Of a stretch of 64,000 bases of DNA, positions 1-64,000 are shown piece by piece. The stretch covers positions 434,001-498,000 of the forward strand of contig PERU01000001.1 in NCBI GenBank assembly GCA_002928965.1, read 5' to 3'. Position 1 is the first letter of the stretch. Each line of letters opens with the position of its first letter. The notes below the pieces were generated by a model that saw nothing but the letters and a program-made list of their open reading frames with translations, was not told where the DNA came from and did not search any database. The translations under genes were made by a program, and so were the position numbers. The stretch comes from Methylomonas sp. (lineage in GTDB: Bacteria > Pseudomonadota > Gammaproteobacteria > Methylococcales > Methylomonadaceae).

Positions 1-108
1 GGAGGAAAGCGACCGTGTATGCGGTACAACAATAATAAGAGCGCAAGCTATTAACCTATTGTCATTGACTCTAGGCGTCCACAAAACATAAAAATAACAC
101 CGGACGAG

Positions 109-131
109 GCCCACTACATGTGGGCTTTTTT
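109..131 (+). terminator. rho-independent terminator
   Basis: A perfect 6-bp stem, GCCCAC/GTGGGC, with a TACAT loop is followed by six T. It would end a transcript entering from the left edge of the window. Positions 1-108 hold nothing else I can identify. Confidence 0.8.
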
Positions 132-235
132 ATGCCTGTCATTCTTTCAACCCATTGCCGCATAAAAGGCCGAAATGACCAACTTCCAGCTGAAGTGTTT
201 CAGACTTGCAAAGATTACGTGCTCTTAAATCGCCA

Positions 236-514
236 TCAGTGAAAAATCTCCGCACTAATCGCTAACGGGAAAAACACAGCATCCATTGCAAAACTGAAAG
301 GCAGATCAACGAGCGGATAGCTCGGAGGTTCAGTCCTGAATTTTCGGATAGTCGCATTGTCGTTTTCTATCGCTGCCCAATCTAGCCTAGTTCCGCTGTA
401 GACGAAGACGCGTTCATACAAGGGAACCTCGGCGTTTAAGCTTTTGAACGTTGCACATCCAGACAATCCGATGATGCAAATTGCACCATATAGGGCTTCC
501 TTGAAAGTTTTCAT
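236..514 (-). CDS. YceK/YidQ-like small lipoprotein
   Basis: A predicted 92-aa outer-membrane or periplasmic lipoprotein. An amino-terminal signal ends in a lipobox-like LSGC about 20 residues in. The carboxy-terminal part has the pattern YSGTRLDW followed by DLPFSFAMDAVFFPLAISAEIF, which is typical of the YceK/YidQ (DUF1375) family. I chose the ATG at 514 rather than one seven codons upstream, because GAGGGAT lies about 6 bases before it on the minus strand. The family has no well-defined biochemical role. It is divergent from hsdR and probably unrelated to restriction. Family assignment is by motif memory only. Confidence 0.7.
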   Translation of the reverse strand: MKTFKEALYGAICIIGLSGCATFKSLNAEVPLYERVFVYSGTRLDWAAIENDNATIRKFRTEPPSYPLVDLPFSFAMDAVFFPLAISAEIFH

Positions 515-660
515 ATTTTTATCCCTCAGTCTCAAGCCCGCTATGCTTACTAGAGTAAGATTTTCAATCGACTATAAACATTAAAATCGGGTTAAAATCA
601 CGAGTCACCGACAACAGCGACTAGATACGCTTTCATCATACGCAAGGAATAGATAGCTTG

Positions 661-3414
661 ATGGATTACCCTAACCAAAATGCTGAACAACAAGCTCGTG
701 ATCAAATCGACAAGAAGCTGATTCAAGCAGGCTGGGTAATTCAAGATAAAAAGCGATTGAATCTCTACGAGTCATTGGGTGTCGCGGTGCGTGAAATGGA
801 TACCGATACTGGGCCTGCGGATTACATGCTGTTCATTGACGGTAAAGCCTGCGGTGTTTTGGAAGCCAAGCGCGAAGGTAAAAATCTCGGCGATGTTTAT
901 CAACAAAGTCGTCGCTACACCCTTTCAAAAACAAAAAACCTCCAGCGTTGGAGTGATGTCCTACCTTTTACGTATGAAGCCACCAATATCGAAATACGGT
1001 TTTGCGATCAACGCGACCCTAGTCCTCGTTCTCGTTATGTCTTCCACTTCCATCAACCGCAAACATTGCTGAATTGGCTGGAATTAAAGGATACGTTACG
1101 AGCACGACTACAAAATCTCCCTACATTGCCTACTGAAGACTTACGCCTCTGTCAGATTGACGCAATTACTGGTTTAGAACAATCTTTCAAATTAGCCAAA
1201 CCTCGTGCGTTGCTGCAAATGGCGACAGGTGCCGGTAAAACGTTTACAGCGGTCACTGAATGTTATCGACTGGCAAAATATGCAAAAGCTAAACGCATCC
1301 TGTTTTTAGTGGATCGCGGCAATCTTGGCCGACAAGCCATCAAAGAATTCCAGCAATACACCGTACCTGATGATGGTCGAAAATTCACCAGTCTTTACAA
1401 TGTTCATCAACTGGGTACGGCTGGTATTGGCGACGAAATCAAAATCACTGTATCAACGATACAACGCCTGTATTCGCAACTATCCGGTAAAGAACTGGAT
1501 GATGATGCGGATGAGTTATCTTGCTATGAAATCGACAATAGCAGTTTAACTAAAGAACCACGTCTCGTTAGTTACAATCCGGCAATTCCTATCGAAAGCT
1601 TTGACTTTGTCATCATCGACGAATGCCACCGTTCCATCTACAACTTGTGGCGACAGGTGCTGGAATACTTTGATGCGTTTTTAATTGGACTCACCGCTAC
1701 ACCCACCAAAAAGACACTAGGCTATTTCAATCAAAACCTGGTTGCAGAATATACCCACGAAAACGCAGTCATCGACAAGGTGAATGTCGGTTATGACATC
1801 TACCGCATTAAAACCAAAAAATCAGAATCAGGTGATAGCATCGAAGCAGGCACTGCGGTACAGGTGCGCGATAAACTGACTAAAAAGCAGCGCTTGCAAG
1901 TGCTCGATGAAGATGAAGACTACAGCAAAACTGATCTTGATCGCAGCGTCATAGCCCCCAATCAAATCCGCACCATTATTCAAGCGTTCAAGGACTGCGC
2001 ATTACGCGATTGCTTTCCAGAACGTCACTGGGTGCCCAAAACCTTAATCTTTGCCAAAGACGATGATCACGCAGATCGTATCGTCGATATTGTCCGCGAA
2101 GTGTTTGGCGAAGGTAACGAGTTCTGCAAGAAGATTACCTATAAAATCGGCAAGAAAACTGCTGAAGATACCATCAGCGAATTTCGCACCAGTCCTATGC
2201 TGCGTGTCGCTGTCACCGTAGACATGATTGCAACTGGCACCGACATCAAACCGCTGGAATGTTTAATCTTCCTGCGTGATGTGCGCAGTCAAGCCTATTA
2301 CGAGCAAATGAAAGGTCGTGGCACGCGCGTTATTGGCATAGACGAATTACACAAAGTGACACCGGATGCCGTTGCCAAAACCCGCTTTGTGTTAATCGAC
2401 GCTGTAGGAGTGACGGAAACCGATAAAACAGAAACCCGTTCACTCGAAAGCAAACCCTACGTCTCCACTGAAAAGCTGATGGAGCAAATTGCGCGTGGCG
2501 AACGTGGCGCTGATACCTTACGTTCGCTAGGTAATCGTCTATTGCGCCTGGACATCAAACTCAACGATGAGCAGCGTAAACAAGTAACCGTTATTGCCAA
2601 TAAGCCACTCGCGCTAATAGCCGGTGAACTGATTAAAGCAACCAACGAAGACACCATCGAAAAGCTCGCAGAAGCCCAATTCAATACCGAAAACCCAACT
2701 GAAGAGCAGCGACAACAGGTCTACGCGCAACAAGCAGAAGCGGTCGTTAAACCCTTCCACAATCCTGACCTACGCGAAAAAATTGCAGCGTTGCAACGCG
2801 ATACCGAACAAATCATCGACGATTCCGCAGATGAATTGCAGGATGCTGGTTACGATAAGGAAAAAGCCGAAAATCTTATTCAAAGTTTTAAACAGTTCAT
2901 CAGCGATCACCAAGATGAATTGACCGCGATACAGCTACTGTATAACCAACCGTATCAGCAACGGCATCTCAGTTATCAGCAGATTGAAAAACTCGCGGAA
3001 GAGATTAAGCAACCGCCTTATAACATCGCACCGGTCGAACTCTGGAAAGCTTACGAGCAACTGGAAAAAGCCCGAGTCAAAGGTGAACCGCTTAACCTGC
3101 TCACCAACATCATCAGCTTGATTCGCTTTGCAACTGGCCTAGTCGATATTCTGGAGCCTTTTCCAGAGCTAGTGGATCGTCGCTTTAAAACCTGGCTGCA
3201 GCAGCAACTGCAAGCAGGACGGGAGTTTGCAACAGATCAGTTGGATTGGCTGGAAAAAATCAAAACCCAGATTGCCCACAATGCGGAAATCACAGAAGAC
3301 GATTTTGAATACACACCTTTTAAAAAAGACGGCGGCATATTGAAAGCACGACAATTATTTGGACAGGAGTTACAGCCGTTGATCGCTGAGTTGAATGGGT
3401 ATTTAGTGGCATGA
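661..3414 (+). CDS. hsdR: type I restriction enzyme R subunit (ATP-dependent nuclease/translocase)
   Basis: This is the motor and nuclease subunit of a type I restriction-modification complex: it translocates DNA with ATP and cleaves unmodified DNA away from the recognition site. The amino-terminal PD-(D/E)xK nuclease shows Asp54, Glu68 and Lys70 (PADYMLF...VLEAKREG). A superfamily-2 helicase core follows, with Walker A ATGAGKT near residue 190, DECH near 320, TATP near 345 and the QMKGRGTR motif. The carboxy-terminal third is helical and should contact HsdS/HsdM. About 917 aa is normal for the family. A TTG directly before the ATG (658) is an alternative start, since AAGGAA at 643-648 is nearer to it. 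hsdS begins 21 bases downstream. Confidence 0.95.
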   Translation: MDYPNQNAEQQARDQIDKKLIQAGWVIQDKKRLNLYESLGVAVREMDTDTGPADYMLFIDGKACGVLEAKREGKNLGDVYQQSRRYTLSKTKNLQRWSDVLPFTYEATNIEIRFCDQRDPSPRSRYVFHFHQPQTLLNWLELKDTLRARLQNLPTLPTEDLRLCQIDAITGLEQSFKLAKPRALLQMATGAGKTFTAVTECYRLAKYAKAKRILFLVDRGNLGRQAIKEFQQYTVPDDGRKFTSLYNVHQLGTAGIGDEIKITVSTIQRLYSQLSGKELDDDADELSCYEIDNSSLTKEPRLVSYNPAIPIESFDFVIIDECHRSIYNLWRQVLEYFDAFLIGLTATPTKKTLGYFNQNLVAEYTHENAVIDKVNVGYDIYRIKTKKSESGDSIEAGTAVQVRDKLTKKQRLQVLDEDEDYSKTDLDRSVIAPNQIRTIIQAFKDCALRDCFPERHWVPKTLIFAKDDDHADRIVDIVREVFGEGNEFCKKITYKIGKKTAEDTISEFRTSPMLRVAVTVDMIATGTDIKPLECLIFLRDVRSQAYYEQMKGRGTRVIGIDELHKVTPDAVAKTRFVLIDAVGVTETDKTETRSLESKPYVSTEKLMEQIARGERGADTLRSLGNRLLRLDIKLNDEQRKQVTVIANKPLALIAGELIKATNEDTIEKLAEAQFNTENPTEEQRQQVYAQQAEAVVKPFHNPDLREKIAALQRDTEQIIDDSADELQDAGYDKEKAENLIQSFKQFISDHQDELTAIQLLYNQPYQQRHLSYQQIEKLAEEIKQPPYNIAPVELWKAYEQLEKARVKGEPLNLLTNIISLIRFATGLVDILEPFPELVDRRFKTWLQQQLQAGREFATDQLDWLEKIKTQIAHNAEITEDDFEYTPFKKDGGILKARQLFGQELQPLIAELNGYLVA

Positions 3415-3435
3415 TAAATATGGAAAAACTTATTT

Positions 3436-4893
3436 GTGAGTAAAGATTTAGTATCAAGCTATGAAGGTGAATTACCAGAACAATGGTCAATTTCAACGAT
3501 TGGAAAATTGATTGCATCTGATGGCGTTTTTATTGATGGTGATTGGGTAGAGTCAAAAGATCAAGATCAAAATGGTGACGTTAGACTTATTCAACTCGCT
3601 GATATTGGAGATGGAGAATATAAGAATAAATCTTCCAGATTTCTAACAAAGCAAAAAGCTATCGAATTGAACTGTACTTTCCTAAAGAGTGGTGACATTT
3701 TATTAGCACGTATGCCCGATCCTCTGGGACGTTGCTGTATTTTTCCAGGCGACTCAAAAGAATGTGTAACAGTAGTAGATGTCTGTGTTATTAGAACAGA
3801 ATCAGACAAAGCAAATCATAAATGGCTGATGTATTGGCTAAACTCGCCAAGATTGAGAAATACGATAGCCTCGTTACAAAGTGGAACTACTAGGCGAAGA
3901 ATTTCTAGGGGAAATCTTGCATCTATTACTTTTTCTGTGCCACCACCTGACCAACAAAAACAAATCGTCGCAAAAATCGAAGAACTCTTTTCACATATCG
4001 ACGCAGGTGTCATTGCACTGCAAAAAGCCAAGCAATTGCTTAAGCAATATCGTCAGTCCGTATTAAAAGCGGCTGTTACAGGTGAACTGACTCGCGAATG
4101 GCGGGAGCAGAACAAGGATAAGTTAGAACCTGCTTCTGAATTATTGGAACGTATTCTTGCTGAGCGTCGGAGTAAGTGGGAACAACAGCAGCTTGAGCAG
4201 TTTGAAGCGCAGGGGAAAGCGCCGAAGGATGCTAAATGGAAGTCAAAATATAAACTAGATACAAAAAAAATAACTAATGAATGTATACAAATTCCTGAGA
4301 ATTGGTCCTGGACAATTTTGCAGAATGTATTTGACGTTATAACAGATGGCGATCATCAGCCACCGCCAAAGACTGATTTTGGCATCCCTTTTTTAGTAAT
4401 AGGTAATGTTAATCGTGGTGAGTTGAATTTCAATGAAACACGGTATGTATCTAAAGATTATTACGCAAACCTAAGTGAGATACGCATACCAAGAAAGGGT
4501 GATCTATTGTATACAGTGGTTGGTAGTTTTGGTATACCTGTGAAAGTAGATACAGATAAGGAGTTTTGTGTTCAGCGTCATATTGCAATCCTAAAACCAT
4601 CGCGATTAGTTAGCCGAGAATATTTATTTCATATATTAAGTAGTGGATTCGTTTATAAACAAGCATCTGACTCAGCAACGGGAACAGCCCAAAAAACTGT
4701 CGGGTTGGGCGAACTTCGCAATATTGTTATTCCTCTTCCCCCAATGTACGAGCAAATCGAAATAGCAAGTAGAATTTCGTCAAAACTAGAGGCTATAAAA
4801 AGGCTTGATAAAAATATTTGTTTGCAACAATTAAAGGCTGAAAAAAACAAACAATCTATTCTTTTAGCGGCATTTTCAGGAAGTCTTACATAA
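3436..4893 (+). CDS. hsdS: type I restriction-modification specificity subunit S
   Basis: HsdS recognises the split DNA target and docks HsdM and HsdR. The 485-aa protein has the expected duplicated layout: target-recognition domain 1 (starts LPEQWSISTIGKL), a central conserved helix ending in QSVLKAAVTGELTREWR, target-recognition domain 2 (starts IPENWSWTIL) and a carboxy-terminal helix ending QSILLAAFSGSLT. Both domains carry the PPP/PPM-x-EQ-x-xI motif before their helix. Start is GTG with only a weak GGA upstream. The gene follows hsdR by 21 bases and precedes an unknown membrane protein and then hsdM. Specificity cannot be predicted by eye. Confidence 0.93.
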   Translation: MSKDLVSSYEGELPEQWSISTIGKLIASDGVFIDGDWVESKDQDQNGDVRLIQLADIGDGEYKNKSSRFLTKQKAIELNCTFLKSGDILLARMPDPLGRCCIFPGDSKECVTVVDVCVIRTESDKANHKWLMYWLNSPRLRNTIASLQSGTTRRRISRGNLASITFSVPPPDQQKQIVAKIEELFSHIDAGVIALQKAKQLLKQYRQSVLKAAVTGELTREWREQNKDKLEPASELLERILAERRSKWEQQQLEQFEAQGKAPKDAKWKSKYKLDTKKITNECIQIPENWSWTILQNVFDVITDGDHQPPPKTDFGIPFLVIGNVNRGELNFNETRYVSKDYYANLSEIRIPRKGDLLYTVVGSFGIPVKVDTDKEFCVQRHIAILKPSRLVSREYLFHILSSGFVYKQASDSATGTAQKTVGLGELRNIVIPLPPMYEQIEIASRISSKLEAIKRLDKNICLQQLKAEKNKQSILLAAFSGSLT

Positions 4894-4948
4894 CACTTGT
4901 AATTTTGCATTAAAAACTCACAAAATCATAAAAATTAATGGAGTGAAC

Positions 4949-5863
4949 ATGGAGCTAATAGTAAATCAAAAGATATATTACTCTAACAAAGAATGGATTC
5001 CAGTTCGTGAAGTTGCTACATCACTAATAGCTTTAGAAAGTATTATCAGACAAACTCCTGAAGTTTTAGAGGGAATGTTTCCAGGCACAAGAGTTGATCT
5101 AGTTGAAGTTTATATAAATGAGCTAAAATCAGATAGCCTTTATGAAGACATTGTTGTTAAATTTTTATTCGGCAGTCAGGAAAAACTAGACGAGGTTATA
5201 ACCAATATAAGAGAGAGAATTGGCATGGATAATATTGCAAAAAACCCACAATTATTATCAGCAATAATCCTCGTAATGATCTTAACAGGTGGTGCTTATT
5301 ATTTAGGAAAAGATAAGTCATCAGCTCCTGAGCAAAAAACGACAATCGAAGCAAACAACAACACAATTATTCAAATTGGGGCTGGACATGTCGAAATGGA
5401 TGCTCATGACTTTAAAACTATTATAGAAAATGCCGTCAAAGATAAGGAAAAACTCGCTAAGAATGCCATACAGATTATAAAACCTGCCAAACTTGATCCT
5501 AATGCAACGATCACGTTTGAAGATAACAGCGATCTAAGCATAAGTAGTGAGTCAATTAAAGCCATGCCTAGTCAAATTCAGGAAGCAGAAGAAGAGGAAT
5601 TTATTGAAGACTTTGAGAATATAGAGCTTGAAATTAGAGCAATTGACTTAGATAGCTCAAAACGAGGCTGGGCCGTAGTCGTACCTAGTCTACATAAAAA
5701 AAGAGTTAAGTTACAGCTTGATCCTACAATTGAACCAGAAGACCTTTTTGATAAAAGAAAAATTAGCGCTGAAGTTACTATTATTTTTGGACGTGATAAA
5801 GAATATAAAAAACTACCGAAGCTTGTTTTTTTGCGGAAAATTATTGAAGAAAACAAAAGATAA
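4949..5863 (+). CDS. membrane-anchored protein of unknown function inside the hsd locus
   Basis: I do not recognise this 304-aa protein. Residues 1-95 look globular and soluble. Residues about 101-120 (QLLSAIILVMILTGGAYYLG) form a single hydrophobic segment. A charged linker follows, with an acidic stretch (EAEEEEFIEDFENIELE) and a carboxy-terminal beta-rich part. ATG at 4949 is preferred over GTG at 4943, because GGAG sits five bases before it. Base composition is more AT-rich than in hsdR and hsdM. It is co-oriented with hsdS (55-base gap) and hsdM (73-base gap), so co-transcription is likely. It could be an accessory to the restriction system or an unrelated passenger. Confidence 0.8.
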   Translation: MELIVNQKIYYSNKEWIPVREVATSLIALESIIRQTPEVLEGMFPGTRVDLVEVYINELKSDSLYEDIVVKFLFGSQEKLDEVITNIRERIGMDNIAKNPQLLSAIILVMILTGGAYYLGKDKSSAPEQKTTIEANNNTIIQIGAGHVEMDAHDFKTIIENAVKDKEKLAKNAIQIIKPAKLDPNATITFEDNSDLSISSESIKAMPSQIQEAEEEEFIEDFENIELEIRAIDLDSSKRGWAVVVPSLHKKRVKLQLDPTIEPEDLFDKRKISAEVTIIFGRDKEYKKLPKLVFLRKIIEENKR

Positions 5864-5936
5864 TGCGTGTTTTTTACTTTTCGAGATTTAAGTGACCGTG
5901 TTTCTAGTTACCCTCTAGCAATCAAAGGAGAAGGCC

Positions 5937-7391
5937 TTGAGTGCCTCTGAAATAGTAAATAAAGTTTGGAACTACGCGCATGTGTTGCGCGATGACGGTG
6001 TCGCATATGGCGATTACGTCGAGCAAATTACTTATCTGATCTTTTTAAAAATGGCGGATGAGCGAGAACTTGCAGGTCAAGATGTCGTCGTCCCTACTGA
6101 ATATCGTTGGTCTAAGCTAGCCAAACTGGATGGTGATGAATTAGAAGTTCACTATCGTCATACGCTGGAACAGCTGGGTAAACAAAGCGGCATGCTGGGA
6201 ACCATCTTCCGCAAAGCACAAAACAAGATTCAAGACCCGGCAAAGCTGGAACGTCTGATTAAGATGATCGACAAAGAAGCCTGGTCTACCTTACCTGCTG
6301 ACGTCAAAGGTGAAATCTACGAAGGATTGCTTGAACGCAACGCGCAGGATGTGAAAGGCGGTGCCGGTCAGTATTTTACGCCACGTCCTTTGATTCAAGC
6401 GATGGTGCAAGTGATGCGTCCACAACCCGATATGACAGTTGCTGATCCTGCTTGCGGCACTGGTGGCTTTTTATTAGCTGCGCATGACTACATGGCAGAA
6501 CTGGTTACGCATAAAAAGCAGCAAATTCATTTAAAGGAGCAAGCATTACGCGGCACTGATATTGTTGACGGTGTGGTGCGTTTGTGCGCGATGAATCTGT
6601 ATCTACATGGTATCGGCTCTGCGGAATGTCCGATTGCCTCCCGTGATGCGCTGGCAAAAGAAGTCGGTGACGGTGATCGTGTAGATATTGTCTTAGCGAA
6701 TCCACCGTTTGGTAAAAAAAGTTCGATTACTGTGATTAGCGATAAAACCGGTAAAGCGGAAGCGGAAAAGCTGACTTACGAACGTTCCGATTTTTGGGCG
6801 ACCACATCGAACAAGCAACTTAACTTTGTTCAGCACATTGCGAACATGCTGAAGATTGACGGTAAAGCCGCAGTCGTCATACCGGACAACGTGTTGTTTG
6901 AAGGCGGTGCGGGTGAAACCGTACGGAAAAATCTATTAGAGCGTAACGATGTTCATACGCTGTTGCGATTACCCACCGGTATTTTTTATGCGCAAGGGGT
7001 CAAAGCGAACGTCATTTTCTTTGATTCTAAACCCGCAGCAAAAACAGCCTGGACTAAGCAACTATGGGTGTACGACTACCGTACCAATGTCCACAAAACG
7101 CTGAAGCAAAACCGTTTATCGCTTAGTGACTTTGCAGAGTTTATTGAATGCTATCAAGCGGAAGATCGCAGCAAACGTAATGAATCACCGACTATCGAGC
7201 GATGGAAAGCTTTTGATTACGCGGAACTGATTGCACGAGACAAAACCAATCTTGATATTTTCTGGCTTAAGGATGAATCGCTGGAAGACACCGATAACCT
7301 GCCTACACCTGACATTATTGCTAGTGAAATCGTCGAGCAGTTGGAAATTGCGTTGGAGGAATTTAGGACGGTTGAGGAAATTTTAGTTTGA
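5937..7391 (+). CDS. hsdM: type I restriction-modification DNA methyltransferase M subunit
   Basis: This N6-adenine methyltransferase protects host DNA and forms the M2S core with HsdS. An amino-terminal helical domain (residues 1-130) precedes GQYFTPR near 144-150. The SAM-binding motif DPACGTGGF is at 170-178 and the catalytic motif NPPF at 255-258. The 484-aa length is typical. Start is TTG (MSASEIVNK), supported by AAAGGAG about six bases upstream. The gene is last in the locus, an uncommon order since hsdM usually precedes hsdS. The ribosome site and the 73-base gap allow separate expression, which would let methylation be established independently of hsdR. Confidence 0.95.
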   Translation: MSASEIVNKVWNYAHVLRDDGVAYGDYVEQITYLIFLKMADERELAGQDVVVPTEYRWSKLAKLDGDELEVHYRHTLEQLGKQSGMLGTIFRKAQNKIQDPAKLERLIKMIDKEAWSTLPADVKGEIYEGLLERNAQDVKGGAGQYFTPRPLIQAMVQVMRPQPDMTVADPACGTGGFLLAAHDYMAELVTHKKQQIHLKEQALRGTDIVDGVVRLCAMNLYLHGIGSAECPIASRDALAKEVGDGDRVDIVLANPPFGKKSSITVISDKTGKAEAEKLTYERSDFWATTSNKQLNFVQHIANMLKIDGKAAVVIPDNVLFEGGAGETVRKNLLERNDVHTLLRLPTGIFYAQGVKANVIFFDSKPAAKTAWTKQLWVYDYRTNVHKTLKQNRLSLSDFAEFIECYQAEDRSKRNESPTIERWKAFDYAELIARDKTNLDIFWLKDESLEDTDNLPTPDIIASEIVEQLEIALEEFRTVEEILV

Positions 7392-7496
7392 TCAGGTCAG
7401 CAATCTTATAATTATAGATATAGAAACATTTTGCACTAATTACAAGACACCAAATTAACATAATCCAGCATGGAGCTGGAGTTATATGTGACTGAA

Positions 7497-8699
7497 CTAA
7501 GTCTTACTGGGAAATACCAAAACATTATCTGACTTAGGTTGCCGTGATTTTGAGTCAACAGCTTTCAATTTTATTGGTAATTCAGTTAAGCTGAATTTTT
7601 TGCTCAAAAAACCTTCGGGGAGACCGCAAAGTTGTTCACAATCTGGAGCACCTAAACCAAACGTATTAAGAAGGCCTTCTTTTGTAAGCCCACCTTCACT
7701 TAACAAAAGATTTATGGCGCGGGGAAATAAACGAATTGGCTCAAAGTTGATTGTTTCATCAAGCGGCTCTCCTTTGCGCCAACCTCTGGCACTATAATTC
7801 TTCCAAAGGCGAACGGCATAATCTTCGTCAATAATCCCAAGCTGTTTACTACGACTAATCATTGCCCCAATAGATACTTTCCAACGTGGCTTCAGCGCCA
7901 AAAAAGTATCAAGACTCGGACGTGCTACTTCTGCTGCAAAACTTTCAGCTGGTAATAAAAATGCTCCGGCAAACAAATGCGCTTGTCGTTCAATTTCTGA
8001 GTAACGTTCTTTTTTATTGAAATCAAGTGAAGTAACATCTGTGTGTAATACTAGATGCCCCAATTCATGCGCGGCATCAAATCTACTTCGTACTCCATTT
8101 GCTTTGTCAGCTGCTAAGAACACATAAGGCCTATCGTCCGTCTTAAACCATTTGGAACTACCATCCATTTTGCTGTAGCCGAGTTCCTCTCTTACACAAA
8201 TTACACCTGCATTTTCCAATACCAATACCATATCTGAAATTGGCCCAAGTCCTAACTGCCACCACTTTCGGCATTGAAGTGCAAATTGTTCAATTTCAGT
8301 ATCGGTAATATTCTTATGATTAGTTAAACCTAATCGCGGAACATTAACAGCAGGCCAGTCAATCAGTTCCTGAATTTTTAAACTCAGTTCGTTTAACCAC
8401 TTCAACCGAATTTCAGAAATTGTTTGAGCTGCTTTTGTCAGACTAGCATTGCTACGAAAAAAACAAACATTATCGCCATACGTTGGCGTTGGCGTTAAAA
8501 ACCAAGAACTAGGCATTCCAAGCTGCTGAGCAAGTTTTTCTAAAGCATCCGCTTCCGGCAATTGTTCACCTCTTTCCCATTTTGAAAGTGAAGCGGATGA
8601 TTTGCCAATCATAGTTGCCAATGCTGTTAAAGTTAAACCTCTGCACATTCTGGCCTGCGATAAACGTTCTGGCTGAAACCCTAAAACTCCAAGACGCAT
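7497..8699 (-). CDS. XRE repressor fused to ImmA/IrrE metallopeptidase
   Basis: The amino-terminal 60 residues form an XRE-type helix-turn-helix (LTALATMIGKSSASLSKWERGEQLPEADALEKLA). The carboxy-terminal half is an ImmA/IrrE (DUF955) zinc peptidase with HELGH near residues 211-215. In phage and ICE systems such proteases cleave repressors; in fused forms they probably release their own repression. ATG at 8699 is preferred: the upstream gene's TAA lies just before it and the protein then begins MRLGVLGFQPERLSQAR as in relatives. In-frame GTG 8717 and ATG 8714 are also possible. It is the second gene of an operon with the 8701-9336 protein. Confidence 0.9.
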   Translation of the reverse strand: MRLGVLGFQPERLSQARMCRGLTLTALATMIGKSSASLSKWERGEQLPEADALEKLAQQLGMPSSWFLTPTPTYGDNVCFFRSNASLTKAAQTISEIRLKWLNELSLKIQELIDWPAVNVPRLGLTNHKNITDTEIEQFALQCRKWWQLGLGPISDMVLVLENAGVICVREELGYSKMDGSSKWFKTDDRPYVFLAADKANGVRSRFDAAHELGHLVLHTDVTSLDFNKKERYSEIERQAHLFAGAFLLPAESFAAEVARPSLDTFLALKPRWKVSIGAMISRSKQLGIIDEDYAVRLWKNYSARGWRKGEPLDETINFEPIRLFPRAINLLLSEGGLTKEGLLNTFGLGAPDCEQLCGLPEGFLSKKFSLTELPIKLKAVDSKSRQPKSDNVLVFPSKT

Positions 8700-8700
8700 T

Positions 8701-9336
8701 TTATTGCTCTGCATCACGAAGTTTGATTTTTAACTTAGCAAAAGCTAAATCAGGAACCTGAATTTCATTTGCCGGATTGTATGCGGCTAAAACTTCTGTC
8801 ACTGGTTCAAAAAGATGCCAGCCTTTAAGATTGGAATACGGAACTCCAATGCAAATATTCCTTGGAACTGACTGCCCTTCATGATGAGGTGGATTAACCG
8901 TGATAACCAAACATCCAAGCGCATCACCGGTCGGTTTTGTAACTGGGGTAAATAGGTCTAAATTTATTGGCTCAAGTCGCGTATTGACGGATGCAATGGC
9001 TGCCCTATGTTTTGAAGGGCGGGGAATGCGGTTATGAAATGGAACAGAAGTTCGCCCAAATGTAATATCTTCGGCGAAGGCAACACTGTATCGTTCACCT
9101 TTAGGATTTGTATGGGGTGCCGAAGATGACAACCCGACTGATAACGCAGTTTTCCTAAGCGCAGTGTTTTGTCGGTAGTGGCGCATTTGCGGCAAAATTC
9201 TTTTTTGTTCAGGCTCGGCATAATCCAAAGAATCTTTGTATGCGAGAAAATACGCCTCTTCAAGGTTCTCAATCAGGCCCATAAAAAAAGGTAATGGCGT
9301 TTTTTGAGCAATAAACGCTACAAGGTCAGTGCGCAT
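8701..9336 (-). CDS. unknown protein paired with the XRE-ImmA protein
   Basis: I do not recognise a domain in this 211-aa protein. No membrane segments or signal peptide are visible. It has a proline-rich mixed alpha/beta composition with motifs such as NPPHHEGQSVPRN. AAGGAAT lies directly before the ATG. It is the first gene of a two-gene operon: its stop codon abuts the start of the XRE-ImmA gene. A toxin/antitoxin-like or phage-sensing pair is conceivable from the arrangement alone. Nothing in the sequence shows an enzymatic activity. Confidence 0.75.
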   Translation of the reverse strand: MRTDLVAFIAQKTPLPFFMGLIENLEEAYFLAYKDSLDYAEPEQKRILPQMRHYRQNTALRKTALSVGLSSSAPHTNPKGERYSVAFAEDITFGRTSVPFHNRIPRPSKHRAAIASVNTRLEPINLDLFTPVTKPTGDALGCLVITVNPPHHEGQSVPRNICIGVPYSNLKGWHLFEPVTEVLAAYNPANEIQVPDLAFAKLKIKLRDAEQ

Positions 9337-9367
9337 ATAATTCCTTATAAATATTCACGTTAACCGG

Positions 9368-9404
9368 ATTTTAGTACATTTATTTTTCGTTATCAAGAAA
9401 AATA
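9368..9404 (-). promoter_or_regulatory. promoter and palindromic operator of the XRE-ImmA operon
   Basis: On the minus strand TTGATA (9396-9391) and TAAAAT (9373-9368) are separated by exactly 17 bases and point into the 8701-9336 gene. A perfect inverted repeat, TATTTTTC and GAAAAATA with an 8-base spacer (9381-9404), covers the -35 box. This geometry fits autorepression by the operon's XRE protein. The binding itself is inferred. Confidence 0.65.
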
Positions 9405-9472
9405 GAATTTTACCAATCATTGTTTGTTTCTGCTTGCTACCTTGTGAAGTGTTCAGAGCTAACCTACACAGA

Positions 9473-9818
9473 TCACCATAAACACCGCTCGTCATTGTGC
9501 CTTGGATTATTTACATAATCGCTAATCGCAGTAGTCGTCATATCGGTATATGCGGAGTTATCCAATAACTGAAACGCGTCATCTTCTGTTGCGGATTTAT
9601 TCAACCAATCGCGGTAATGGGCAGGAGGCAGAATAACCGGCATACGTTCGTGAATCGGTTGCATCAGCGCGGTTGCAGCGGTCGTGATGATGGTACAGGA
9701 ATACAGTGTTTGCGCTTCGTGCTCCCAATGTTCCCAGAGTCCAGCAAATGCGAAAAGTTGATCATCTTTACGGTGGATATGAAAGGCTTGTTTGGCGTGC
9801 TCTAATTTCTGCCACTCA
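9473..9818 (-). pseudogene. yedK: carboxy-terminal half of split HMCES/YedK gene
   Basis: Translation of the minus strand from 9818 gives an unbroken frame starting WQKLEHAKQAFHIHRKDDQLFAFAGLWEHWE, continuing through ALMQPIHERMPVILP and ending at the TGA at 9473-9475. This is the second half of the SRAP (HMCES/YedK) fold, including the catalytic His of HERMP. It joins in frame to the half at 14116-14436 (...ANGFYE plus WQKLEH...). Together they give about 222 residues, the normal YedK length. The interruption is the transposon at 9819-14128. Without its own amino-terminal Cys2 this half cannot crosslink abasic sites. Confidence 0.9.
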
Positions 9819-9840
9819 GTTATGTAGACAAGTCAATAGC

Positions 9841-10018
9841 TTTATACGTCAATCTGTTTTGAAGGGAGGAAACAGCCATTTTTATCGGTCGCGAACGGTC
9901 TCTTTATGCGATGAATATCAAAACTCAATACTTGGATAAGTTCATTTCATTTTTCTCAGTTTTTCTTGAAAAACAAACTGTTTCAACTATCGGTAACCGG
10001 TGCGTTGTAAGTTTTTTA
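9841..10018. other. transposon end region without a gene
   Basis: About 180 bases lie between the element end and the DUF2442 gene. A bulged hairpin, CAGTTTTT with AAAAACAAACTG around 9958-9981, could act as a weak terminator for the minus-strand gene. No open frame here resembles a protein. Confidence 0.3.
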
Positions 10019-10456
10019 TTATCGACGTTCAGCTTCCCATCCCTTGCAGGCTAGGGCAATGTAGTGCGGAATGGGGCGGGTGCCGGTTCCGTAAGCGCTC
10101 ATGGTGCGTGGCGTCATGCCCAGCGCTCGAGCAGCCTCTGCTAATGACAACCCATGACGAACCCTCCAAGCAAGGAACGTACGCGTATCCTCATCGGGTG
10201 CAGCTTGTTGCATGGCTTCCAACCACAATGTATCGGCTCCAATTTGAATATCAAAGTCTGTCCATTCGACCGTCCAACCCTCTCCGGGTATGACCTGCGC
10301 CTTGGCGAAAGCAGTTGGATCGCGTAATGGAGCCAGACCTGGTTTGGAAAAAACAGTTTCCCGTTTATCCACTGTTAGGGTATCGCCGTTAATAAAAGTC
10401 ATCTTCAGCAGATAGTTCGGCAAAGGTTCAACCGCTGCTAAGCGGGGGCGTTTCAT
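10019..10456 (-). CDS. DUF2442 domain protein with carboxy-terminal helix-turn-helix
   Basis: This 145-aa protein begins with a DUF2442 module (LPNYLLKMTFINGDTLTVD...FAKAQVIPGEGWTVEWTDFDIQIGADTLW). Residues about 105-140 form an XRE-like helix-turn-helix (HGLSLAEAARALGMTPRTMSAYGTGTRPIP). DUF4160 and DUF2442 genes commonly occur as a linked pair proposed to be toxin-antitoxin-like. The HTH would be the DNA-binding, probably antitoxin or regulatory, part. I chose ATG 10456 because it overlaps the upstream TGA as ATGA; a start six codons further up is possible. It lies inside the Tn554-like element downstream of the recombinases, where Tn554 carries tnpC and cargo. Confidence 0.8.
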   Translation of the reverse strand: MKRPRLAAVEPLPNYLLKMTFINGDTLTVDKRETVFSKPGLAPLRDPTAFAKAQVIPGEGWTVEWTDFDIQIGADTLWLEAMQQAAPDEDTRTFLAWRVRHGLSLAEAARALGMTPRTMSAYGTGTRPIPHYIALACKGWEAERR

Positions 10457-10680
10457 GGATGCCATTTCTTCCATTCCTCAATCAATTCATCATGGTTTGC
10501 GATAACCCACGTCATTACTTCATCGCGTAAACCTCGTGGAAAAGTACCTTCGCAAGTTAAAGTTTGTAAGTTAATCAATACATCAACGTTGCCTCCGACC
10601 AGATGCGCGTGCATCGGCGGATGGTCATCCTCTCGTATCTGAAGCCTATACTTATTGCGAAAGCGTTGTTTTGTTGTCAT
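10453..10680 (-). CDS. DUF4160 domain protein
   Basis: This 75-aa protein has the DUF4160 signature: IREDDHPPMHAHLVGGNVDVLINLQTL, then a helix ending NHDELIEEWKKW. It is transcribed with, and overlaps by four bases, the DUF2442-HTH gene. The pair is small, autonomous and element-borne, as expected for an addiction or regulatory module. No biochemical function is established for the family as far as I know. Confidence 0.85.
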   Translation of the reverse strand: MTTKQRFRNKYRLQIREDDHPPMHAHLVGGNVDVLINLQTLTCEGTFPRGLRDEVMTWVIANHDELIEEWKKWHP

Positions 10681-10918
10681 GCGTTAATGATATGGAAATA
10701 ATTTCTATACGTCAAACCAGCAAAGCAGCGTATTGGATGAGTAGAGCGATAATACGAATCCCCTCGAACAAATAGGTTTGGGTTGCGGCTAATCCCCAGC
10801 AATGACAGGTATCGGGAAGCTTAAATCTCTATCTGGATTTTACATAGGGGTTGTCAGTCGCCAGAAATTTTGCCTTAATATCAAAGATATGTACTAATTG
10901 AGCTATCTCAATGGGATT

Positions 10919-12895
10919 TCACTTTTCATAGGTTTCTTCCCCTAATTCGATCAGCAATTGTTCAATACGTTTCCGTATACACTCATGCCGCTCTACTTCT
11001 CGGTCAAAGCCGCGTTCACGGGCTTCAGCTGCTAAGGATATTTCCTTGATTATGCGTTCCCTTAGTCTAGGAATATATTCGGGCGTGGTGACAAATTTAG
11101 CGCAATTCAAATACAGGTCGCATTCACACGGCCCTTCCTCAGGCAACCGAAGGCAATGGCCTAATTCCAGTTCTGTACGGAAAAAATTGGCTTTTAACCA
11201 GGCAATCGAATCAGGTGGCATAGCACCGGCACGAAGAGTGGCTGCCAATTGTCCGGCAATCTGGGCGCCAGGACCTAAAACCCTCATATATTCTTCACGT
11301 AACGTTGCATCGCTAAGATGTGCGTAAACCAACGTCATTCCGGTTGAAGTATGGCCTAACATTTTCATGATTGTGTGCAAGCGGGCGCCACCTTCGACCA
11401 GTTCGGTACCGACGGTGTGCCGAAAACGGTGCGCTGTGATAGTTCCTTTTCCTTCGTCATTGATCAAGCCAGATTGGGTACAAGCGATTTGCAGGGATTG
11501 CTCAAATAAATAATCGCTGGTAAGACATAGTCCATGCCGCACAAACAACCGCGGGGTTTCTTTACTGGAATATTCATCTTTAAAACCGCGTGATGGCGGA
11601 ATAATTATTTGCAATGCTTTGATTGCTTCTGCCGCTTCAGGGTGTAAGGGGATCAACCTTTCGCTCCCTGTTTTTCCGACAGGGATTCTTAGGCGTGGTG
11701 TACCATCAAGATAAAAATCTAAACAGTCCAGTTCCAATCGACTAATTTCACCGCGACGCGCACCGCTCCACCGAGCCACAATCAACGCGGTACGTTGGTA
11801 GGGGCATTCCAAAGTTCTGATGGCGTTCATTATCCTGTCTAATTCTTCCGCCGGTATAAACCTGGGGATGCGGTTCGGCCGCTTAGGCAGATCTCGGGAA
11901 CCAATCAATGGCCGAGCCGGCGCATCAGTCCATTCCCATGCGGTGGTATCATGGAACATCACCGATAATGACGAAAGTCGAGTCAGCAGGGTTTCAGGAT
12001 TAATCCCGGATGAGACTAGATCTGCGGAATATGCTAGGACTTGTTCCCGCGTCAATTCTGCAAATGACTCCAACGAAGGATAATTTTTATTTAGCCAGTC
12101 AGCTAAGTGTCTACCAGCGTTGACGAATTTTCCCACAGTTGATGTTCTGGCATGAAATGCTAAACGTGCTTGGACATACTTTTCTAAATAGTCTTTAATG
12201 CGAGGTTTGACAAGGAGCTTTGTCTTTCCAGGTGCTATGCGTTTTGCTGGCTGCGAGATGCGATGATTTTGATAGAGGGCAGTTTTATAGGTAAATAGCA
12301 TTTCTTTAAGCACGCCAGTATATCTCTTGAGTTCATCTTTAGAACCATGGATGGTTAAGACATCTTCCCGTTCTTGATAAATTTCTAAAGCGATCCTGAA
12401 TTCATCAAGTTCCAATTCGCCGATATTAACCATTGTGTTTCCATATCGGATAAAAAAATATTTAACGGCTCTTTCAATTCTTCCCAGCGAGCTTTCCTTA
12501 TAATCAAGCGCTTGCATTATTTTTACAAGCTCGTTTGAATGCTCCTGGATAGTCCGGGGTAACATAAAGACTGGTAAAACATGAGTTTGTACACCAATAA
12601 TCCAAAACCAATCCAATTCGATTAATCCTTGCTGAACCAGAAAATACAGATAAGGACGTGCGGCGACGCAGATATACTTTTCCCCATGCCGCGGATATTT
12701 GGAGCCAATCCTATCGATAAGCGGCAGTGATTGCCATTGAGCCAAATCAGGATTAGCCCGAACAAATCTGCGTGCAATTCTTAGTCGGTTAACAAAATTA
12801 TTATGGTCAAAGTCTTGAAGATAGTTGGCATAGGCTTCGAGTGCATAGCTATCGGCGTAAGTAGCTTCAACGATTTTATGAATTGGTTGCAGCAT
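10919..12895 (-). CDS. tnpB: TnpB-like tyrosine recombinase of the Tn554 family
   Basis: A large, 658-aa tyrosine recombinase. Catalytic residues are visible as Arg380 (SGARRGE), His489-x-x-Arg492 (HRFRHT), His515 (MLGHTS) and Tyr524 (LVYAHLS). Beyond the catalytic domain is a cysteine cluster, CLRLPEEGPCECDLYLNC near 575-592, which is characteristic of the large Tn554-type recombinase. The start overlaps the end of the tnpA-like gene by 20 bases, so the two are translationally coupled. It should cooperate with TnpA in excision and insertion at the ACTCA core. The residue set is complete, so the enzyme may be active. Confidence 0.88.
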   Translation of the reverse strand: MLQPIHKIVEATYADSYALEAYANYLQDFDHNNFVNRLRIARRFVRANPDLAQWQSLPLIDRIGSKYPRHGEKYICVAARPYLYFLVQQGLIELDWFWIIGVQTHVLPVFMLPRTIQEHSNELVKIMQALDYKESSLGRIERAVKYFFIRYGNTMVNIGELELDEFRIALEIYQEREDVLTIHGSKDELKRYTGVLKEMLFTYKTALYQNHRISQPAKRIAPGKTKLLVKPRIKDYLEKYVQARLAFHARTSTVGKFVNAGRHLADWLNKNYPSLESFAELTREQVLAYSADLVSSGINPETLLTRLSSLSVMFHDTTAWEWTDAPARPLIGSRDLPKRPNRIPRFIPAEELDRIMNAIRTLECPYQRTALIVARWSGARRGEISRLELDCLDFYLDGTPRLRIPVGKTGSERLIPLHPEAAEAIKALQIIIPPSRGFKDEYSSKETPRLFVRHGLCLTSDYLFEQSLQIACTQSGLINDEGKGTITAHRFRHTVGTELVEGGARLHTIMKMLGHTSTGMTLVYAHLSDATLREEYMRVLGPGAQIAGQLAATLRAGAMPPDSIAWLKANFFRTELELGHCLRLPEEGPCECDLYLNCAKFVTTPEYIPRLRERIIKEISLAAEARERGFDREVERHECIRKRIEQLLIELGEETYEK

Positions 12896-13985
12896 CGCTT
12901 TTCCTTTCCTTTAAGGTGGCTAAAGCGCGGAGATAATCTTCGATCATCATGGCGTCACTGACCCGGGTATAGCCCCGCGTAGATTCAAACGAAGCATGCC
13001 CCATACGTTTTTGTAAAGCCAATTCCCGCATGCCCCCTTCCCAGAGTTTGGTGGCATGCGTGTGTCTTAACGCATGTGGCGTTATCCAAGGATCGAGGAG
13101 TCCTATTTCTTTTTTACGCCGTTCAAAAAGCTTGGCCAAGGCTGCGTAGCCAATCGGTTCCGCAGCACGTAGTCCGGCGCCACATACCAAAAACAAGTGA
13201 CTTGTCGGTGCGTTTTTAGGGCGTTCCGACATGACATAATGACTTAGTGCCGCAAGCGCCTCAGGTTCATAAATATCGACCACTCGCTCTGTACGGCTTT
13301 TAGTTCGTACGCCTTTGGGGTGGTCTATACGGTATCTTACCGTTACCCGGCGGCGGCCATATTCGATGTCTTCCAAGTGCAAATTTAACACTTCGCCAGG
13401 ACGCAAGCCGCCTTGCAACATCAGCAGGAACATAGCTCGATCCCTTGGTCGCCTCATAACTTCAAGTAGTTGCTCGACATGATTGTCACTCAAAGGCCTG
13501 GGGATACGGTGAATTCGTCTTAAACGGTTAAGGCGATGACCGGGTCTTCTGGCTTTTCCAACTCGACCATTACCGGCACTGGCATCCAAGGGGTTACTGG
13601 CGATGCTCGCGTAATCTGACAATAATAAATATTCAAAAAAGGTAGAAACGGCCGCCAAAATACGATTGATCGTCATTGGGGATAAGCCTTGATGAACCAA
13701 AGCCGGAGATAGCGCAACTTTATGCCGTTTGGGCTTGATAGCGTTGAGATAGGTCAGAAAGTCGATGGAATGTTTTGGCCGAAAGTCATCAACGGTCAAA
13801 TTGGCTTCCTTTAGAAACTCATAAAATCGCCGTAAGTCATAAAGGTAAGAAATTACGGTGTTGGGAGAACAGCCTCTCGCTTCTAAGCCGACCGTAAACA
13901 AATCGATAATCGGCATCGATGCCCCTGCATCATCAATAAGATGGAACCGAAAGCCGGAATTAGCACGTACTTTGAGAATATGCAT
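12876..13985 (-). CDS. tnpA: TnpA-like tyrosine recombinase of the Tn554 family
   Basis: This 369-aa site-specific recombinase has a SAM-like core-binding amino-terminal domain (residues 25-130) and a catalytic domain with Arg195 (GGLRPGE), His304-x-x-Arg307 (HALRHTHAT), His330 (RMGHAS) and Tyr339 (TRGYTRV). It is the first gene of the transposition operon, and its 3' end overlaps tnpB. Length and order match Tn554 TnpA. XerC/D-like host recombinases share the motifs, but the tandem partner and element ends argue for a transposon enzyme. Confidence 0.88.
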   Translation of the reverse strand: MHILKVRANSGFRFHLIDDAGASMPIIDLFTVGLEARGCSPNTVISYLYDLRRFYEFLKEANLTVDDFRPKHSIDFLTYLNAIKPKRHKVALSPALVHQGLSPMTINRILAAVSTFFEYLLLSDYASIASNPLDASAGNGRVGKARRPGHRLNRLRRIHRIPRPLSDNHVEQLLEVMRRPRDRAMFLLMLQGGLRPGEVLNLHLEDIEYGRRRVTVRYRIDHPKGVRTKSRTERVVDIYEPEALAALSHYVMSERPKNAPTSHLFLVCGAGLRAAEPIGYAALAKLFERRKKEIGLLDPWITPHALRHTHATKLWEGGMRELALQKRMGHASFESTRGYTRVSDAMMIEDYLRALATLKERKSDAATNS

Positions 13986-14115
13986 GTCAAAATCCTTATG
14001 GATTGATTTTGATTAAGACTCCCTAGCACATATAAGTTAAATTCATAGCTATCAAAAGCTCACTGTGCACTAACGAATAGGCTAATACCATTAAATACTC
14101 TGCGATCAGAAGTGT

Positions 14116-14436
14116 CTATATAAACTCATAAAATCCGTTTGCGACAATTAAGCAACGGCGTTTATGGAAGGCGGCGCGAAAACTGGGTTTTTCCCTGATG
14201 GTTTCTGCTCGCGCGTTGATCAAGTGATGACTGTTTTTATCGTCTTTAGACCAGGATGGTACTAAACCCCAAAACAGGTTTACTGATTTTAACGATTGGT
14301 CGTCCAGTTCAACGATACACAGAATTTTTTGCGCAGGGGTAATGTTGTAGCTCGCTTCAAAACGCGGCAGTCGCGGTAACTGAAAATGTTCAGCTATGCT
14401 TTCAGGTGTTGCTGTGAGCTGATAACGACCACACAT
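14116..14436 (-). pseudogene. yedK: amino-terminal half of split HMCES/YedK gene
   Basis: The first half of the SRAP-fold protein that crosslinks to abasic sites in single-stranded DNA. It starts MCGRYQL, so Cys2 (the reactive residue after Met removal) is present, as are NARAET and the ANGFYE motif with the catalytic Glu. The frame then runs into transposon sequence and stops two codons later. ATG 14436 is fixed by the need for Cys2 and by GGAGG about eight bases upstream. The matching second half is at 9473-9818. Catalytic His is lost to the other fragment, so this gene is broken. Confidence 0.92.
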
Positions 14437-14579
14437 TACCAATGCCTCCGAGATAAACAACTGATGCTATTAAACGTCAGAAATGCGTAACAACCAAACG
14501 CACCAAGCAATAAGAACAAATACAAAACATAATCCAATTTGCGGTACACTGCTGGTCCTCGTCAGAACCAAGAATTTGG

Positions 14580-15098
14580 ATGCAAAACATGAGTGTCATT
14601 TCCTTATCAAGCTATCAACCGCGATATGCCAAACCTTTGAATAGTAATGCTTTATGGTCTGACGATCTGGAATTGCCGATTCTGGAGCCGCAACAGCAAT
14701 TGAGTACGCTTGAACTGCCGTTGTTTACCTCTAAGGTGCCTGCGGGTTTTCCATCGCCTGCGGATGATCATTTGGAGTCTACGATAGACCTGAATCAGTA
14801 TTGCATCAGCAATCCGCCTGCAACGTTTTTAGTCAAAGTAAAAGGCCATTCCATGATTGAAGCAGGTATTAACGACGGCGATATGTTGGTGGTAGATCGT
14901 TCACTGCGTCCGAATAACAATAGTATCGTGGTGGCGGTGATAGATGGTGAAGTGACGGTGAAAGCATTGGATATGACTACCGATGAAATTTGGTTGCGAT
15001 CAAAAAATTCTGATTATCCAGACTTCCAGATTAAGGAAGGCATGGAGTTGCATATTTGGGGTGTGGTCAAAAACGTGATTCGTTCACTACCGGTATAG
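14580..15098 (+). CDS. umuD: UmuD-like translesion polymerase V subunit (LexA/S24 autoprotease)
   Basis: A RecA-stimulated self-cleaving subunit of DNA polymerase V. The carboxy-terminal S24 peptidase shows nucleophile Ser91 in KGHSMIEAG and Lys128 in EVTVKAL. The probable cleavage site is Ala55-Gly56 in VPAGFPSPADD, aligned with Cys-Gly of E. coli UmuD. At 172 aa it is about 30 residues longer than E. coli UmuD, the extra part lying before the cleavage site. A second ATG at 14589 would shorten it by three codons. umuC follows directly. SOS control is expected, but I could not find a convincing LexA box. Confidence 0.93.
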   Translation: MQNMSVISLSSYQPRYAKPLNSNALWSDDLELPILEPQQQLSTLELPLFTSKVPAGFPSPADDHLESTIDLNQYCISNPPATFLVKVKGHSMIEAGINDGDMLVVDRSLRPNNNSIVVAVIDGEVTVKALDMTTDEIWLRSKNSDYPDFQIKEGMELHIWGVVKNVIRSLPV

Positions 15099-16379
15099 AT
15101 GAGTCCTGAGCCCATATTCGCCATAGCCGATTGCAACAATTTTTACGCAAGCTGTGAAAGAGTCTTCCAGCCCAAACTGAACGGTAAGCCGGTGGTCGTG
15201 CTATCTAATAATGATGGTTGCGTGATTGCCAGAAGTAACGAGGCCAAAGCGCTTGGTATCAAAATGGGTGCGCCTTATTTCAAAATTGAGAAGTATGCCA
15301 AGCAAGAAGGTATTGCCGTATTTTCTAGCAATTATGCGCTATACGGCGACATGAGTCAGCGTGTGATGCAAATACTAAGCAGCTTTGCACCGCGATCTGA
15401 AGTTTATTCCATTGACGAATGTTTCCTGGATTTTACCGGTCTACCGCAGAACCTGACGGATTACAGTTTGGAGATTTGTGCGGTCGTTAAGCAATGGACA
15501 GGTATTCCGATTTCTATTGGCATTGCACCAACAAAGACCTTAGCAAAATTAGCCAACCGTTTAGCAAAAAACGGTCATTCCCAAATGGGACCAGTGTTAG
15601 ATTGGCGCACTATTGCTGATACCGATGCGGTTTTAAAAACCATTGCACTGGATGATCTTTGGGGGATTTCCAGACGCTGGAGAGAAAAGCTCAATCAACT
15701 CGGTATTCATCATGCGTTAGCACTGAAGCAATCTGATCCAAAATATCTACGTCAGCATTTTGGTGTAGTCATGGAACGCATCGTTACGGAGTTGAACGGT
15801 ATTTCCTGTATTGCCTTAGAAGAAATGCCCGCACCGAAAAAACAGATTCTGACCTCGCGCAGCTTTGGTGAACGGTTGACTGACTATAATGATTTACGCG
15901 CAGCGGTGACACACTTTGCCACGCGATCAGCAGAAAAATGCCGACAACAGCAATTGACCACGCAAGTATTAACGGTTTTTATTCATACGAGTCCGTTTGA
16001 TACCGCTAATCCGCAATACTCCAATAGCGCCACCATTGAGTTTGATCGTCCAACCAGTGATACCTCGCAACTGAATGCAGCCGCTCAACAAGGTTTGAAG
16101 CGGATTTTTAAACGCGGATTTTCGTATCAACGTGCCGGTATTTTGTTGCCGGATTTATGGGCAGCCAATGTCTCGCAATGGTCGTTGTTTGATACCGGTG
16201 AAAGCTCATTACGATCTGATCAACTGATGACCGCACTGGACGACATTAACCGCAAGCATGGCAAACGCAGTATTCGTTACGCGAGTGAAATTCTTAGTAA
16301 GCGCTGGCAGATGCGGCAGCAATTCAAGTCGCCTTCGTACACCACCAATATCAAGGAATTGCTGACGATTCAGATTTGA
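15099..16379 (+). CDS. umuC: translesion DNA polymerase V catalytic subunit
   Basis: A Y-family error-prone polymerase that copies damaged DNA with UmuD'2 and RecA. Motifs: DCNNFYASCERVF at the start (metal-binding Asp, steric-gate Tyr), SIDECFLDF (second metal site), IGIAPTKTLAKLANRLAK, and a helix-hairpin-helix after LDDLWGISRRW. The carboxy-terminal UmuC-specific region ends RYASEILSKRWQMRQQFKSPSYTTN. Length 426 aa against 422 in E. coli. Its ATG immediately follows the umuD stop codon, so the two are coupled. Confidence 0.96.
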   Translation: MSPEPIFAIADCNNFYASCERVFQPKLNGKPVVVLSNNDGCVIARSNEAKALGIKMGAPYFKIEKYAKQEGIAVFSSNYALYGDMSQRVMQILSSFAPRSEVYSIDECFLDFTGLPQNLTDYSLEICAVVKQWTGIPISIGIAPTKTLAKLANRLAKNGHSQMGPVLDWRTIADTDAVLKTIALDDLWGISRRWREKLNQLGIHHALALKQSDPKYLRQHFGVVMERIVTELNGISCIALEEMPAPKKQILTSRSFGERLTDYNDLRAAVTHFATRSAEKCRQQQLTTQVLTVFIHTSPFDTANPQYSNSATIEFDRPTSDTSQLNAAAQQGLKRIFKRGFSYQRAGILLPDLWAANVSQWSLFDTGESSLRSDQLMTALDDINRKHGKRSIRYASEILSKRWQMRQQFKSPSYTTNIKELLTIQI

Positions 16380-16607
16380 ATAATGAACCGTTGGTGTTAG
16401 GTGTTATCGGCCACTTGCGGTCTGTCGTGATTTACGCCTTTCTCAATCAAGATCACAAAATGCGGCCGCTCTGTTTGTCCCGATGTTCGCTTCATTGAGA
16501 TTTAACTATCTTAGAAAAGCATATAAATTATGCTTGTATTAATTATGCCGGCACGTGATATAAATCATATGCCTTGTGTTTGGCTATTTGCATGAGGTTC
16601 TACTTGT

Positions 16608-17606
16608 ATGCTGAAATTATATATTTTAACTATCACGTCGTTTCTTACAATAATGACTGTTACTATTTTCGCACATGCGGACTCTCCAGCTATATCTACT
16701 AATAATTGCTCAAAAAATAGGGATATTGAAAATAAAAATTCGATATATATTGAAAGCATGGATAGGTATTTGTTAAATGATGAGATAAATGTTTTCTCAA
16801 GTCAATGCCAACTTTTAAGAAAAAATCCGAATTATGGTAAGGATGGCTATTACAATAATCAAGAATGGCTACCAACAGGTGACGCGTATCTTACTGATAA
16901 CTCAAATATAGCTGATAGAATTAACGAAAAGCTCACTATTGTGGCTGCAGCACATGAACTTTCATTTGATATGAATGTTTATGGCGGAGAAAATTCCTAT
17001 AGAGCAATTGACTTTAATGAAAAAGTGAAAATTAAATGTAATGGAATAATATTTAATGCAAACATTAATAAATATATAACTGCCGAAGACTCAGAAGGAC
17101 AATATTCAGCACAGAATGATGTTAGTTTTTTGAGTTTAGACCAAAGTGAGGTTCTTAAAATAAATGATGCCATTAGTACAAAAAAAATTATGCCGATGAG
17201 ACTTGCAGGATTACCTGTCTCCATGAATGCTGAGCCTGAATTACAGCGCTTCGATAAGCCTGAAACTGTTAAATTCTTACAAAATCATGAGTTGATTCTT
17301 GTTAGTAGGGCAAACCAAGGTAATGAACCAACTGACTCAAGGTTGTTTGTAACAAAGTGTTCAAATCCGCAGATTTCCTATGGCGTTGAAACAGTAACAT
17401 TCCCCTGTGCACCTAAAAAGGATATGTCAGGTGGCGTACTCGTCTATTCAAAAAAAACCGATAAAGGCGTTGGTGAAATATTACAAGATAAAGATGGTCA
17501 CATTTTAGTTTCTGGTCATTTATCTGGCGGTTCAGATATTAATAACACCGAGGAATTCGTACTTATGCGCTATGACGACATTAGAACTGCCATGTGCAAA
17601 AATTGA
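16608..17606 (+). CDS. secreted or periplasmic protein of unknown function
   Basis: A 332-aa protein with a clear signal peptide (MLKLYILTITSFLTIMTVTIFAHADS, cleavage after AHA). The mature part has several Cys residues and no family I can name. Codon use is distinctly AT-rich compared with umuDC just upstream, suggesting recent acquisition. It stands alone on the plus strand with gaps of about 230 and 360 bases around it. Confidence 0.7.
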   Translation: MLKLYILTITSFLTIMTVTIFAHADSPAISTNNCSKNRDIENKNSIYIESMDRYLLNDEINVFSSQCQLLRKNPNYGKDGYYNNQEWLPTGDAYLTDNSNIADRINEKLTIVAAAHELSFDMNVYGGENSYRAIDFNEKVKIKCNGIIFNANINKYITAEDSEGQYSAQNDVSFLSLDQSEVLKINDAISTKKIMPMRLAGLPVSMNAEPELQRFDKPETVKFLQNHELILVSRANQGNEPTDSRLFVTKCSNPQISYGVETVTFPCAPKKDMSGGVLVYSKKTDKGVGEILQDKDGHILVSGHLSGGSDINNTEEFVLMRYDDIRTAMCKN

Positions 17607-17870
17607 GTTGTTAATTTATTAGTTCAATGCCCCATTAAATGCTATTCTAAATATAGTATGAAATCGAAATTAAATATCCGATTTTGAATTGGGCGGAACA
17701 TTATAAAATATTTGGTGAACTTTGCTTATGGTTTGGAATTTTCCCGTCAGATTATCAGCAGCAAGCAGTATCTAAATATAGCAGCGTCTTCTATCAACAT
17801 ATCAACGAGCTCGGAAGCTAAGTTTAGATGTTCTTACCGGATTATTTAATACTGGAAAAGCGACAGGCAC
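17607..17870. other. intergenic region without recognised features
   Basis: About 260 AT-rich bases between the secreted-protein gene and the sRNA terminator. No convincing gene, repeat or terminator was seen here. It continues into the ncRNA at 17871-17964. Confidence 0.5.
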
Positions 17871-17904
17871 AAAAAAAGCCCCTACAGTAATCAGCTGTAG
17901 AGGC
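17871..17904 (-). terminator. rho-independent terminator of the small ORF/sRNA transcript
   Basis: A ten-base-pair stem with one mismatch, loop TAATCAG read on the plus strand, and a seven-T tract on the minus strand. It ends the transcript of the 17965-18126 gene. Confidence 0.85.
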
Positions 17905-17964
17905 CATAGAGTGTTGCGGCTAGGAGGAGCCGCGAAATACAACGAGGAGGTTACAACACAAAAA
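17871..17964 (-). ncRNA. candidate sRNA with two anti-Shine-Dalgarno hairpin loops and terminator
   Basis: Directly after the stop of a 53-aa gene, the minus strand folds into three consecutive hairpins. The first has arms TGTAAC/GTTGTA (two G-U pairs) and loop CTCCTC (17955-17938). The second has perfect arms GCGGCT/AGCCGC and loop CCTCCT (17933-17916). The third is a long terminator stem with a mismatch, GCCTCTACAG/CTGTAGGGGC, followed by seven T (17904-17871). CCTCC loops can pair with ribosome-binding sites or with CsrA/GGA-type targets. The layout, a small ORF then CCUCC hairpins then a terminator, recalls the CcsR ('cuckoo') RNAs of Rhodobacter. That homology is by analogy only. Confidence 0.6.
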
Positions 17965-18126
17965 TCATATACGAGCAGGCATCACCACATTCAAGTTACT
18001 CGCTAGCGATGCGGCACCAAACAACAGCGTGGAGAGGATGAATTGACCTGACATAAAGCTCAGTACACCGGTTACAAAAAACAATCCGGTGGTTACGTCT
18101 TTGTATAAGCTTTTTGGAGTATTCAT
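17965..18126 (-). CDS. 53-aa hydrophobic small protein
   Basis: The minus strand reads MNTPKSLYKDVTTGLFFVTG and continues with a second hydrophobic stretch, ending VMPARI. There are one or two membrane-compatible segments and no Cys. AAGGTG lies about six bases before the ATG, and the gene is followed by the hairpin series and terminator described for the candidate sRNA, so it looks like a complete transcription unit. I do not recognise the family. It could be a membrane peptide or mainly the leader of a 3'-derived sRNA. Confidence 0.6.
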   Translation of the reverse strand: MNTPKSLYKDVTTGLFFVTGVLSFMSGQFILSTLLFGAASLASNLNVVMPARI

Positions 18127-18219
18127 CTATTTCACCTTGTCTAAGTTTGGTCGCTTTGTAAGTACGACTTCACTATAAACCTATTCAATAAATAAACAAT
18201 AAGAAAGTTATTACATTAT

Positions 18220-18240
18220 TTGTTTCCATTATTGAAACAA
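18220..18240. promoter_or_regulatory. inverted repeat upstream of the 53-aa gene
   Basis: Perfect 7-bp arms, TTGTTTC/GAAACAA, with a 7-base spacer lie about 95 bases upstream of the small ORF. On the minus strand TTGTTT followed 17 bases later by AATGTA could be a weak promoter. A regulator site is possible but unproven. Confidence 0.35.
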
Positions 18241-18405
18241 TTGACTAATGCTTTTGCGATAACCCACGCAGCATTAAAATGATTACATGCCTATACTGAA
18301 TAAATTATGCCGTTATTGTTTTTATATAAAAATCAAAGGATGCGTAATATCCAGTAGGAAAAATCCAGCGCGAGACTGCAATCAGGTATTGAATGTATGC
18401 AAACA

Positions 18406-18429
18406 ACGAGTCTCGAGCTCGAGACTCGT
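18406..18429. repeat. perfect 24-bp palindrome
   Basis: ACGAGTCTCGAG followed by its exact reverse complement, with no spacer. It lies in a stretch from 18241 to 18551 with no credible gene. It may be an operator or recombination site; nothing links it to a protein. Confidence 0.7.
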
Positions 18430-18444
18430 AAATCACTACTTTTT

Positions 18445-18545
18445 GCGCAACCCTACACCTAAGCAATTATTAAGTTCACTTTTCTATTAGATTCTATATA
18501 GCTTTCTGAACTTAATAACCATGCAGCACTAATATAGGGTTGCGC
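18445..18545. repeat. 101-bp nested inverted-repeat element
   Basis: Outer arms GCGCAACCCTA (18445-18455) and TAGGGTTGCGC (18535-18545) enclose inner arms TTATTAAGTTCA (18467-18478) and TGAACTTAATAA (18507-18518). All arms pair perfectly. It ends six bases before the stop of the 18552-18872 gene, so it could act as its terminator structure, or be a MITE or a recombination site. I checked it against integron attC consensus and it does not fit. Confidence 0.65.
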
Positions 18546-18551
18546 AGTGGT

Positions 18552-18872
18552 TTAGCTAGTTTTTCTAGGTTTAATATAGAGTGTCTTTTTTGATTTTTTA
18601 ATTTTTGTGCAACGATTATCAACATCACGAGCAACGTCTTTTCCGTATTTTAAGCTAATGTAATTTAGTACCTCTTTGCGCGGAATGAATGACACTGAAT
18701 CAGCATGCTGCCTACATTCAATTTTGCCATCGCCAAGGTTTAATTCTTGACCTACAACAAGATGTTTAACTAGAATCTTCTTTATGACGGTATTTTCCTC
18801 GTACAACTGGTTAATAATTTTTTGATTTTCTAACAGAGTTTCACCTAATTCCAATATTGCTCTGGATTTCAT
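18552..18872 (-). CDS. unknown coiled-coil and basic-tail protein
   Basis: A 106-aa protein starting MKSRAILELGETLLENQKII; GGAG about eight bases upstream fixes the ATG at 18872, although the frame is open further. Residues 5-40 are likely coiled coil, and the carboxy-terminal end is strongly basic (CTKIKKSKKTLYIKPRKTS), suggesting nucleic-acid contact. It follows the 18886-19587 gene by 13 bases and belongs to the same operon. The family is unknown. The region resembles plasmid or ICE backbone in style only. Confidence 0.65.
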   Translation of the reverse strand: MKSRAILELGETLLENQKIINQLYEENTVIKKILVKHLVVGQELNLGDGKIECRQHADSVSFIPRKEVLNYISLKYGKDVARDVDNRCTKIKKSKKTLYIKPRKTS

Positions 18873-18885
18873 TGCATTACTCCAT

Positions 18886-19587
18886 TCATGATGCTTTATT
18901 TGGAGTAGGTGCATTATTATCTGGTTCAGCATAGTTTCTTAAAATCTGATGATAAATCATTTTTGCAATAATTTTCCATTCTTCCTCGGTATTTATATCG
19001 GAATCACGAATTGCATCTGCAATACGAAAAATATGCCGCCTGAATTTTGGTAGTATTTCTCGGTCTATGCGGACAGAAATTGAAGCCTGATGTTCACCGT
19101 AGCAATTTTCGTGGCTTTTTATTCCTAGAGCATCCATAGCTTTGTTCATATCGCGGCTAGTGATGCGCAAGTCACCGTCACGATGCTCTAATACCCATTC
19201 CCAAATTGCCTGAAGATCCTTTGTCTGCAAATGGACCAGAGGCCTAAAAGTACTTTCAGAAACCCATTGCAACTGTAGGAGTTTTGGGTCCATGCTGAGA
19301 TAGGCATCTGTGGATTGGATCAAACGACAAACATACGAATTTGAGATGTCTGGAATCTTCTTGCGTAAACAATCATGCGGCTTAACAAAACCCAATGCCA
19401 AATACCCGCGCCTAGCAATCAGTTTTACTACACAAGAAAAAAGGTAATTGGAGGCTTTGCTTGCATTTTTCAAAAGCAACTGCGCCTCAGTCTTGGTCAT
19501 GGGCTTACGAGCAGCAGGATTGGTTACAAAGCGATATGGCGGATATTTTTTGCCGATAAAAATCTGTAAGTGATGTGTGCGAGACAT
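18886..19587 (-). CDS. unknown 233-aa protein, possibly a distant partition/ParB-like regulator
   Basis: No confident family. The middle section (PDISNSYVCRLIQSTDAYLSMDPKLLQLQWVSESTFRPLVHLQTKDLQAIWEW) has the rhythm of a ParB/KorB-type helix-turn-helix region of mobile elements. The ends are basic and mostly helical. There is no signal or membrane segment. It is first in a two-gene minus-strand operon and divergent from the 98-aa gene at 19757. The ParB idea is a weak inference. Confidence 0.65.
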   Translation of the reverse strand: MSRTHHLQIFIGKKYPPYRFVTNPAARKPMTKTEAQLLLKNASKASNYLFSCVVKLIARRGYLALGFVKPHDCLRKKIPDISNSYVCRLIQSTDAYLSMDPKLLQLQWVSESTFRPLVHLQTKDLQAIWEWVLEHRDGDLRITSRDMNKAMDALGIKSHENCYGEHQASISVRIDREILPKFRRHIFRIADAIRDSDINTEEEWKIIAKMIYHQILRNYAEPDNNAPTPNKAS

Positions 19588-19756
19588 GATAACTCCCGGT
19601 TTGAAGGTGATATAAAGTGTTCATTCACCATCAAATTAGAATTTTCCTGCGTGTGTATCTTGGATGGCAGTTACTCATACCATGAGATTTTTCACAGATT
19701 CTTATCGGGCAAAAGATTAGCCTATTACTCAAATCCAACGCATTGGAGATAAGATC

Positions 19757-20053
19757 ATGAACGCCGTCGCCCTTGATAGAAATGCCCTAAACGGCCTGTT
19801 TGAAAATCAAAAAAAACTGGATGATTTGTTTGATTCCATTTTTGACGATAACACTATGTTGTTCAGCAGTGCGCCTGTGTCAGTGCAATCGGTGGTTCGC
19901 CGTCCTGAATCAAGCGTAGATCGTCCAGTGAGCTATAAAAGCAGCGCAATGCTTGAATCAGTGAATGAGATGAAACATCATCCGTACTTTCACATACTGC
20001 CAATGACGTTGGAGTTAACGGTCATTTATTGGTTGATTACACATCTGTTGTAA
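19757..20053 (+). CDS. 98-aa hypothetical protein with hydrophobic tail
   Basis: GGAG ten bases upstream supports the ATG. The amino-terminal half is helical and acidic (LFENQKKLDDLFDSIFDDNTML). The last 25 residues (YFHILPMTLELTVIYWLITHLL) are hydrophobic and could be a tail anchor. The function is unknown. It opens a run of five plus-strand genes separated by hairpins. Confidence 0.6.
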   Translation: MNAVALDRNALNGLFENQKKLDDLFDSIFDDNTMLFSSAPVSVQSVVRRPESSVDRPVSYKSSAMLESVNEMKHHPYFHILPMTLELTVIYWLITHLL

Positions 20054-20325
20054 GCCATTCGCATTGAACCCTGATGCCTTCAGTATTTTCCTTGCTTAAC
20101 ACGATAAAAATAGCCGACATTGACATAAGCGCCTGTTTTTGTTAATATTATTTTGCTGGCATCATTTTTTTACAGATCATCACGCGCAGCACACGTCCCT
20201 CGCAGCATCCATAACACCTTCACACTAAAGCCCATTTGACTGAGTTTCAATAACGCAGTCGGCTTTGCTGTGTCCTGTATTTGGCTACTTGGGGATTTTG
20301 AAATTTTAGAATAGGAGTAAAACCA
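20054..20325. other. intergenic region before the 83-aa gene
   Basis: About 270 bases without a credible gene on either strand. TTGACATAAG occurs near 20120 and could hold a -35 box, but no good -10 was found at the right spacing. Confidence 0.4.
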
Positions 20326-20577
20326 ATGGCGGTAAAATCTGAAAGCGAAGATAAAGCCACAGTCCACCCAGTTGAGGCGATAGTGCTTTGTTTGTTGGAA
20401 TGTAACGAAATATACGGGAATCTGTTTGATACCGCAGGTACTGAAGTCGCTTGTCGCGAAATGGGTAGAACCATCAGAGCATTTGCGGAATGTTTGAGCA
20501 ACATGTCTGCAAATAACGAATTGGCGACTATTAGCGGAGATGCTTCGTTTTATGAAGACGATGACCCTGATGAGTAG
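20326..20577 (+). CDS. 83-aa acidic hypothetical protein
   Basis: TAGGAG nine bases upstream marks the start. The protein is acidic, with helices around VEAIVLCLLECNEIYGNLF and CREMGRTIRAFAECLSNMSANNE and a tail ending EDDDPDE. There are no transmembrane or known motifs. A strong hairpin terminator follows at once. Size and charge would fit an anti-restriction or regulatory element protein, but that is not shown. Confidence 0.6.
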   Translation: MAVKSESEDKATVHPVEAIVLCLLECNEIYGNLFDTAGTEVACREMGRTIRAFAECLSNMSANNELATISGDASFYEDDDPDE

Positions 20578-20580
20578 GTA

Positions 20581-20614
20581 GTGTCTAGTACTTTGTCCAG
20601 TACTAGACACTTTT
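20581..20614 (+). terminator. rho-independent terminator after the 83-aa gene
   Basis: A perfect 12-bp stem, GTGTCTAGTACT/AGTACTAGACAC, with loop TTGTCC and a short T4 tract, three bases after the stop codon. Confidence 0.75.
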
Positions 20615-20621
20615 ACAACAC

Positions 20622-20661
20622 GACCACTGTTGATGTTTGGCGACTTGGCAGTGGTCTTTTT
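20622..20661 (+). terminator. second hairpin with T tract
   Basis: Arms GACCACTG (20622-20629) and CAGTGGTC (20649-20656) with a 19-base loop are followed by TTTTT. It lies just upstream of the 20700 gene. It may be a tandem terminator or a leader structure of the next gene. Confidence 0.5.
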
Positions 20662-20699
20662 CTGTGTGCTGTCGCGAAGTGCGACAAGGAAAATCTACC

Positions 20700-21020
20700 A
20701 TGAATTCAACAAATCAAGAACCCGATAAACCAATCTTATTTGGTCTTGGCAATTTGTATGTGACGCGCGGTATTCAAGCGCTGATGGATGAGAAAGGCTT
20801 GGATATATCACCATTCCTGCAACGTCACATGACAGGTGATGATGGTGATCTTGATGAAGAAGACAAGGCCGAGAATCGTTTGTCACTAAAACAGGGCTAT
20901 CGCATCTTATCCGCGTATCACTTTTCACCTGAGAATGATCCTGATAACAAAATTAAGTTCTGGATCATAACCGAAGCGGATCGCAGCGTTACGACGGTCC
21001 TGCTACCTGAAGAATATTAA
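20700..21020 (+). CDS. 106-aa acidic hypothetical protein
   Basis: AAGGAAAA before the ATG at 20700 chooses this start over an open frame 21 codons longer. The protein reads MNSTNQEPDKPILFGLGNLYVTRGIQALMDEKGLDISPFLQRHMTGDDGDLDEEDKAENR and ends FWIITEADRSVTTVLLPEEY. The latter part resembles plasmid or ICE-borne 'type I TA-like' proteins in which a helix is followed by RILSAYHF...KFWIITEADRS. I cannot assign a function. A hairpin GCGGCAG/CTGCCGC lies in the following gap at 21091-21114. Confidence 0.7.
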   Translation: MNSTNQEPDKPILFGLGNLYVTRGIQALMDEKGLDISPFLQRHMTGDDGDLDEEDKAENRLSLKQGYRILSAYHFSPENDPDNKIKFWIITEADRSVTTVLLPEEY

Positions 21021-21149
21021 ATATTTGATAGAGCACTGATTACGTCGCCGTACACCGCATTTTCCATCTAATCAAAAACAGCAACTTACCGCGGCAGTCG
21101 CTACTGGCTGCCGCCGCTGACTAAACACATTCAAAATTTAGGAAAAACT

Positions 21150-21515
21150 ATGACAACCAAAAACACAAACGATAAAACCGATGCGTTGGAAACCAAGAGC
21201 ATTGCAGAGTTGCAGGAACTCTTTGCCAATACTCAGCGATTGCTGGAAGCCAAGCAGGGAGAAATTCGGGAAAGCGCTGTGCAGAAAATACAGCAAATTG
21301 CATTGGAGGCAGGTATAAAAGTTTTCATCCGTGAACCCCGAAAACGTAGCGATACACCTGTAAAAATTTATCAACACCCCGACGACGCAAGCTTGACCTG
21401 GACATCCAAAAAAGCCGGTGCCAAGCCAAAATGGCTATCTGAGTTTTTGAAAAATGGCCGAAAACTTGAAGAGTTTGAAGTCAAAGCGGAACCTGTCACA
21501 GCGACTACTGCTTAA
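21150..21515 (+). CDS. H-NS family nucleoid-associated protein
   Basis: A 121-aa DNA-binding silencer-like protein. The amino-terminal coiled coil (residues 14-50, SIAELQELFANTQRLLEAKQGEIRE) mediates oligomerisation in the family. The carboxy-terminal DNA-binding part matches the histone-like Y-x-x-P-D...LTWTSKKAGAKPKWLSEFLKNGRKLEEF; the usual GRG hook is replaced by KKAGAK. A good AGGAAAAA site precedes the ATG. In mobile regions such proteins limit expression of the AT-rich cargo, which suits this neighbourhood. Confidence 0.85.
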   Translation: MTTKNTNDKTDALETKSIAELQELFANTQRLLEAKQGEIRESAVQKIQQIALEAGIKVFIREPRKRSDTPVKIYQHPDDASLTWTSKKAGAKPKWLSEFLKNGRKLEEFEVKAEPVTATTA

Positions 21516-21542
21516 ACCGTAACGTCAAAAATCCTACCTCCT

Positions 21543-21578
21543 CTGACAGTCTGTTTGCATTTGATAGCAGACTGTCAG
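21543..21578 (+). terminator. hairpin after the H-NS-like gene
   Basis: Perfect 11-bp arms, CTGACAGTCTG/CAGACTGTCAG, with a 14-base loop. There is no T tract, so termination is uncertain. It stands immediately upstream of the 387-aa gene. Confidence 0.5.
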
Positions 21579-21585
21579 CTCTCGC

Positions 21586-22749
21586 ATGATTCATGCAAGC
21601 GTTTCCAATATGAACAACTTCACTAATCGCTGCTGCTGGTATCCAGAACGCAATGAATTGGAAATAAACCTAGACGATTTGTTGGATGATCAACGGACAT
21701 TAGTTTTAACCAGCTGGAATAATTGCCAAGGGATAACGTGGTCTATTGTTGACGATGATGCAGTAAAGCACCACAGGGACCCATTCACCGCGCCATATTT
21801 TCCCATTTGGGAATGTTTAGATTACGACAGTTGCAAGGATTACATTGACCAGATTCCAGAAAAAATAAATTTAGCGTGTCTACTTTTTCGCGCCGACAAT
21901 TTGGGGCTCGCAATGCTTCTCAGCCAAAATAAAAGCCTGACTCGTTTATGCGTAAAATGCCCAACTCATTTCTGGCTATTATTTCTACGAGCAAAAATTG
22001 ACCATTGGTCAAAAACTGATTTTTTGGATGTTTGCAATCAAGGTGAATTAGCAATACTACAGGCCTGCCACCTTCCCGCCAATACGGTTACGTTAGAAGT
22101 TATTGCAAAAATTACAGCTGATAATTTTGGTCAATTTCAGCGTGATTTGATTTACCGCGCGTTCGCAGGTTTAGACTATTCCCATCTGAACGCAGTACGA
22201 ACCGATTTGCCAGATCACCTGATTCAGTTTCTGCTGCGCTACCCAGAGCTACAACACGCAAAGCTGATACAAAATCTGAAGAAATCTGAGTACAACGAGC
22301 TGCCGCGCATCGTTCGTAATCTTCGTGCTGTCGCAACTGAGATTGACACTGTCAACGTAGAGAAGCTGATGGCTGAGAGTGACAACTTAGCTGCGCTAAA
22401 ATCGCATTACAAGCGCCTGGAAGCGCTGGCCTTAGAAAAAGCGCTACAAGGCTACGAGAAACAGCTAAAAAGCGCGGAGGCATCGTCTAGGTCGTTTCCT
22501 CAGCTGTCTTTGTTTGCAGACAGAGACGATCTTGTTCAGCTGCTCAATGAAGCAGACTTACTCGCTGAGTCTTGGCTGTGTCAGCAAAACTTGATTCGTT
22601 ATGTCCCAGGCATTTTGTCAGGACAGTATGCGGTATATCAGCAACTAAAACCGCAACGTGCGACCGCTGTGTATTATCTATTTCACGAACAAGATGGTGG
22701 ATTACGTCCGATATTAAAATGCCACATCAGAGCTGACGAGGCCAAGTAA
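21586..22749 (+). CDS. 387-aa hypothetical protein
   Basis: I do not recognise this protein. It is soluble, rich in Leu, Cys and Trp in the first 150 residues, and mostly helical. A probable coiled coil lies at 250-300 (ESDNLAALKSHYKRLEALALEKALQGYEKQLKSAE), and there is a compact carboxy-terminal part. No ribosome site distinguishes ATG 21586 from ATG 21610. It is the last and largest gene of the plus-strand run and is likely part of the mobile region's own functions. Confidence 0.65.
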   Translation: MIHASVSNMNNFTNRCCWYPERNELEINLDDLLDDQRTLVLTSWNNCQGITWSIVDDDAVKHHRDPFTAPYFPIWECLDYDSCKDYIDQIPEKINLACLLFRADNLGLAMLLSQNKSLTRLCVKCPTHFWLLFLRAKIDHWSKTDFLDVCNQGELAILQACHLPANTVTLEVIAKITADNFGQFQRDLIYRAFAGLDYSHLNAVRTDLPDHLIQFLLRYPELQHAKLIQNLKKSEYNELPRIVRNLRAVATEIDTVNVEKLMAESDNLAALKSHYKRLEALALEKALQGYEKQLKSAEASSRSFPQLSLFADRDDLVQLLNEADLLAESWLCQQNLIRYVPGILSGQYAVYQQLKPQRATAVYYLFHEQDGGLRPILKCHIRADEAK

Positions 22750-22795
22750 GGTAATGTGCCAAGAATCGAAAAACATCAGTGCGTTTAGTGGGTGT

Positions 22796-22809
22796 AACGA
22801 TATATCGTT
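22796..22809. promoter_or_regulatory. 14-bp palindrome AACGATATATCGTT
   Basis: A perfect palindrome in the 300-base gap between the 387-aa gene and the next gene. It resembles a small-regulator operator, but no regulator can be matched to it. The rest of 22750-23050 shows nothing else. Confidence 0.4.
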
Positions 22810-23050
22810 GCATTCTATGAAGATAGGTGGTAGAGTATCATCAAGTTGAATTCAATCAGCTTGCGTTGGAGCGATATTGCTAGGGGCCAGTCCTGCTTTA
22901 AAGTTCGGCGCCGTTATCATCATTGTCATCATCGTTATCGTTGCTTTACAGTGGCTTTAGCATTGACCGAGAAACTGGCCTTTGACGTCACTTTAGTCCG
23001 TTAACGTGGCAGCTTAAATGCTGTTTTTTACACACATAACGGAGGTTATT

Positions 23051-23812
23051 GTGGTTATTAAACCAATAATACCAAATAGGGATAAAATAAAAATCAAGGC
23101 GGATTTCGCTGAGATTAAATCGGCTGCAAGGGAATTTGGCACTGCAAGCATGTATTTAAAGATGCTGTTGTTTTGCTTCTTGGATATTGAATATGCGTAT
23201 ATTGCTTTGGGGCTTGATAGCAATAAGGAAATGATTGACGATATTGCTAGCTGTTACAAAAGAAGCCCCAAGACCATTTACAACATTATTAATGAAGTAA
23301 GGGTCTTAATTGTTTTGGGCTTACCAGCTGATAGAATTAGTCAATCAACTGCCTTAACTCTAAAAGGCCGTGTTGACCAAGATAATTGGAGAGAAGTGTT
23401 TAATATTGCTCTTGAATTAGTTGACGGCAACGTCAGCGACGTCAAGCAGAGTGTTATGAAGCAAGCGATCCAAATATTTTACGGTCAACTTGATGCTGAA
23501 AATTCTTCGGATGACGCAGCAGTTGAATCAGAGGAATCTGAAGCTTCATTATTTGATGATGAAGAGTTCTCTGTAAAAGCGAAAGAGTCATCAGATGAAC
23601 CAGACGATTGGGATGATGAAGAGCCTGAGCTTCCTGCTAGTCGCGGAAGACAAAAGCCTTCAAATCAGTCTCAGAGCACTGAGCAGGTGGAAAGTAAAAG
23701 TGCGAAAACTGAGATTCAATCAAAACTCTACAGTAATGTTGAGGAATTAAAAAAATATATTGCAGAAATGCAAGATATTGTTGAAGAGATTGAAGCTGGG
23801 TTTTTAAACTAA
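23051..23812 (+). CDS. unknown protein with HTH-like domain, acidic linker and coiled-coil tail
   Basis: A 253-aa protein. GTG at 23051 is chosen because GGAGG lies six bases before it; an upstream ATG at 23018 lacks a site. Residues 10-140 are helical, with KEMIDDIASCYKRSPKTIYNIINEVRVLIVLGL resembling a resolvase/RepA-style helix-turn-helix. Residues about 155-215 are a very acidic, Ser-rich linker. The end (LYSNVEELKKYIAEMQDIVEEIEAG) is coiled coil. A strong terminator follows. It is an independent unit of unknown function. Confidence 0.7.
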   Translation: MVIKPIIPNRDKIKIKADFAEIKSAAREFGTASMYLKMLLFCFLDIEYAYIALGLDSNKEMIDDIASCYKRSPKTIYNIINEVRVLIVLGLPADRISQSTALTLKGRVDQDNWREVFNIALELVDGNVSDVKQSVMKQAIQIFYGQLDAENSSDDAAVESEESEASLFDDEEFSVKAKESSDEPDDWDDEEPELPASRGRQKPSNQSQSTEQVESKSAKTEIQSKLYSNVEELKKYIAEMQDIVEEIEAGFLN

Positions 23813-23840
23813 AAATCAGTATCAAATGAAGTAAAGGAAG

Positions 23841-23875
23841 AGGGTGTGGCGATTATTTCTCCACACCCTTTTTTA
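23841..23875 (+). terminator. rho-independent terminator
   Basis: AGGGTGTGG/CCACACCCT stem with an 11-base loop and a six-T tract, 28 bases after the 23051-23812 gene. Confidence 0.88.
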
Positions 23876-23990
23876 TTTATCCGCGTAAATAGTATCTACT
23901 AACTGCTTAAACCAATTTGGTCTGAATATTACAATCAGTAGCCAAATGATCATGATTACCGATAGAAACCGGTACGAAGATTCTAGTGCA

Positions 23991-24890
23991 TTAGATCAAA
24001 TTGACATCAGTAACAACTGGTACGCATTTGGTCTTTTGGAATGCTGTTTCTACTGTCAGTCTTGCCTCTAGTGGATATGAAAAGCTTGAAATCTTTTCAA
24101 TCAGCGCAGGGCTATCAACGATGTTAAGTTCCAATATTTCATAACCACCACATGCGGCCACTTGATAGTTTGTGCTTGATCTGTTCTCTACAGGTTGGAG
24201 AATAAATATTTTATTACTTTCAAAGTTACAGTTATTTTTACGAGAGTAGCCACTAGCTAATTTAAAGCCTGCAATATACGCTTTGTTGATCATGTCTTTA
24301 TCCTCTGTAGTTTGAATGGTAGGTTGTATTTCTTCAATTAAATATCGCGGTGCTGAATTTATAACGGCATGCTTTATTTCTTCTCTGGTGAATTCGCAGG
24401 AGAGAAATTCTGACAAATCTATTTCAATCATTCTGATGCCGTTATTGACTACAATTTCTCTTTTGCGACTATCTACTTCATGTGTAACTTTTATTTCAAT
24501 CGCCAAATCATCTGCTTCGCCATAACCAACAGCATCAAACACCAATCCGTGGCCTCGCACCTCAGTAGATAATTTGTCAAAACGTAATAAACTAGGGGAA
24601 TCCCTTGTTTCGGAAGAAACTAAACTTACACATTTTTCTTGTAGCAATATTTCTTTTGCTAATAAATGAATGGCAGTTTCCTGTGCTCCTAAACAGTTTT
24701 CAAAGTTGTAATGAGCAAAGTGATGCTTTCTAATATCACCTTTCTTTGCAACTAAAAAACTTCCGCACTTTGGGCATAAACAGTTTTCAGCTAATCCGCT
24801 TTTAACTTCGCTAATATGTATTAGTTCGCCATCTAACATGCCATAGCTCAATTCAATATCATTTGCTTTGTATTTTGTTTCATTGCTCAT
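23991..24890 (-). CDS. CoiA-like competence-family nuclease
   Basis: This 299-aa protein resembles CoiA-family proteins. The amino-terminal zinc-ribbon-like segment is CPKCGSFLVAKKGDIRKHHFAHYNFENC. A restriction-endonuclease-like core follows: an Ala-Lys-Glu helix (AIHLLAKEILLQE), then FDAVGY...LAIEIKVTHEVDSRKREIVVNNGIRMIEIDLS with the D-x(n)-E-x-K pattern. ATG 24890 is set by GGAGG six bases upstream. CoiA acts in recombination after DNA uptake in Gram-positives; proteobacterial relatives are often in mobile or defence loci. It is divergent from the membrane protein at 25015, sharing a 124-base control region. Confidence 0.75.
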   Translation of the reverse strand: MSNETKYKANDIELSYGMLDGELIHISEVKSGLAENCLCPKCGSFLVAKKGDIRKHHFAHYNFENCLGAQETAIHLLAKEILLQEKCVSLVSSETRDSPSLLRFDKLSTEVRGHGLVFDAVGYGEADDLAIEIKVTHEVDSRKREIVVNNGIRMIEIDLSEFLSCEFTREEIKHAVINSAPRYLIEEIQPTIQTTEDKDMINKAYIAGFKLASGYSRKNNCNFESNKIFILQPVENRSSTNYQVAACGGYEILELNIVDSPALIEKISSFSYPLEARLTVETAFQKTKCVPVVTDVNLI

Positions 24891-24908
24891 TAAATGCCTC
24901 CGTATTGG

Positions 24909-25000
24909 GCTCGTTTCACACAACCAATCTGTTGTGCTCGGAACGCATTGGAGCAGGTTGTTGGCTATACTTTGAGAGTCAAACAGGAACAAACCGGTTT
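24909..25000. promoter_or_regulatory. divergent control region with inverted repeats
   Basis: Between the CoiA-like gene and the 25015 gene lie CACAAC/GTTGTG arms with a 6-base spacer (24919-24936), a TATACT box (24966-24971) and the palindrome AAACCGGTTT (24991-25000). Together they suggest shared regulation of the pair. The exact promoters are not resolved. Confidence 0.35.
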
Positions 25001-25014
25001 ATGTAGGTATGCAG

Positions 25015-26019
25015 ATGGATTCAAATCAGTTGAAAGACGCGGCGTTGTGCGCCCTTAAATTTATTGAAATTTACACAGGTAAAGACGCAAAAACTAAGCG
25101 CTACAAGGCGCTTAGAGCGTTAGCAGAGATGACGCTGAAGGACTTGGAAAGAGGCAAGTCAGACACTGAATGTAAATATACTGCTCAGGATGTTTTTCTC
25201 AGTGTAACGTCGTCAAAGTCATTTGAAGACTCTGATAAAAGAAACGTAAATCGTTTTCTGAAGGATTTGCACGATGTTTTACCAACGCATGAGGCGATGT
25301 TAAAACAAATAGCAATTGATAATAATTTGGTTGCTATTCCAACTTATAACTTTGGCGCGAGCGTTGGGAATGGTGCTGGTGTTTACACAGAGCACTTTAT
25401 TACCCCATTAGCGCGGGATTTAGATGATGTTGACATTCCTGCTGGAGAATTAAAACAAGGTGAAATTAAATATTACCTTGAATCAGTAAATAACTTGCCA
25501 TTTTTATTCAGGTGGATTAACAACTTTGAGATTTATGCTTGGCGACAAAAGCTACTATTCTCTGTTCTTATTTTTGCAATTGTGGCTATAGTTTGTCTAT
25601 TTTTATTATTTATGATTATTTTTATATATTCAAAAGGTGGTGGATTAGATATTCTTAGGTCGGCAATTGGAACATTAGGAATCGCTAGCGTCATTGCTAT
25701 GCAATTGAGGGTAGTTTATCGATGCCTAGTTAATCGCATTATATCGGCACCTATATTATTACTTCCAAATAACGTTGATAACGCACAAATTGAATACATT
25801 GCAACAGAAAAGCAATCACCGACAACCGGAAGACCAATTAGAAAATTTCGCGTAGTAATTTACTCATCAACTTGTCCAATATGTAAATCTCGGATTGAAG
25901 TAGAAAATGGTGGTAGAGAATTTCATAATCGTCTTATCGGTCGCTGCTCAGAAGTGCCACTTGAACATGTCTATAGCTTTGATAGGTTTCTGTGCAAAGG
26001 TAAGGCTTTGAGATCATAG
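25015..26019 (+). CDS. two-helix membrane protein with carboxy-terminal zinc-ribbon-like domain
   Basis: A 334-aa protein of unknown family. Residues 1-175 are a soluble helical domain. Two strong membrane segments follow (LLFSVLIFAIVAIVCLFLLFMIIFIYS and a weaker one at ILRSAIGTLGIASVIAM). The cytosolic end has STCPICKSRIEVENGGREFHNRLIGRCSEVPLEHVYSFDRF, a CxxC...C-H arrangement that could bind zinc. ATG 25015 has TAGG at better spacing than ATG 25009. The architecture (sensor-like soluble part, membrane pair) and divergence from a nuclease are reminiscent of anti-phage effector pairs, but this is inference. Confidence 0.7.
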   Translation: MDSNQLKDAALCALKFIEIYTGKDAKTKRYKALRALAEMTLKDLERGKSDTECKYTAQDVFLSVTSSKSFEDSDKRNVNRFLKDLHDVLPTHEAMLKQIAIDNNLVAIPTYNFGASVGNGAGVYTEHFITPLARDLDDVDIPAGELKQGEIKYYLESVNNLPFLFRWINNFEIYAWRQKLLFSVLIFAIVAIVCLFLLFMIIFIYSKGGGLDILRSAIGTLGIASVIAMQLRVVYRCLVNRIISAPILLLPNNVDNAQIEYIATEKQSPTTGRPIRKFRVVIYSSTCPICKSRIEVENGGREFHNRLIGRCSEVPLEHVYSFDRFLCKGKALRS

Positions 26020-26140
26020 CCTTGCTTTTCTCTGGTAACACAGCGACTGAATAGAACTAGATTAGGCTAACAACAGTCATAATCTTCTGCAACGCTCACG
26101 TATACTAGATAATTTAAATTAGACAAATTCTAATAATATT

Positions 26141-26181
26141 TCTGTATAAGTAACAAACGTCAATTATTTTACTTATACAGA
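26141..26181. terminator. hairpin between convergent genes
   Basis: TCTGTATAAGTAA (26141-26153) pairs perfectly with TTACTTATACAGA (26169-26181) across a 15-base loop, in the gap between two converging genes. It has no T tract on either strand, so bidirectional termination is possible but unproven. Confidence 0.45.
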
Positions 26182-26222
26182 TTAGCTATTACAGTTGCAT
26201 TGTAACTACCTTGCTGTTTAGT

Positions 26223-27107
26223 TTATGTGAGTCTATATGCTTGACGAACCAACAACATGCTCTTCCAGCGAGATGATCTTATTTTTTTATAAGTAAACTC
26301 ATTTTGAGGCGACTTATTTTTTTTGTTTTTTAACCAAGGTTTTTTAAGCATATAGTCTTTATACATAGATTCTTGGTAATCACTAAGAGTTGGGTAACTA
26401 TCTTTTAATAAAAGTGAAATTGACTCATTATTTTCACCACTAGGATGAGGGAGTGCCACAATACAATTTTCATTACTAGGAATTTTATGTGAAATCAAAC
26501 CTTGATTTTTTAAAGTGGAAATAACATCACCAACGAAATCTCCAAAAGGTATTAATATGGCATCAGGATTTATTAACTTTAAGTCATTTATAAACTCGTT
26601 AATTAGCATCTCTTTAAGCTGCTTAGTAGCAAACAAATCTGGATCACCATTGTAGTTTTTTCCTTTATAAAAAACAGGATACTTTAGGAGTGAGCAAAAC
26701 TGAACTAAGTTGTTATTCTTATGCCATAATTCATTAGAGCATTTGATTCCTAATTTTTTATGGAAGCCAGTTTTATTAAGTATGTTGACTGCGTGAAATC
26801 GCATTTTTCCACTAAAACTAGCATCTGATTTAATTTTTCGCATTGCCTCAAGGCAATCTATTCCTTCGTTGATAGAAATATTTGCTGTATTAAGTGCTTT
26901 ATTCATCTGGGTGGCGCCTGGTGTAATGCCTACCAAAATGATTTTCGCATCAACATTTATATAGTCAAAGGGAGCGTAATAGCACTCAAGATTCATTTTT
27001 ATATCTTCCCATAATAGAAGCTCCTTCATTGGCTTAGACTTATCGTTAAGTTGTGGTGAGTTTTCAATTAAACTTCTGTATTTTTCAAATTTGTCAGTTA
27101 TTGTCAT
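26223..27107 (-). CDS. uracil-DNA-glycosylase-like superfamily protein
   Basis: A 294-aa protein with features of the UDG fold: VDAKIILVGITPGATQMNKAL near residue 52 (equivalent to the GxxPG motif) and VALPHPSGENNES near 210 (equivalent to the HPS motif). Between them lies a helical insertion, NINEFINDLKLINPDAILIPFGD, that gives the third strand. It has an AAGGACAAG ribosome site. It follows the ribbon-helix-helix gene by 20 bases on the same strand and is likely regulated with it. The substrate may be a non-canonical base, or the protein may act in defence. Confidence 0.65.
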   Translation of the reverse strand: MTITDKFEKYRSLIENSPQLNDKSKPMKELLLWEDIKMNLECYYAPFDYINVDAKIILVGITPGATQMNKALNTANISINEGIDCLEAMRKIKSDASFSGKMRFHAVNILNKTGFHKKLGIKCSNELWHKNNNLVQFCSLLKYPVFYKGKNYNGDPDLFATKQLKEMLINEFINDLKLINPDAILIPFGDFVGDVISTLKNQGLISHKIPSNENCIVALPHPSGENNESISLLLKDSYPTLSDYQESMYKDYMLKKPWLKNKKNKSPQNEFTYKKIRSSRWKSMLLVRQAYRLT

Positions 27108-27127
27108 ATCTTGTCCTTGTTTAACTA

Positions 27128-27619
27128 TTATTCGGAAGCATTACTTTTTAAACTAATTGCATTCTTGATAACTAAGTTAAGCCACGCATTTAGAGATAGG
27201 TTTTCTGATTTAGCGATTTTTTTTGCTTTATCACTCAATACCTTTGGCAATCTAAGAGATATGTTTACTTCAGATGAACCTGCTTCTGGCATTTCACCAA
27301 AATAGTCTTCAATTTGTTCAGGACAGTTTAACTCCATCCACTTGAGTGCCTCATCATCTGTGTAGGGTTCTATGACATTTTCAAATCCAAAATCATCATG
27401 ATAGTTTTTGTGTTGATCTCTTTTTAATAAGAAAAATGCTCCGTGACGGGTTCTATAAAGCTCAGCTTCAGATGGATAGTAGAGACCCCATCCTAAAATA
27501 TCCATCGGTTCATCTTGACCCTTTGTATGGAACACCAACAGTGATGTCGCAGTGTTATAAGATTTTCCGTTAATTATTCTCTTAACGGGCTTGGTGCGGT
27601 CTGTACTCTCAAAAGCCAT
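27128..27619 (-). CDS. protein with carboxy-terminal ribbon-helix-helix domain
   Basis: A 163-aa protein starting MAFESTDRTKPVKRIINGKSYNT; TGGAAAA before the ATG supports 27619 over a longer frame. Residues 1-110 are a small domain with Tyr/Phe-rich strands (RRIINGKSYNTATSLLV...LGWGLYYPSEAELYRTRHGAFFLLKRD). The end (EVNISLRLPKVLSDKAKKIAKSENLSLNAWLNLVIKNAI) matches CopG/HicB/Arc DNA-binding ribbon-helix-helix proteins. It leads the operon with the UDG-like gene. A palindrome over its own -35 box suggests autoregulation, as in toxin-antitoxin operons. Confidence 0.75.
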   Translation of the reverse strand: MAFESTDRTKPVKRIINGKSYNTATSLLVFHTKGQDEPMDILGWGLYYPSEAELYRTRHGAFFLLKRDQHKNYHDDFGFENVIEPYTDDEALKWMELNCPEQIEDYFGEMPEAGSSEVNISLRLPKVLSDKAKKIAKSENLSLNAWLNLVIKNAISLKSNASE

Positions 27620-27650
27620 TTTAATTTTCCATTTGCTGTAAGGTGGGCAA

Positions 27651-27688
27651 AGTATGAAATGTTTTTCACTTGATGTCAAGTGAAAAAC
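27651..27688 (-). promoter_or_regulatory. promoter with 28-bp palindromic operator
   Basis: Thirteen-base arms, GTTTTTCACTTGA and TCAAGTGAAAAAC, separated by two bases (27661-27688) contain on the minus strand a consensus TTGACA (27679-27674). CATACT (27656-27651) follows at exactly 17 bases and points into the ribbon-helix-helix gene. Repression by that protein binding the -35 box is the obvious model. Positions 27695-28014 show nothing further. Confidence 0.75.
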
Positions 27689-28014
27689 TGTCATGAATTC
27701 ATGTGAAAACTTTGCATTAACTTTCAGCCTCGTCGTAAGCCGACGACTCTTGAAACTTCTATTTGTAGGATCTGATCACTAATCTCAGCTCGCAAGTTCA
27801 GTCATTTTTCATCACCAAAACCCGTTACACAACCTCGCCAAAATCTCAACCTTTTTTCTGTATTTTCAGGAGTTTAGGAAACGTATTTTTGTTACACCAA
27901 GCTGTAACACAAAGCGATTTTTGGCAGAAACTCAGTAGGTCGCTACTTAAGACAAAACCAATCAACGGATTGCGCTAAGTCCAAGAAACTTATACAATAG
28001 TCAGCTGAACATTA

Positions 28015-28102
28015 GGAGAGATGGCCGAGCGGTCGAAGGCGCACGCCTGGAAAGTGTGTATACGGCAACGTATCGAGGGTTCGAATCCCTCTTTCTCCGC
28101 CA
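28015..28102 (+). tRNA. tRNA-Ser (GGA)
   Basis: An 88-base class II tRNA. Acceptor GGAGAGA pairs with TTTCTCC, followed by discriminator G and encoded CCA. The D-arm begins GGCCGAGCGG, the anticodon loop reads CCTGGAAAG with anticodon GGA, a long variable arm follows, and the T-loop is GGTTCGAATCC. Serine tRNAs are common integration sites, and an integrase remnant lies 160 bases downstream. Confidence 0.96.
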
Positions 28103-28136
28103 ATTAAGCATCCGCCAAGATGCAAAGAAGACCAGA

Positions 28137-28170
28137 AACCCGCAAGCTGCAAGGCTTAGCGGGTTTTTTA
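28137..28170 (+). terminator. rho-independent terminator of tRNA-Ser
   Basis: AACCCGC/GCGGGTT stem, extended by AAGC/GCTT, followed by a run of six T, 34 bases after the tRNA. Confidence 0.88.
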
Positions 28171-28265
28171 TTGTTCAAAGAAGTTCAACGACAATCATTG
28201 AAATTCATGATCAATTGGGGGTACAAATGGGGGGCATGCTCATACCCCCAGTGGAGATACCCCCA

Positions 28266-28418
28266 CCCTTATCAGACGCCGCATGCAGTAACGTCAAACC
28301 AAAAGACACGTCTTTTAAATTAGCTGATGAAAAAGGGATGTTTTTATGGGTCAATTCAAGTGGTTCACACTTTTTCAGGCCGAATTATCCTTTTGCCGGC
28401 AGGCCAAATTTTTTTTGA
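28266..28418 (+). pseudogene. amino-terminal remnant of a P4-type tyrosine integrase
   Basis: The plus frame reads PLSDAACSNVKPKDTSFKLADEKGMFLWVNSSGSHFFRPNYPFAG and then stops. This is the Arm-DNA-binding (DUF4102) start of phage P4/IntB-type integrases, which usually read like LTDtAcRnAKPkdKpYKLaDgGGLyL-V-PsGsKlWR-kYRFAGKe. The rest of the integrase is missing. Position and direction, just past a tRNA and reading away from it, are typical of such integrases. It marks a past integration at tRNA-Ser. Confidence 0.75.
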
Positions 28419-28828
28419 ACTTTACAGCAAATATTCATTTTTTGCCGTAACTCATTGTCGAGTAATGAGCTTTTAAGGTTATCCCCAGAAGCTGTGGATA
28501 AACATGTGGATGGCGTCTTAATTGTGACGCTAACTGCTTAATTTTCGTAAAGATAGATCAGATTGCACAAGTTTTGCTCTGTACAATAAATCAATGACTT
28601 ACGTTAAATTTTGCCGAACCTGACAACCCATATATCTTCGGGCATTACCAGAATTTCATTTTGTGCATAACCGTATTAGTCAAGACAAAATTTTATGGTT
28701 TTCAGTTGATAGTCCGATGGTCGCGTTTAACAACCCGCAGGTTTTTTATCCGTCTGTTTTAGATGGCGAGGGGGCTAAAATTGAAACGCGCAGTATCAAA
28801 TTTAATGCCCATTAGCAAAATAGGATCA
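28419..28828. other. 410-bp intergenic region with DnaA-box-like cluster
   Basis: Within 28479-28513 are TTATCCCCA (one mismatch to a DnaA box), TGTGGATAA (a perfect box, reverse orientation) and TGTGGATGG. An ATG-less open stretch, about 28630-28815, would encode a 60-residue peptide (…ILWFSVDSPMVAFNNPQVFYPSVL…) and might be a gene fragment. I recognise no family. No other feature was seen. Confidence 0.35.
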
Positions 28829-31066
28829 CTACTTTGGTACGGGTGAATTTTGAAACAAGTTAAAAAAGTCATGGGCTGATACTGCAGGGCTGGCGTAATA
28901 ACCTTGGTAAAAATCGCAGCCTTGTTCTTTCAGGAATATAAGTTGTTCTTCGGTTTCCACGCCTTCAGCCAAGACTTGTAAATGTAAGGTATGACCCAGG
29001 CCAATGATCGCTGCAGCAATTTCTTTGTCATCGTCCATCTCGGTTAAGTCTTCGATAAAGGTTTTATCGATTTTCAGGATGTTCAACGGGAAATACTTCA
29101 GATAGGCAAATGAGGAATAACCGGTGCCAAAATCGTCTATGGCCAGCCTTACGCCTAAATCTTGCAGGCGCTGCAGTATTAACACGACCTCGGATTCTCG
29201 TTCCATTAAAGCGCTCTCGGTTAACTCCAGTTCCAGCATCCCCGGTGGAAAGCCTGTTTCATGCAAAACTTCGGCTACCAACGCGGCAACATCACCATGC
29301 CGGAATTGATGCAACGACAGATTGACCGCCAGTTTGAGTGACGGCAATCCGGCTGCTATCCAATTCATGCCTTGCTGACAGACCTGTCTTAACACCCACT
29401 CGCCAATCTCGCTTATCAGGCCAATTTCTTCGGCTACCGGGATAAACTGATCCGGTGGAATCATGCCTTCTTCGGCATTGTGCCAACGCAACAACGCTTC
29501 GGCCCCGATAATCTTGCCGGTGCGAATATCGACTTGCGGTTGGTAATACACCAACAACTCGTCTTTGACGACAGCCCTGCGTAACAAAGTCTCCAAATTG
29601 ATGCGTCGTAAAGCCGCATGGGTCATGTCTTCCGAGAAATACTTAAAATTGCCACGGCCTTCGCCTTTGGCCCGGTACAACGCCGTATCTGCATGTTGTA
29701 GCAATTCTTCTGAAGACTTGCCGTGTTCAGGGAATAAGCTGATACCGATGCTGACGCCGATACGCACTTCAATGCCATTGGATAATTGCCAAGGTAATGA
29801 CAGTGATTCGAGGATTTCTACGGCTACTAAAGCAGCATCCTGCGGGTGAGATAGATCTTCCAGCAATAGTGCAAATTCATCACCACCCAGCCGAGTAACG
29901 GTATCTATATTGCGCAGCCGACTGGTCAAGCGATGGGCAACCTGTTGCAATAATTCATCACCGGCCAAATGTCCGTAGCTGTCGTTTACATCCTTGAATC
30001 GATCCAGGTCCATCATTAGCAAGGCTGCTGACTTGCGTTCCCGGCGCGACATGCTTATGCAATGTTCCAGACGTGAAAACAATAACAGCCGATTGGATAA
30101 GCCAGTCAATGGATCATGATGAGCCATAAAATCCAGCCGGGCTTCGGCATCTTTTAGTTTGCTGATGTCGGAAAACACCCCGACATAATGGCTGATTTGA
30201 TTTTGTTCGCACCGTACTGCGCTAATACTGAGCATTTGCGGAAAAATTTCGCCGTCTTTGCGTCTATCCCAAATTTCGCCTTGCCAATAACTGTGCTTTT
30301 GAACGTCATCCCACATGGCCGTATAAAACTGTTCATTCTGTCTGCCCGATGACAGCATTTGCGGGGTCATGCCAATCACTTCCGAAGCTGAATAGCCGGT
30401 CAGTTCGGAGAATCGGCGATTGACGACCAGAATCCTGGTTTGCGCATCGGTGATCATCACGCCTTCGCGGGTAGCCTCAAACATCGCTGCCGCTTGGCGT
30501 AAATATTCGTCATTGGATTTTTGTTCGTTGATGTCGCTCAGTATCACCCGTAGAACCGGATTGGCATCCATATCCAGGGTGCGGTTCATTTCCAATCGCA
30601 CCCAATAAGACGTGGCACCCGCTTGGGTTAGGCGAAGTTCCATTTGCTGGGCTTTCCCTGTCTTTACTAACTGTTTGCGGTGCGCGTAGTAAATATCGTG
30701 ATCGTCCCTGACGATAAAGCGTGTGAGAGGATACTCCAGCAAGGATTTTTTTAGCCGGCCCAGCAGTTTACTGGCTGTCCGATTGGCGTCCACTATCAAG
30801 TCATTATCATTCAAGCTCAAATAGCCTACAGGTGCCAACTCATAGAGATCGTGATAACGCGCCCATGATTTCTCCAGCTCCATTTGTGATTGGCGCAGAT
30901 TTTCATTGAGCATCTCCAACTCGATTTGGTGGACCTGTAGCTCATGCAACAATCGTTTATCATTGTCTTGACTAACTGCTTCCAATGCCGGCTGCGCTGC
31001 CACTATTTGCTCGGCACGCTCCCGAAGTTGGTTAGAGTCGATGAGGGCATCTGCCGGTTTTTTCAT
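28829..31066 (-). CDS. PAS-PAS-GGDEF-EAL cyclic di-GMP enzyme
   Basis: A 745-aa protein with an amino-terminal coiled coil (LLHELQVHQIELEMLNENLRQSQMELE) and two PAS domains (about 65-190 and 190-310). It then has a diguanylate cyclase domain with RLGGDEFALLLED, preceded by an I-site RxxD (LRNIDTVTRL), and an EAL phosphodiesterase domain with GAEALLRW, NLSLHQF, DDFGTGYSSF, KIDKTFI and AEGVETEEQ. Both catalytic sites look intact, so it may make and degrade c-di-GMP. No signal peptide or membrane segment is seen. It is coupled by ATGA to the CheB-CheR gene upstream. Confidence 0.93.
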   Translation of the reverse strand: MKKPADALIDSNQLRERAEQIVAAQPALEAVSQDNDKRLLHELQVHQIELEMLNENLRQSQMELEKSWARYHDLYELAPVGYLSLNDNDLIVDANRTASKLLGRLKKSLLEYPLTRFIVRDDHDIYYAHRKQLVKTGKAQQMELRLTQAGATSYWVRLEMNRTLDMDANPVLRVILSDINEQKSNDEYLRQAAAMFEATREGVMITDAQTRILVVNRRFSELTGYSASEVIGMTPQMLSSGRQNEQFYTAMWDDVQKHSYWQGEIWDRRKDGEIFPQMLSISAVRCEQNQISHYVGVFSDISKLKDAEARLDFMAHHDPLTGLSNRLLLFSRLEHCISMSRRERKSAALLMMDLDRFKDVNDSYGHLAGDELLQQVAHRLTSRLRNIDTVTRLGGDEFALLLEDLSHPQDAALVAVEILESLSLPWQLSNGIEVRIGVSIGISLFPEHGKSSEELLQHADTALYRAKGEGRGNFKYFSEDMTHAALRRINLETLLRRAVVKDELLVYYQPQVDIRTGKIIGAEALLRWHNAEEGMIPPDQFIPVAEEIGLISEIGEWVLRQVCQQGMNWIAAGLPSLKLAVNLSLHQFRHGDVAALVAEVLHETGFPPGMLELELTESALMERESEVVLILQRLQDLGVRLAIDDFGTGYSSFAYLKYFPLNILKIDKTFIEDLTEMDDDKEIAAAIIGLGHTLHLQVLAEGVETEEQLIFLKEQGCDFYQGYYASPAVSAHDFFNLFQNSPVPK

Positions 31067-33624
31067 CGTGACACACTCCGCAATTGGTCTTCCAATTGCT
31101 TGGTTTCGGTAATGTCTATCAGGGTGATGACCACGCCATCAATTACGTTGTCCTGGGTGCGGTACGGCATTATTCGCACTTTGTACCAACGTTCATCATA
31201 GGTGTTGATCTGTTTCTCGACAAATACCAAGGTTCTCAACACATCCTGGGCATCCTGATGTAATTGAGGGTAGTTCAGGTCACTGACAATGTCCGTCAAA
31301 GGCCGTCCCACGTCGGAGATAATCAATTTGAACAGACGGGTGGCGTGGCTGGTAAAGCGGCGAATGTTTAGGGTGTTGTCCAAAAATACCGTGGCAATCT
31401 CCATGCTATTCAGCAGGTTGTTCATATCGTTGTTCACCGATGATAAATCGGTTACTTTGATTTGCAGTTCCGCATTGACCGTTTGCAATTCCTCGTTCAA
31501 CGATTGCATTTCCTCCTTGGAGGTTGTCAACTCTTCGTTCGTGGATTGCAATTCCTCATTGGTGGATTGCAACTCTTCATTGGCTGATTTGAGTTCTTCT
31601 TGAGAGGTTTGCTTTTCTTCGCGCATCACCTGTAACCCTTCTTTGGCCTGTTGTAACTCCATCAGCAGAGCCTGCTGTTCGGCATCAGCCGGTTTGCGAG
31701 AGCGTTTGCGTGTTACTGGCGTGGTTACATCGGCAAAAACCACGATCAGCATGCCGCGCAAGGGTTCAGGGTCGTTAATGGCTTGCACGGTAAGATTAAT
31801 GGTTTGCGTGCTGCCATTGGTGCCCACTGTTAATCCGGGCAGGAAAACTGCCTCGGCTTGGCGTTGAGCTTTGTTCAGCGCGCTGACCAGTTCATGGCGC
31901 AGGCCGTCTCTGGTCATGGCGTGGATGTTCCAGTTGGCTTTGCCTGCGGCTGGTTCCAGGTATTTTCCGGTGCGTCCATTGATGTACAGAATATCGCCAT
32001 CTTTATTTACCACCACCGCAGCCGGAGCAAAATGCTGCAACAACAACTGATCTACCAGCGCTTGTAAATTGACAGGTGATTTGGATGTCTGGGGTTCAGG
32101 CTGCGTCATGGCGGTCACGGAAATGTATTTGGTCGGAAAATCGATGTCAGCAGAAGAGGGCGATTGTTCCAGGCGTCTATAGAGTCGTGATTGACTGTCG
32201 ATAGTGGCAAACAAGGTTGAGAAGTGATTAATGGTCTCAGCATTCCCCAACAGCAAAATGCCCTGTTTCACCAGCGAATAATGAAACAATGGAATCAGTT
32301 TCTTTTGCAATTCAGGACCAAAGTAAATCAGCAAGTTACGGCAGCTTAGTAAGTCGAGCTTGGTAAATGGCGGGTCCATGATGATGTTTTGGGTGGCAAA
32401 TACCACCATTTCTCTAATTTCCTTGCTGATCCGGTAACCGTTGTCTTCAGTATCGAAAAATCGGGCCAGCCTCTCGGGGGTGACATCTGCAGCAATGGCG
32501 CTTGAATAAAAGCCTCTGCGGGCTTGCTCGATCGCATCCTGATCCAGATCGGTAGCAAAGATTTGTAGCTTGAATCGTTGTTGTAAAGCGCTTTGTTCCA
32601 ACACCTCTTTAAATAAAATTGCCAACGAATAAGCCTCTTCACCTGTCGAGCAAGCCGGCACCCAGGCACGCAATTCCTTGCCCACGGGATATTCAGCCAG
32701 TAAGGCTGGGATCGCTTGACTTTTCAACGTTTCCCAGACGCCGGTATCGCGAAAAAAATGGGTGACGCCAATCAGTAATTCTTTGAACAGTAAATCCAGT
32801 TCCTGGGAGTTTTCGCGCAGATAACCCGCGTATTTGGCAATGGTATCGAATTGATGCAAAGCCATACGGCGTTCAATTCTGCGATAGATGGTGCTTTTTT
32901 TATACAGTAAAAAGTCATTGCCGGTATGCTCCCGAAGCAGCAGGATAATGTCATCCAATGCGTTTTGGGTTTTGACTGGCATGTCGTCGGGCGAATCAAT
33001 GTCAACCTTAGCCGGGTGATCATGGTTGAGGCGATTGGCTATCTGTACCCACAGTTTGTCGGGGGGAGCTACAAAGTCAGCTAGACCTGCATCAATCGCA
33101 CTGCGCGGCATGGCATCAAACTTGGCAGACTCTGGTGTTTGTACGCCGGCAAAACCGCCATTTTCTTTGATGGCTGTTAAGCCAAGCGTGCCATCGGACC
33201 CCATGCCGGATAAAACTAAACCGATTGCTTGTCCCGGTTGGGCCTTGGCCAGGGATGTGAAGAAAAAGTCGATCGGCAGTCGCAAGCCTCTGGATGCAGT
33301 CGGTTCGAGCAAATGCAGTTTGCCGTGCTGAATGGACAGATCTTTATTGGGGGGTATTACATAAACGCAATTGGGCTTTATCTGCATGCCTTCAGTTGCC
33401 TGAGCAACCTTCATAGGAGTGATTCGTCCGAGTAATTCGGGCAATAAGCCTTTATGAGTTGGATCAAGATGTTGAATGACTACAAATGCAGCACCGCAGA
33501 GTGCGGGTACATGCGATAAAAACTCTTCGATTGCTTCTAATCCGCCTGCCGATGCGCCGATACCGATTATCACTGGAGCGGATTTTGATCGAGCTGGGTA
33601 TTGAATCGTGTGAGAGGGTTCCAC
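31063..33624 (-). CDS. CheB-CheR-PAS fused chemotaxis-like methylesterase/methyltransferase
   Basis: An 853-aa cytosolic fusion. The CheB-like methylesterase (residues 15-200) has the catalytic elements GIGASAGG, VIQHLDPTHKG and SGMGSDGT. The CheR-like methyltransferase (215-480) has LLIGVTHFFRDTGVWE and WVPACSTGEEAYSLAIL. A PAS-like region follows, then a long coiled coil of repeated SNEELQSTNEELQ segments and a terminal PAS domain. No chemoreceptor or Che operon is nearby. The overlap with the PAS-GGDEF-EAL gene suggests joint sensory control of c-di-GMP. ATG is at 33624. Confidence 0.93.
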   Translation of the reverse strand: MEPSHTIQYPARSKSAPVIIGIGASAGGLEAIEEFLSHVPALCGAAFVVIQHLDPTHKGLLPELLGRITPMKVAQATEGMQIKPNCVYVIPPNKDLSIQHGKLHLLEPTASRGLRLPIDFFFTSLAKAQPGQAIGLVLSGMGSDGTLGLTAIKENGGFAGVQTPESAKFDAMPRSAIDAGLADFVAPPDKLWVQIANRLNHDHPAKVDIDSPDDMPVKTQNALDDIILLLREHTGNDFLLYKKSTIYRRIERRMALHQFDTIAKYAGYLRENSQELDLLFKELLIGVTHFFRDTGVWETLKSQAIPALLAEYPVGKELRAWVPACSTGEEAYSLAILFKEVLEQSALQQRFKLQIFATDLDQDAIEQARRGFYSSAIAADVTPERLARFFDTEDNGYRISKEIREMVVFATQNIIMDPPFTKLDLLSCRNLLIYFGPELQKKLIPLFHYSLVKQGILLLGNAETINHFSTLFATIDSQSRLYRRLEQSPSSADIDFPTKYISVTAMTQPEPQTSKSPVNLQALVDQLLLQHFAPAAVVVNKDGDILYINGRTGKYLEPAAGKANWNIHAMTRDGLRHELVSALNKAQRQAEAVFLPGLTVGTNGSTQTINLTVQAINDPEPLRGMLIVVFADVTTPVTRKRSRKPADAEQQALLMELQQAKEGLQVMREEKQTSQEELKSANEELQSTNEELQSTNEELTTSKEEMQSLNEELQTVNAELQIKVTDLSSVNNDMNNLLNSMEIATVFLDNTLNIRRFTSHATRLFKLIISDVGRPLTDIVSDLNYPQLHQDAQDVLRTLVFVEKQINTYDERWYKVRIMPYRTQDNVIDGVVITLIDITETKQLEDQLRSVSR

Positions 33625-34110
33625 TAGTTGTTAACCCGGCCCTTAAATTGGATGCGCCCTGGACTCGCCGATAGGTTACGCCGGGCAAACTTGGACTGGC
33701 TCAGCCTGCAAGAGCTGCCAGTGACGAGTCGAGCCGGGCCTATTAGAGTGTAACTGGCAAGTTTGCAGGCCATGGATTTGGGCATTAGTGTATGTGAATG
33801 GATAAACTGGATCATGATCTTAACACCAAAGACTGGTGCGCATCTGTTCTATATGTCAGGCTGAATTTGTAAGTCAATGTCATGATAAAGCCGGCTAAAA
33901 GCGGTGGCTTAATCCATGTCAACCTTATGAAGGGGCGTTGTAATTGAAAGCCGACCGGTGTTATTACATTAGCCCTTTTGGAATGAGCCGGTATAATAAA
34001 TATCACTACTTGCTCCTGCTTGCTGACTTGGCTGGTTCGGATTGAGTCTATTGGTTGGTCAGAAAGTTTGTAAAAAATAAAATCCGTTTAAAATCAACAC
34101 AGTTAATGTA
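33625..34110. other. intergenic region before ettA
   Basis: About 490 bases between divergent genes. An inverted pair, GCAAACTTG near 33686 and CAAGTTTGC near 33753, is visible. No promoter or gene could be assigned with confidence. Confidence 0.4.
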
Positions 34111-35775
34111 ATGGCGCAATATATTTTTTCTATGAATCGGGTTGGCAAGATTGTGCCGCCCAAAAAATATATCCTCAAGGATATATCGCTATCGTTTTTC
34201 CCAGGCGCCAAAATTGGTGTGTTAGGCCTGAATGGCTCCGGTAAATCCACACTGTTGCGCATCATGGCCGGTGTCGATAAAGAAATTGAAGGTGAGGCAA
34301 TCCCCCTTAAAGGCATCAACATTGGTTATTTGCCGCAAGAACCGCAGCTTGATCTGAGCAAAACCGTGCGCGGTAATATCGAAGAGGCTGTGCAACACAT
34401 TAAAGATGCTTTGGCACAATTGGATGCCGTATATGCAGCTTATGCTGACCCGGACGCGGATTTTGATAAATTGGCAGCGGATCAAGCCAGGCTGGAAGAT
34501 ATTATCAATGCATGCGATGGCCACAATTTGGATCGCACCCTGGAAATAGCCGCCGATGCGTTGCGCTTGCCGGACTGGGATGCCGATGTTTCTAAGCTGT
34601 CTGGTGGTGAAAAACGTCGTGTGGCATTGTGCCGTTTGCTGTTATCCAAACCTGACATGTTATTGCTGGATGAGCCAACTAACCATTTGGATGCCGAATC
34701 GGTAGCCTGGTTGGAGCGTTTTCTGCATGATTACACAGGTACAGTCGTGGCAGTAACGCATGACCGGTACTTCCTGGATAACGTGGCCGGCTGGATTCTG
34801 GAGTTGGACCGTGGCATGGGCATACCTTGGGAAGGTAATTATTCGTCCTGGCTGGAACAAAAGGAAAAACGGCTGGAACTAGAGGAAAAGCAGGAAAGTT
34901 CACGCCAGAAAGCCATGAAAGCGGAGTTGGAGTGGGTACGATCCAATCAGAAAGGCAGGCATGCTAAGAGTAAAGCGCGTCTGGCGCGTTTTGACGAGTT
35001 GTCTTCTGTGGAAGTGCAAAAACGCAATGAAACCCAGGAAATTTATATTCCGCCCGGACCCCGGCTGGGTGATGTGGTCATTGATGCCAACACCATCAGC
35101 AAAGGTTTTGGCGATAGGCTGCTGATCAATGATTTGAGCTTTAAATTGCCGCCGGGTGGCATTGTCGGCATTATTGGTCCAAACGGCGCGGGTAAAACCA
35201 CGTTGTTTCGGATGATGGCTGGTTTTGAACAGCCGGATTCCGGCGACATTGTCATGGGTCAAACTGTGCAAATGTCCTACGTGGACCAGTTGCGTGATGA
35301 CATGGACAACAATAAAACTGTCTGGGAAGAAGTGTCAGATGGTTTGGATGTGATTACTGTCGGTAAATACGAAACACCGTCTCGGGCTTATTTGGGGCGC
35401 TTCAATTTCAAAGGCGGCGATCAGCAAAAGCGTATTGGTGAATTGTCCGGTGGTGAACGCAATCGTGTGCATCTGGCCAAATTGTTGAAAAGCGGCGGTA
35501 ATGTGTTACTGCTCGACGAACCGACCAACGATCTGGACGTTGAAACCTTGCGGGCGTTGGAAGAAGCCTTGTTGGCTTTCCCGGGTTGTGCGGTGGTTAT
35601 TTCGCATGACCGGTGGTTTTTGGACCGGATTGCAACGCATATGCTGGCTTTTGAAGGCGATAGCGAAGTGGTCTGGTTTGAAGGCAATTACGCCGATTAC
35701 GAAGAAGATAGGCATCGTCGTTTGGGAACTGATGCGGATAATCCGCGTCGTATCAAGTACAAAAAGATTGCTTAG
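34111..35775 (+). CDS. ettA: energy-dependent translational throttle protein EttA (ABC-F ATPase)
   Basis: A soluble ribosome-associated ABC-F protein; the E. coli orthologue gates the first peptide bond in response to ADP/ATP. Two ATPase modules: Walker [10 protein letters not shown] at 39-47, signature [11 protein letters not shown], Walker [12 protein letters not shown]; then [20 protein letters not shown] and [11 protein letters not shown]. The first module lies close to the amino-terminus, and the start [19 protein letters not shown] is characteristic of EttA. The linker with the positively charged PtIM ([35 protein letters not shown]) is present. 554 aa against 555 in E. coli. Confidence 0.97.
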
Positions 35776-36120
35776 GATTGGGTTGCAAATAACCTCCAGA
35801 AATTTTGCCTTACCAAAGTACGCTTTACTCGGTCATCTTGGTTGGGGGAGGTTGCTAAATAAATCTCCCTCAATGTCCCTTTACAGAAGAGGGGGGGTTA
35901 TTTTTGGCGAAATCCTTAATAGGCTGCTAGGGTTAAGTATCGAAGTCGATTCGGATGAATGGTCAATTTAACTTTTCAAGCTAGATTGGGCTTGAAAATG
36001 GCTGACTCAGTCCCAACTGTTTTAATGTGTGGGATTTAGTCCCGAATGTAGTGTGTTGAAATCAACAGGTATAGCAGGTAATGTATAACCGCAGCCTGAA
36101 CAATAATAAGGAGAAAGAGG
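35776..36120. other. intergenic region between ettA and hfq
   Basis: About 345 bases. It contains CCAGAAATTTTGCCTTA near 35795-35811, a 17-base match to 10861-10877 in the transposon. A likely hfq promoter (TTGAAA, 17 bases, TAATGT) lies at 36056-36084. No gene was seen. Confidence 0.4.
36056..36084 (+). promoter_or_regulatory. candidate promoter of hfq
   Basis: TTGAAA at 36056-36061 and TAATGT at 36079-36084 with a 17-base spacer, 37 bases upstream of hfq. Six-base matches of this quality occur by chance, so confidence is modest. Confidence 0.4.
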
Positions 36121-36363
36121 ATGTCGAAAGCGCAGAACTTGCAGGATAGTTTTTTGAATGCTCTACGTAAAGAGCATACGCCTGTGTCCATTTTTTTGGT
36201 GAACGGTATCAAGTTGCAAGGCCGGGTTGATTCGTTCGATCAATATGTAGTGATGTTGAAAAACACTGTCAATCAGATGGTCTATAAACACGCTATTTCC
36301 ACTATCGTGCCCAGCAAAAATGTCACTATGCATCGCGACAGCGATTCCAGTGATGAGAGCTAA
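36121..36363 (+). CDS. hfq: RNA chaperone Hfq
   Basis: An 80-aa Sm-like hexamer subunit that pairs sRNAs with mRNAs. The Sm1 and Sm2 motifs are intact: [42 protein letters not shown] and [12 protein letters not shown], with the conserved YKHA. The carboxy-terminal tail is short. A strong AAGGAGAAAGAGG precedes the ATG. It is first of the hfq-hflX-hflK-hflC group. Its presence fits the candidate trans-acting RNA at 17.9 kb. Confidence 0.98.
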
Positions 36364-36374
36364 GAGGTCTTTGT

Positions 36375-37670
36375 TTGTTTGAACGTCCCGAGGCAGGTGA
36401 ACGAGCCATTCTCGTTCATCTGAATTTGCAAGTCGGACAGGAAGATCTCGACGAGCTGAAAGAACTCACCAAGTCTGCAGGTGCCCAGCCCATCCATGTT
36501 GTGACAGGCAGCCGACAAAAGCCTGATCCCAAATATTTCGTCGGCAAAGGCAAGCTGGAAGAAGTCAAAGAGGCTGTTGCGGAATTTGCAGCCGACATCA
36601 TCATCGTCAATCACCCGTTATCACCCAGCCAACAACGTAATCTGGAAAAGTCGTTGGAAGTGAGGGTGGTTGATCGTAACGGGTTGATTTTGGATATATT
36701 TGCCCAGCGCGCCCAGACCTTCGAAGGCAAGTTGCAGGTCGAACTGGCTCAGCTCAAACATTTGTCGACACGCTTGATCCGGGGTTGGACACATTTGGAG
36801 CGACAAAAGGGCGGTATCGGTTTACGTGGACCGGGTGAAACTCAGTTGGAAACTGATCGTCGTTTGCTGGCAGTGAGGATCAAACAAATCCAGCAGCGTC
36901 TGGAAAAAGTCCAGAAGCAGCGTCATCAAGGTCGTAGCAAACGCAAAAAAGCCGAAATTCCCACTGTTTCCTTGGTGGGTTACACCAACGCCGGCAAATC
37001 AACCTTGTTTAACACTCTGACTGGAGCAGGTATTTATGCGGCTGATCAGTTGTTTGCCACGTTAGATCCGACATTACGACACCTGCCGTTGAGTAATGGT
37101 GGAGAAGTGATTTTGGCGGACACAGTAGGTTTCATCAGGCATTTGCCGCATGAGCTGGTGGCCGCTTTTCGGTCCACCTTGCAGGAAGCGGCTGAAGCCG
37201 ATTTATTGCTGCATGTGATTGACGCGCATGCCGAGGATAGGGATGACACCATCTTTCAGGTCAATCAGGTGTTAAACGATATTGACGCCGGCAAAATCCC
37301 CCAGTTACGGATTTTCAATAAAATCGATTTGTTGGATAGCGTATCGCCGCACATTGATTACGCCGATGATGGCAAACCGCACAGTGTTTGGATTTCTGCG
37401 CAAACCGGTAATGGTTGCGACTTGTTGCAACAGGCACTGAATGAGTTGTTTGCCAGTAGCAAGCTGATCAAAAAGTGCTTTTTACCTGCCGGTCAGTTGG
37501 GTCTCAAGTCCAAATGGTTTGGTTTGGTGCGGATTATCGATGAGGCAATGGATGAATATGGCGATTGCGAACTGACGATAGAAATTGATCCTAAAAATCT
37601 TGGCTTATTAAAAGAGATCAGGGTTGAGGATGTCGCCAAATATCAGCTTGCTGAGGCGGACATAACCTAG
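36375..37670 (+). CDS. hflX: ribosome-associated GTPase HflX
   Basis: A GTPase that splits stalled ribosomes after heat stress. It has an amino-terminal HflX domain (residues 1-190) including the conserved RVVDRNGLILDIFAQRAQTFEGKLQVELAQL and GPGETQLETDRR. The G domain shows GYTNAGKST (P-loop), LATLDPT, DTVGFI and NKIDLLD. Length 431 aa is typical. The ATG at position 36375 sits 11 bases after hfq, and the pair is expected to be co-transcribed. Confidence 0.97.
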   Translation: MFERPEAGERAILVHLNLQVGQEDLDELKELTKSAGAQPIHVVTGSRQKPDPKYFVGKGKLEEVKEAVAEFAADIIIVNHPLSPSQQRNLEKSLEVRVVDRNGLILDIFAQRAQTFEGKLQVELAQLKHLSTRLIRGWTHLERQKGGIGLRGPGETQLETDRRLLAVRIKQIQQRLEKVQKQRHQGRSKRKKAEIPTVSLVGYTNAGKSTLFNTLTGAGIYAADQLFATLDPTLRHLPLSNGGEVILADTVGFIRHLPHELVAAFRSTLQEAAEADLLLHVIDAHAEDRDDTIFQVNQVLNDIDAGKIPQLRIFNKIDLLDSVSPHIDYADDGKPHSVWISAQTGNGCDLLQQALNELFASSKLIKKCFLPAGQLGLKSKWFGLVRIIDEAMDEYGDCELTIEIDPKNLGLLKEIRVEDVAKYQLAEADIT

Positions 37671-37790
37671 TTTCTTGCCCGGAAATTGCGATTTTACGAT
37701 AGAATGGTTTACTTGATTGTGCGTGATGCTTCGGCGTTTTATCGCAACAACGAGTGAATGAAGTTAACAAACCGATTTGGAGTGTTTGGT

Positions 37791-38981
37791 ATGTCTTGGA
37801 ATGAACCCGGTGGTGATAAAAAAGACCCCTGGAGTGGTCGTAATGATAAAAACAGTCCACCTGATCTGGATGAAGTGATTCGTTCCTTACAGGATAAGTT
37901 AGGTGGTATTTTCGGTGGCAGTGGCGGAGGTTCTTCCGACGGTGCAGGCATGAAAGGGCTGGGTTATCTGGCAGCAGGTGCTGTGGTTCTGTGGAGTTTG
38001 AGCGGACTTTATACGGTCGACGAAGGTACCCGTGGTGTAGTGACGCGTTTTGGCGCCTATGTGGACACCACAACACCAGGTCTTAACTGGCATTTACCCG
38101 CCCCGATTGAACAAGTCCAAATCATTAACGTTGAACAGCAGCGTTTTATTGAAGTGGGCTACCGTTCCGGCAGTGGTCAGGCTATGGGTTCTGTCCCCAA
38201 AGAAGCCATGATGTTGACCAAAGACGAAAATATCGTCGATGTCAGGCTGGCTGTGCAATATCAGGTCAAAGACGCCAAAGATTATGCCTTTAATGTTCTG
38301 GATCCTAGTTCGACCTTGAAACAGGTCACCGAAAGCGTGCAACGTGGCGTTATTGGTGCCAACAACATGGATTTTGTGTTGACTGAAGGCCGCAGTGAGA
38401 TAGTCTTGGCGGTCAAATCCGAGATACAGTCGGTGATGGATGCCTATAAAACGGGGATTATTGTCACCAGCGTCAATTTACAAGATGCCCAGCCACCGGA
38501 ACAGGTGCAAGGTGCCTTTGAAGATGCTATCCGAGCGCGAGAAGACAAACAGCGCCTGATCAACGAAGCTGAAGCGTACTCCAATGATGTGGTACCTAAG
38601 GCTCGCGGTGCTGCCTCCCGTATCGTGCAGGAGTCAGAAGGTTATAAGGAAAAAGTGATTGCCCGGGCCAATGGTGATGTCAGTCGTTTTGCACAATTGA
38701 TGACGGAGTATAAAAAAGCCCCGGCTGTTACCAAGCAACGTATGTACATCGAAGCAATGGAATCCGTATTGGAACGTTCCAACAATATTTTGGTGGATGT
38801 AAAAGGGGGTAACAACATCATGTATTTACCGCTGGATAAGTTATCCAATAAAGTTGTTGTGGAAGCACCTGCTGCCTCGACTGTGGCGCATGAACCTTTA
38901 TCACTAACGACCCCGCCTATAAAAGAAATCAAAACCGATGTTCGCGCGTCTAGTCGTGAACGCGATATGAGAGGACGCTAA
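37791..38981 (+). CDS. hflK: FtsH protease modulator HflK
   Basis: A stomatin/prohibitin-like membrane protein that with HflC caps FtsH. The Gly/Asp-rich cytosolic start (MSWNEPGGDKKDPWSGRND) matches E. coli HflK MAWNQPG. One transmembrane segment (GLGYLAAGAVVLWSLSGLYTV) is followed by the SPFH domain, with TRGVVTRFGAY and PGLNWHLP. I chose ATG 37791 over the open frame from 37758 by this homology and the GGAG upstream. The protein is 396 aa. hflC follows two bases after the stop. Confidence 0.95.
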   Translation: MSWNEPGGDKKDPWSGRNDKNSPPDLDEVIRSLQDKLGGIFGGSGGGSSDGAGMKGLGYLAAGAVVLWSLSGLYTVDEGTRGVVTRFGAYVDTTTPGLNWHLPAPIEQVQIINVEQQRFIEVGYRSGSGQAMGSVPKEAMMLTKDENIVDVRLAVQYQVKDAKDYAFNVLDPSSTLKQVTESVQRGVIGANNMDFVLTEGRSEIVLAVKSEIQSVMDAYKTGIIVTSVNLQDAQPPEQVQGAFEDAIRAREDKQRLINEAEAYSNDVVPKARGAASRIVQESEGYKEKVIARANGDVSRFAQLMTEYKKAPAVTKQRMYIEAMESVLERSNNILVDVKGGNNIMYLPLDKLSNKVVVEAPAASTVAHEPLSLTTPPIKEIKTDVRASSRERDMRGR

Positions 38982-38982
38982 G

Positions 38983-39837
38983 ATGGTAAATAAGATAATA
39001 GTTGGCGTAGGCGCATTGGTTGTCATCTTGTCGATGTCTGTGTTTACCGTCGCAGAAACGGAACGCGCCATTAAGTTTCAACTGGGTGAAATTGTTGCTT
39101 ATGATTTCAAACCGGGCTTACATTTAAAATTGCCGTTCATTAACAACGTCAAGAAATTTGATGCGCGTATTTTAACCATGGATTCTACCCCGGAGCGTTT
39201 TCTGACCGCAGAAAAGAAAAACGTTATCGTTGACTCCTTTGTAAAATGGCGGATTGCCGATGTTAAAACTTTTTATACTTCGGTAGCAGGTGATGCGGCT
39301 CAGGCCAATATCCGGCTGGATCAGATCATTAAGGATGCTTTCCGCAGCGAATTCAGCAAGCGTGAAATCAAGCAGTTGGTGTCAACCGATCGCAGCGTGA
39401 TTCGTGATGCACTGATTACCAATGTGACTCCGCATGCCTTGAAGCTGGGTATCAGCATTGTCGATGTGCAGGTTAAGCGCATCGATTTACCCAACGAAGT
39501 CAGCACTTCTGTTTATCAGCGTATGGAAGCCGAACGTGCGAGGGTTGCGCGTGAGTTTCGATCGCAAGGTTCCGAAGCGGCTGAGCGGATTCGTGCTGAT
39601 GCCGATAAGCAACGGGAAATCATTTTGGCCAATGCTTATCGTGATTCTGAGGTATTACGCGGTGAAGGTGATGCCAAAGCTGCCGAAGTGTTTGCAAAAA
39701 CCTATAGTGAAGATCAGGATTTTTATGCCTTTTACCGTAGTATGATTGCCTATAAACAAAGCTTGGGTAAATCCGGTAACATTATGGTGCTGGAACCTGA
39801 TTCTGATTTCTTCAAATTCTTCAAGCATCAGAAATAA
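38983..39837 (+). CDS. hflC: FtsH protease modulator HflC
   Basis: Partner of HflK in the FtsH-HflKC complex. It has an amino-terminal membrane segment (IIVGVGALVVILSMSVFTV), then an SPFH domain (AETERAIKFQLGEIVAYDFKPGLHLKLPFINNV...DSFVKWRI) and a long coiled coil (ERARVAREFRSQGSEAAERIRADADKQREI). Length 284 aa is slightly shorter than E. coli (334). It is translationally coupled to hflK. Confidence 0.96.
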   Translation: MVNKIIVGVGALVVILSMSVFTVAETERAIKFQLGEIVAYDFKPGLHLKLPFINNVKKFDARILTMDSTPERFLTAEKKNVIVDSFVKWRIADVKTFYTSVAGDAAQANIRLDQIIKDAFRSEFSKREIKQLVSTDRSVIRDALITNVTPHALKLGISIVDVQVKRIDLPNEVSTSVYQRMEAERARVAREFRSQGSEAAERIRADADKQREIILANAYRDSEVLRGEGDAKAAEVFAKTYSEDQDFYAFYRSMIAYKQSLGKSGNIMVLEPDSDFFKFFKHQK

Positions 39838-39857
39838 GTCAAATCATTCGAAACGCT

Positions 39858-39893
39858 GCAGAAAAACGCTCCGCTATGTGGGGCGTTTTCTGC
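39858..39893 (+). terminator. hairpin between hflC and hisZ
   Basis: A long inverted repeat (GCAGAAAA…TTTTCTGC) with a GC-rich core, ACGCTCC/GGGGCGT, followed by TTTTCT, 20 bases after hflC. It probably attenuates or terminates the hfl transcript; hisZ starts 17 bases later. Confidence 0.6.
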
Positions 39894-39910
39894 GATTGGG
39901 ATAAAGAAAA

Positions 39911-41116
39911 ATGCACAACTACCCTCAAGGGCATAAAAAAGACTCTTGGTTATTACCCGAAGGCATTACCGAGGTATTGCCCGAACAGGCGATGCAATTG
40001 GAAAGTCTGCGTCGTACTTTGCTGGATACGTTTGATTGCTGGGGATATCAGCTGGTTATTCCCCCGTTTGTGGATTTTCTGGATTCATTGTTGCACGGAT
40101 CCGGACACGATCTGGATTTACAAACCTTCAAATTAACCGATCAATTAAGTGGTGAAATGTTGGGTGTACGTGCCGATATGACGCCACAAGTCGCCCGTAT
40201 CGACGCGCATAATCTCAAGCATGAGTGGCCAACCCGTCTTTGTTATACCGGTACTGTTTTACATACATTGGGCGACCCATTGGAAAAAACCCGCAGTCCA
40301 ATGCAAATCGGCGCCGAACTATACGGTCATGCCGGAATTGAAAGCGATTACGAAGTCATCCAGTTAATGCTGGAAATGTTGGCCATCAGCGGTGTACAAA
40401 ACGTGCATCTGGATATGGGGCATGTAGGCATTTATCGCGCTTTGGTAGAACAGGCCGGCTTGAATCAGCAGCAGGAAGCAGAATTGTTCGATGTGCTGCA
40501 GCGCAAAGCCCGCACCGAACTTGCCGAGTTGGTTACAGAGTTTGATATTAGCGGCAATTTTAAAGCCATCTTCAATGCCTTGCCAAAATTGAACGGTGAT
40601 GCTGATGTATTGCTTAAAGCTTTGGATTTATTGGGTGCAGTGGACGCTGGCATTCAAACTGCCCTGCAAGATTTACAGGCGATTGCCGAAAAATTAAAAC
40701 GCGATTATCCCGCATTAACCGTTAGTTTCGATTTGGCAGAATTACGCGGCTATCATTACCACACCGGCATGGTGTTTGCGGCATTCGTGCCCCGCATCGG
40801 CAAAGAAATCGCCCGTGGCGGCCGGTACGATAATATCGGGGCTGTGTTTGGACGTGCCAGACCGGCAACCGGTTTTAGTGCGGATTTGAAGGTATTGGTT
40901 TCATTGCTCGGTGGCGATGTCGCTAAACACGCTCAAAACGTCTATGCACCTGCAGTTGACGATGCCGACCTGTCACAAGTGATCAGAGATTTAAGAGCCT
41001 CTGGTACTCGCGTCATCCGGCAACTGCCTGGGCAGCAGGGTGAGGCAGAGCAGCTGGGTTGCGAGGCGATATTAATCAAACAAAATCAACAATGGGTTGT
41101 TACCCCCATTGTCTAG
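39911..41116 (+). CDS. hisZ: ATP phosphoribosyltransferase regulatory subunit HisZ
   Basis: A catalytically dead histidyl-tRNA-synthetase paralogue that regulates short-form HisG in histidine synthesis. The class II fold is visible: LPEGITEVLPEQA, GYQLVIPPFVDFLDSLL, LSGEMLGVRADMTPQVARIDAH and LAELRGYHYHTGMVFAAF, with the motif 3-like end ARPATGFSADL. It lacks the anticodon-binding domain. Length 401 aa matches HisZ. It is located between hflC and purA as in many Gammaproteobacteria without an enteric his operon. Confidence 0.95.
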   Translation: MHNYPQGHKKDSWLLPEGITEVLPEQAMQLESLRRTLLDTFDCWGYQLVIPPFVDFLDSLLHGSGHDLDLQTFKLTDQLSGEMLGVRADMTPQVARIDAHNLKHEWPTRLCYTGTVLHTLGDPLEKTRSPMQIGAELYGHAGIESDYEVIQLMLEMLAISGVQNVHLDMGHVGIYRALVEQAGLNQQQEAELFDVLQRKARTELAELVTEFDISGNFKAIFNALPKLNGDADVLLKALDLLGAVDAGIQTALQDLQAIAEKLKRDYPALTVSFDLAELRGYHYHTGMVFAAFVPRIGKEIARGGRYDNIGAVFGRARPATGFSADLKVLVSLLGGDVAKHAQNVYAPAVDDADLSQVIRDLRASGTRVIRQLPGQQGEAEQLGCEAILIKQNQQWVVTPIV

Positions 41117-41144
41117 TCGTTCAAATGTCCTATATACCCGTTAG

Positions 41145-42479
<1,335 letters not shown>

Positions 42480-42489
42480 ATTGATTAAT

Positions 42490-42517
42490 TTAGAGGTGCA
42501 ATTTGTTGCACCTCTAA
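42490..42517 (+). terminator. hairpin after purA
   Basis: A perfect 12-bp stem, TTAGAGGTGCAA/TTGCACCTCTAA, with loop TTTG, ten bases after the stop codon. The T tract is short, so termination may be partial. The symmetric A/T flanks would suit either direction. Confidence 0.65.
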
Positions 42518-42622
42518 ATTATGCCATCAGCATTTTCTGAAATTGACAACGTTCAATAACCCCAGTACCTTAGCCCACTTTGTTCACCCGTCGTCTTCAA
42601 TCCTGAATCACAAGAGTCATTA

Positions 42623-43807
42623 ATGGAAGAATTTCATCGCATCAGCCGTTTGCCGCCTTACGTTTTTAACATTGTCAATGAACTGAAAGCCAAAGCACGA
42701 GCGGAAGGTGAGGACATTATCGATTTGGGCATGGGTAATCCCGACCAACCCACCCCGCAACATATTGTCGACAAACTGGTCGAAGTGGCGCAACGTGGCG
42801 AGACTCACCGGTATTCGGTTTCCAAGGGCATTCCCAGATTACGCAAAGCCATTTGCGGTTGGTACAAACGTCGATTTGATGTGGATCTGGATTACACTAC
42901 CGAAGCCATCGTCACGATCGGTTCCAAAGAAGGTTTGTCGCATTTGGCGCTGGCTACCTTGGGTCCCGGCGATGTGGTACTGGTACCCAACCCGGCTTAT
43001 CCGATTCACCCGTATGGTGTGGTGATTGCCGGTGCTGATATACGGCATGTGCCGTTGACACCCGGTGTTGATTTTTTCGAGGAACTGCAAAAAGGCATTG
43101 CCGAATGCTGGCCCAAACCGAAAATGCTGATTCTGAATTTTCCAGGCAATCCGACCTGTCAATGTGTCGAGCTGGATTTCTTCGAGAAAGTGGTGGCAAT
43201 TTGTAGAGAACACAATATCTGGGTGGTACATGATATTGCCTATGCCGACATCGTGTTTGATGGTTATGTGGCGCCTTCGATTTTGCAGGTGGAAGGTGCC
43301 AAAGACATTGCAGTTGAATTCTTCTCGCTGTCTAAAAGCTACAACATGCCGGGCTGGCGGGTTGGCTTTATGTGTGGCAATCCTACCCTGGTCGCAGCCT
43401 TGACCCGGATTAAATCCTATATGGATTATGGAACCTTTACACCAATTCAGGTAGCAGCCATTGCTGCGTTGGAAGGGCCGCAGGATTGCGTCAAGGAAAT
43501 CTGCGACATGTATCAGTCCCGCCGTGATGTGCTATGCGATGGTTTGAACGCCATGGGCTGGCATGTCGAAAAACCCAGAGCTACCATGTTTGTCTGGGCC
43601 AAAATTCCGCAAGCTTATCGGGAAATGGGGTCAATTGAATTTGCTAAAAAACTGATCATTGATGCCAAAGTGGCCGTTTCGCCGGGCATCGGTTTCGGTC
43701 AGCATGGCGATGATCACATTCGCTTCAGTTTGATCGAAAACGAACACCGTACCCGGCAAGCGTTGCGTAGCATTCGCAATATGTTGAAAAAAGACAACGT
43801 CATATAA
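42623..43807 (+). CDS. alaC: AlaC-like pyridoxal-phosphate aminotransferase
   Basis: A class I aminotransferase of the AlaC/YfdZ group (pyruvate plus glutamate to alanine). It starts with [36 protein letters not shown], the AlaC signature. The PLP lysine lies in [17 protein letters not shown], and [32 protein letters not shown] is conserved. 394 aa. It sits 36 bases upstream of hom and is probably in the same operon, an arrangement common in non-enteric Gammaproteobacteria. Confidence 0.93.
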
Positions 43808-43843
43808 TTGCCATCCATTTTGGTTTAACGCTAGGAGTCAGCT

Positions 43844-45154
43844 TTGAAGCCGGTAAAAGTAGGTGTTTTAGGGTTAGGGACCGTTGGTGGTGGTACGGTC
43901 AATGTGTTGAAAAGGAATGCCGAGGAAATCGCCCGTCGTGCAGGGCGGGAAATCACCGTTACCCGCGCGTCGGCACGCAATCTTTCGTTACAACGTATTT
44001 GCGACACGCAGGGCATTGTGCTGACAGCCGATCCTTTTGAAATTGTCAATGACCCCGACATTGACATCGTAGTGGAACTGATTGGCGGCTATGATCTGGC
44101 CAAACAATTAGTACTGACAGCTATTGCCAATGGCAAACATGTGGTTACCGCCAACAAGGCGCTGATTGCTTTGCACGGTAACGAAATCTTCGCCGAAGCC
44201 AGTAAAAAAGGTGTGATGGTATTGTTTGAAGCGGCTGTTGCCGGCGGCGTTCCTATTATCAAAGCCATCCGGGAAGGTCTGGCAGGTAATCAAATCAAAT
44301 GGCTGGCAGGCATTATCAATGGCACCGGTAACTTTATTCTCACCGAAATGCGCGACAAAGGTCGGGATTTCGCGGATGTCTTAGCAGAAGCTCAAGCGCT
44401 CGGTTATGCCGAAGCCGACCCAACTTTTGATGTGGAAGGCATTGATGCCGGTCACAAGCTGACCATTCTGGCCTCGATTGCATTTGGGATCCCGCTGCAA
44501 TTTGATAAAGTTTTTACCGAAGGCATTACCCAAATTACTCGTCTGGATGTGGAATACGCCGAAGCATTGGGTTATCGGATCAAAAACCTGGGTATTGCCC
44601 GTAAAACCGAGGATGGTATCGAGTTGCGTGTGCATCCCACCCTGATTCCGAAACGTCGGCTGATTGCCAATGTCGACGGCGTGATGAATGCGGTTTTAGT
44701 CTGTGGCGATGCTGTGGGACCAACCTTGTATTACGGGGCCGGTGCCGGCGCAGAGCCCACCGCGTCTGCAGTGGTTGCGGATTTAGTGGATGTGGTGCGT
44801 GCGATGACCAGTGACCCGGAAAACAGGGTGCCGCATCTGGCCTTTCAAGCCAATGCGATGGCTGATATTCCGGTATTACCGGCAGAACGCATCAAGACCG
44901 CTTATTACCTGCGCTTAACGGCTGAAGACAAACCCGGTGTGCTGGCCGATGTGACCCGAATTCTGGCGGCGCATAACATTAGTATCGAAGCACTGATCCA
45001 GAAAGAACCGCCCAAAGGTGAAGCTTCTGTACCCATCATCATGCTGACCCAATTAACCTTAGAAAAAGAAATGAACGCTGCGATTGCGGCCATTGAAGCG
45101 CTGGATACCGTCAGCGGCAAAGTGGCGCGAATTCGCTTGGAAACTTTAGGATAA
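43844..45154 (+). CDS. hom: homoserine dehydrogenase
   Basis: Reduces aspartate semialdehyde to homoserine in the threonine/methionine branch. It has a Rossmann nucleotide site (KVGVLGLGTVGGGTV), the dehydrogenase core GTGNFILTEM and the catalytic Lys in the VEGIDAGHKLTIL region. The carboxy-terminal ACT domain (residues 350-430, YYLRLTAEDKPGVLADVTRILAAHNISIEALIQKE) gives feedback control by threonine in relatives. TTG is the start, with AGGAG about six bases before it. It is not fused to aspartokinase. 436 aa. Confidence 0.97.
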   Translation: MKPVKVGVLGLGTVGGGTVNVLKRNAEEIARRAGREITVTRASARNLSLQRICDTQGIVLTADPFEIVNDPDIDIVVELIGGYDLAKQLVLTAIANGKHVVTANKALIALHGNEIFAEASKKGVMVLFEAAVAGGVPIIKAIREGLAGNQIKWLAGIINGTGNFILTEMRDKGRDFADVLAEAQALGYAEADPTFDVEGIDAGHKLTILASIAFGIPLQFDKVFTEGITQITRLDVEYAEALGYRIKNLGIARKTEDGIELRVHPTLIPKRRLIANVDGVMNAVLVCGDAVGPTLYYGAGAGAEPTASAVVADLVDVVRAMTSDPENRVPHLAFQANAMADIPVLPAERIKTAYYLRLTAEDKPGVLADVTRILAAHNISIEALIQKEPPKGEASVPIIMLTQLTLEKEMNAAIAAIEALDTVSGKVARIRLETLG

Positions 45155-45157
45155 AAC

Positions 45158-46252
45158 ATGGCCAACCCAACTCGTTATACAGGTATCATCGAACGTTATC
45201 GCGACCGCTTGCCGGTTTCCGCTGATACCCGGCTGATCAGTCTTTGCGAAGGCAACACCCCGTTGATCCAATTGCAAAATATTCCCCGATTGATTGGCAA
45301 GGACGTCGATATTTACGTCAAATTCGAGGGATTAAACCCTACCGGATCGTTTAAAGATCGCGGCATGACCATGGCGGTCACCAAAGCGGTGGAAGAGGGC
45401 AGTCAGGCGATTATCTGCGCATCGACCGGCAATACCTCGGCCGCTGCTGCCGCGTATGCCGTCAGGGCAGGTATCAAGGCGTTTGTGCTGATTCCGGACG
45501 GTAAAATTGCTCTGGGTAAACTGGCGCAAACTTTAATGTATGGCGCGCAGATCATTCAGATCAATGGCAATTTTGATGCCGGGATGGAGATTGTTAAGCA
45601 AATTTCTGCTCATGCACCGGTGACCATCGTCAATTCCATCAATCCATTCCGTATTGATGGTCAGAAAACCGCCGCCTTCGAAATCGTCGATGCCTTGGGT
45701 GATGCCCCTGATTTCCACTGTCTGCCCGTAGGCAATGCCGGTAATATTACGGCCTATTGGAAAGGATATAAGGAATATTCTACGGATACCGCCACCCATA
45801 AAGCGGTCACCAAAAAACGTCCGGTCATGTGCGGCTATCAGGCGGCAGGCGCAGCACCTTTTGTGGGCCGTGCGATGGTCGATAATCCCGAGACCGTTGC
45901 CACAGCGATTCGTATCGGTCATCCTCAATCCTGGGATGGAGCCTGGACAGCGCAAAAGCAATCCGGCGGTTGGTTTGAGTCGTTTACCGATCAACAGATT
46001 CTGGCTGCACAAAAGATGTTGTCGCAATTTGAAGGCATCTTCTGTGAACCGGCGTCTGCGACTTCCCTTGCTGGGGCTTTGCACGACATTGGTAACGGCA
46101 ATATCCCTGAAGGCAGCACCATTGTGTGTACCTTGACCGGCAACGGCATCAAAGATCCTGATATTGCCATCAGCCAATGTAAAGACGCGCATCCGGTGAC
46201 GATAGACGCCACCCTGGATGCGGTGAAGAAAGCCATCCTGGACTCGATGTAA
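45158..46252 (+). CDS. thrC: threonine synthase
   Basis: PLP enzyme that converts phosphohomoserine to threonine. The PLP lysine sits in NPTGSFKDRGMTMAV; CASTGNTSAAAAAYAVRAG binds the phosphate, and PVGNAGNITAYWKGYKE is conserved. 364 aa, the short (fold II, monomeric) type. It follows hom by three bases, so coupled expression is expected. No homoserine kinase gene is present nearby. Confidence 0.97.
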   Translation: MANPTRYTGIIERYRDRLPVSADTRLISLCEGNTPLIQLQNIPRLIGKDVDIYVKFEGLNPTGSFKDRGMTMAVTKAVEEGSQAIICASTGNTSAAAAAYAVRAGIKAFVLIPDGKIALGKLAQTLMYGAQIIQINGNFDAGMEIVKQISAHAPVTIVNSINPFRIDGQKTAAFEIVDALGDAPDFHCLPVGNAGNITAYWKGYKEYSTDTATHKAVTKKRPVMCGYQAAGAAPFVGRAMVDNPETVATAIRIGHPQSWDGAWTAQKQSGGWFESFTDQQILAAQKMLSQFEGIFCEPASATSLAGALHDIGNGNIPEGSTIVCTLTGNGIKDPDIAISQCKDAHPVTIDATLDAVKKAILDSM

Positions 46253-46272
46253 TCGCCTGGATGAATACTCTA

Positions 46273-46296
46273 AAGCCGGCGTTTGCCGGCTTTTTT
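46273..46296 (+). terminator. rho-independent terminator after thrC
   Basis: AAGCCGGC/GCCGGCTT stem with loop GTTT and a T6 tract, 20 bases after thrC. Confidence 0.95.
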
Positions 46297-46306
46297 ATGA
46301 TTTGAC

Positions 46307-48052
46307 ATGTATCTGCAAGGCGTCAAAAAAATCATTGCGCAGCGTCCTCAACCAGCTGCGAATACTCTGCTGGCCGATATTGACCCGGTATTGCAGGCTA
46401 TTTTCAAAAGTCGCGGCATTCAGCAAGCCGACGAATTGGAACGCAGTTTAGCCAAACTGCCCTCGCCGTGGTTGTTAAGCGGTATGCAGGGCATGGTCGA
46501 GCATCTGATACAGGCCATCAAAACCCAAAAGTCTCTGACGGTAGTGGCGGATTTTGATGCCGATGGTGCGACCAGTTGCGCATTAGCCATCAAAGGCTTG
46601 GCGTTGTTGGGATTGCAAAAGCTTAATTTTGTGGTGCCGAACCGCTTTGAATATGGCTATGGCCTGACACCGGAAATTGTCGAGCTGGTCAAACAACAGC
46701 AACCGGACATCATTCTCACCGTCGATAACGGTATTTCCAGTCTTGAAGGCGTTTATGCCGCCAAAGCAGCTGGCATTCAGGTTTTGATTACCGATCATCA
46801 TTTACCGGGTCACGAATTGCCGGCAGCCGATGCCATCGTTAATCCCAATTTACCCGGCCAAAAATTTCCTAGTGGCAATATCGCCGGCGTAGGCGTGATG
46901 TTTTATGTATTGATGGCCTTGCGTATTCGCTTGCGTGAATTACATTGGTTTGAAAAAAATCACCTTCAGGAGCCCAATTTAGCGCAATTGCTCGACTATG
47001 TAGCGCTTGGTACGGTGGCGGATGTGGTGGCACTGGATCAGGTCAACCGTATTTTGGTCCACCAGGGATTGTTGCGGATTCGTTCAGGGCAATGCCAACC
47101 GGGCATTAAAGCATTGGTCGAAATTGCCGCTCGACAATTGCATGGCATTCAGGCTGCTGATTTAGGTTTTTCGGTGGCTCCACGCTTGAATGCCGCTGGT
47201 CGGATGGACGACATGTCGTTGGGTATTCAATGTCTGTTGACCGAAGATGCGCAATTGGCTAAAGACATTGCTGAACAACTGGATGTGTTGAATCAGGATC
47301 GCAAGGAGGTGGAAGGGCACATGAAAAACGAGGCCATGGCCTTGCTGGCAGACATGAAAGCCCTGGATGAAAAGCATGTGCCCGCCGGTGTGTGTTTATA
47401 CGATGCCAGCTGGCACCAGGGTGTGATTGGTATTTTAGCTTCGCGGATCAAAGATAGGCTGCACAGACCGGTCATTGCTTTTGCTCCCGCCGATAATGGC
47501 GAGCTAAAGGGTTCTGCACGCTCTATTAACGGCGTGCATATTCGTGATGTATTGAGCGATATTGCCGCCGAACATCCGCAATTGCTGAATAAATTCGGTG
47601 GTCATGCCATGGCCGCCGGATTAAGTATCAAATTGCATGATTATCCGCATTTTGCGTTGTTGTTTGCTGACGCAGTAGCATCCAAATTGAGCCAAGTCGA
47701 TCTGGAGCAAAAAGTCTGGTCTGATGGACAGCTCGATGGGCAGCATTTGACACTGGATTTTGCCGAACAATTGCAGCAAGCAGCCATATGGGGTCAAGCC
47801 TTTCCGGAACCTGCTTTTGATGGCGTGTTTGATGTCTATCAATGTCGCATCGTCGGTAAACAACATTTAAAATTTGTACTGAAACAACCCTTCAGCAATC
47901 TGATGTTTGATGCCATTGCCTTTTTTGCTGACAAGCCGGAAAACTGGCTGGGTTGTCGCAAAGTCAATGCCGTTTATAAATTAGACATCAATGAGTATCG
48001 AGGTCAGCGCAGTCTGCAACTGCAATTGCACTATCTGGAAAAACTGGAGTAA
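46307..48052 (+). CDS. recJ: single-strand-DNA-specific 5'-3' exonuclease RecJ
   Basis: Degrades 5'-ended single strands in recombination (RecF pathway) and mismatch repair. DHH-family motifs: VVADFDADGATS at 79-90, ILTVDNGIS near 136, and ITDHHLPGHE with the Asp-His-His triad at 163-165. The DHHA1 domain has GVIGILASRIKDR and GSARSINGVHIRDVL...GGHAMAAGLSI. 581 aa against 577 in E. coli. ATG 46307 follows the thrC terminator directly; its ribosome site is poor. Confidence 0.96.
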   Translation: MYLQGVKKIIAQRPQPAANTLLADIDPVLQAIFKSRGIQQADELERSLAKLPSPWLLSGMQGMVEHLIQAIKTQKSLTVVADFDADGATSCALAIKGLALLGLQKLNFVVPNRFEYGYGLTPEIVELVKQQQPDIILTVDNGISSLEGVYAAKAAGIQVLITDHHLPGHELPAADAIVNPNLPGQKFPSGNIAGVGVMFYVLMALRIRLRELHWFEKNHLQEPNLAQLLDYVALGTVADVVALDQVNRILVHQGLLRIRSGQCQPGIKALVEIAARQLHGIQAADLGFSVAPRLNAAGRMDDMSLGIQCLLTEDAQLAKDIAEQLDVLNQDRKEVEGHMKNEAMALLADMKALDEKHVPAGVCLYDASWHQGVIGILASRIKDRLHRPVIAFAPADNGELKGSARSINGVHIRDVLSDIAAEHPQLLNKFGGHAMAAGLSIKLHDYPHFALLFADAVASKLSQVDLEQKVWSDGQLDGQHLTLDFAEQLQQAAIWGQAFPEPAFDGVFDVYQCRIVGKQHLKFVLKQPFSNLMFDAIAFFADKPENWLGCRKVNAVYKLDINEYRGQRSLQLQLHYLEKLE

Positions 48053-48060
48053 CACGGTCT

Positions 48061-49605
48061 ATGCTGGAAAGAACACTACGCTGGATTGATGCGCATTTGG
48101 TTATCTTGCTATTGGCGTTGCTGGTTTTGCGGGGTGGATTTTTATTGGGCAATGGCTTAAATCTGATTGGTGACGAAAGCTATTACTGGGACTGGTCGCG
48201 GCAGCCGGACTGGTGTTATTACAGCAAGCCGCCCATGGTCGCTTGGTTAATTGGCATTTTTACCTGGTTGTTAGGGGATTATACGGCGGTAGTGCGATTA
48301 CCGACCTTGCTGTTAGGTACGGTGTTTTTGGGTTATTTTCACGCCACAGCTAAAGCTTTTTATGGGGCAAGGGCCGCTGCGCTGGCTTTGTTGTTGATAC
48401 TGGCAACGCCTATCAATGTGCTGGCGAATTTTTTGATGACCATTGATCCACCGCTTTATTGTTTCTGGATCATGAGTCTTTATTACCTAAGGCGGGCATT
48501 GTTTGATGGCAATCCCAACGCTTGGCTTTGGGCAGGATGTGCAAGTGCTGCCGCCTTGCTTAGCAAGCAGGTTGCTATTGCCTTACCGGTGATGGTGCTG
48601 GCTTTTTTATTTATTGATCCACTCCGCCGTCATTATCTGAAACGCGAATTCTGGGTTTATTTATTACCGATTTTTCTGGCTGCCGTGCCAATCCTGGTTT
48701 GGAATCAGCAACACGACTGGGTCATGTTTGGCCACAGCAAAGACCATTTTGGTAATCATCAGCCGGTCAGTCTGATTAAGCAGTTTCAGCACGCGATGGA
48801 TTTCCTGTTGTATCAAGTGTTGTTGCTATCGCCTGTTATTGGCTTGTTGATCATTATCATCAGTATACAGGGCGGTTTCAATTTCAGGCATCTGACTGCC
48901 GAACAACGGTTTTTGTGGTTGATGGGGCCTTTACTGTTATTAGGTGTTTTGCTGTTGAGTTTGTTGCAAAAAGTGCAGGGCAACTGGCCGATGCCGTTTT
49001 ATATCAGCGGCTTGATCTTGCTGGCTGGATCGTGGGTGGCAGGTGCCTGGAGCAGAACGGTCAAGATCGGCTTAGGTGTTGGGCTGTTGATGGTGGTAGT
49101 TACCTATATTTTGCCTTTAGTATTACAAGTCACCCAACTGAAAGACAGTGCTTTTGATCCCACCAAACGCTTTAAAAGCTGGCAGGAAATGGCGGTTAAT
49201 GTGCATTTTGAACGCTTGATGGTTATGCCTGATCTGACCGATAGTTTTGTGGTCGCACTGGGGCATCGATACTTGGCCAGCGAGCTCGGTTTTTATCTGC
49301 CGGATCATCCTCAGGTGTATCGTTTTGAGGAGTCCGGGCAGGTCACCAGTCAGTATGAAGTCTGGTCCGGCCCAGAGCAGCATGTAGGTAAAAATGCTTT
49401 TATTGTTGGTGAAACACCCGAAGCTGATGTACCGGAGGCGCTTAAAAATGCTTTTGTGAATTTCAGATTTATTGCTCAAGTGGCTAATCCCAGCAATCCC
49501 GATTCGGCTTATTTTGTTTATTTAGGCGAAAATCTGAAAGTCTGGCCTGCTATGATCAAAACCTCCGTTCGTTTAAAGGATTTAAATGCCCCAACGCACA
49601 ATTAA
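48061..49605 (+). CDS. glycosyltransferase family 39-like membrane protein
   Basis: A 514-aa integral membrane protein with about ten to twelve hydrophobic segments and a carboxy-terminal soluble tail. The early periplasmic loop carries GDESYYWDWSRQPDWCYYSKPPMVAWLIG, the Asp-Glu and sugar-carrier motif of ArnT/PMT-type GT-C enzymes that use polyprenyl-phosphate sugars. The acceptor is unknown; lipid A or a polysaccharide is likely. It starts 9 bases after recJ and overlaps the PAP2 gene by 20 bases. The PAP2 neighbour could recycle the lipid carrier. Confidence 0.88.
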   Translation: MLERTLRWIDAHLVILLLALLVLRGGFLLGNGLNLIGDESYYWDWSRQPDWCYYSKPPMVAWLIGIFTWLLGDYTAVVRLPTLLLGTVFLGYFHATAKAFYGARAAALALLLILATPINVLANFLMTIDPPLYCFWIMSLYYLRRALFDGNPNAWLWAGCASAAALLSKQVAIALPVMVLAFLFIDPLRRHYLKREFWVYLLPIFLAAVPILVWNQQHDWVMFGHSKDHFGNHQPVSLIKQFQHAMDFLLYQVLLLSPVIGLLIIIISIQGGFNFRHLTAEQRFLWLMGPLLLLGVLLLSLLQKVQGNWPMPFYISGLILLAGSWVAGAWSRTVKIGLGVGLLMVVVTYILPLVLQVTQLKDSAFDPTKRFKSWQEMAVNVHFERLMVMPDLTDSFVVALGHRYLASELGFYLPDHPQVYRFEESGQVTSQYEVWSGPEQHVGKNAFIVGETPEADVPEALKNAFVNFRFIAQVANPSNPDSAYFVYLGENLKVWPAMIKTSVRLKDLNAPTHN

Positions 49606-50290
49606 GCGCGCCAGACGGGAATTGTGGATTGTCTGTTTTTTTATGCTGACTACAACTGTGTTGTTTTGGCTGACTAACCTGGATATTCAGTTGGCTGAAC
49701 TGTTTTATTATCCAGATCATTCAGAAACCCAATGGCCGTATCAGTATTGGCAGCCGGTAAAAATATTATATGACTTTGCTTTTCCGGTGACGGTGATTGC
49801 CGGATTAGTGGCTTTGGCGGTTTACATCATTGGTCATTTTGACAGCTTTACCCGGCGATTTCGGCGCAGGGCGTTATATATTCTTTTGGTAATTGCCATT
49901 GGTCCCGGTTTAGTGGTTAATTTGATATTTAAAGATCATTGGGGGCGGCCAAGACCATTACATGTCCAGCAGTTTGGCGGTGATTATGTCTATGTGCCGC
50001 CGTTGAAAATAGCTGATACACCGGACAAGTCTTTTGTGTGTGGCCACTGTTCTGTGGGATATGTGTTTTTTGTGATGTATTTTTTATCGCAAAACCATAA
50101 AGTGTTTTATTTGATTTTGACTTTAAGCCTTGCCTGGATTATGGGCTTTACCCGCATGACCTCCGGCGGTCATTTTGTGTCTGACATTCTCTGGTCAGGT
50201 TATTTGGTGTTTTTGGTGGCTTATGCCCTTTACTACGGCTGGTTTGTGCGAAAAAGCATGGGCTACGCCAAAACGGATCGCATACCATGA
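49586..50290 (+). CDS. PAP2-family membrane phosphatase
   Basis: A 234-aa membrane phosphatase with about six hydrophobic segments. Motifs: KDHWGRPRP (the KX6RP site), FVCGHCSVGYVFFVM (PSGH site, here CGH), and TRMTSGGHFVSDILW (the SRxxxxxH site, here TR). Substrates in the family include lipid A 1-phosphate (LpxE), undecaprenyl-PP and phosphatidic acid. It overlaps the glycosyltransferase and yaiI-like genes, so all three are one operon. A lipid A or carrier role fits the neighbour. Confidence 0.88.
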   Translation: MPQRTIKRARRELWIVCFFMLTTTVLFWLTNLDIQLAELFYYPDHSETQWPYQYWQPVKILYDFAFPVTVIAGLVALAVYIIGHFDSFTRRFRRRALYILLVIAIGPGLVVNLIFKDHWGRPRPLHVQQFGGDYVYVPPLKIADTPDKSFVCGHCSVGYVFFVMYFLSQNHKVFYLILTLSLAWIMGFTRMTSGGHFVSDILWSGYLVFLVAYALYYGWFVRKSMGYAKTDRIP

Positions 50291-50742
50291 GTTTTAATAT
50301 CTGGGTGGATGCAGACGCCTGTCCGAATCTGATCAAAACCGTATTGTTCCGGGCTGCACAAAAGCGACAGTTTACTGTGTTATTGGTTGCCAACCAATTG
50401 ATCAGTTCCCCTCCTTCTAAATTTATTCGCGCCATTAGGGTGAGTGGCGGGTTTGATGTAGCTGATGACTATATTGTGCAGCACATGCAACCGGGTGATT
50501 TGGTGATAACGGCAGACATTCCCTTGGCCGCGCAAGTGATCAATGCCCAAGGATTTGTCATTAACCCGCGCGGTGAAATCTATAACCGAGACAACATTGG
50601 TGAGAAGTTAGCCATGCGCGATTTCATGGAAAGCATGCGTGACAGCGGACTGGCCTCCGGTGGTCCGGCTGCCATGGGGGCTAAAGATGTGCAGAATTTC
50701 TCGAATGCCTTTGATCGCTTTTTGGCCAGCCAACGCATTTAA
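50287..50742 (+). CDS. YaiI/YqxD family protein (DUF188, PIN-like)
   Basis: A 151-aa soluble protein with a PIN-like fold signature: IWVDADACPNLIKTVLFRAA (first acidic site), RVSGGFDVADDYIVQHMQPGDLVITADIPLAAQVI (second) and NPRGEIYNRDNIGEKLAMRDF. The family is conserved but of unclear role. It overlaps the PAP2 gene by ATGA. Confidence 0.92.
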   Translation: MSFNIWVDADACPNLIKTVLFRAAQKRQFTVLLVANQLISSPPSKFIRAIRVSGGFDVADDYIVQHMQPGDLVITADIPLAAQVINAQGFVINPRGEIYNRDNIGEKLAMRDFMESMRDSGLASGGPAAMGAKDVQNFSNAFDRFLASQRI

Positions 50743-50766
50743 CAGGCTGGGTTTTGTTGTCGAGCT

Positions 50767-50775
50767 TGCTATAAT
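50767..50775 (+). promoter_or_regulatory. extended -10 promoter of dapA
   Basis: TGCTATAAT, an extended -10 box, lies 39 bases upstream of dapA with no clear -35. GAGAGA lies about nine bases before the dapA ATG as the ribosome site. Confidence 0.55.
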
Positions 50776-50813
50776 GCCAGCTGTTTTGTAAAAAATTCTG
50801 ACGAGAGATTTGC

Positions 50814-51689
50814 ATGATTCAAGGTAGTATCGTTGCTCTGGTAACCCCGATGACTGAAGACGGCGCAGTGGACGAGGTAAGTCTGAAAAGACTGGTGGAG
50901 TTTCATGTTGAGCAAGGTACGGATGCTTTAGTCGCAGTGGGGACTACCGGTGAATCAGCTACCCTGGATGAAGACGAACACTGCCATGTGATAAGAAAGG
51001 TGGTGGAGTTTGCTGCAGGACGACTACCCATCATTGCCGGTACCGGAGCGAACTGTACCCGGGAAGCGATCCATTTAACGCGGCGAGCCAAAGAAGCTGG
51101 CGCACATGCCTGCTTGCTGGTAACCCCTTATTACAACAAGCCGACTCAGGAAGGTTTGTATCTCCATTACAAAGCTATCGCGGAAGCCGTGGCTATTCCG
51201 CAGATTCTGTATAACGTACCCGGTCGTACCGGCTGTGACCTGTTACCGGAAACCGTAGGGCGTTTGGCCAAGATTGCCAATATAGTGGGTGTTAAAGAAG
51301 CTACCGGTAAACTGGAACGCGTTAAACAAATCCGCGATCTGACGGGTGATGATTTTGCCATTTACACCGGCGACGATGCTACCAGCCTGGAATTTTGTCT
51401 GTTGGGTGGCAACGGTAGCATCACTGTAACCGGCAATGTGGCGCCCAAGCCGCTGCGTGAGATGCTGGCTGCGGCGATGCGCGGCGATCGGAGCAGTGCC
51501 GAAGCTTTGGATGCCAGATTAACTGCTTTGCATAACGATTTATTCATTCAATCCAACCCAATCCCGGTGAAATGGGCCGTAGCGGAAATGGGCTTGATGG
51601 GTAAAGGTATTCGCCTGCCTTTAACTTGGCTAACCGATGATTGCATCCCTACTGTTCGCGCTGCCATGCAGCAGGCAGGCGTTTTATAA
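50814..51689 (+). CDS. dapA: 4-hydroxy-tetrahydrodipicolinate synthase
   Basis: Condenses pyruvate with aspartate semialdehyde in lysine/DAP synthesis. The motifs are [48 protein letters not shown] and the Schiff-base lysine in GVKEATG. 291 aa is typical. It competes with hom for aspartate semialdehyde. bamC follows by two bases, the conserved dapA-bamC pair. Confidence 0.98.
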
Positions 51690-51691
51690 AC

Positions 51692-52513
51692 ATGAACAAA
51701 AAACTGATTCGGCGCGGTTTGGTTGCCAGCGTGCTGTTATGCAGTGTTTCTGCTTGCAGTACCATCAAGAGCTGGTTTCCGGATAAAGAACGGGATTATC
51801 AATTTACTTCCGAGATTCCTGAATTGATCGTGCCGGAGGATTTGAAACATAAGGGCATGGCAAGTCTGAGTCGACCTGAACCCGCTGCAACCGTCGCACA
51901 ACCACCTACAGCTGCAGCTACGCCTGAAGCCGATGCGCCCCAACAATCCTCTTCATCGGCCGAGCCAGAGACGGCTGCACCCAGCAATCAAGCTGCCGCT
52001 GAGACCCAATCCTCTGCCAGCATAGCCAATGGTGCGAGCAGCCTGCAGATCGACCAAGCCAAAATCCCCGCAACACGTATGGTCGGCAGGGCCTTGACCC
52101 GTCAAAAACTCGAGATCATCGAGCGCAACGTCGATAAAGGCTTTTTTTATGTAAAATTTGATCCAGATGCGACCAAAGCCACTGATGAGGGTATTTTTGA
52201 TGAATTCAAATTTATGTTTGGGGATGATCCTAGCAAGGAACAGGAATATCGCATCATCGTACATGGTCTCAGCCCGCAAATGAGCGAGGTCATTATCAGT
52301 GATAACGAAGGTAAGTTACTCTCCAGTTCTGCCGCCAATGCGTTATTGAAGCTGATTACCGAGGGTATCAATCAGGTTGAAAATCAGGAAGATAATTCTG
52401 ATGAATCTGGCGGCGACACTCAAACCACGAATGATACCCCTACCGAAGCCGGTGCGGCAGCAGAGCAGAAAACCCCGGAAGCACCGGTGTCAGACACTGC
52501 CAAACAAGAATAG
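51692..52513 (+). CDS. bamC: outer-membrane assembly lipoprotein BamC
   Basis: Accessory lipoprotein of the BAM complex (also NlpB). It has a signal peptide with lipobox VSAC (Cys22), then the BamA/D-binding start STIKSWFPDKERDYQFTSEIPELIVPEDL, a low-complexity Ala/Pro/Ser linker, and one helix-grip domain (about 120-230). It is 273 aa against 344 in E. coli, with a long acidic, Thr-rich tail. I chose ATG 51692 for the signal peptide; the open frame runs further back into dapA. Confidence 0.88.
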   Translation: MNKKLIRRGLVASVLLCSVSACSTIKSWFPDKERDYQFTSEIPELIVPEDLKHKGMASLSRPEPAATVAQPPTAAATPEADAPQQSSSSAEPETAAPSNQAAAETQSSASIANGASSLQIDQAKIPATRMVGRALTRQKLEIIERNVDKGFFYVKFDPDATKATDEGIFDEFKFMFGDDPSKEQEYRIIVHGLSPQMSEVIISDNEGKLLSSSAANALLKLITEGINQVENQEDNSDESGGDTQTTNDTPTEAGAAAEQKTPEAPVSDTAKQE

Positions 52514-52517
52514 TCTA

Positions 52518-52677
52518 GGAGCCTGTCCGAGAATAGGAATCGTCGCGAGGGAAAGCTATTTTGAGTTAGATTTGTTGATCATTTGAGGCGAATAGTGGGG
52601 CTATTTAACGAAAATGAGCGGGAAATCTGGCCAAAAGGGCTTTTCCGTAGCAGGTTCTCTATTCTCGGACAGGCTCC
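52518..52677 (+). repeat. 160-bp MITE, copy 1
   Basis: Terminal inverted repeats GGAGCCTGTCCGAGAATAG and CTATTCTCGGACAGGCTCC, flanked on both sides by TA. An IS630/Tc1-type target duplication is the natural reading. It encodes no protein. A second copy of the same length and about 95% identity by eye is at 57255-57414 in the opposite orientation. Confidence 0.85.
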
Positions 52678-52754
52678 TAGGACAGGCACCTAGGTTGCAG
52701 ACGGTTTAAATTGATCACGTGTAAGGATTTCGCAAAAAATAAACGCCCTCTTTG

Positions 52755-52897
52755 AAGAGGCTGTCGTAAAAGTCGAAACAGTTCCTTCTCCCACCGGGAG
52801 AAGGTTAGGAGGGCATATAAATCAGCTGTTTGCATTATATATTCCCCTCACCCCAGCCCTCTCCCGCGAGGAGAGGGGGCTTTTACGACAGACTCTT
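52755..52897. repeat. 143-bp intergenic inverted-repeat element
   Basis: Arms AAGAGGCTGTCGTAAAAG (52755-52772) and CTTTTACGACAGACTCTT (52880-52897), one mismatch, enclose a GC-rich body with CTTCTCCCACCGGGAGAAG and CCTCTCCCGCGAGGAGAGG hairpins. It looks like a non-autonomous repeat of the REP/MITE kind. The rest of 52680-53205 shows nothing else. Confidence 0.65.
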
Positions 52898-53205
52898 GAA
52901 AAGGGGGGAGAGCGAAGCAAGGGGCCGAGAAGGATTGATTTGAAGAATCTCCCCCAGCCCCTGTTTGTCAAGGAAGGACGAGTAAGCCGTGCTTTGGTAA
53001 GACCATAATGTCTGGACGTTATTTGCACCAAATCCTAAGGAATATGTCAGAAACAAGTTCGGCAACGGTAGGTGCGAATTCATTCGCATTATGTGGATAA
53101 ATCCGCACCCCGAACACTTATATTGGTTATTTCATGCTCATGCCTAAGTCAGTTTTTGCCATCTGCTTTCTGTAAACCGCTTTACCCATTTAGCTAAAGA
53201 TCACT

Positions 53206-56200
53206 ATGTTGACAATTCCCGGTACTTCCGCACTTTCATCGTTTCGCATCGAAAAATTACTGAACCAGTTACAAACGTTGGATAGCAACATCCAAACGGT
53301 AACGGCTCGATTCGTGCATTTTGTACAGATGCAAAAGTCTTCGGATAGCCTAGACAAGCAACCGACTTCCCTGGCAGGCGAAGAAATGCAAATGTTGCAA
53401 CGTTTGCTGGATTATGGTTATACACCTATGGCGACACCCCCGGTAGCTGAGCTGGATAACCAGACACTCAGCCGATTGTGGGTTGTGCCCCGATTGGGAA
53501 CGATCTCGCCCTGGTCCAGCAAGGCATCGGAAATAGCCGAGCGTTGCGGACTTGCACATGTCAAACGACTTGAGCGCGGCGTTGAATATCTATTCAGTAG
53601 TGCTGTTCCGCTTAGTAACGATGACCTGCACAGAGTAGCCTCGTTGCTGCATGACCGAATGACTCAACAGGTCGTAACCGATGAGGCGCAACTGGACCTG
53701 TTTGCCGAGCACGATCCCAAGCCGTTGCAAACCGTTGCCATCATTGAACAGGGTAAAGAGGCACTGGTAAAAGCCAATACAACGTTAGGCTTGGCCTTGT
53801 CTGCCGATGAGATTGATTACCTGACTGACAGCTTCATCCAACTGGGACGCAACCCTACCGATGTCGAGCTGATGATGTTTGCTCAAGCCAATTCGGAACA
53901 TTGCCGCCATAAAATTTTCAACGCCGATTGGACAATAGACGGCGAAGCACAAGCCAAATCATTGTTTGCGATGATTCGCAACACCCATACCTTGAACCCG
54001 CAAAATATTCTCTCGGCTTACAGCGATAACGCCTCTGTGATTGCCGGGCACGAGGCGCAAGTATTCATTCGCGATGCAAATAGTCACGCTTACGGCTATG
54101 TTGAAGAAGACGCGCACATTTTGATGAAAGTGGAAACCCATAATCATCCGACGGCCATTTCTCCACACCCCGGTGCAGCGACGGGTTCGGGTGGCGAGAT
54201 CCGCGACGAAGGGGCTACCGGTCGAGGCTCTGCAACCAAAGCCGGTTTGACCGGTTTTAGTGTGTCACATTTGAAAATCCCCGGTTTCGAACAACCCTGG
54301 GAAACGGATAATGGCAAGCCGGACAGGATTGCTTCGGCTTTGGACATCATGTTGGAAGGTCCAATTGGCGGCGCGGCGTTTAATAATGAGTTTGGCAGGC
54401 CTAATATTGCGGGTTATTTCCGCAGTTTTGAGCAAGCCGCCGAAACCGGCGAAGCGAATCAATATCGCGGATATCACAAACCCATCATGATTGCCGGCGG
54501 CATGGGCAATATCCGGCCCATGCTGGTTGATAAACATCCCATTCCAGCGGGTTCTTTGATTGTGATTTTAGGTGGACCAGCCATGTTGATTGGCTTGGGC
54601 GGTGGCGCAGCATCCTCACAAACTTCGGGTGAAAGTGCTGCGGAACTGGATTTTGCCTCGGTACAACGGGAAAACCCGGAAATGGAACGTCGTTGCCAGG
54701 AGGTTATCAATCACTGTAATTCATTGGGCGACACAACCCCGATTATTTCGATACACGATATTGGCGCAGGTGGTTTGTCCAATGCGGTGCCGGAAATCAT
54801 TCACGATTGCGATCGCGGTGGACGTTTTGAGTTGCGCAAGGTGCAAAATGCCGATAAAGGCATGTCGCCAATGCAAATTTGGTGTAACGAGGCCCAGGAA
54901 CGCTATGTAGTGGCCATCAAGCCCGAATCACTGGCAGTCTTCAAAGCCTTTTGCGAACGCGAACATTGCTTATATGCCGTGATTGGTGAAGCTACTGATG
55001 CCGAGCATTTGACCTTGAGCGACGAATGGCTGGGCGGCAAACCGGTCGATTTGCCGATGTCGGTATTGTTTGGCAAGCCACCTAAAATGCATAGACAGGT
55101 TCAACGGCTTGCAAAGAGTTTGCCTGCATTCAACACTGCTGAGATTCAACTCGCCGACGCTGTAAACCGGGTTTTGGCATTTCCTGCGGTCGCCGATAAA
55201 AGCTTTTTGATTCATATCGGTGACAGGTCGGTTACCGGATTGGTGGCACGTGACCAGATGGTCGGGCGCTGGCAAATCCCGGTTGCCGATGTGGCGGTGA
55301 CAGCCTCGGGATTTTACGCACACACCGGTGAAGCGATGGCGCTCGGTGAACGTACGCCGCTGGCATTGATTGATGGGCCTGCCTCGGGACGGATGGCGGT
55401 AGGTGAGGCGCTAACCAATCTGGCTGCAGCCCGTATCGATAAACTGAACGATGTCAAATTATCCGCCAACTGGATGGCCGCCTGTGGCAGCCCCGGCGAA
55501 GACGCGGTGTTGTTTGACACCGTCAAAGCAGTGGGTATGGAGTTGTGCCCTGAATTAGGGATTGCGATTCCGGTGGGCAAGGATTCTTTGTCGATGAAAA
55601 GTGTCTGGAAAGAGGAGGTGGTCGGTCGTTCCCAACAGCCTGCTTCTGGCGACGCGAGCGGTTCCACCGGCGTCGAGAAAACCATGACCTCACCGTTGTC
55701 GTTGATCATTACTGCTTTCGCGCCGGTGCAGGATATTCGGCAAACCCTGACCCCGGAATTGCAAGCCGAAGATAGCGTGTTATTACTGATTGATCTGGGT
55801 CAGGGCAAGAACCGTTTGGGTGGCTCGGTATTGGCGCAAGTTTACAATCAGCTCGGCAATCGGGCGCCTGACCTGGATGATGTGGCTTTGTTCAAGCGTT
55901 TTTTTAATACCATCCAGCTATTGAATCACCAAAATTTACTGCTGGCCTATCACGATAGAGCTGATGGTGGTTTGTTGGCGACGGTAGCGGAAATGCTGTT
56001 CGCCGGGCGTAAAGCGGTTGATCTGGATATTTCCGAACTGGGTGGCGATGCCTTGGCAGCTCTGTTCAATGAAGAACTGGGTGCGGTATTGCAGGTCAAA
56101 ACCGCTGATCTGGATCTTATCGCTCGCTTGCTGGATCAAGCCGGTCTGGATCATTGCAGCTTTGTGATTGGTAAAGTGGTCGCTGGGCAACGTTTGCGCA

Positions 56201-57174
56201 TTCTGCAAAACGGTAACGAAATTTATGCTGCCAACCGTGCCGAGCTACAAAAAACCTGGTCAGAAGTCAGTTATCGGATGCAGGCCTTGCGGGATAACCC
56301 GGATTGCGCCCGTCAGCAATTTGAGCGCATCAGTGATGACAATGATCCTGGTTTGTCGGCTGCACTGAGTTTTGATGTCAATGATGATATTACGAAAAAC
56401 TTGGCGAACGCACCAAGGCCAAAAGTGGCGATTCTCCGCGAGCAGGGTGTCAATGGACATATCGAAATGGCGGCAGCCTTCGATCGCGCGGGTTTTGCCG
56501 CCATCGATGTACACATGACCGATATTATCTCAGGTCGAGTCAGTCTGGCCGAATTCACCGGTCTGGTGGCTTGCGGTGGCTTTTCGTATGGTGACGTGCT
56601 GGGCGCTGGAGGCGGTTGGGCCAAATCCATTTTATTCAACCCGAAAGCCCGCGATGAGTTTGCAGGTTTTTTTGCCCGGCAGGAGACTTTTGGATTGGGT
56701 GTGTGTAACGGTTGTCAGATGATGTCCGGTTTGAAAGACATGATTCCCGGCGCAGAACATTGGCCACAATTCAAACGCAATTTGTCGGAACAATTCGAAG
56801 CGCGGGTGGCAATGGTCAAAGTACAGGAATCGCCATCAATATTTTTTGCGGGCATGGCCGGTTCAATGTTGCCTGTGGTCGTGGCGCACGGTGAAGGCCG
56901 GGCCGAGTTTGGCGATCAAAATCCAGCTGATGCTAATGTGGCATTGAGTTATGTGGACAATTACGGTCAGTTGACCGAATCGTTTCCAGCCAATCCCAAT
57001 GGTTCACCAAGCGGTATTACCGGTCTGACCTCCAGCGATGGCCGCTTTACCATCATGATGCCGCATCCCGAACGTTGTTTCCGCACCGTGCAAAATTCCT
57101 GGCATCCCGGCGAGTGGCAGCAAGACGCCGCGTGGTTGCGGATGTTTAGAAACGCACGGGTTTGGGTTGGTTGA
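53206..57174 (+). CDS. purL: phosphoribosylformylglycinamidine synthase (large, single-chain type)
   Basis: Fourth step of de novo purine synthesis, FGAR plus glutamine to FGAM. The 1322-aa single chain has an amino-terminal PurS-like domain, two AIRS-type halves ([36 protein letters not shown] and [14 protein letters not shown]) and a carboxy-terminal glutamine amidotransferase with catalytic Cys in [14 protein letters not shown] and the triad end MPHPERCFR. It starts [14 protein letters not shown]. The gene stands alone between two MITE copies. Confidence 0.98.
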
Positions 57175-57254
57175 TAAGGTTAACTCTTTAACGCAGCCAT
57201 TTTATCGGTATTCAAATGGCTGCGCCGACCTTGACTTCACGGTGCAGGATACTA

Positions 57255-57414
57255 GGAGTCTGTCCGAGAATAGAGAACCTGCTACGGAAAAGCCCTTTTG
57301 GCCAGATTTCCCGCTCATTTTCGTTAAATAGCACCACTATTCGCCTCAAATGATCAACAAATCTGACTCAAAATAACTTTCCCTCGTGATGATTCCTATT
57401 CTCGGACAGGCTCC
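57255..57414 (-). repeat. 160-bp MITE, copy 2 (inverted)
   Basis: The same element as 52518-52677 read on the minus strand, again flanked by TA. One end differs by a single base (GGAGTCTGTC). The two copies bracket purL as inverted repeats about 4.6 kb apart. Confidence 0.85.
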
Positions 57415-57460
57415 TATTGTTCCTGCGAGATCATGGCGTTTGCATGAAGAGAGTGCTTTC

Positions 57461-58804
57461 CTAAACAGTGTAGTCGACTACTACGCAATTACGGCCCTGT
57501 TTTTTAGCGCGAAACAGGGCTTTGTCAACCCGATCGAAGAACTCGTTTTCTTTTTCCATCATTGAAAACTGACCAACAGCGATGCTGACGGTGATGCTGA
57601 TTCGATTCAAAAACACTGCATTTTCAATGTCCAGTCTAATTCGGTTGGCAAATTCATAAGCATTGGTCAGTGAGGTGTGCGGTAACAAAATTGCAAATTC
57701 TTCGCCGCCCCAACGGATCACATCGTCCATGGTCCGAGTGAAGTCAGTCAGTTTTTGGCTGATGGCTTTTATCACTTCATCGCCAATCAAGTGTCCGTAG
57801 CTATCATTGATGTTTTTAAAATAATCAATATCGATGATCAACAACGAAAATTCATCGGTGTTGTAACGGCGTATGCGTTCGATTTCTTCTTTTAGGCGTT
57901 TTTGCAACATGCGCCGATTGCCCAATCCGGTTAATGGATCTTCCAGGGCGGACTTTTCAAAACCCAGTGCTTTGGATTCCAGGATGGATACCAGCTCTTT
58001 TAATTCGCTGGCATGGTGTTTGATCAAATCAACCCAAGTACCGTAGGCAAAGCCGACCAATTCGCTTTGGGTTACCACACCCACTAATTGATTCTCGGCA
58101 TCAACCACCACGCAACGTTTTATCTTCAGGCTTTTCAGTTGGTTAAGTGCATCGTGGATGGTAGCGAAAATCGGCGTGGTGATCACCGGACTGACCATGT
58201 AGCTGGACAAGGGCAATGCAGTGCTTTTTCCTGAGGAAATAATGCCGAAAATATCTTTGGTGGTGACGATGCCGACCGGAATACCGTTGTCAACCACGAT
58301 GATGGAGTCTTCAATGTTGCGTAGGTGGTTTAAAACATCTTCCAGAATCCACTCGGCAGAAAATGTCACTGGCTCGGATCGGCTAACCATTTCGCCAATG
58401 GTTTTCTTTTGTACCAATACTGCCGGATCAATAGCTGAAATAATATCGCTATAGGTCAGGATGCCGCTGAGTTTGTCGTCATCATCTAAAATGCCCAGAT
58501 AGCGCCCTTGGCTTCTTTCCAGGACTTCCATGCCGGCCAGAATATGCTCATGTTCTGAAATAGAGGGGATTTTTTTTAACGGTACCTCATTCAATTGAGT
58601 ATGAATGTGTCTGCCATCCTGAGTATGCTGTAGCAAGTCTTCTACCGAGAATACGTAATAACCGCTGTCTTTTTCAATCAGTACACTGCTGACATTGTGC
58701 TGATCCAGCAGGTTTGAAACTGCTTGCAGTGTCATGTCCTGGGTAGCGCGCAGTACTGATTTTTGCGCAATTGAACCTACTGTTGGGAAAACTGAAAATT
58801 CCAT
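57461..58804 (-). CDS. CBS-domain diguanylate cyclase
   Basis: A 447-aa soluble protein. Four CBS motifs in two Bateman modules (residues 1-260; e.g. IVVDNGIPVGIVTTKDIFGII and CVVVDAENQLVGVVTQSEL) may sense an adenine nucleotide. The GGDEF domain follows (about 285-440), with DPLTGLGNRRML, IDIDYFKNINDSYGHLIGDEV and the active site WGGEEFAILLPH. An RxxD inhibitory site (RTMD) lies five residues before it. It should make c-di-GMP. It is 27 bases downstream of a response regulator on the same strand. Confidence 0.93.
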   Translation of the reverse strand: MEFSVFPTVGSIAQKSVLRATQDMTLQAVSNLLDQHNVSSVLIEKDSGYYVFSVEDLLQHTQDGRHIHTQLNEVPLKKIPSISEHEHILAGMEVLERSQGRYLGILDDDDKLSGILTYSDIISAIDPAVLVQKKTIGEMVSRSEPVTFSAEWILEDVLNHLRNIEDSIIVVDNGIPVGIVTTKDIFGIISSGKSTALPLSSYMVSPVITTPIFATIHDALNQLKSLKIKRCVVVDAENQLVGVVTQSELVGFAYGTWVDLIKHHASELKELVSILESKALGFEKSALEDPLTGLGNRRMLQKRLKEEIERIRRYNTDEFSLLIIDIDYFKNINDSYGHLIGDEVIKAISQKLTDFTRTMDDVIRWGGEEFAILLPHTSLTNAYEFANRIRLDIENAVFLNRISITVSIAVGQFSMMEKENEFFDRVDKALFRAKKQGRNCVVVDYTV

Positions 58805-58831
58805 TAATTCAAACAGAGATTGAAGTAAAAA

Positions 58832-59476
58832 TCAGCCAAAGTATGTTTTGGGTATGAAAATGGCGTCCTTGCTGGAGGATTTGAATGAATTGTAGGTATG
58901 CAGTAGTTCCGTAATAGATTTGGCATGTATCTTTCGCATTAAGTTGGCACGATGCACTTTGACAGTTTTAATGGAAATTGTCAGCTTTTCGGAAATTTCT
59001 TTACTGGTCAAACCATCCGCAATCAGCTCACAGGTTTGCAATTCGCGTTTGGTCAGGGTGACAAACAGGCTCTGAACACGGTTTTCTTGTTCATGGCTGG
59101 CAAACGCCTCATCCAGGGTTTGTTTCATTGATTCAAGTCTGAACGGTTTTTCCATGAAATCAAATAGTTTGGTGTTAACTATTCGGAGTGCTTTGGCTAA
59201 TTGAGCAGGACGACTGATACAAATTTTGGGGGCATGATGCAGAAAATCCAAAGTCGGTATGACTTTGAAAATTTCTGAATATTTGGGGTCGAAAACCACG
59301 CAAAACATCTGTTTGTGTATGGCAAACTGGTGACGGTTATCACTGGCCCAATTCATCAAGTCACTGTGATCGGTAAAATGATGCGTATGTGCGGCCAATG
59401 TGTCTGAAAACCTTAAAATACCTTTGTAAGAAGACACATCGTCATCGATGACTAGAATGATTCTATTCAATTTCAT
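58832..59476 (-). CDS. FixJ/NarL-like response regulator
   Basis: A 214-aa regulator. The receiver (residues 1-115) has the acidic pocket VIDDD, a phosphoacceptor Asp in VVFDPKYSE, Ser in KICISR and Lys in FMEKPF. The LuxR-type helix-turn-helix (about 140-200) reads LTKRELQTCELIADGLTSKEISEKLTISIKTVKVHRANLMRKI. I start at ATG 59476, where the receiver begins; the frame is open to GTG 59548. No histidine kinase is adjacent. It forms an operon with the CBS-GGDEF gene and may control it. Confidence 0.88.
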   Translation of the reverse strand: MKLNRIILVIDDDVSSYKGILRFSDTLAAHTHHFTDHSDLMNWASDNRHQFAIHKQMFCVVFDPKYSEIFKVIPTLDFLHHAPKICISRPAQLAKALRIVNTKLFDFMEKPFRLESMKQTLDEAFASHEQENRVQSLFVTLTKRELQTCELIADGLTSKEISEKLTISIKTVKVHRANLMRKIHAKSITELLHTYNSFKSSSKDAIFIPKTYFG

Positions 59477-59627
59477 AGCGTGATAATCAATGAATGCCTT
59501 TAGTAATCTAGCCAAGAAAAAAGCGGAAATTGTAAACTTATATTTCACTTTGTCTATTGGCCCAAAGCCTTAGGAGGTGATGAGCCGTTGCAGTTGGCAG
59601 TGTTTTGGTTTTGGCAGACAAGTACAG

Positions 59628-60065
59628 TTAACAACGTAAGGTAAAAGTCACCGGGCCATTGTTAATTAACGACACCTGCATATCCGCGCCGAATTCGCCA
59701 AATTGGCTGCCGGGATAGACTTCACTGGCCAATTGCTGAAAATAGCCAAACAATTCCCGCCCCATTTGCGGGGGTGCTGCAGAGGCAAAACTGGGTCGAT
59801 TGCCTTTTTGAGTATCGGCCGCCAGCGTAAATTGCGGCACGATCAGTAAGCCGCCATGGATGTCACGCAAGCTGAGATTCATTTTATCGTCGGCGTCCGC
59901 AAAGATACGGTAATTGAGGATGCGCTCCAACAGTCGATTCGCCTGTTGCTGAGTATCGTTTTTTTCCACGGCTACCAAAGCCATGATGCCTTCGCCGATG
60001 ATGCCGATATCCACATGGTTGACGGTGACTTTAGCGTGAGTGACGCGTTGAATGATGCTGATCAT
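59628..60065 (-). CDS. dtd: D-aminoacyl-tRNA deacylase
   Basis: Removes D-amino acids (and glycine from mischarged tRNA-Ala) in protein quality control. A 145-aa single domain starting MISIIQRVTHAKVTVNHVDIGIIGEGIMALVAVEK, with SLRDIHGGLLIVPQFTLAAD, RPSFASAAPP and the cross-subunit motif NNGPVTFTLRC. It is first in a minus-strand cluster with its own start 32 bases above the ggct-like gene's stop on the reverse reading. Confidence 0.97.
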   Translation of the reverse strand: MISIIQRVTHAKVTVNHVDIGIIGEGIMALVAVEKNDTQQQANRLLERILNYRIFADADDKMNLSLRDIHGGLLIVPQFTLAADTQKGNRPSFASAAPPQMGRELFGYFQQLASEVYPGSQFGEFGADMQVSLINNGPVTFTLRC

Positions 60066-60097
60066 GCTGGAATTTTATGGGTTGAACGCAGTTGAAA

Positions 60098-60529
60098 TTA
60101 TCGCGGTGAGCGATGCCTATCGGGCAGGTAATTCAAATAGTCACCACCGCTGATGTGCTTTAATCCGCTAGTAGGATGATTGTAAACATAAACCCAGCAC
60201 GTTAAGCGCCGTCCATCAGAGAATGTTACACATTTTGTTAGTCGTTTGTACTCATGCGGCTGTGGGAATTGGCTGGCGCATTCTTCATATTGATCCAGGC
60301 TTTTTAACAATTTGTCGGGTTGCTTCAAGCGATACACTTCACCCTGAACTTCAAAGCCGCTGAATGCAGGGGTTGTAATAAGTCCTGGATAATTATCGAC
60401 TAGATACAGTTTGCCGGGTAGGTGGGCTGTGCCGATAAACACTACCTGATTGTTTAAGAGCGCATGTAAACTGCCATCAAGGGCTTGGCGCAAACTGCCA
60501 TAAACAAATAGATGATTTACTCTCGGCAC
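60098..60529 (-). CDS. gamma-glutamylcyclotransferase-like protein (YtfP family)
   Basis: A 143-aa protein with the AIG2/GGCT fold start VNHLFVYGSLRQALDGSLHALL (substrate loop YGSLR) and VYRLKQPDKLLKSLDQYEECA with the catalytic-type Glu. The reaction may be release of 5-oxoproline from gamma-glutamyl compounds, but the physiological substrate is unknown. It is close to greB (12-base gap) and dtd. Confidence 0.9.
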   Translation of the reverse strand: MPRVNHLFVYGSLRQALDGSLHALLNNQVVFIGTAHLPGKLYLVDNYPGLITTPAFSGFEVQGEVYRLKQPDKLLKSLDQYEECASQFPQPHEYKRLTKCVTFSDGRRLTCWVYVYNHPTSGLKHISGGDYLNYLPDRHRSPR

Positions 60530-60541
60530 GATGCGGTTAAA

Positions 60542-61033
60542 TCAGTATCTAATGTTAACCAAGTAATATCGAATGTGCTTATCGCCTTGATGGATCACCA
60601 CTTTGTCATCGATATGCTTTTTTAACAGCGCCCGTGCCAAGGGTGAATCCAGGCTGATTAAACCGCCGCTGGTATCAATTTCATCTGCACCAACGATGCG
60701 ATAAGTCACGTCATCACCGTCTTCATTTTCCAAGGTAACCCAGGCACCGAAAAATACTTGACCTTGATTGCCGGGTTTCTCGGAAACCACAGTCAAAGAG
60801 GGTAGACGTTTTTGTAAATAATGAATGCGCCGGTCAATCTCGCGTAACTCTTTTTTGCGATAAATATATTCTGCATTTTCCGAGCGATCGCCTTCTGCCG
60901 CGGCAGCGGAAACGGCTGCCGTGACATGCTTGCGTCTTTCCCACAGGGCTTTTAATTCCTGCTCCAAAACTGTATAGCCTTCTGCGGTAATGTAAGGCGA
61001 AGATTTTGGTTTGGGTGGTCTCCAACGTGACAT
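60542..61033 (-). CDS. greB: transcription elongation factor GreB
   Basis: Rescues backtracked RNA polymerase by stimulating transcript cleavage. A 163-aa protein starting [27 protein letters not shown]. The coiled-coil tip carries [23 protein letters not shown] with the acidic pair (ENAE). The carboxy-terminal FKBP-like domain includes [23 protein letters not shown] and [14 protein letters not shown]. The Arg/Pro-rich start distinguishes GreB from GreA. Confidence 0.96.
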
Positions 61034-61089
61034 GGGCTTTCGGCTTAAGGTTATAATAAGAATTTAATACAAACTATCTAAAGGCAGTC

Positions 61090-61566
61090 ATGCAAATCAC
61101 TGATAAAACAGCTGTTTCAATTCATTATACCTTAACCAATCCCAGCGGCGAGGAGTTGGATAGTTCGCGTGGAGAAGAGCCGTTGTTGTATTTGCATGGT
61201 GCCGGCAACATCATCGGCGGATTGGAAACGGCACTGACGGGTAAATCTGTGGGCGATACCTTTACCGTCACCATTCCACCAGCCGATGCGTACGGTGAAA
61301 TGGCGCCGGATATGGTACAAGTGGTTTCGAAAAAAATGTTTGACGGTATGGATATAGAAATTGGCATGCAGTTTCATGCAGATGTCAGCCATGGTTCCGG
61401 CGTTATCACCATCACTGAAATCAATGGTGACGATGTCACAGTGGATGGCAATCATCCACTGGCTGGTGAAACGCTGATTTTTGATGTGGAAGTACTGGAT
61501 GTCAGACCTGCAACCCCAGACGAGTGGGCGCATGGACATATTCATGGTGCGGGGTGTAATCATTAA
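61090..61566 (+). CDS. slyD: FKBP-type peptidyl-prolyl isomerase SlyD
   Basis: A 158-aa cytosolic isomerase and chaperone. The FKBP part is MQITDKTAVSIHYTLTNPSGEELDSS...LLYLHGAGNIIGGLETALTG; an IF (insert-in-flap) domain lies between residues 70-120. The tail WAHGHIHGAGCNH is a short His/Cys-rich metal end, far shorter than in E. coli SlyD. Divergent from greB with a 56-base gap. Confidence 0.94.
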   Translation: MQITDKTAVSIHYTLTNPSGEELDSSRGEEPLLYLHGAGNIIGGLETALTGKSVGDTFTVTIPPADAYGEMAPDMVQVVSKKMFDGMDIEIGMQFHADVSHGSGVITITEINGDDVTVDGNHPLAGETLIFDVEVLDVRPATPDEWAHGHIHGAGCNH

Positions 61567-61664
61567 AACTAATCCGTTTGGTGGAGAAACAGGTTTAGTT
61601 TTTCGCTAAATAATATTAATTTGCTGGGCTTAAACCGACCTAAGATTAGGTTTGGGAGGGATGT

Positions 61665-62642
61665 ATGAACGACCCTGAAATGCTTTATGAACGGTTAAGA
61701 AATGCTGTGCCCATTTCACCCAAAACCGTGTTGTTGGGGATTTTGGTGCTTACCGCCGTCAATATGTCGTTTTATACAATCCCTGCCGAATCTGAAGGTA
61801 TTGTGTTGCGGTTTGGCCGCTACATCGACAAAGTGCCTTCCGGTTTGCATGCCAAGTTACCGTTTGGCATTGACGATGTGATTGAAGTACCTACTCAGCG
61901 CCAACAAAAACTTGAATTTGGTTTTGCGTCATCTTCCTACACCAATCCGGATCAAATCGGCAACGACCCCAATTTGGAAAAATCCATGGTGACGGGTGAT
62001 TTGAATGCCGCGCTGGTGGAATGGATCGTGCAATATCGCATTACCGATCCTGAAAAGTATTTATTCGATGTGCGTGATCCCGGCACCACCTTGCGGGATA
62101 TTTCCGAAGCGGTGATGCGGGAAGTGGTGGGTGACCGGACGGTGGATGAAATCATCACCATAGGTCGCCAAGAGATTGAAGATTCCGTGTTGGCGAGGAT
62201 GCGAACCATTGCTGAACGCTACAATCTGGGCGTTTCGATCAATCAAGTACAACTCAAAAACGTCAATCCGCCGGTGCCGGTGCAGTCGTCGTTTAACGAA
62301 GTCAACCGGGCCCAGCAGGACCGGGAAAATGTCATCAACATTGCGAATGGCGAATACAACAAAGCCGTTCCCCGCACCCGCGGCGAAGCCGATCAAACCA
62401 TCCGGGCCGCAGAAGGCTATCGTTTCAAACGTATCAATGAAGCAGAGGGCGATGCTGCCGCCTTCAATCAGGTTTTGGAACAATACTTAAAAGCGCCGGA
62501 TGTCACCCGTGCGCGTATTTATCTGGAAACGCTAGGTGATGTACTGCCGCAGGCCAGACAACAAATCATCGTCGATGATACGGTACAGCAGATCATGCCG
62601 ATGTTGCCGTTAAACGCCAAAATACTGGAGGCTGCGCCATGA
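61665..62642 (+). CDS. second HflK-like SPFH membrane protein
   Basis: A 325-aa stomatin/prohibitin-family protein distinct from the hflK at 37.8 kb. It has an amino-terminal membrane segment (TVLLGILVLTAVNMSFYTI), then ESEGIVLRFGRYIDKVPSGLHAKLPFGIDDVIEV and a coiled coil ending in ARQQIIVDDTVQQIMPMLPL. It lacks the Gly-rich cytosolic leader. Its last codons overlap the next gene by four bases. It probably forms a complex with the HflC-like partner, possibly at FtsH. Confidence 0.9.
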   Translation: MNDPEMLYERLRNAVPISPKTVLLGILVLTAVNMSFYTIPAESEGIVLRFGRYIDKVPSGLHAKLPFGIDDVIEVPTQRQQKLEFGFASSSYTNPDQIGNDPNLEKSMVTGDLNAALVEWIVQYRITDPEKYLFDVRDPGTTLRDISEAVMREVVGDRTVDEIITIGRQEIEDSVLARMRTIAERYNLGVSINQVQLKNVNPPVPVQSSFNEVNRAQQDRENVINIANGEYNKAVPRTRGEADQTIRAAEGYRFKRINEAEGDAAAFNQVLEQYLKAPDVTRARIYLETLGDVLPQARQQIIVDDTVQQIMPMLPLNAKILEAAP

Positions 62643-63601
62643 ATACATCCCTAAAGGCGGGTTTTTCGCTCGGCATCCTGGCGCTGGCTTTTTACCTGTC
62701 AGCGTTCACTGTCAATCAAGCCGAGCAGGTGATTATTACCCAATTTGGCCGGCCAATCGGCGATCCGGTCACAGAACCGGGTTTGCATTTCAAACTGCCC
62801 TTCGTGCAACAGGTCAACAGCTTTGATAAACGCTATCTGGCCTGGGACGGGCCGATGGTGGAAATGTCCACCAAGGACAAAACCTATGTGCAGGTCGATA
62901 CCTTCGCCCGCTGGCGGATTACCGACCCGATGCGATACTACCTGCGCTTGCGGGATGAGCGCAGCGCTCAATCCCGTCTGGAAGATATTTTGGGCAGTGA
63001 AACCCGCACCGCCATTGCCAGAAACGAGTTAATCGAAGTGGTACGTACCGATAAGGATCGTAAACCCTTTGTCGATGAAACCCTGGGTGAATTGGTGGGC
63101 GAGGGCACTTTGGGCCAATTAAGACCGATTCGGGTGGGTCGGGTAGCCATCGAAAACAGTGTGTTCGACGCTGCTGCACCCAAACTTGAAGAATTTGGCA
63201 TCCAGTTGCTGGATGTGCGTTTTAAGCGCATCAATTACAACCAGGAAGTTTTGGAGCGTATATATCAACGGATGATCAGCGAACGGCTGCAAATTGCCCA
63301 GCGTTTCAGATCGGAAGGTGAGGGTGAAGCGGCCCGTATTAATGGTAATAGGGAGCGCGACATCAACGAAATTCAGTCCACCGCCTATAAGCGGGTACAG
63401 GAAATTCAAGGTGAAGCCGACGCTAAAGCCACTGAAATTTACGCCAAAGCCTATGCGCAAAAGCCTGAAGCAGCCAGGTTTTACAAGTTTACCAAGAGCA
63501 TGGAAACCTACCGCAAGGTCATCAACAGCGATGCCACTATTGTGTTGTCGACCAACAGCGAATTATTTGGCTTGTTGAAGCGGGCGGAAGCAAAGGATTA
63601 A
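62639..63601 (+). CDS. second HflC-like SPFH membrane protein
   Basis: A 320-aa partner of the preceding gene. It has a membrane segment (FSLGILALAFYLSAFTV), SPFH motifs (QAEQVIITQFGRPIGDPVTEPGLHFKLPFVQQVNSFDKRYLAWDGP), then a long coiled coil with ERLQIAQRFRSEGEGEAARI. It is longer than the hflC at 39 kb (284 aa). The upstream overlap means coupled translation. A duplicated HflKC system in one genome is less usual. Confidence 0.9.
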   Translation: MNTSLKAGFSLGILALAFYLSAFTVNQAEQVIITQFGRPIGDPVTEPGLHFKLPFVQQVNSFDKRYLAWDGPMVEMSTKDKTYVQVDTFARWRITDPMRYYLRLRDERSAQSRLEDILGSETRTAIARNELIEVVRTDKDRKPFVDETLGELVGEGTLGQLRPIRVGRVAIENSVFDAAAPKLEEFGIQLLDVRFKRINYNQEVLERIYQRMISERLQIAQRFRSEGEGEAARINGNRERDINEIQSTAYKRVQEIQGEADAKATEIYAKAYAQKPEAARFYKFTKSMETYRKVINSDATIVLSTNSELFGLLKRAEAKD

Positions 63602-63662
63602 AAAATTTCACAGGCTTTCTGTTATCAATCAACAACCCATGCAACGTTATTTCTAATCAACC

Positions 63663-64000
63663 ATGCCATTATTTTCTTACAAGGTAGTTAACAATCAAGG
63701 TGTGACCGAGGAAGGTGTGCGCGATGCTAAGGATGAGCAGGCGTTACTGTTGGAGTTGCAGACTCAGGGTTTGATCCCCATCCGTATCGATACAGCCAAA
63801 GATAAGACCTTTCTGGGGATCAGGCTTAAATCGGCAGGCTTAAAGTTATCGAATAAAGAAATCGGCATGTTGACCAGTGAATTGGCAACCTTGTTGGAAT
63901 CCGGTCTGCCGCTGGATCGTTCGCTGACTATTTTGCTGCAGTTAACCGAAGACAACCTCAAGCTCAACAAACTGGTGGCGAATGTTTTAGAGAGAGTCAA
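63663..64000 (+). CDS. GspF/PilC-family inner-membrane platform protein (partial)
   Basis: The plus frame from ATG 63663 is open to the window edge and reads MPLFSYKVVNNQGVTEEGVRDAKDEQALLLELQTQGLIPIRI, then SNKEIGMLTSELATLLESGLPLDRSLTILLQLTE. This matches the amino-terminal cytosolic domain of type II secretion GspF and type IV pilus PilC. GspF is favoured by the F-Y-K-x-V start and the LATLLESGLPL motif. The rest lies outside. No clear ribosome site is seen. Confidence 0.88.
   Translation, partial: MPLFSYKVVNNQGVTEEGVRDAKDEQALLLELQTQGLIPIRIDTAKDKTFLGIRLKSAGLKLSNKEIGMLTSELATLLESGLPLDRSLTILLQLTEDNLKLNKLVANVLERV

Follow-up and report, generated by a model that had tools for sequence, protein, structure and literature searches.

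A Methylomonas locus was found to carry one copy of a conserved structured RNA family which we consider likely, though well short of assured, to comprise WatR-controlled anti-Shine-Dalgarno small RNAs of methanotrophs, made from short WatR-driven transcripts in which a peptide gene is optional. The window referred to below is the whole stretch of DNA that was analysed, 64,000 nucleotides in length. In the proposed mechanism acetate, or another signal, would activate WatR, a LysR-type weak-acid regulator, and the promoter would give rise to one short transcript ending at a strong U-tailed terminator. The 5' part of this transcript would encode a ~50-aa membrane peptide, WatS, in most copies, and the last ~95 nt would fold into hairpins that keep CCUCC/CUCCU single-stranded. 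These loops would pair with the Shine-Dalgarno sequences of target mRNAs and thereby lower their translation, with Hfq probably bound to the U tail and cleavage taking place near the stop codon. We infer the release of a stable RNA, its base pairing, the part of Hfq and the targets from the features described below.

Layout of the locus and its WatS-like reading frame

As originally predicted, a 53-aa ORF is followed by a pair of hairpins, one with the loop CUCCUC and the other with CCUCCU, and these are succeeded by a strong terminator; the whole feature lies on the minus strand (Table 1), a point on which the original prediction was silent. An outer stem, GUGUU/AACAC, encloses both hairpins in the fold of this copy. 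The 95 nt after the ORF stop fold with -30.2 kcal/mol as compared to a mean of -17.98 for shuffled sequences (z -4.33; 0 of 200 shuffles as good). A terminator scan reported one such site in 2 kb, with 1.4 expected in shuffles. The promoter was read from the sequence and was not reported by a simple promoter scan; its TATAGT was present in 109 of the 136 regions upstream of fetched WatS-like loci. The ribosome site ascribed to the ORF is there in modest form. The ascribed membrane character is borderline as well, the best 19-residue Kyte-Doolittle mean of the peptide being 1.60, at the usual threshold for a membrane segment.

Table 1. Positions of the features making up the locus in the window
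Feature	Position	Strand	Basis
Palindrome ATTGTTTCAATAATGGAAACAA (22 nt)	18220..18241	-	Exact fit to the published WatR site ATTGTT-N11-AACAA
Likely promoter, TTGTTT (18199-18194), 16 nt, TATAGT (18177-18172)	18172..18199	-	Read from the sequence, kept across relatives
Shine-Dalgarno-like AAGGTG before the ATG, modest	18133..18138	-	Sequence reading
WatS-like ORF of 53 aa, MNTPKSLYKDVTTGLFFVTGVLSFMSGQFILSTLLFGAASLASNLNVVMPARI, stop included	17965..18126	-	ORF list and homology
Candidate anti-Shine-Dalgarno RNA (type A), running from the stop codon (excluded) through the T run	17871..17964	-	Fold and model R1
Hairpin 1, loop CUCCUC 17949-17944	17940..17953	-	Fold
Hairpin 2 (GCGGCU/AGCCGC), loop CCUCCU 17927-17922	17916..17933	-	Fold
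Intrinsic terminator, 11-bp stem 17905-17877, then T run	17871..17905	-	Terminator scan

A role as leader of a downstream gene was rejected for the window copy, which has a terminator at its end and faces a convergent neighbour (16608-17606, plus strand). That neighbour is a 332-aa ORF with no Pfam family above cut-off. An S24-peptidase gene with a UmuC-like polymerase gene directly after it occupies 14580-16379, making up a umuDC-type pair. A perfect 24-nt palindrome at 18406-18429 and nested inverted repeats at 18444-18546 (TGCGCAACCCTA/TAGGGTTGCGCA and TTATTAAGTTCA/TGAACTTAATAA) are perhaps the remnant of a small mobile element. The predicted hfq gene was recovered at 36121-36363 on the plus strand (Pfam Hfq, 2.4e-30), 18 kb from the RNA, and its presence in the window is no evidence for a role of Hfq at the RNA. 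The element had been said to match neither a tRNA nor a riboswitch. In a search of Rfam 15, only a tRNA scored above the gathering score in the window, and hits at the RNA sites were at chance level.

Hairpin loops rich in GGA are characteristic of CsrB/RsmY-type RNAs, and both loops read AGGAGG on the plus strand, where a transcript could serve as a CsrA/RsmA sponge. This reading was rejected on strand evidence and is in our view very improbable indeed. The terminator T run and the conserved promoter sit on the minus strand, the G-U cells in the covariation table pair on that strand only and would become A-C mismatches on the other, and the covariance model R1, described below, matches the minus strand.

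The original prediction had missed that the peptide is WatS-like, that a site for a LysR regulator lies upstream and that further copies of the locus exist. In Methylomonas sp. DH-1, five previously unannotated ORFs of ~50 aa have been described as watS1-watS5 (Cha et al. 2023, PMC10355033). Of these, watS1-4 are homologous to each other with one predicted membrane segment, and watS5 is not homologous to them (PMC10355033). The LysR protein WatR represses the genes, and acetate switches them on; WatR binds and controls them, with the binding motif ATTGTT-N11-AACAA, and the products are regarded as acetate-tolerance peptides with a proposed action on an RND pump (PMC10355033). The ORF family of the window, multi-copy and from Methylomonas, fits the published WatS peptides; since the WatS1-4 sequences are given in a figure only, the match is one of description and not of sequence identity.

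Six homologous ORFs were found in the own genome, meaning the genome that holds the window, and another six in G002, a genome closely related to DH-1. The window peptide had no match in Pfam (E <= 1) or NCBIfam, and in PHROGs only one at chance level (E 0.3). Searched at the DNA level, 24 of 61 genomes gave a match, and every one of them belongs to the same genus; with a protein profile, homologues came up in 219 of the 301 genomes of the order, in 29 of 50 genera. Named peptide loci (n = 22) were from Methylomonas (17), 'Methylococcaceae' MAGs (4) and Methylobacter (1). WatS-like peptides of other genera (MNDFYKDILTG...; L121, L125, L127, L141 and similar) were seen without CCUCC hairpins, and downstream of several of them lies another terminator-like hairpin, CCAAGGC..GCCTTGG.

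Conservation of the RNA with and without the peptide

Loci were fetched from the best matches listed for the protein profile (219/301) and for R1 (196/301). By hand, 111 regions were fetched in one round and 80 in another (79 R1 matches and one other); further loci were tool-given. The 136 WatS-like records include near-identical ones, 105 being non-redundant. Within 75 nt after the stop, CTCCT/CCTCC was present in 58 of these 105 relatives as compared to 24 on average and at most 37 in shuffled sequences, and the complement AGGAG/GGAGG in 4. Ahead of the ORF, the upstream 75 nt contained CTCCT/CCTCC in none of the 105. The remaining 47 WatS-like genes without the motif within 75 nt downstream count against the RNA reading, as do three of the six WatS genes of G002 that are without it, one of which keeps CCCCCCTC.

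Two types of 3' element were distinguished. Type A, found in Methylomonas and including the window copy, reads GUACCUCC(C)UCGUUGU or similar, with a CUCCU-loop hairpin in some copies. Of the 67 motif-bearing copies not of type B, 19 have a CTCC/TCCT loop closed by a perfect stem; in 4 of them this stem is that of the terminator and in 2 it encloses the first motif. In the 13 that remain the hairpin-2 stems drift (GCGGCU/AGCCGC, GCAGT(A)/(T)ACTGC, GCGGTA/TACCGC, TGCAGTG/CACTGCA). The second CUCCU loop is absent from many type-A copies, which counts against the RNA reading. Type B consists of UAAC-UACCUCCUGGU-GUUA and CAAGCAG-CUCCUCAU-CUGCUUG followed by a terminator, and occurs in other genera as well as in 34 of 35 Methylomonas genomes, mostly with one match each.

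The covariance search that had been proposed as a check was run with R1, a model built from 16 type-B sequences (alignment A3; 17 sequences minus the near-identical L154) and containing no type-A copy. Within the order, R1 matched 196 of 301 genomes, belonging to 28 of 50 genera. When 321 genomes sampled across the class were searched with stricter filters, at which weak matches are lost, two gave a match: the own genome and another member of its family. Within the window R1 ranked the RNA site first, on the minus strand (29.1 bits, E 0.003, 82,843 bases searched), and the type-B copy of the own genome scored 102.5 bits. The type-A and type-B RNAs would be linked by this window score, a modest one, which counts against the RNA reading. 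A type-A model, R2, was built from an alignment (A6) holding 11 of the 19 type-A sequences in alignment A5 and matched 35 of 37 genus genomes; its automatic structure misses hairpin 2 and it served only to find copies.

Base pairing in type B was evaluated on alignment A4, made up of 100 (L187-L286) of the 109 fetched R1 loci with L287-L295 left out, and counted on 96 distinct rows after four identical ones had been collapsed. The cells of the model structure were paired in 97.0%, with 34.7-47.8% in slid controls; 16 of the 20 pairs showed a double change and 110 cells were doubly changed as compared to 19.4 in shuffles, all in an alignment that was fitted to R1 and leans towards its structure. 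In a MAFFT alignment of 16 rows, scored with a structure read from one of them, 93.6% were paired and 22 cells were doubly changed as compared to 5.9 in shuffles. One of the five measures on this alignment, further pair types, was no better than shuffled (20 versus 20.2). The CUCCU letters of the second type-B loop are 95-100% conserved per position within a stem that covaries. By a strict text pattern the motif stands in the first loop of 86 of the 96 rows, in the second of 87, in both of 79 and in neither of 2. A complement of the Shine-Dalgarno core that is predicted to be single-stranded is accordingly kept with varying stems in type B and in 13 type-A copies. The original prediction had staked itself on loops that are conserved as stems drift, and this was borne out by type B and, as far as the second loop is concerned, only in part by type A.

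The RNA is not confined to the peptide genes. A WatS-like ORF was found at 76 of the 100 type-B loci, with a stop that falls anywhere from 22 nt ahead of the first modelled RNA base to 5 nt beyond it (median 10 ahead), and none at E < 1e-3 was found at the other 24, which span 11 genera. The WatR motif, with up to one change, is kept at 17 of these 24. At one locus (L246) watS has decayed beside an intact RNA, and the own genome holds one ORF-less copy (C16:72809). For type A, the 18 of 30 R2 loci that lie away from already known ORFs were checked; L317, L319 and L320 were left out for short flanks, and of the 15 judged, 10 had a WatS-like frame (E < 1e-3) and five (L322, L325, L328, L323, L324) had none. 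At L314 and L315 the RNA is kept behind a watS-like frame without the usual ATG, as read by eye. At L323 and L324 another ORF, 54 codons long, extends into the RNA, and its two versions resemble each other (MNPSHRRQPN... and MKLSNCRDPK..., ending VPSRRSQR). In L323 and L324/L332 (G012, G002) this unrelated ORF is placed between a WatR-type promoter and the type-A RNA and is possibly a watS5-like gene.

RNA loci without a WatS-like ORF, together with WatS-like ORFs without the motif, indicate at the level of genome comparison that peptide and RNA are separable in evolution. The frequent retention of the RNA at loci that have no peptide gene makes an independent regulatory role probable for it. 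The claim that the element is more than an ordinary 3' UTR thus stood, the model finding it in related genomes also without the ORF, and the ORF-less loci tell against an ordinary 3' UTR as the whole explanation. Conversely, the peptide could be the sole relevant product, with the 3' structure as a stabilising 3' UTR and terminator and CCUCC incidental or acting in cis, for example by damping translation of its own mRNA. A function of the peptide is published, the acetate phenotype being ascribed to it and a tagged band of ~7 kDa being reported (PMC10355033); the ORF stop is close to the RNA where an ORF is present, and the motif is not behind every WatS gene. We nevertheless regard a peptide acting alone as unlikely, if the most serious of the rival readings, in view of the 24 ORF-less type-B loci, 17 of them with the WatR motif, and of the decayed or ATG-less frames beside intact RNA. 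The second loop is moreover among the best conserved parts, and own ribosome sites pair no better with the loops than shuffled ones. The main text of the WatS paper contains neither 'UTR' nor 'sRNA', and has 'small RNA' in its reference list only; the consulted portion gives no 3' UTR content for the overexpression cassettes (PMC10355033).

Probable link to WatR and pairing with ribosome sites

A pattern stricter than the published motif, ATTGTTTCN{5,9}GAAACAA, had its single match in the own genome at the palindrome of the window, which also matches the WatR motif exactly. With up to one change allowed, the motif was found upstream of 93 of the 136 fetched WatS-like ORFs (0-2 in five shuffles) and at 63 of the 100 type-B RNA loci (0-4 in ten shuffles, 3 in reversed sequence). 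Judged by this site, the window copy is presumably under WatR control; it is not adjacent to a LysR regulator gene. A divergent LysR gene was present in 63 of the 100 type-B loci, the other 37 holding 509 nt or less upstream, and at 28 of the 30 with tool-given flanks, the two loci lacking it there having only 124 and 507 nt of sequence on that side.

In the own genome and in G002 the type-B RNA is flanked by the LysR gene and then a methyltransferase-like ORF on one side, and by hisE and then tat-like ORFs on the other. As a family-wide neighbour hisE was rejected, being beside the RNA at 4 of 30 loci only. In three loci (L349, L025, L330) a WatS ORF was seen together with the type-B RNA between a watR-like LysR gene and hisE/tat. 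The genes watR, smtM (a SAM-dependent methyltransferase) and rstM form one operon that is divergent from another operon (PMC6767647), and by the operon order in these two genomes the divergent LysR gene would be watR. If so, the intergenic region beside the watR operon that harbours the TT deletion of a lactate-tolerant strain (PMC6767647) is also the location of the type-B RNA. G002 was rejected as strain DH-1 itself; it is 95-97% identical to a 2-kb piece of plasmid pDH1, which makes it a close relative. With a G002-like arrangement in DH-1, the type-B RNA would be part of the published 500-bp watR promoter cassettes. Lactate tolerance was not raised by a promoter cassette with smtM-rstM (PMC6767647); if that cassette carried the RNA, this speaks against the idea that an additional copy of it helps with lactate tolerance.

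The loop sequence CUCCU/CCUCC complements the Shine-Dalgarno core exactly. The 16S 3' end was the standard one, GGATCACCTCCTT, in all five genus genomes tested, and was not found in the own draft genome. Target prediction at ribosome sites, also proposed as a check, did not come out in favour: in a weak test the loops formed duplexes of -7.6 kcal/mol on average with the 39 ribosome sites of the window and of -7.5 with gene interiors, that is no preference, with four ribosome sites and two gene interiors at -12 kcal/mol or below. Autoregulation through the own ribosome site gave no signal and was set aside, the pairing being -7.17 as compared to -7.02 for shuffled sites (n = 82; upstream control -4.13; likewise a weak test) and -6.9 kcal/mol in the window copy. 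Taken as a whole, the original reading as an anti-Shine-Dalgarno RNA is supported in part: the RNA is conserved, structured and found also without the ORF, and the duplex test shows no preference for ribosome sites.

An RNA that binds no ribosome site directly and acts as a sponge or decoy for another regulator, protein or RNA, with affinity for C/U-rich loops would fit the lack of enrichment in this small test of 39 window genes, the many copies per genome and a conservation that reaches beyond the Shine-Dalgarno complement (CUCCUCAU, CCUCCUGGU). We consider such a role rather improbable, given the exact complementarity to the Shine-Dalgarno core next to a standard 16S 3' end in the genus, and given that NfeR1, a known anti-Shine-Dalgarno RNA, acts on a ribosome site (PMC10746234).

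Taking the family as anti-Shine-Dalgarno RNAs, WatR would control a group of sibling RNAs with the capacity to lower the output of many mRNAs during acid stress, which would be of relevance for strains engineered for acid production from methane. Published watS and watR constructs are candidates for re-examination for the RNA. A more speculative idea, to which we give less than an even chance, is that WatR originally and primarily drove the RNA and not the peptide. A pair of LysR gene and small RNA, watR divergent from the type-B RNA, would have spread into several sibling copies in which WatS, decayed or unrelated ORFs stand between promoter and RNA. Several anti-Shine-Dalgarno RNAs, acting after transcription, would then account for part of the weak-acid response that is now credited to the peptides.

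Comparison with known systems

A LysR regulator gene divergent from a small RNA gene is known from gcvA-gcvB and oxyR-oxyS. The type-B RNA is likewise divergent from a watR-like LysR gene, a likeness of arrangement only. The CcsR1-4/CIN1 'cuckoo' RNAs behind ccaF1 in Rhodobacter have the CCUCC-type motif. To the extent of the published descriptions drawn on here, they share with the present RNAs an origin from the 3' part of a small-protein transcript, the existence of several siblings and a link to stress. They follow a DUF1127 RNA-binding peptide, are driven by an RpoHI/RpoHII promoter, are cut into separate sRNAs by RNase E and stand four in a row in alphaproteobacteria, whereas here an unrelated hydrophobic peptide, a LysR-type site and one RNA per locus are found in gammaproteobacteria. 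A DUF1127 ORF upstream was looked for, and the window ORF was without any Pfam match at E <= 1.

NfeR1, of the alpha-r14 family of Sinorhizobium, has hairpins with anti-Shine-Dalgarno loops, drifting stems and a LysR-type activator, LsrB, in common with the RNAs described here (PMC10746234). It represses ntrB at the ribosome site of ntrB, has three identical CCUCCUCCC motifs and is Hfq-independent, and the accessible text makes no mention of a peptide (PMC10746234). Three hairpins each with CCUCCUCCC were not found in the window copy, which has two loops, CUCCUC and CCUCCU. The RNA resembles both the CcsR/'cuckoo' RNAs and NfeR1 and is a member of neither.

Little turned up on RNA regulators in methanotrophs. 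In the literature searched, with subscription journals mostly outside the search, no small RNA at watS genes and no such RNA in methanotrophs was found. The consulted portion of a transcriptome paper on DH-1 names RNase P RNA, 6S, SRP RNA and tmRNA, and for Methylosinus sporium, an alphaproteobacterium, EcpR1 and alpha-r45 are reported in the consulted portion of another paper; further papers drawn on were PMC6373157, PMC8625941, PMC10253847 and PMC12403871. Close as well are WatS1-5 of DH-1, with which the locus shares ~50-aa peptides that were previously unannotated, several homologous copies, a WatR motif upstream and the genus (PMC10355033). That work, as far as its text was available, treats the peptide (PMC10355033); the RNA described here also occurs without it. 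If the reading holds, the Rhodobacter layout of a small stress peptide plus a CCUCC RNA is repeated in another class with an unrelated peptide, which suggests a recurrent design.
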